Assembly (NCBI GenBank): GCA_938084195.1 | Contig: CALKDJ010000176.1 | Coordinates: 1-11,605, forward strand | Reading direction: 5' to 3' | DNA from: an uncultured Methylophilaceae bacterium | GTDB lineage: Bacteria > Pseudomonadota > Gammaproteobacteria > Burkholderiales > Methylophilaceae | DNA: 11,605 bases | In this document: one piece after another, positions 1 through 11,605 of the stretch | Position numbering within the stretch: position 1 is the stretch's first letter | How the letters are laid out: each line of letters opens with the position of its first letter | Translations under genes and position numbers: made by a program | The notes under the pieces: generated by a model | The model's database searches: none | The model's input: only the letters and a program-made list of their open reading frames with translations | What the model was told of the DNA's origin: nothing

Positions 1-42
1 AGTTATTATTTTTTGCATAAATTTCTTATAAGGAATAATTAA

Positions 43-132
43 ATGCCATTTTACATTTATGATATTGCATTGTTTATAATTCTTATCATTGTTATTGCTG
101 CTTTAATAATATTGGCTAATAAAAAAAATTAA
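43..132 (+). CDS. Small hypothetical single-pass membrane peptide (29 aa)
   Basis: The frame starts at ATG 43, eight bases after a Shine-Dalgarno-like AAGGA (30-34), and ends at TAA 130-132. The peptide begins MPFYIYDIAL. Residues 8 to about 26 form one uninterrupted stretch of Ile, Leu, Val and Ala, and the tail is ANKKN. This fits a single transmembrane helix with a positively charged cytoplasmic end (positive-inside rule). I do not recognise a family. Small subunits of respiratory complexes have a similar layout, but no partner complex is visible here. It lies 44 bases upstream of the first DUF3147-like gene on the same strand and could be cotranscribed. The ribosome binding site and the clean hydrophobic helix are the only support, so it may be a chance frame. 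Confidence 0.45.
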   Translation: MPFYIYDIALFIILIIVIAALIILANKKN

Positions 133-176
133 ATTTAAAAATTTCTTATCGCAAAATATAAACTAGAATAGTATCT

Positions 177-533
177 ATGACATTTATATTAATAAAACTA
201 TTCGCTACTGCTGCTGTAATTGTTTTAATTTCTGAAATTGCAAAAATTTCGGACAAGCTTGGCGCCCTAATTGCCTCATTACCACTCATTACCTTTTTAA
301 CTCTAATCTGGTTATATGTGGAGAAGCAGGATCAAGAAAAAATTGCTAATCATGCTTATTATACTTTTTGGTACGTTCTTCCCACATTACCAATGTTTTT
401 ATTATTTCCTTTTTTATTGAAAAATCTTGGGTTCTGGTTTGCTTTAATTTTATCAATACTATTTACCATAGCTCTCTTCCTAATTTATGCTCAATTGCTT
501 AAAAGGTTTGGCATCCACCTAACTTCTTTTTGA
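177..533 (+). CDS. DUF3147-like four-helix integral membrane protein (first tandem copy)
   Basis: This is a 118-residue, almost wholly hydrophobic protein with four predicted membrane helices, at roughly residues 3-20, 28-47, 63-83 and 86-108. The short conserved pattern near the N-terminus (LISEIAK, then GALIASLPL) and the WLYVE segment after helix 2 match what I know of the DUF3147 family, whose members are about 115-120 residues and have no established function. No strong Shine-Dalgarno sequence precedes the ATG. It is followed after 30 bases by a paralogue in the same reading frame, separated only by this gene's TGA and ten sense codons. The family name comes from recalled consensus, not a search. 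Confidence 0.75.
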   Translation: MTFILIKLFATAAVIVLISEIAKISDKLGALIASLPLITFLTLIWLYVEKQDQEKIANHAYYTFWYVLPTLPMFLLFPFLLKNLGFWFALILSILFTIALFLIYAQLLKRFGIHLTSF

Positions 534-563
534 ATCTTTTTAAATACTCAGTATCGAAGTAAT

Positions 564-905
564 ATGACTTATCTAATAAAAATTATCATTGCAGTGAGTA
601 TCATTGTTTTAGCATCTGAATTAAGCAAAAGAAGTACTACGCTTGCTTCGATTTTACTAGCTATGCCAATAGTCCTTTTTGCATCATTTACTATTATTTG
701 GGAAGAAACTAAAAATGCTCAAAAAATTGCAGATATAACTTATGAGACGGTTCTATTCATTCTCCCAGTAATACCTTTTTTATTTTTATTAAGCTGGATG
801 CTTAAAAATAATATTAATTACTATGTTGCTCTCTCCGTTGCGTGTGTCGGTATCGCTATAGCAACTATTATTGTTCAAAAATTATTTTTTAATATTAATC
901 TTTAA
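564..905 (+). CDS. DUF3147-like four-helix integral membrane protein (second tandem copy)
   Basis: This 113-residue protein is a diverged paralogue of the gene just upstream. Both open with MT, keep a helix-1 segment of the form IVL-(I/A)-SE(L/I)-(A/S)K, share the LAS-LPL / LAS-AMP region and a short charged loop followed by KIA, and have four membrane helices in the same places. The function of the family is unknown. The start ATG has only a weak upstream GAAGT. Its 3' end overlaps the convergent blh gene by 11 bases (895-905), so the two transcripts meet tail to tail with no room for a terminator between them. The pair probably arose by tandem duplication. Confidence 0.72.
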   Translation: MTYLIKIIIAVSIIVLASELSKRSTTLASILLAMPIVLFASFTIIWEETKNAQKIADITYETVLFILPVIPFLFLLSWMLKNNINYYVALSVACVGIAIATIIVQKLFFNINL

Positions 906-1785
906 TTACTTTTATAATCCTTGGTAACAACATATGTGCATTAGTTAAACAAGCTAATATTGGAAATAATATTAGCAGTTCATTGCTAGTGTAACTATTA
1001 CCCGTAACGAAAATAAAAATAATAACCGGGCTGGTAAAAATTAACATCCAAATCAAATCAGGATACCACTTAAAATTAAGTTGAATAATTGCCCGTATGC
1101 CATGCAAGATACAGAAATAAACTGCAAACCATATTATTGGATCAAGTATATAGGCTATTGCCACTAAGAATAGTAATTCTAAAAGTAACAATACCTCAGA
1201 TAATTTATTAATATTTTTAAAAATTTGGCGAACTGCAATAAATATATAAATTAAAAATGCTACTGCCAATAAGCTTGAGATTACCAGAAACGTTGTTGTA
1301 TTTAGAGAGCTCTTGGTAAGTAAATAAAAAATTTCATTCACTCTTTCTTGATGAAAGCCTAAGGGTAAAAATGTCATTAGGAATCCCCAACTTGTCTTTT
1401 GAATTTGACTAACTGTACCTAAAAATTTAAGGTCAGACGATCCAAAATGAAATATAGATAATATAAGTAAAAGAGTTAGCCCAGCAAATGGTGCAATCAT
1501 CCAAAGCAAACCTCCAGCACTAACAATAAGTAAATAAGAAAAATAAATTTTTACCCTATTACTAAAGTTAGATCCTTGTTCCCATATAATTTTTCCATCC
1601 AATGCCCCGTGACTAACCCCTAATGTCATAATAAAAATAAAAGATAAAAAAATAATTGCGTTCTGTTCCACGAAATTAGTAAATTGAAATAACTTAAATA
1701 TTTGCGTATCTGTATAAAAAATATACTCAAGCATAAAAAACATCAAACATATAATAATTAATTGGTGCTTATTATATTTAGACAT
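895..1785 (-). CDS. blh: Beta-carotene 15,15'-dioxygenase, Brp/Blh family
   Basis: Blh is an integral membrane, iron-dependent enzyme that cleaves beta-carotene centrally into two retinals. The 296-residue product is highly hydrophobic, with about seven membrane segments. It carries the family signatures GVSHGALDG (His59) and FHFGSSD (His113), and YFCILHGIRA (His228). In characterised Blh four histidines bind iron. The fourth is expected four residues after the third (HxxxH), but here that position is Ala232 (codon at 1090-1092), so one ligand appears to be missing. The gene is last in the crtE-I-B-Y-blh order. Its ATG lies inside the 3' end of crtY (8-base overlap), suggesting translational coupling. 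Family identity is secure; full activity is uncertain because of the Ala232 substitution. Confidence 0.9.
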   Translation of the reverse strand: MSKYNKHQLIIICLMFFMLEYIFYTDTQIFKLFQFTNFVEQNAIIFLSFIFIMTLGVSHGALDGKIIWEQGSNFSNRVKIYFSYLLIVSAGGLLWMIAPFAGLTLLLILSIFHFGSSDLKFLGTVSQIQKTSWGFLMTFLPLGFHQERVNEIFYLLTKSSLNTTTFLVISSLLAVAFLIYIFIAVRQIFKNINKLSEVLLLLELLFLVAIAYILDPIIWFAVYFCILHGIRAIIQLNFKWYPDLIWMLIFTSPVIIFIFVTGNSYTSNELLILFPILACLTNAHMLLPRIIKVIKD

Positions 1786-2908
1786 TATTTTTTTGCATTC
1801 CTTTAATCATAAGAATTTTTGGCATACTCCATAACACCTTAATCAAATCCAATATTGATGGTTTATCAGATAAAAATCTTATAAGCGAGGGCATATTTAC
1901 GCGACTAAATAATTGCATAAAAAGATAGGGGCCTTGATCAGGATAAAAATATATCACTTTTAAAAAAATAGAATCTAACCAATTAAGAAACTTATCTTGT
2001 TTATATTGATAATATTTATGATTAGCTTCATTGAGCTTTACAATATTTATATTGAGAATCCATGAAGCAATTCTTCTCATAGAATAACCTGAAGATGGTC
2101 TTACCATCCCTGCATTAGTTCCTATTCTTCATGCAGCATTTTCTGTTTTATCTTTCATAATAGCCATAGGTATTATGGCTTTTTCAGATCTAAGTATTTT
2201 ATAGTCTTTATATGCCCTTAATAATTTTTTATGCTTTCTTGCGATACTATTTAAGTTAGGATTTTTTGAAAAAACAGTGGTCTCAATTAATGCTTTTTTA
2301 GATGAAAAGGGAAGAATATAAGTAAACTCTACCTCTTCTGAATTATCTTTAAAAGACATTATTGTTGCCTGATCGGAGGAAAAAGTATCTTTTGGCACAT
2401 CAATCTCATGCCCCACAAATGCCTGTTTAACATGGACTGAGGTTACGTCTAAATCTTTATCATTATTTCTACTATCAACTACATATTGTCCCTGAAATAA
2501 TTTATTTTTGCAGAATACATTAAATACATCATGTTTCTTTTCAATTTTATCCACCAATATATTTCTCTTTATTTCAACTTGATTAGCATGCTCTTTTATT
2601 AATCGCTTAAATGTTTCATATCCGTCAAAACAAACATACTGATAAGGACTGATTGTTCTAGAAATATTTTTGTCTTGATTTTGAATTAATATTTTATTCC
2701 AAGTTTTTTTGGGCTGTAAATTAAAGTTTTTTTGAATACTATCAAGTCCTGGTCCTTCCCATACACAAAAAGTTTGATCTTTTTTTATACTTTTTTTAGA
2801 TTCAAGAATTAAAACAGAATGTTTTTTAAATTTTTTTAGGTAACGATTCAGAAACATTAAGCTTGATAAACCTGCTCCAATAACTACTAAGTCATATTTT
2901 TTATTCAT
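1778..2908 (-). pseudogene. crtY: Lycopene beta-cyclase CrtY, interrupted by one in-frame TGA
   Basis: CrtY converts lycopene to beta-carotene with a bound FAD. The N-terminal part (2129-2908, 259 residues) has the dinucleotide-binding start VVIGAGLSS (residues 8-16) and FCVWEGPG near residue 50. After TGA 2129-2131 the same frame continues as RIGTNAG, then MVRPSSGYS and IRFLSDKPS, the usual C-terminal cyclase motifs, ending at TAA 1778-1780. Read through, it would have 376 positions, close to the normal 370-390. No bases are gained or lost: 2908 minus 2107 is 801, divisible by three. The break falls just before the conserved GMVRPSSGY motif, so the shorter product should be inactive. The gene overlaps crtB by ATGA at its start and blh by 8 bases at its end. 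It may be a recent nonsense mutation, a sequencing error, or a split product with restart at ATG 2107. Confidence 0.85.
2129..2131 (-). other. Premature TGA stop inside crtY
   Basis: The codon following ENAA in the cyclase frame is TGA, and the next codons resume conserved family sequence (RIGTNAG then GMVRP). A single substitution from CGA or AGA (Arg), TGG (Trp) or GGA (Gly) would produce it. The next base is A. An ATG restart codon lies 21 bases downstream at 2105-2107 with an AGGAA upstream of it. Neighbouring crtB, crtI and crtE all end in TGA inside ATGA overlaps, so TGA is read as stop in this genome. Confidence 0.9.
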
Positions 2909-3795
2909 TTATTGTGTGAGTCAGGAAGTTTTCTTATGGAATCATGTAGTAAATGATTGTGAATTTTAGTAGCGTTAATATTGTTTCTCCGTAAGACAAT
3001 CTGCATTGAAATTAAACTTTTTTCTAACTTATTTAAATAGATACGGCCATTTAAATATGTTTTTTTACTCTTTATCATTTTTTTTCCAATTGCTTGATAA
3101 AGTTGTGCAGCTATTTTTAAAGATCGTGCCGTTTTCTTTGGCAAATGCTCTATACCTTGATATCCACTTTCATAGTATAAATCTGCCCTATTGAGTAAGC
3201 GATCTCTCGCTTGATTGATATCAATTAATTGCTGCTTTGTTGGACTTAAAATATTCTCTGTTGTAAGGCCTCTTATTATATTTATTGGTAAATATATTCT
3301 TCCCCTTTCAGCATCTTCTTTTATATCACGACATATATTAGTGAGTTGCATAGCTATCCCAAGATCAATAGCAAAATACTTTAATTTTTTATCTTTTATC
3401 TCCATTGAATCACAAACCATTAAACCCACAACCCCAGCTACCCTATAACAATATATAAGTAACTCCTTTATATTTTTTGGTTGATGATGATTAAGGTCAC
3501 TTGCTTGGCCTTTTAAGAACTCTTTAATAATCTCCTCTCTGGGGAGATAATTGCGTGGAATACCTTTAAATTCTTGAAAGGCACGGTGATATTCATTATT
3601 TTCCCAAGCATTAATAACATCATAAAAATTCTTACTAAGCTCTACTTCGTCATTACTTTCATCAACTAGATCATCAATTCGACGGCAAAATGCATAAATT
3701 GCATAGAGCCTGTTAGAAACTTCTCTTTCAAGAAACCATGATGCCCAAAAAAAGGTTTTACCATGTGTTCTCATAACTTGCGATTGATTACTCAT
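2905..3795 (-). CDS. crtB: Phytoene synthase CrtB
   Basis: CrtB joins two geranylgeranyl diphosphates head to head to make phytoene, the first committed carotenoid step. The 296-residue product has both aspartate-rich magnesium-binding motifs of the squalene/phytoene synthase family: FCRRIDDLVDE, with Asp41, Asp42 and Asp45, and CRDIKEDAERGRIYLP, with Asp157 and Asp161. The MxLTNICRDI helix is also typical. Length is normal and I see no disruption. Its ATG overlaps the crtI stop as ATGA (3792-3795), and its own TGA overlaps the crtY start in the same way (2905-2908), which implies coupled translation. It should act at the inner face of the membrane beside CrtI. Confidence 0.97.
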   Translation of the reverse strand: MSNQSQVMRTHGKTFFWASWFLEREVSNRLYAIYAFCRRIDDLVDESNDEVELSKNFYDVINAWENNEYHRAFQEFKGIPRNYLPREEIIKEFLKGQASDLNHHQPKNIKELLIYCYRVAGVVGLMVCDSMEIKDKKLKYFAIDLGIAMQLTNICRDIKEDAERGRIYLPINIIRGLTTENILSPTKQQLIDINQARDRLLNRADLYYESGYQGIEHLPKKTARSLKIAAQLYQAIGKKMIKSKKTYLNGRIYLNKLEKSLISMQIVLRRNNINATKIHNHLLHDSIRKLPDSHNK

Positions 3796-5258
3796 GAATA
3801 AATTAGTTTCTCCACAACTTTTGCAGAGTTAATTACCCCTGGAACTCCCGCACCTGGGTGGGTACCTGCGCCCACATAAAATAAATTGCTATATTTATCA
3901 TCCTGATTATGCGTTCTAAACCAGGCAGATTGGGCAAGAATAGGGGCTATTGAAAATCCACTACCATAAGGCGTTCTATAATTTCTTTTAAAATCCAAAG
4001 GTGTCATACAGAATATATCTCGAGCATTGCTCTGGATATTAGGCATGATTGTTTTTCCTAAAGCCGCCAATATTTCATTTGAAAAGTCTTCCTTAATTTC
4101 ATTCCAGTTTTGATTTCCTTTTAGATTGGGTACTGGAACTAATGCATAATAACTATCATGACCTTTAGGAGCAAAAGAAGTATCTGTACAAGTTGGTCGA
4201 TGAAGATAGATAGAAAAATCTTTAGCTAAATGGTGATTATCAAAAATATCTTCTAATAATTCTTTATATCTAGGGCCCATCCATATAGTGTGGTGAGCTA
4301 CATCCTTATAACTCTTTCTAGATCCAAAAAAAAGAACAAATAATCCCATAGAATGTTTTGCAAATTTAGCAATCAACTGATTATGAAATGATATCTTGTT
4401 ACCTTTCATCAGTTCTTTTGAGACTTGTATAGGATCTGCATTACTAATTACATAATCAAATGACTCTTCTGCACCATTTTCAAATAAAACTTTTGAAATT
4501 TTATTTCCCTGCGTAAAAAGGCTTTTAACATCATGATTATATTTAATTGTAATTGAATGCCTTAACATCAATTTTTCTAGTTCTTTTACTAACTTTCCAG
4601 TTCCACCCATACAAAAATAAATTCCCCATTTCTGCTCTAATGCGTGAATTAAGGAATAAATAGATGAAGTAGTAAAAGGATTACCCCCAACAAGTAATGG
4701 TTGGATTGAAAATGCTTGCCTAAGATTTGGATGTTTAAGATGTTTTGATACAAAACTAAAAACAGATTGGTACCCCTTCATTTTAAGGATATCTGGAGCA
4801 TAACGAATCATTGTATTTATTTTGTTAAATGGATGCCCTGCAAGTTTTACATAACCTAATTCAAAAATTTTTTCCGCTTCTTTTAACATTGCTAGATATC
4901 CAGCAACATCTTCTGGTGAAATATCATTAATTTGATCTAACATCTTTTCTCTATTGGGACCATAATCAAACTGACTTTGGTCATGGAAATTAAATCTGTA
5001 CCAAGGGTCTAAGGATTTAAATTCTAGATAATCCTCTAAATTCTCTCCTAATAATTCAAATAGCTCATAAAATAAATTAGGGGCTGTAATTACAGTTGGG
5101 CCTGCATCGTGAATATAATTATTCTTTTTAAAAACCTGTGCTCTTCCCCCTAAAGATTCTAATCTTTCATAAAGCACAACATCGTTGCCTCGAGCTCTCA
5201 TTCTAATTGCTGATGCTATGCCTCCAAAGCCACCTCCTATAATACCTACTCTATTCAT
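3792..5258 (-). CDS. crtI: Phytoene desaturase CrtI
   Basis: CrtI is an FAD-dependent, membrane-associated desaturase that introduces the four double bonds turning phytoene into lycopene. The 488-residue product starts with the Rossmann motif GIIGGGFGG (residues 5-13), with Glu31 as the ribose-binding acid and GGRA at 37-40. It then has the family's HDAGPTVIT (50-58). The C-terminus has the carotenoid-dehydrogenase signature GAGTHPGAGVPG (about 463-474). Length is normal for bacterial CrtI. The start overlaps the crtE stop as ATGA (5255-5258) and the stop overlaps the crtB start. The number of desaturations cannot be read from sequence alone, but the crtY/blh context predicts lycopene as product. 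Confidence 0.97.
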   Translation of the reverse strand: MNRVGIIGGGFGGIASAIRMRARGNDVVLYERLESLGGRAQVFKKNNYIHDAGPTVITAPNLFYELFELLGENLEDYLEFKSLDPWYRFNFHDQSQFDYGPNREKMLDQINDISPEDVAGYLAMLKEAEKIFELGYVKLAGHPFNKINTMIRYAPDILKMKGYQSVFSFVSKHLKHPNLRQAFSIQPLLVGGNPFTTSSIYSLIHALEQKWGIYFCMGGTGKLVKELEKLMLRHSITIKYNHDVKSLFTQGNKISKVLFENGAEESFDYVISNADPIQVSKELMKGNKISFHNQLIAKFAKHSMGLFVLFFGSRKSYKDVAHHTIWMGPRYKELLEDIFDNHHLAKDFSIYLHRPTCTDTSFAPKGHDSYYALVPVPNLKGNQNWNEIKEDFSNEILAALGKTIMPNIQSNARDIFCMTPLDFKRNYRTPYGSGFSIAPILAQSAWFRTHNQDDKYSNLFYVGAGTHPGAGVPGVINSAKVVEKLIYS

Positions 5259-6211
5259 ATTATTTTAATTCTCATAAGCATTTCATTCTTTAATGACTCT
5301 AATATCGGTCTGATAATAATTGGTAAACGATGCATAATTTTTTCTGCTTCATTTAAAGTATTTTTTATTTCTTTTATACAATTCAAGTAATGTTTTTTTT
5401 CAATTAATTTGATAAGCTTGCTTGGATTTTTTTTTATTCGACTGTTAATATCCTCTGATTGTTCATTTAAAACATTTATTACAATAATATTTGGATGACC
5501 TTTCGTTAAGTCTGTGTAAGCTTCTTGTTCTTTTCCATATAAATTCTCCATATCGTTTAAACATTGATATGCATATCCAAATTCTTTAGATATTTCTTCT
5601 AAAGCATCACACTCTAAATCTGATAGCTCGTTACAACGAAACATACCCATCATAGGCATAGATATTAGTGGAGATGTTTTTTCAATTGCTATATCCTTAT
5701 ATTGCTCTTTATTTATTGTTAAATGTTCGTAACTGACATCTAGCGATTGACCAAAAACAATAGCCTTAACCGAATTTGATAATAACTTTAATAATATATT
5801 CTGATGCCACCCTTGCTCAATTTCAGTAAGCTTTCTAAAAGATTCTGCTATTAAATAATCACCAGAACATATTGCTGCAGGCACACCGAATTCTTTCCAT
5901 ACTGCAGTTTTTCCTCGTCGCATTGTATCTTGATCACAAATATCATCATGCAATAAAGATGCACTATGAATCAGCTCACACACAATCGCCCATTTAGTAA
6001 CTGTTTGATATGAAAGTCCCAACAATCCACCTGTTGCCAATGCTAATCTAGCTCTAATCCATTTGCCTTTAGTCTCATTATGATGTTTTAGCCATCCAGA
6101 TAAAAACTTATCCTTAACCTCAAAGCTTTGAGCAAATTCTTCCTTAACCTCAACTAAAAATTGATCTGCTTCAGGGGGCATAGCATATTTATTCCAATAA
6201 TCTTTATCCAT
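5255..6211 (-). CDS. crtE: Geranylgeranyl diphosphate synthase CrtE (polyprenyl synthetase), with a degenerate second Asp motif
   Basis: CrtE extends farnesyl diphosphate to geranylgeranyl diphosphate, the substrate of CrtB. The 318-residue protein has the first aspartate-rich motif LLHDDICDQDTMRRG (Asp89, Asp90, Asp93; Arg98-Arg99), the GQ pair at 154-155, and a KTSPL helix at 178-182. The second aspartate-rich motif, normally DDxxD after YQ, reads YQCLNDMENL, giving Asn219-Asp220-Met-Glu-Asn223. Only one of the three acids is kept as Asp. The N-terminal GKRxRP box is also changed to GKWIRAR. The ATG has no clear Shine-Dalgarno sequence. The gene follows the lysine-less rhodopsin by 59 bases and overlaps crtI by 4. 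Operon position makes a GGPP role likely, although chain length and activity remain inferred. Confidence 0.9.
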   Translation of the reverse strand: MDKDYWNKYAMPPEADQFLVEVKEEFAQSFEVKDKFLSGWLKHHNETKGKWIRARLALATGGLLGLSYQTVTKWAIVCELIHSASLLHDDICDQDTMRRGKTAVWKEFGVPAAICSGDYLIAESFRKLTEIEQGWHQNILLKLLSNSVKAIVFGQSLDVSYEHLTINKEQYKDIAIEKTSPLISMPMMGMFRCNELSDLECDALEEISKEFGYAYQCLNDMENLYGKEQEAYTDLTKGHPNIIVINVLNEQSEDINSRIKKNPSKLIKLIEKKHYLNCIKEIKNTLNEAEKIMHRLPIIIRPILESLKNEMLMRIKII

Positions 6212-6251
6212 ATGCTTATTTAAACATATATTTAAAAACTAAAAATATTCG

Positions 6252-6263
6252 ATTTACGTAAAT
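6252..6263. promoter_or_regulatory. 12-bp perfect palindrome between the rhodopsin paralogue and crtE
   Basis: ATTTACGTAAAT reads the same on both strands. It lies in the 59-base gap ahead of crtE, about 40 bases upstream of the crtE ATG. It could be a small operator for internal control of crtE, but I recognise no regulator for it. AT-rich palindromes of this size occur by chance in such DNA. Confidence 0.25.
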
Positions 6264-6267
6264 TAAA

Positions 6268-6285
6268 GATTTAGGATCCTAAATC
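6268..6285. repeat. 18-bp perfect palindrome at the 3' end of the rhodopsin paralogue
   Basis: GATTTAGGATCCTAAATC is perfectly self-complementary and spans the last codons and the stop of the lysine-less rhodopsin. In RNA it can fold as a 7-bp stem with a GAUC loop, but only a short T run follows on the minus strand. It may therefore be a weak terminator, a 3' stability hairpin or an operator. Confidence 0.5.
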
Positions 6286-7008
6286 TGATTTGCGTTGGGC
6301 AATTAAATAAATCATTACTCCAAATACAGCAATTGAAATCAAATCGGCAACTGTATAGCCAATCTGAACATGAACAGCTGAGGTGTTTAAATAGAAAATC
6401 GGGAATAGATAAATGATGGGATAGATGGTCCAAGAAAATATAAGAAGCCATCTCGCATTACTTATTAATTTCTGAACATTTTTTGGTTGTTTAGATATTG
6501 CAGTTTTCAGTGCTATGACCAAATTATAAAGAATATATAAGAAAGGAATCATCGCCATAAGCCAGTAAATCATTCTTTCACCTAACTGATTTGGGTCCAC
6601 CAATGTTTCACCAGGGTAACCTAGGACAACCATTATCACTGCTGCTATAGTTAATTTTGTTCCTTTTGAATAGGTCTCCTCTTTATTAAGTCGCATTACC
6701 AGAATCAACTCCAACAGTAGTAATGGAACAGTTAAGAACCATCCAACATAACGATATGACACATTAAAAGGAATTCCTGTTTCTGTAATAAGATCAAAGG
6801 AAATTAAATATGCATCATTAAAACTATTAAATAATCTTAAGTAATGATAAAAAGCTATTAAACATACTAATCCAGATAGGGTGAGAGCAGTTTTATAGGC
6901 TGGAGCAACTTGTGACCTTTGGGCAAAGAAAAAAACGGTACTTGCACCAAACGCAGCAATAGCAAAAGATAAGAAATTATAAATTAAATTATAGCTTGCT
7001 AATTCCAT
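6271..7008 (-). CDS. Xanthorhodopsin-like microbial rhodopsin paralogue lacking the Schiff-base lysine and counterion
   Basis: This 245-residue seven-helix protein is clearly a type-1 rhodopsin. Helix C reads YRYVGWFLTVPLLLLEL, helix F has WTIYP (Trp193, Tyr196, Pro197), and GYPGE precedes helix E. Two essential residues are gone. Helix G reads VADLISIAVFG, where pumps have ADFVNKIAFG, so the retinal-binding lysine is Ile226 (codon 6331-6333). The proton-acceptor aspartate of helix C is Gly89 (codon 6742-6744). Retained are His55, Arg86, Thr93, Glu100 and Asp222. Each loss needs two base changes and the frame is intact, so this is not a sequencing slip. It cannot form a normal retinal Schiff base. 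It has an AAAGGG ribosome site, follows the proteorhodopsin after 97 bases and heads the crt operon. Noncovalent retinal or carotenoid binding, or partnership with the pump, is inference. Confidence 0.93.
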   Translation of the reverse strand: MELASYNLIYNFLSFAIAAFGASTVFFFAQRSQVAPAYKTALTLSGLVCLIAFYHYLRLFNSFNDAYLISFDLITETGIPFNVSYRYVGWFLTVPLLLLELILVMRLNKEETYSKGTKLTIAAVIMVVLGYPGETLVDPNQLGERMIYWLMAMIPFLYILYNLVIALKTAISKQPKNVQKLISNARWLLIFSWTIYPIIYLFPIFYLNTSAVHVQIGYTVADLISIAVFGVMIYLIAQRKSDLGS

Positions 7009-7030
7009 GTCATCCCTTTAAATTTTAATT

Positions 7031-7058
7031 AAAAAAAAACGCGCCATAAATGACGCGT
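7031..7058 (-). terminator. Intrinsic terminator/attenuator between proteorhodopsin and the rhodopsin-crt operon
   Basis: On the minus strand ACGCGTC and GGCGCGT (7039-7058) form a 7-bp stem with one G-U pair around ATTTAT, followed directly by a run of about nine T. The G-U pair becomes a C-A mismatch on the plus strand, so the element is oriented for minus-strand transcripts. Only about 22 bases separate the end of the T run from the next ATG, which leaves no room for a separate promoter after it. Downstream genes must therefore depend on readthrough or on a promoter inside the proteorhodopsin gene. Confidence 0.8.
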
Positions 7059-7105
7059 ATTTTTTGTATTTTTTGCTTCGTTTATATAACTACAAAATAA
7101 ATATA

Positions 7106-7789
7106 TTATTTTGATCCTGAAGTAGCTGCTGCCCAAATTACAACACCAAAGGCAATTTTGTTAACAAAATCAGCTAAGTTATAAACAAGGTTTAAGTTTG
7201 CAGCGCCATCTCCGCCTGCACCAAGTACATAACCGATAGGGTATATAGCCCATCCAACAGTCACAATAAGTCGTAATGCATTAAAGGCCTTCTTACTTGC
7301 TGCTGTACCTTTACTTGCACTAATTTGACTTGCTTCACCGGCGAATACTTCATAGATAATATATATCCAACCCGCCATCCCTATAATAAAACCAGCCCAA
7401 TAACCTATTGTTCCGACTTCACCAAGGTAACCACCAACTAGCATCACAATGGATGCTACTAAAAGTCTCCAGAATACAGAAACAGCTACAACTGCAATAG
7501 CTGCAAGTATCAAATAAAATTCGACAATTTGTAGTGGTACTGTTAATAACCAATCGACATATCTAAATACAGTTGGTGAATCTCCTGTATCAATCCATAC
7601 GCCTCTCATGTAGAAATAATGGATCGCTGCAATACCAGTAACCATAGCAGCTACTGTTAATGAAGTTTTCCATTTACCTACCGCTCTATCTCTTTCAACC
7701 CAGAAAAAAAACGTTGCTGCCACCATTGCCGCTGAAATAATCCAAAAGCTCATTCCAACGAAATCTGACGGATCTAATGCTCCACTCAT
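7106..7789 (-). CDS. Blue-absorbing proteorhodopsin, outward proton pump
   Basis: This 227-residue seven-helix protein is a light-driven proton pump of the inner membrane. Helix C reads FRYVDWLLTVPLQIVEF, with the pump triad Asp79 (acceptor), Thr83 and Glu90 (donor). Helix G has NLADFVNKIAFG with Asp207 and the retinal lysine Lys211. His57 in helix B and WAIYP in helix F are also present. The spectral-tuning position (105 in green proteorhodopsin) is Gln87, the blue-absorbing form. No signal peptide is present, because an in-frame TAG lies just upstream of the start. The start is fixed by a perfect AGGAGG (7795-7800) five bases before the ATG. A palindrome-rich promoter precedes it and a terminator follows. 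It depends on retinal from the downstream cassette or from outside. Confidence 0.98.
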   Translation of the reverse strand: MSGALDPSDFVGMSFWIISAAMVAATFFFWVERDRAVGKWKTSLTVAAMVTGIAAIHYFYMRGVWIDTGDSPTVFRYVDWLLTVPLQIVEFYLILAAIAVVAVSVFWRLLVASIVMLVGGYLGEVGTIGYWAGFIIGMAGWIYIIYEVFAGEASQISASKGTAASKKAFNALRLIVTVGWAIYPIGYVLGAGGDGAANLNLVYNLADFVNKIAFGVVIWAAATSGSK

Positions 7790-7794
7790 AAACT

Positions 7795-7800
7795 CCTCCT
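7795..7800 (-). promoter_or_regulatory. Consensus Shine-Dalgarno of the proteorhodopsin gene
   Basis: AGGAGG on the minus strand, five bases before the ATG at 7789, is the strongest ribosome binding site I found in the window. It fits high-level translation of the pump and fixes the start codon; an in-frame TAG a few codons upstream excludes an N-terminal extension. Confidence 0.85.
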
Positions 7801-7822
7801 TATTTATCTAAGCAAAAATACA

Positions 7823-7843
7823 TATGATATTTAACATATCATA
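7823..7843. promoter_or_regulatory. Inverted repeat overlapping the proteorhodopsin -10 region
   Basis: TATGATAT and ATATCATA form perfect 8-bp arms around TTAAC. The right arm contains the proposed -10 element (TATGAT on the minus strand). This placement suits an operator that blocks or positions RNA polymerase, but no regulator is known for it. Confidence 0.45.
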
Positions 7844-7867
7844 AAACCTGTAATACTTTCGTAACAA
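7838..7867 (-). promoter_or_regulatory. Candidate sigma-70 promoter of proteorhodopsin
   Basis: On the minus strand TTGTTA (7862-7867; four of six matches to TTGACA) is followed after 18 bases by TATGAT (7838-7843; five of six matches to TATAAT). The elements lie about 50-80 bases upstream of the ATG, in the only sizeable gap before the gene. Both elements fall in arms of inverted repeats. Confidence 0.5.
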
Positions 7868-7890
7868 ATAATAGTGTACTTATTATTTGT
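7864..7890. promoter_or_regulatory. Inverted repeat overlapping the proteorhodopsin -35 region
   Basis: ACAAATAATA and TATTATTTGT are perfect 10-bp arms around a 7-base centre. One arm covers the proposed -35 element. No T run follows on the minus strand, so it does not look like a terminator for the small gene upstream. An operator or a 5' structural element is more likely. Confidence 0.5.
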
Positions 7891-7919
7891 GCCTTTTGAA
7901 AGTGAAAATTTAATTTAGT

Positions 7920-8162
7920 TTAATTTTTTTTGGGTGAATAAATCTGAAAAATTATCCAAATAAAGACGATTCCAGCTGAAGCATTTGATAATGATATTTG
8001 TTTTACTATATTAATTATTTGTTGCAGCACATTAAAAGAACCAATAAATGGGATATTTGTTTGACCAAGTAGAATTTCTACTAGTAAAATTAAAATAATT
8101 AAAATAACCAATGTCTCGGTAATGTTATTAGCCCATTTTTTTAAATGTTTTAATGTATTCAA
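7920..8162 (-). CDS. Small two-helix membrane protein, paralogue of the next gene (80 aa, TTG start)
   Basis: I do not recognise the family. The 80-residue product has a basic amphipathic start (KHLKKWANN), a long hydrophobic helix at about residues 17-34, the turn GQTNIPFIG, and a second hydrophobic segment at about 60-75 ending in charged SPKKN. It is a diverged copy of the gene at 8236-8472. The shared skeleton is L-x(4)-KWA, then ETxV, VEIL/LEIL, PF-x-G and a Trp near the end of helix 2. The start is TTG at 8162. This is supported by AGGGA upstream and because it aligns the first residue exactly with the paralogue's ATG. The gene lies after a strong terminator and 130 bases before proteorhodopsin, so its own promoter is unclear. 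Confidence 0.7.
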   Translation of the reverse strand: MNTLKHLKKWANNITETLVILIILILLVEILLGQTNIPFIGSFNVLQQIINIVKQISLSNASAGIVFIWIIFQIYSPKKN

Positions 8163-8185
8163 ATCTTGATTCCCTAAATTATTTT

Positions 8186-8209
8186 AAAAAAGGGCCCTTA
8201 CGAGCCCTT
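8186..8209 (-). terminator. Rho-independent terminator after the 78-aa membrane protein gene
   Basis: On the minus strand AAGGGC pairs with GCCCTT (plus 8204-8209 and 8190-8195) around an 8-base loop, followed by six T. GC content is far above the surroundings. The plus-strand side has no T run, so it acts on minus-strand transcription and separates the two paralogous small genes. Confidence 0.85.
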
Positions 8210-8235
8210 CTCAAAAAATTTAAACTAGCTCCATA

Positions 8236-8472
8236 CTACTTTCTAGATTTCCAAATTGAATACAGAACCCAAACTGCAACCAGTCCAACAATCCCTTGAC
8301 TACCAAGATTGTTAATAAGTCCAGTTACGGTTCCAATTACGTCTGGTGTTCCAAAAAATGGAACAGCTTGGCCGCCCATTAAAATTTCTAGAACAATTGA
8401 TAATGCTAAAAGACTAACAACTGTTTCTGAAAGTCCACCAGCCCACTTTCTTACTGTAGCTAATACATCCAT
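8236..8472 (-). CDS. Small two-helix membrane protein of unknown function (78 aa)
   Basis: The product starts MDVLATVRKWAGG, then a helix at about residues 15-33 ending LEILMGG, the turn QAVPFFGTP, a Gly/Asn-rich amphipathic stretch (GLINNLGSQG), and a second helix ending in WVLYSIWKSRK. I do not recognise a named family. The ATG has a good AGGAG ribosome site seven bases upstream. The gene is monocistronic: a strong terminator follows within about 50 bases, and a 180-base upstream region carries three 16-bp-spaced repeats. A dedicated promoter region, strong terminator and good ribosome site suggest an abundant small protein. The diverged copy downstream and adjacency to proteorhodopsin hint at a shared membrane role, which is inference only. 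Confidence 0.8.
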   Translation of the reverse strand: MDVLATVRKWAGGLSETVVSLLALSIVLEILMGGQAVPFFGTPDVIGTVTGLINNLGSQGIVGLVAVWVLYSIWKSRK

Positions 8473-8497
8473 ACCATTTCTCCTGTTGTAATATAGA

Positions 8498-8511
8498 AAA
8501 GTTTAAACTTT
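8498..8511. promoter_or_regulatory. 14-bp palindrome in the leader of the 78-aa gene
   Basis: AAAGTTTAAACTTT is perfectly self-complementary and sits about 25 bases upstream of the ATG at 8472, overlapping the first of three phased TTTAAAC repeats. It could be a protein-binding site or a leader element. Confidence 0.4.
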
Positions 8512-8549
8512 CATCTCTTTAAACTTGCCATATTTTAAACCAGATTCGC
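8502..8549. repeat. Three direct repeats of TTTAAAC with a 16-bp period
   Basis: TTTAAAC occurs at 8502, 8518 and 8534, exactly 16 bases apart; the first two copies share TTTAAACTT. The intervening bases are not conserved. The array fills the region just upstream of the 78-aa membrane protein gene, where a promoter and operators are expected. The motif is AT-rich, but the exact phasing of three copies is notable. Confidence 0.55.
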
Positions 8550-8552
8550 TAT

Positions 8553-8576
8553 AAAAATACAATATGTAGTATTTTT
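8553..8576. promoter_or_regulatory. AT-only inverted repeat in the divergent intergenic region
   Basis: AAAAATAC and GTATTTTT form perfect 8-bp arms around an 8-base loop, followed on the plus strand by T-rich sequence. With no plus-strand gene ending here a terminator role makes little sense. It lies between the divergent 78-aa and 46-aa genes and may be part of a shared control region. I see no convincing plus-strand promoter. Confidence 0.3.
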
Positions 8577-8652
8577 TTTATTTTTTTAACTATATATAGG
8601 TTATTTCATGTAAAATTATTGGTTCCCGTTAAAATTCATTTAAGGAGAGAAA

Positions 8653-8793
8653 ATGGATAGCAAGGATGAAAATGTAATTGTATGTGGTTGTGGAAGAAGT
8701 CCTACTGGTGAATGTATAGGTTGGCATGAGTTCACTGAGGAAGAGTATGAAAAAAAATTAAAAGAATATCAAGACAAAGAGAAAAATATTTAA
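8653..8793 (+). CDS. 46-aa Cys/His protein with a CDGSH-like metal-binding motif
   Basis: ATG 8653 has a very good AAGGAGA (8642-8648) five bases (8648-8652) upstream, and the frame closes at TAA 8791-8793. The N-terminal half holds VCGCGRSPTGECIGWHEF. Cys11, Cys13, Cys21 and His25 give C-x-C-x7-C-x3-H, with Gly in the middle of the last spacer. CDGSH iron-sulfur proteins use C-x-C-x8-C-D-G-x-H, also three Cys and one His binding a [2Fe-2S] cluster, so this is one residue shorter but strongly reminiscent. Zinc binding is the alternative. Residues 28-46 form a charged helix rich in Glu and Lys. It is divergent from the 78-aa gene and convergent with the flavoprotein gene, 17 bases away. Function unknown. 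Confidence 0.75.
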   Translation: MDSKDENVIVCGCGRSPTGECIGWHEFTEEEYEKKLKEYQDKEKNI

Positions 8794-8810
8794 AGATTGA
8801 TATTTATATA

Positions 8811-10559
8811 TTACTCTAGAAGTTTTCCACTTAAATCATTTATTTCTTCAGTATTTTTAATAGCACTAATTTGTTCATCAGACATGTTTTCTAACTTTTT
8901 TTCTGATAGTCTTAAGTTGCCATTAGAATCCATATCTACTTTAATATTCAAATTAAATCTATTTTCGATTTCCTCAAAATCTGTTCTTTGATGAGCGCCT
9001 CTGCTCTCTTGTCTCTTAGCAGCACTTAAAAATGTTGCAGACGCAGAAATAATTGACCCTTCTAAATCAAATGCTAACATTAAATCTTCGAATCCCTCTG
9101 AACTAGGCCTTACATCAAGATCAAATAATGATTTTTTTAGGTCATCTATTTTTTCTAAACCTTTTTTCAATCCTGAGCTATCCCGAACAACGCCACAATA
9201 TTCCCACATAATATTCCTAAGTTCCCTTTGAAGTGGACGTGCCATTTGTGAACCAGATTTTATAAATGAATTTATCTTATCGTGAGCTAGCTTAATAGAT
9301 TCTTTAGAACGATATTGAACGTCTATATTTTTTGATCTCTCTGATGCACTTCGACCAGCGCGACGTCCGAATATTAATATTTCTGCCAAAGAATTACCAC
9401 CTAATCTATTGGCTCCATGTAGGCCCCCTGCTACTTCTCCTGCAGCATATAATCCTTCTATATTTGTTTTGTGAGTATCTGAATCAACGATAACTCCACC
9501 CATCGAATAATGAGCTGTTGGGGACACTTCCATTGGTTTTTTTGAAATATCTATCATTAATGTGTCTAAAAATTGTCTATATATTCTTGGAAGTTTTTCG
9601 ATTATCAAATCTTTCGATTTATGACTTATGTCCAAATAAACCCCATTATTTGGAGTTCCTCTTCCCTCTATAATCTCAGTATAATTGGCCATCGCTACTT
9701 TATCCCGCGTGGAAAGTTCCATACGTTCAGGATCATAATTCTCCATAAAACGCTCACCATTTCCATTAATCAATCTTCCACCTTCACCTCGGACTGCCTC
9801 TGTTACAAGTGTGCCTGCCATTTCTTCAGGGATTACCATTCCAGTGGGATGAAATTGGACTAATTCCATATCTTGTAAACTACATCCTGCTTTTAATGAT
9901 AAATAAAAGCCATCACCAGTATTTTCATTTCTTCTAGAGGAACTCTTTCTCCAAATTCTAGTATGACCACCAGCTGCAAGAATTACCGAATCAGCTAAAA
10001 AAACAGTTCTTTCTCCCGTTTTTATATCAAAGGCCATTACTCCAAAACAGATTTCTTTATGAACAAGAAGCTCGGTAACGTATTGAGAATCTAAAATAGG
10101 TATTTTTAAATCACTTACCTTCTTTATTAAAGCGTTTAATATAGAGCGCCCCGTATAATCACCCGAATAACATGTTCTTCTGTAGGTATGGGCTCCAAAA
10201 AATCGCTGATCTAATTTTCCATCAGAAAGTTTAGCAAAGTTTGCTCCCCATTCATCAATCTCACTTACTAATTCTGGGGACTCCTTTGCCATAATTTCAA
10301 CAGAGCGAGGGTCAGCTAATCCGTATCCTTCCAACATAGTATCTGCGAAATGTTGTTCCCAAGAATCTTGAGGATCCACATTTCCAAATGCTGCATTAAT
10401 TCCACCAGCAGCTAAAACAGTATGAGCATCCTCTTTGAGTCTTTTCCCAAGCACAATTACATCGACCCCTTCTTTTTTAGCTTCAATAGCAGCCCTTAAT
10501 CCTGCTCCTCCAGTTCCTATTACTAATACATTTGATACGTGAGTATTATTTTTATTCAT
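8811..10559 (-). CDS. Succinate dehydrogenase/fumarate reductase-type flavoprotein subunit, stand-alone
   Basis: This 582-residue FAD-dependent oxidoreductase belongs to the SdhA/FrdA/NadB superfamily. It has the Rossmann motif VIGTGGAG (13-20), AHTVLAAGGI with His46 where SdhA and FrdA attach FAD covalently, FHPTGM (236-241), TEAVRGEGG with Arg257, TAHYSMGG with His350, and GANRLGG with Arg385. Together these form the dicarboxylate-binding active site. The C-terminal part has SRGAHQRTDFEE, as in SdhA. Aspartate oxidase lacks the FAD-linking His, so SdhA/FrdA type is favoured. No iron-sulfur or membrane-anchor subunit gene is visible on either side, so its electron acceptor is unknown; partners may lie elsewhere. 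The start has no clear Shine-Dalgarno sequence, and an inverted repeat lies upstream. Confidence 0.9.
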   Translation of the reverse strand: MNKNNTHVSNVLVIGTGGAGLRAAIEAKKEGVDVIVLGKRLKEDAHTVLAAGGINAAFGNVDPQDSWEQHFADTMLEGYGLADPRSVEIMAKESPELVSEIDEWGANFAKLSDGKLDQRFFGAHTYRRTCYSGDYTGRSILNALIKKVSDLKIPILDSQYVTELLVHKEICFGVMAFDIKTGERTVFLADSVILAAGGHTRIWRKSSSRRNENTGDGFYLSLKAGCSLQDMELVQFHPTGMVIPEEMAGTLVTEAVRGEGGRLINGNGERFMENYDPERMELSTRDKVAMANYTEIIEGRGTPNNGVYLDISHKSKDLIIEKLPRIYRQFLDTLMIDISKKPMEVSPTAHYSMGGVIVDSDTHKTNIEGLYAAGEVAGGLHGANRLGGNSLAEILIFGRRAGRSASERSKNIDVQYRSKESIKLAHDKINSFIKSGSQMARPLQRELRNIMWEYCGVVRDSSGLKKGLEKIDDLKKSLFDLDVRPSSEGFEDLMLAFDLEGSIISASATFLSAAKRQESRGAHQRTDFEEIENRFNLNIKVDMDSNGNLRLSEKKLENMSDEQISAIKNTEEINDLSGKLLE

Positions 10560-10582
10560 AGATAATTTTTTTAAAGTGATTA

Positions 10583-10607
10583 GTTATAATAAAGGATTAA
10601 TTATAAC
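10583..10607. promoter_or_regulatory. Inverted repeat in the promoter region of the flavoprotein gene
   Basis: GTTATAAT and ATTATAAC are perfect 8-bp arms around a 9-base centre, 24-48 bases upstream of the flavoprotein ATG. Each arm contains a TATAAT- or TATAAC-like -10 candidate on the minus strand, so promoter and operator may coincide. I cannot assign a convincing -35 element. Confidence 0.45.
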
Positions 10608-10689
10608 AATTCGCCGATGAATTATTTTCCAAGAGCCATTCCCAACAGCCTTTTTTTCTCTTATTCATATTCCAAGAAACAACTCTCAT
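10597..10689 (-). pseudogene. Possible N-terminal remnant of an EEP-family nuclease (30 aa)
   Basis: Between glmS and the flavoprotein gene the minus strand encodes a 30-residue frame starting MRVVSWNMNKRKKGCWEWLLE. This resembles the first strand and helix of endonuclease/exonuclease/phosphatase (EEP) proteins, which typically begin MR-(I/V)-(V/A)-SWN-(M/V)-N with a Trp-rich helix after it. A GAGGAG lies 11 bases before the ATG. The frame stops at TAA 10597-10599, far short of the 250 or more residues of the family, and I see no continuation in the other frames before the flavoprotein start. I therefore read it as a gene stump left by deletion. A chance short ORF is the alternative. Confidence 0.4.
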
Positions 10690-10714
10690 ACTTTAATAAA
10701 CTCCTCAACAAAAT

Positions 10715-11605
10715 TTATTCCACGGTAACTGATTTTGCCAAATTTCTAGGTTTATCTACATCTGTTTTTTTAATTAAAGCAACATGATATGCAAGCAATT
10801 GAACTGGAATTGCATGAACAATTGGAGAAAATATTCCTGCATGTCTTAGAGTTCGAATAACTTTGATATCTTTTTCCTCACTAAAATGACTATCCCCGTC
10901 TGCAAATACATATAATATTCCACCTCGTGCTTTAACCTCTTGCATATTTGATTTTACTTTTTCTAATAATTTATCATTAGGTGCAATTACCACAACAGGC
11001 ATATCTTTATCTACTAGGGCCAAAGGCCCGTGTTTTAATTCGCCAGCAGGATATGCCTCTGCATGAATATAAGATATTTCTTTTAATTTTAAAGCTCCCT
11101 CTAAAGCAATAGGGTAATGAATACCTCGACCTAAAAATAGTGCATTATCCTTTAAAGCAAATTGTTTCGCACATTCTTTTATTTGAGGTTCTAAATCAAT
11201 AGCAAATTGTATATTTCCCGACAATAACCTAAGCTCATCGAGATATTTTTTTTCGTCTTCATTTAAAATACATTTATTGTTCTTTCCTATAATCATGGTC
11301 AAAATGAATAAACTTGCTAACTGAGTAGTAAAAGCTTTAGTTGAAGCCACACCAATTTCAATTCCTGCTCGTGTATATATAACTAATTCTGATTCTCTAA
11401 CGATGGCACTATCTTGAACATTACATATAGATAAAGTTTTTTCATGGCCAATTTTTTTTGCATGCTTCAATGACTCAATCGTATCTAAAGTTTCACCCGA
11501 CTGAGAAATAGTAACAATTAATTGATTCTTATTTGGAACCGAAGTACGATATCGATACTCACTAGCAATTTCTACATTAACAGGAATCTTTGCGAGACTT
11601 TCCAT
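10715..11605 (-). CDS. glmS: Glutamine-fructose-6-phosphate aminotransferase GlmS, C-terminal part (cut by window edge)
   Basis: GlmS makes glucosamine-6-phosphate from fructose-6-phosphate and glutamine, the entry to UDP-GlcNAc for peptidoglycan and lipopolysaccharide. The visible 296 codons cover most of the isomerase half with its two SIS domains. They include [11 protein letters not shown] (phosphate binding), GVASTKAF, and [20 protein letters not shown] followed by [15 protein letters not shown]. The protein ends with the near-invariant [12 protein letters not shown]. The Met at the right edge is internal: [19 protein letters not shown] is mid-protein sequence in the family, and the full enzyme is about 610 residues. 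The N-terminal glutaminase domain lies beyond 11605. Housekeeping gene, apparently unrelated to the photosystem genes. Confidence 0.96.

Follow-up and report, generated by a model that had tools for sequence, protein, structure and literature searches.

We have found that the window, i.e., the whole 11,605-nucleotide stretch of DNA analysed here, from a marine-type methylotroph (Methylophilaceae), encodes a xanthorhodopsin-type (XR-type) opsin with neither the retinal lysine nor the counterion aspartate, and that this opsin belongs to one conserved clade of such proteins in streamlined Methylophilaceae. The gene does not look like a decaying copy: its conserved pocket, the signs of low expression and its pairing with a pump suggest that it is kept as a helper. 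Lysine-less opsins of this kind are already in print as Rh-noK, and the window holds another member; what is added here is how they are conserved over the clade, which genomes have them, how terminators are arranged around them and to which codon-usage class they belong, as well as evidence that the opsin and its neighbouring pump have moved together.

The opsin and its locus

The reading frame of the opsin lies at 6271–7008 on the minus strand and is complete, with an ATG start and 245 aa. It matches PF01036 (E 2.6e-32, above the gathering score), that is, the microbial (type-1) rhodopsins. None of the NCBIfam models names the opsin, Rfam gave no match, and no relative was confirmed in viral_contigs. 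The AlphaFold model has a pLDDT of 92.4 and a pTM of 0.88. The features of the locus, in the direction of reading, are as follows.

7106–7789, minus strand: proteorhodopsin; Lys, acceptor Asp and donor Glu present, Gln at the spectral tuning site (Pfam, alignment)
7039–7058, minus strand: hairpin resembling an intrinsic terminator, with a T run after it, separating the pump gene from Rh-noK (hairpin search)
7009–7019, minus strand: purine-rich ribosome-binding stretch ahead of the Rh-noK start (read from the sequence)
6271–7008, minus strand: Rh-noK, 245-aa XR-type opsin without retinal lysine or counterion Asp (PF01036, alignment, AlphaFold model)
5255–6211, minus strand: crtE-like polyprenyl diphosphate synthase (PF00348; NCBIfam models all below their cut-offs)
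3792–5258, minus strand: crtI-family phytoene desaturase (TIGR02734 above cut-off)
2905–3795, minus strand: crtB-like phytoene synthase (PF00494; NCBIfam models all below their cut-offs)
1778–2908, minus strand: crtY-type lycopene cyclase with one in-frame TGA at 2129–2131 (list of open reading frames, Pfam)
895–1785, minus strand: blh beta-carotene 15,15'-dioxygenase, retinal-forming (TIGR03753 above cut-off, PF15461)

After Rh-noK the gene order is crtE, crtI, crtB, split crtY and blh. Rh-noK is the first gene of this crt unit, as a sequence-only reading of the window had said, and it sits behind the terminator-like hairpin. The descriptive part of that reading is borne out in other respects as well: its coordinates are right, the strand being minus, the frame is complete and preceded by a ribosome site, the residues H55, R86, G89, T93, E100, W193, Y196, D222 and I226 are all correct in the alignment, and the neighbouring proteorhodopsin is intact, with its Lys, Asp acceptor and Glu donor present. 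In place of the helix G lysine and the helix C aspartate acceptor, which a functional retinal-Schiff-base rhodopsin or proton pump has, the opsin carries Ile226 (codon 6331–6333) and Gly89 in the position of the counterion aspartate (codon 6742–6744). It follows from the sequence that the usual retinal Schiff base and pump-like proton pumping should be impossible for Rh-noK.

Rh-noK has been described from marine betaproteobacteria, in tandem with proteorhodopsin (PMC10308929 and PMC7714340, both in excerpt, citing Yamauchi 2019, doi 10.1111/php.13114). By description the two are alike: the window opsin is XR-related, lysine-less, in tandem with proteorhodopsin and betaproteobacterial, and the marine protein is likewise XR-related, without the lysine, and found with proteorhodopsin and retinal genes. 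According to PMC10308929, a betaproteobacterial Rh-noK with the lysine restored showed retinal binding and pumping, so the cavity of this protein can take retinal. The same paper describes flotillin-associated rhodopsins, which are also second rhodopsins of streamlined aquatic bacteria, most of the freshwater ones being lysine-less, but they are of the proteorhodopsin family with flotillin adjacent, whereas the window opsin is XR-type and stands beside crt genes; its neighbours are proteorhodopsin and crtE, with no flotillin gene adjoining. Unlike the window opsin, the proteins with solved structures, i.e., Kin4B8, Gloeobacter rhodopsin, xanthorhodopsin and psXR, are light-driven pumps with the retinal lysine.

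The TGA at 2129–2131 splits crtY into open reading frames of 2129–2908 and 1778–2107. Since full-length, near-identical metagenomic copies of crtY exist, it should be a strain-level mutation or a sequence error; if real, it would stop retinal synthesis. In another Rh-noK locus (L041, genome G029), tblastn finds crtI, crtY and blh each in several pieces and matches crtB only in part, and stops interrupt the glmS of this genome; both rhodopsins are intact. These breaks are probably indel-type assembly errors.

Distribution and conservation of the lysine-less clade

We have searched 5.8 billion proteins for homologues and considered the best 120 of 931 passing matches. These include at least 33 full-length 90% clusters without the lysine (P0001–P0033), with at least 1401 member sequences as judged from their representatives, together with some shorter pieces. 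Among the lysine-less matches listed, only P0007 bears an organism name, that of a Methylophilaceae bacterium, and P0001, which stands for a 90% cluster of 198 sequences, is itself 98% identical to the window opsin and has the same residues. Lysine-bearing xanthorhodopsins appear among the matches listed from 66% identity downward. No other lysine-less group was noticed among the best 120 of 3818 profile-search matches, whose new entries (P0121–P0133) were left out of the residue check; as only this best portion was listed, other such groups may exist.

Residues were counted in an alignment of 46 lysine-less rows (window included) and 45 lysine-bearing rows, drawn from the fetched loci and from those of P0001–P0065 that exceed 235 aa. 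Both sets leave out P0066–P0133, identical rows and shorter proteins, and the lysine-bearing counts also leave out L004. At position 226, the lysine-less rows have Ile in 44/46 and Leu in 2/46; at position 89, they have Gly in 40/46 and Ser in 6/46, and Asp in none. Since P0001 carries the same residues and every one of the 46 rows has G/S at 89 and I/L at 226, the two replacements in the window are unlikely to be a sequencing accident. Among the short proteins excluded from the counts, P0040 (231 aa) is aberrant past helix F with Gln at 226, and P0036 and P0059 end before this position. One lysine-bearing row, P0046, has Tyr at 89. We have also considered a displaced lysine that could substitute for the lost one, and rejected it: within the hand-set membrane cores of the 46 rows, lysines occur only at 165/166 (15 rows), which we take as the cytoplasmic end of helix E.

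The lysine-less rows form one clade with an ultrafast bootstrap of 88, read after re-rooting. With columns 89, 100, 148, 225 and 226 removed they are still one clade (label 95, quick tree), with one change of state. This apparently indicates that the double loss of lysine and aspartate was a single event and was kept afterwards.

At the genome level, we have scanned 187 genomes belonging to one Methylophilaceae family, that of G001 (the MAG that holds locus L001), and found a rhodopsin match in 55 of them. Rh-noK is present in 13 of the 187, and all 13 also have proteorhodopsin, which stands immediately upstream of Rh-noK in 12; in G011 both genes lie at contig ends. Another 12 of the 187 have a lysine-bearing xanthorhodopsin with no second rhodopsin match and no Rh-noK (the XR-only genomes, 6/12 of whose loci are on contigs of 1.27–1.35 Mb). 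A further 13, called Methylopumilus-type for their resemblance to the named P0085, combine a xanthorhodopsin match with a second match, which in G089 is a 40-residue piece only; nine of their loci were read, eight are intact, and all eight intact ones keep the lysine. The remaining rhodopsin genomes are G007, with a fragment, and 16 with other matches only. The pairing of Rh-noK with proteorhodopsin does not amount to 13 independent events: the genomes are related and represent few lineages, the eight with a usable glmS forming one group and the window standing apart from it.

The relatives without the loss can be compared with a published case. The XR-like rhodopsin of Ca. Methylopumilus/OM43 (PMC6794327, in excerpt) is of the same family at ~56–68% identity, precedes crtE and has Trp at the carotenoid site, but unlike the window opsin it keeps Lys and Asp; in XR-only genomes no other rhodopsin was found beside it, and its gene precedes the terminator.

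Could Rh-noK simply be a decaying xanthorhodopsin, redundant beside proteorhodopsin? In a one-ratio codon model, ω is 0.096 for 14 Rh-noK genes, compared with 0.044 for 12 OM43-type and 0.072 for 8 Methylopumilus-type lysine-bearing xanthorhodopsins, 0.057 for 14 proteorhodopsins of the Rh-noK genomes and 0.061 for 8 Methylopumilus-type proteorhodopsins, all rough values because synonymous sites are probably saturated. The Rh-noK value is about twice that of the OM43-type set, as decay would predict, and such decay does happen: at ~5198–5895 of L062 (G088), three stops have left a Methylopumilus-type xanthorhodopsin in two pieces, while the proteorhodopsin next to it is intact. On the other hand, the ω of Rh-noK is far below 1, the gene is free of internal stops in all 13 genomes, and the pocket is nearly invariant over the 46 rows. 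Relatives with both Lys and Asp were found only outside the lysine-less clade, the nearest at 66–68% identity among the matches listed. We therefore regard decay as strongly disfavoured and very improbable. The earlier proposal that the joint loss reflects selection is in this way sustained by clade-wide conservation, purifying selection and unbroken frames, and its expectations of conserved replacements at 89 and 226 and of a dN/dS away from 1 agree with what was found.

We have further compared the pocket with the rest of the membrane part. Pocket positions were mapped via the bacteriorhodopsin numbering of the retinal pocket, with 89 and 226 left out and helix limits set by hand; Y56, which corresponds to Y57 of bacteriorhodopsin, was counted in the pocket entropy and left out of the site rates. 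In the lysine-less rows, mean entropy is 0.079 in the pocket and 0.600 at other membrane positions (0.158 and 0.694 in the lysine-bearing rows), and the median site rate is 0.1 against 0.369 (p 2e-5). Of the membrane positions conserved in lysine-bearing rows, 17/18 in the pocket and 51/66 elsewhere are kept, a difference that is not significant (Fisher p 0.089). It speaks against a ligand role that these pocket sites also make up the helical core and are no less conserved in lysine-bearing rows. The proton donor E100, kept in the window, is Gln in 17/46 lysine-less rows, and Y56 is His in 18/46, while neither position changes in the 45 lysine-bearing rows. That is, in these alignments the pump residues are relaxed while the retinal-pocket residues are almost invariant, with W90, W193 and Y196 present in 46/46.

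A pocket of this kind differs from that of the haloarchaeal opsin-related proteins (Becker 2016, PMC4915679, in excerpt), type-1 opsins that also have no retinal lysine but have lost pocket aromatics (W76D and Y174L), which the window clade retains in all 46 rows. For this comparison, W90 and Y196 of the window opsin are taken to correspond to the haloarchaeal W76 and Y174.

For carotenoids, the critical position is W149, aligned with the fenestration glycine of xanthorhodopsin (XR position 156). The mapping was checked on Kin4B8, which has Gly there, and the lysine-less rows have Trp in 46/46; PMC6794327 names the glycine site and notes Trp for Methylopumilus. Binding of a carotenoid antenna of the xanthorhodopsin kind is judged unlikely on this ground, and the carotenoid-carrier option of the sequence-only reading finds no support as far as an antenna role is concerned.

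Terminator placement, codon usage and locus history

In the window, the hairpin with its T run between proteorhodopsin and Rh-noK reads ACGCGTCATTTATGGCGCGT (7058–7039). A lone hairpin means little, since 3 terminators were found in a 2.8-kb stretch of the window against 1.5 expected from shuffling; the evidence is recurrence at one place. All 13 one-contig loci (the window and 12 others) have a hairpin with a similar stem at the same place. Downstream of Rh-noK, a hairpin over the same fixed threshold occurs within 110 bases in only 1/14 (L043), and L045 and L046 show, by eye, weaker hairpins ahead of T runs. The pump gene is, on this reading of the DNA, before the terminator, whereas the second opsin shares the far side with the crt enzymes. 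In 12/12 XR-only loci, a hairpin of this sort (ACGCGYC stem) occurs downstream of the lysine-bearing xanthorhodopsin and ahead of crtE, and a hairpin of different sequence lies between proteorhodopsin and xanthorhodopsin in 8/8 Methylopumilus-type loci. Similar CGCGYC hairpins are found after xanthorhodopsin in L050–L059, L072 and L073 and after proteorhodopsin in the Rh-noK loci L036–L048, as if the pump gene had been exchanged in front of one fixed terminator.

Codon usage points the same way. We have trained one score on 12 XR-only loci (xanthorhodopsin against crt genes) and a second one independently on 7 loci of Methylopumilus type (proteorhodopsin against crt genes); L040 and L041 were left out of both. 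With the first, over 12 Rh-noK loci, window included, proteorhodopsin averages 0.036, Rh-noK −0.050 and the crt genes −0.057 to −0.086 (11 loci for crtY and blh). With the second, the averages are −0.008, −0.114 and −0.134 to −0.197, respectively, and the OM43-type lysine-bearing xanthorhodopsin scores 0.020. By the first score, Rh-noK falls below its own proteorhodopsin in 11/12 loci, L045 being practically equal, and is higher in L048; the gap in the window is modest (−0.003 against −0.069). Rh-noK codon usage is, by these scores, like that of the crt enzymes and not of the pumps. Taken together, terminator and codon usage make Rh-noK look like a low-abundance protein, as far as DNA can tell.

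The lysine-bearing second rhodopsin of the Methylopumilus-type loci (L060–L068) likewise follows a terminator and uses codons much as the crt genes do, and so it too may be an accessory made in small amounts and not another main pump. It follows that the slot of a second rhodopsin needs no loss of the lysine. The first rhodopsins differ too: at the tuning site, proteorhodopsin has Gln in 14/14 proteins of Rh-noK genomes and Leu in 9/9 Methylopumilus-type loci read, Gln being the blue-absorbing residue.

The flanks of the window are those of XR-only loci: glmS is common to the window and 10/12 of them (in L072 the last 20 residues only), and small2 and, beyond blh, duf_b are common to it and 12/12 (small2 and duf_b are gene labels of this analysis). 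Such flanks were not seen in the other 13 Rh-noK loci within the fetched stretches. In the glmS tree (24 rows, leaving out G011, G017, G021, G028 and G029, where the gene is a fragment, broken or absent), the window groups with the XR-only genomes G005, G001 and G002 with support 98, while the eight fetched Rh-noK genomes stand together elsewhere. For glmS, a topology uniting all nine Rh-noK rows in one clade is rejected (AU p 0.009, run after the tree was seen). The window opsin, unlike its glmS, lies inside the lysine-less clade. The simplest account is that a proteorhodopsin–Rh-noK unit, probably with the crt genes, replaced a lone xanthorhodopsin at the window locus, so that the pair would have travelled together. 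This account rests on glmS, the flanking genes and the opsin tree, since crt support is weak: the crtI branch joining the window to the Rh-noK loci has 74, the crtB branches around the window have 44–74, and G005, G001 and G002 are close to the window in both trees. The proteorhodopsin tree allows no conclusion, because with the XR-only loci included xanthorhodopsins were pulled in. The broken L062 was left out of the trees.

Two features of the flank deserve mention in their own right. Tandem, similar-looking small membrane proteins of 80 and 78 aa are encoded on the minus strand at 7920–8162 and 8236–8472; neither matches an NCBIfam model, and the 78-aa one also has no Pfam match, is 97% identical to its L055 counterpart and stands beside the rhodopsin locus in 12/12 XR-only loci. 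Between them and glmS, a succinate dehydrogenase/fumarate reductase-type flavoprotein of 582 aa lies at 8811–10559 (minus strand), with no recognised partner subunits in the window; the gene was not found in the other fetched loci.

A proposed role in retinal handling

His87 of Gloeobacter rhodopsin lies opposite Ser46 of the adjacent protomer, and its Asn43 and Asn114 pair across protomers; XR-type proteins have a B–C loop with beta strands and an aromatic stack, both absent from proteorhodopsins (PMC6677831, in excerpt). The equivalents H55, S14 and N11 are present in 46/46 lysine-less rows and N82 is Asn in 39/46; of the three aromatics, the third being GR Y106, the two that were mapped, at 6 and 63, are kept in 46/46, and the B–C loop of the Rh-noK model contains beta strands. 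Since the aspartate partner of H55 is gone, its retention suggests a function in packing. Sequence and model together seem to favour homo-oligomers over mixed pentamers with proteorhodopsin.

Mixed oligomers in which Rh-noK is a subunit that tunes pumping, a proposal attributed to Yamauchi 2019 in PMC10308929, would explain the tandem genes, the co-occurrence in 13/13 genomes and the invariance of N11, S14 and, despite its lost Asp partner, H55. We consider them unlikely, because the terminator in 13/13 loci and the crt-like codons predict less Rh-noK than pump, and because the interfaces may mismatch: the Rh-noK model has the B–C strands, and proteorhodopsins are without this loop and the aromatic stack (PMC6677831, in excerpt). 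The earlier suggestion of an assembly partner of the pump becomes doubtful in its stoichiometric form, given terminator, codon usage and different pentamer types; an assembly aid is retained among the proposed roles.

A membrane role independent of light and retinal seems quite unlikely, whether Rh-noK were to scramble lipids, act as a scaffold or keep a fatty acid where retinal used to be. Two papers make it conceivable: a bacterial opsin scrambles lipids independent of chromophore and light (PMC12805836), and decanoate has been seen in the pocket of a retinal-free proteorhodopsin (PMC11322631). According to the same papers, scrambling needs no particular residues, which leaves the conserved pocket and the link to proteorhodopsin and crt genes unexplained, and the carboxylate of decanoate contacts the lysine that Rh-noK is missing. 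Least probable among the roles considered is that of a sensor for retinal or retinal precursors, through which Rh-noK would control either the crt cassette or the pump via some partner. Its place as first gene of the crt unit and its conserved pocket would fit a sensor, but the Pfam scan and the AlphaFold model show no effector domain in the 245-aa protein, and no regulator was recognised among the scanned open reading frames of the window (177–533 left out of the scan).

The account we prefer, tentatively, is that Rh-noK non-covalently binds retinal, or some neutral apolar compound related to it, and is a low-copy retinal-handling accessory for the pump, probably as its own homo-oligomer. Conservation indicates that the retinal-shaped cavity and the pentamer-contact residues have been kept. 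The old pocket would bind retinal or a similar apolar ligand without a Schiff base; as the loss of Lys and Asp should leave Arg86–Asp222 as a neutral pair, an uncharged ligand would fit better than a protonated Schiff base. Expression, judging from terminator and codon usage, would be low and come from the crt/blh unit behind the terminator, and Rh-noK would buffer or carry retinal, or aid assembly, for proteorhodopsin. A narrower version of retinal handling, rather unlikely as it stands, is a dedicated non-photochemical carrier, which would have given up the Schiff base for reversible binding and, made at enzyme-like levels with crtEIBY–blh, would pass retinal to the abundant proteorhodopsin. 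A carrier needs a ligand-release feature, and none was identified in Rh-noK. If true, this version would mean that a pump has given rise to a carrier of retinal inside bacterial cells.

Overall, pocket, terminator and codon usage make the idea of a regulator or partner predictive, namely of low copy number, reversible retinoid binding and no stoichiometric mixed pentamer. The relatives offer a natural comparison between a lone lysine-bearing opsin before crt genes and a lysine-less opsin behind proteorhodopsin. If the retinal-handling account is correct, Rh-noK would show how bacteria handle retinal, an insoluble and reactive aldehyde, between its synthesis and the pump.
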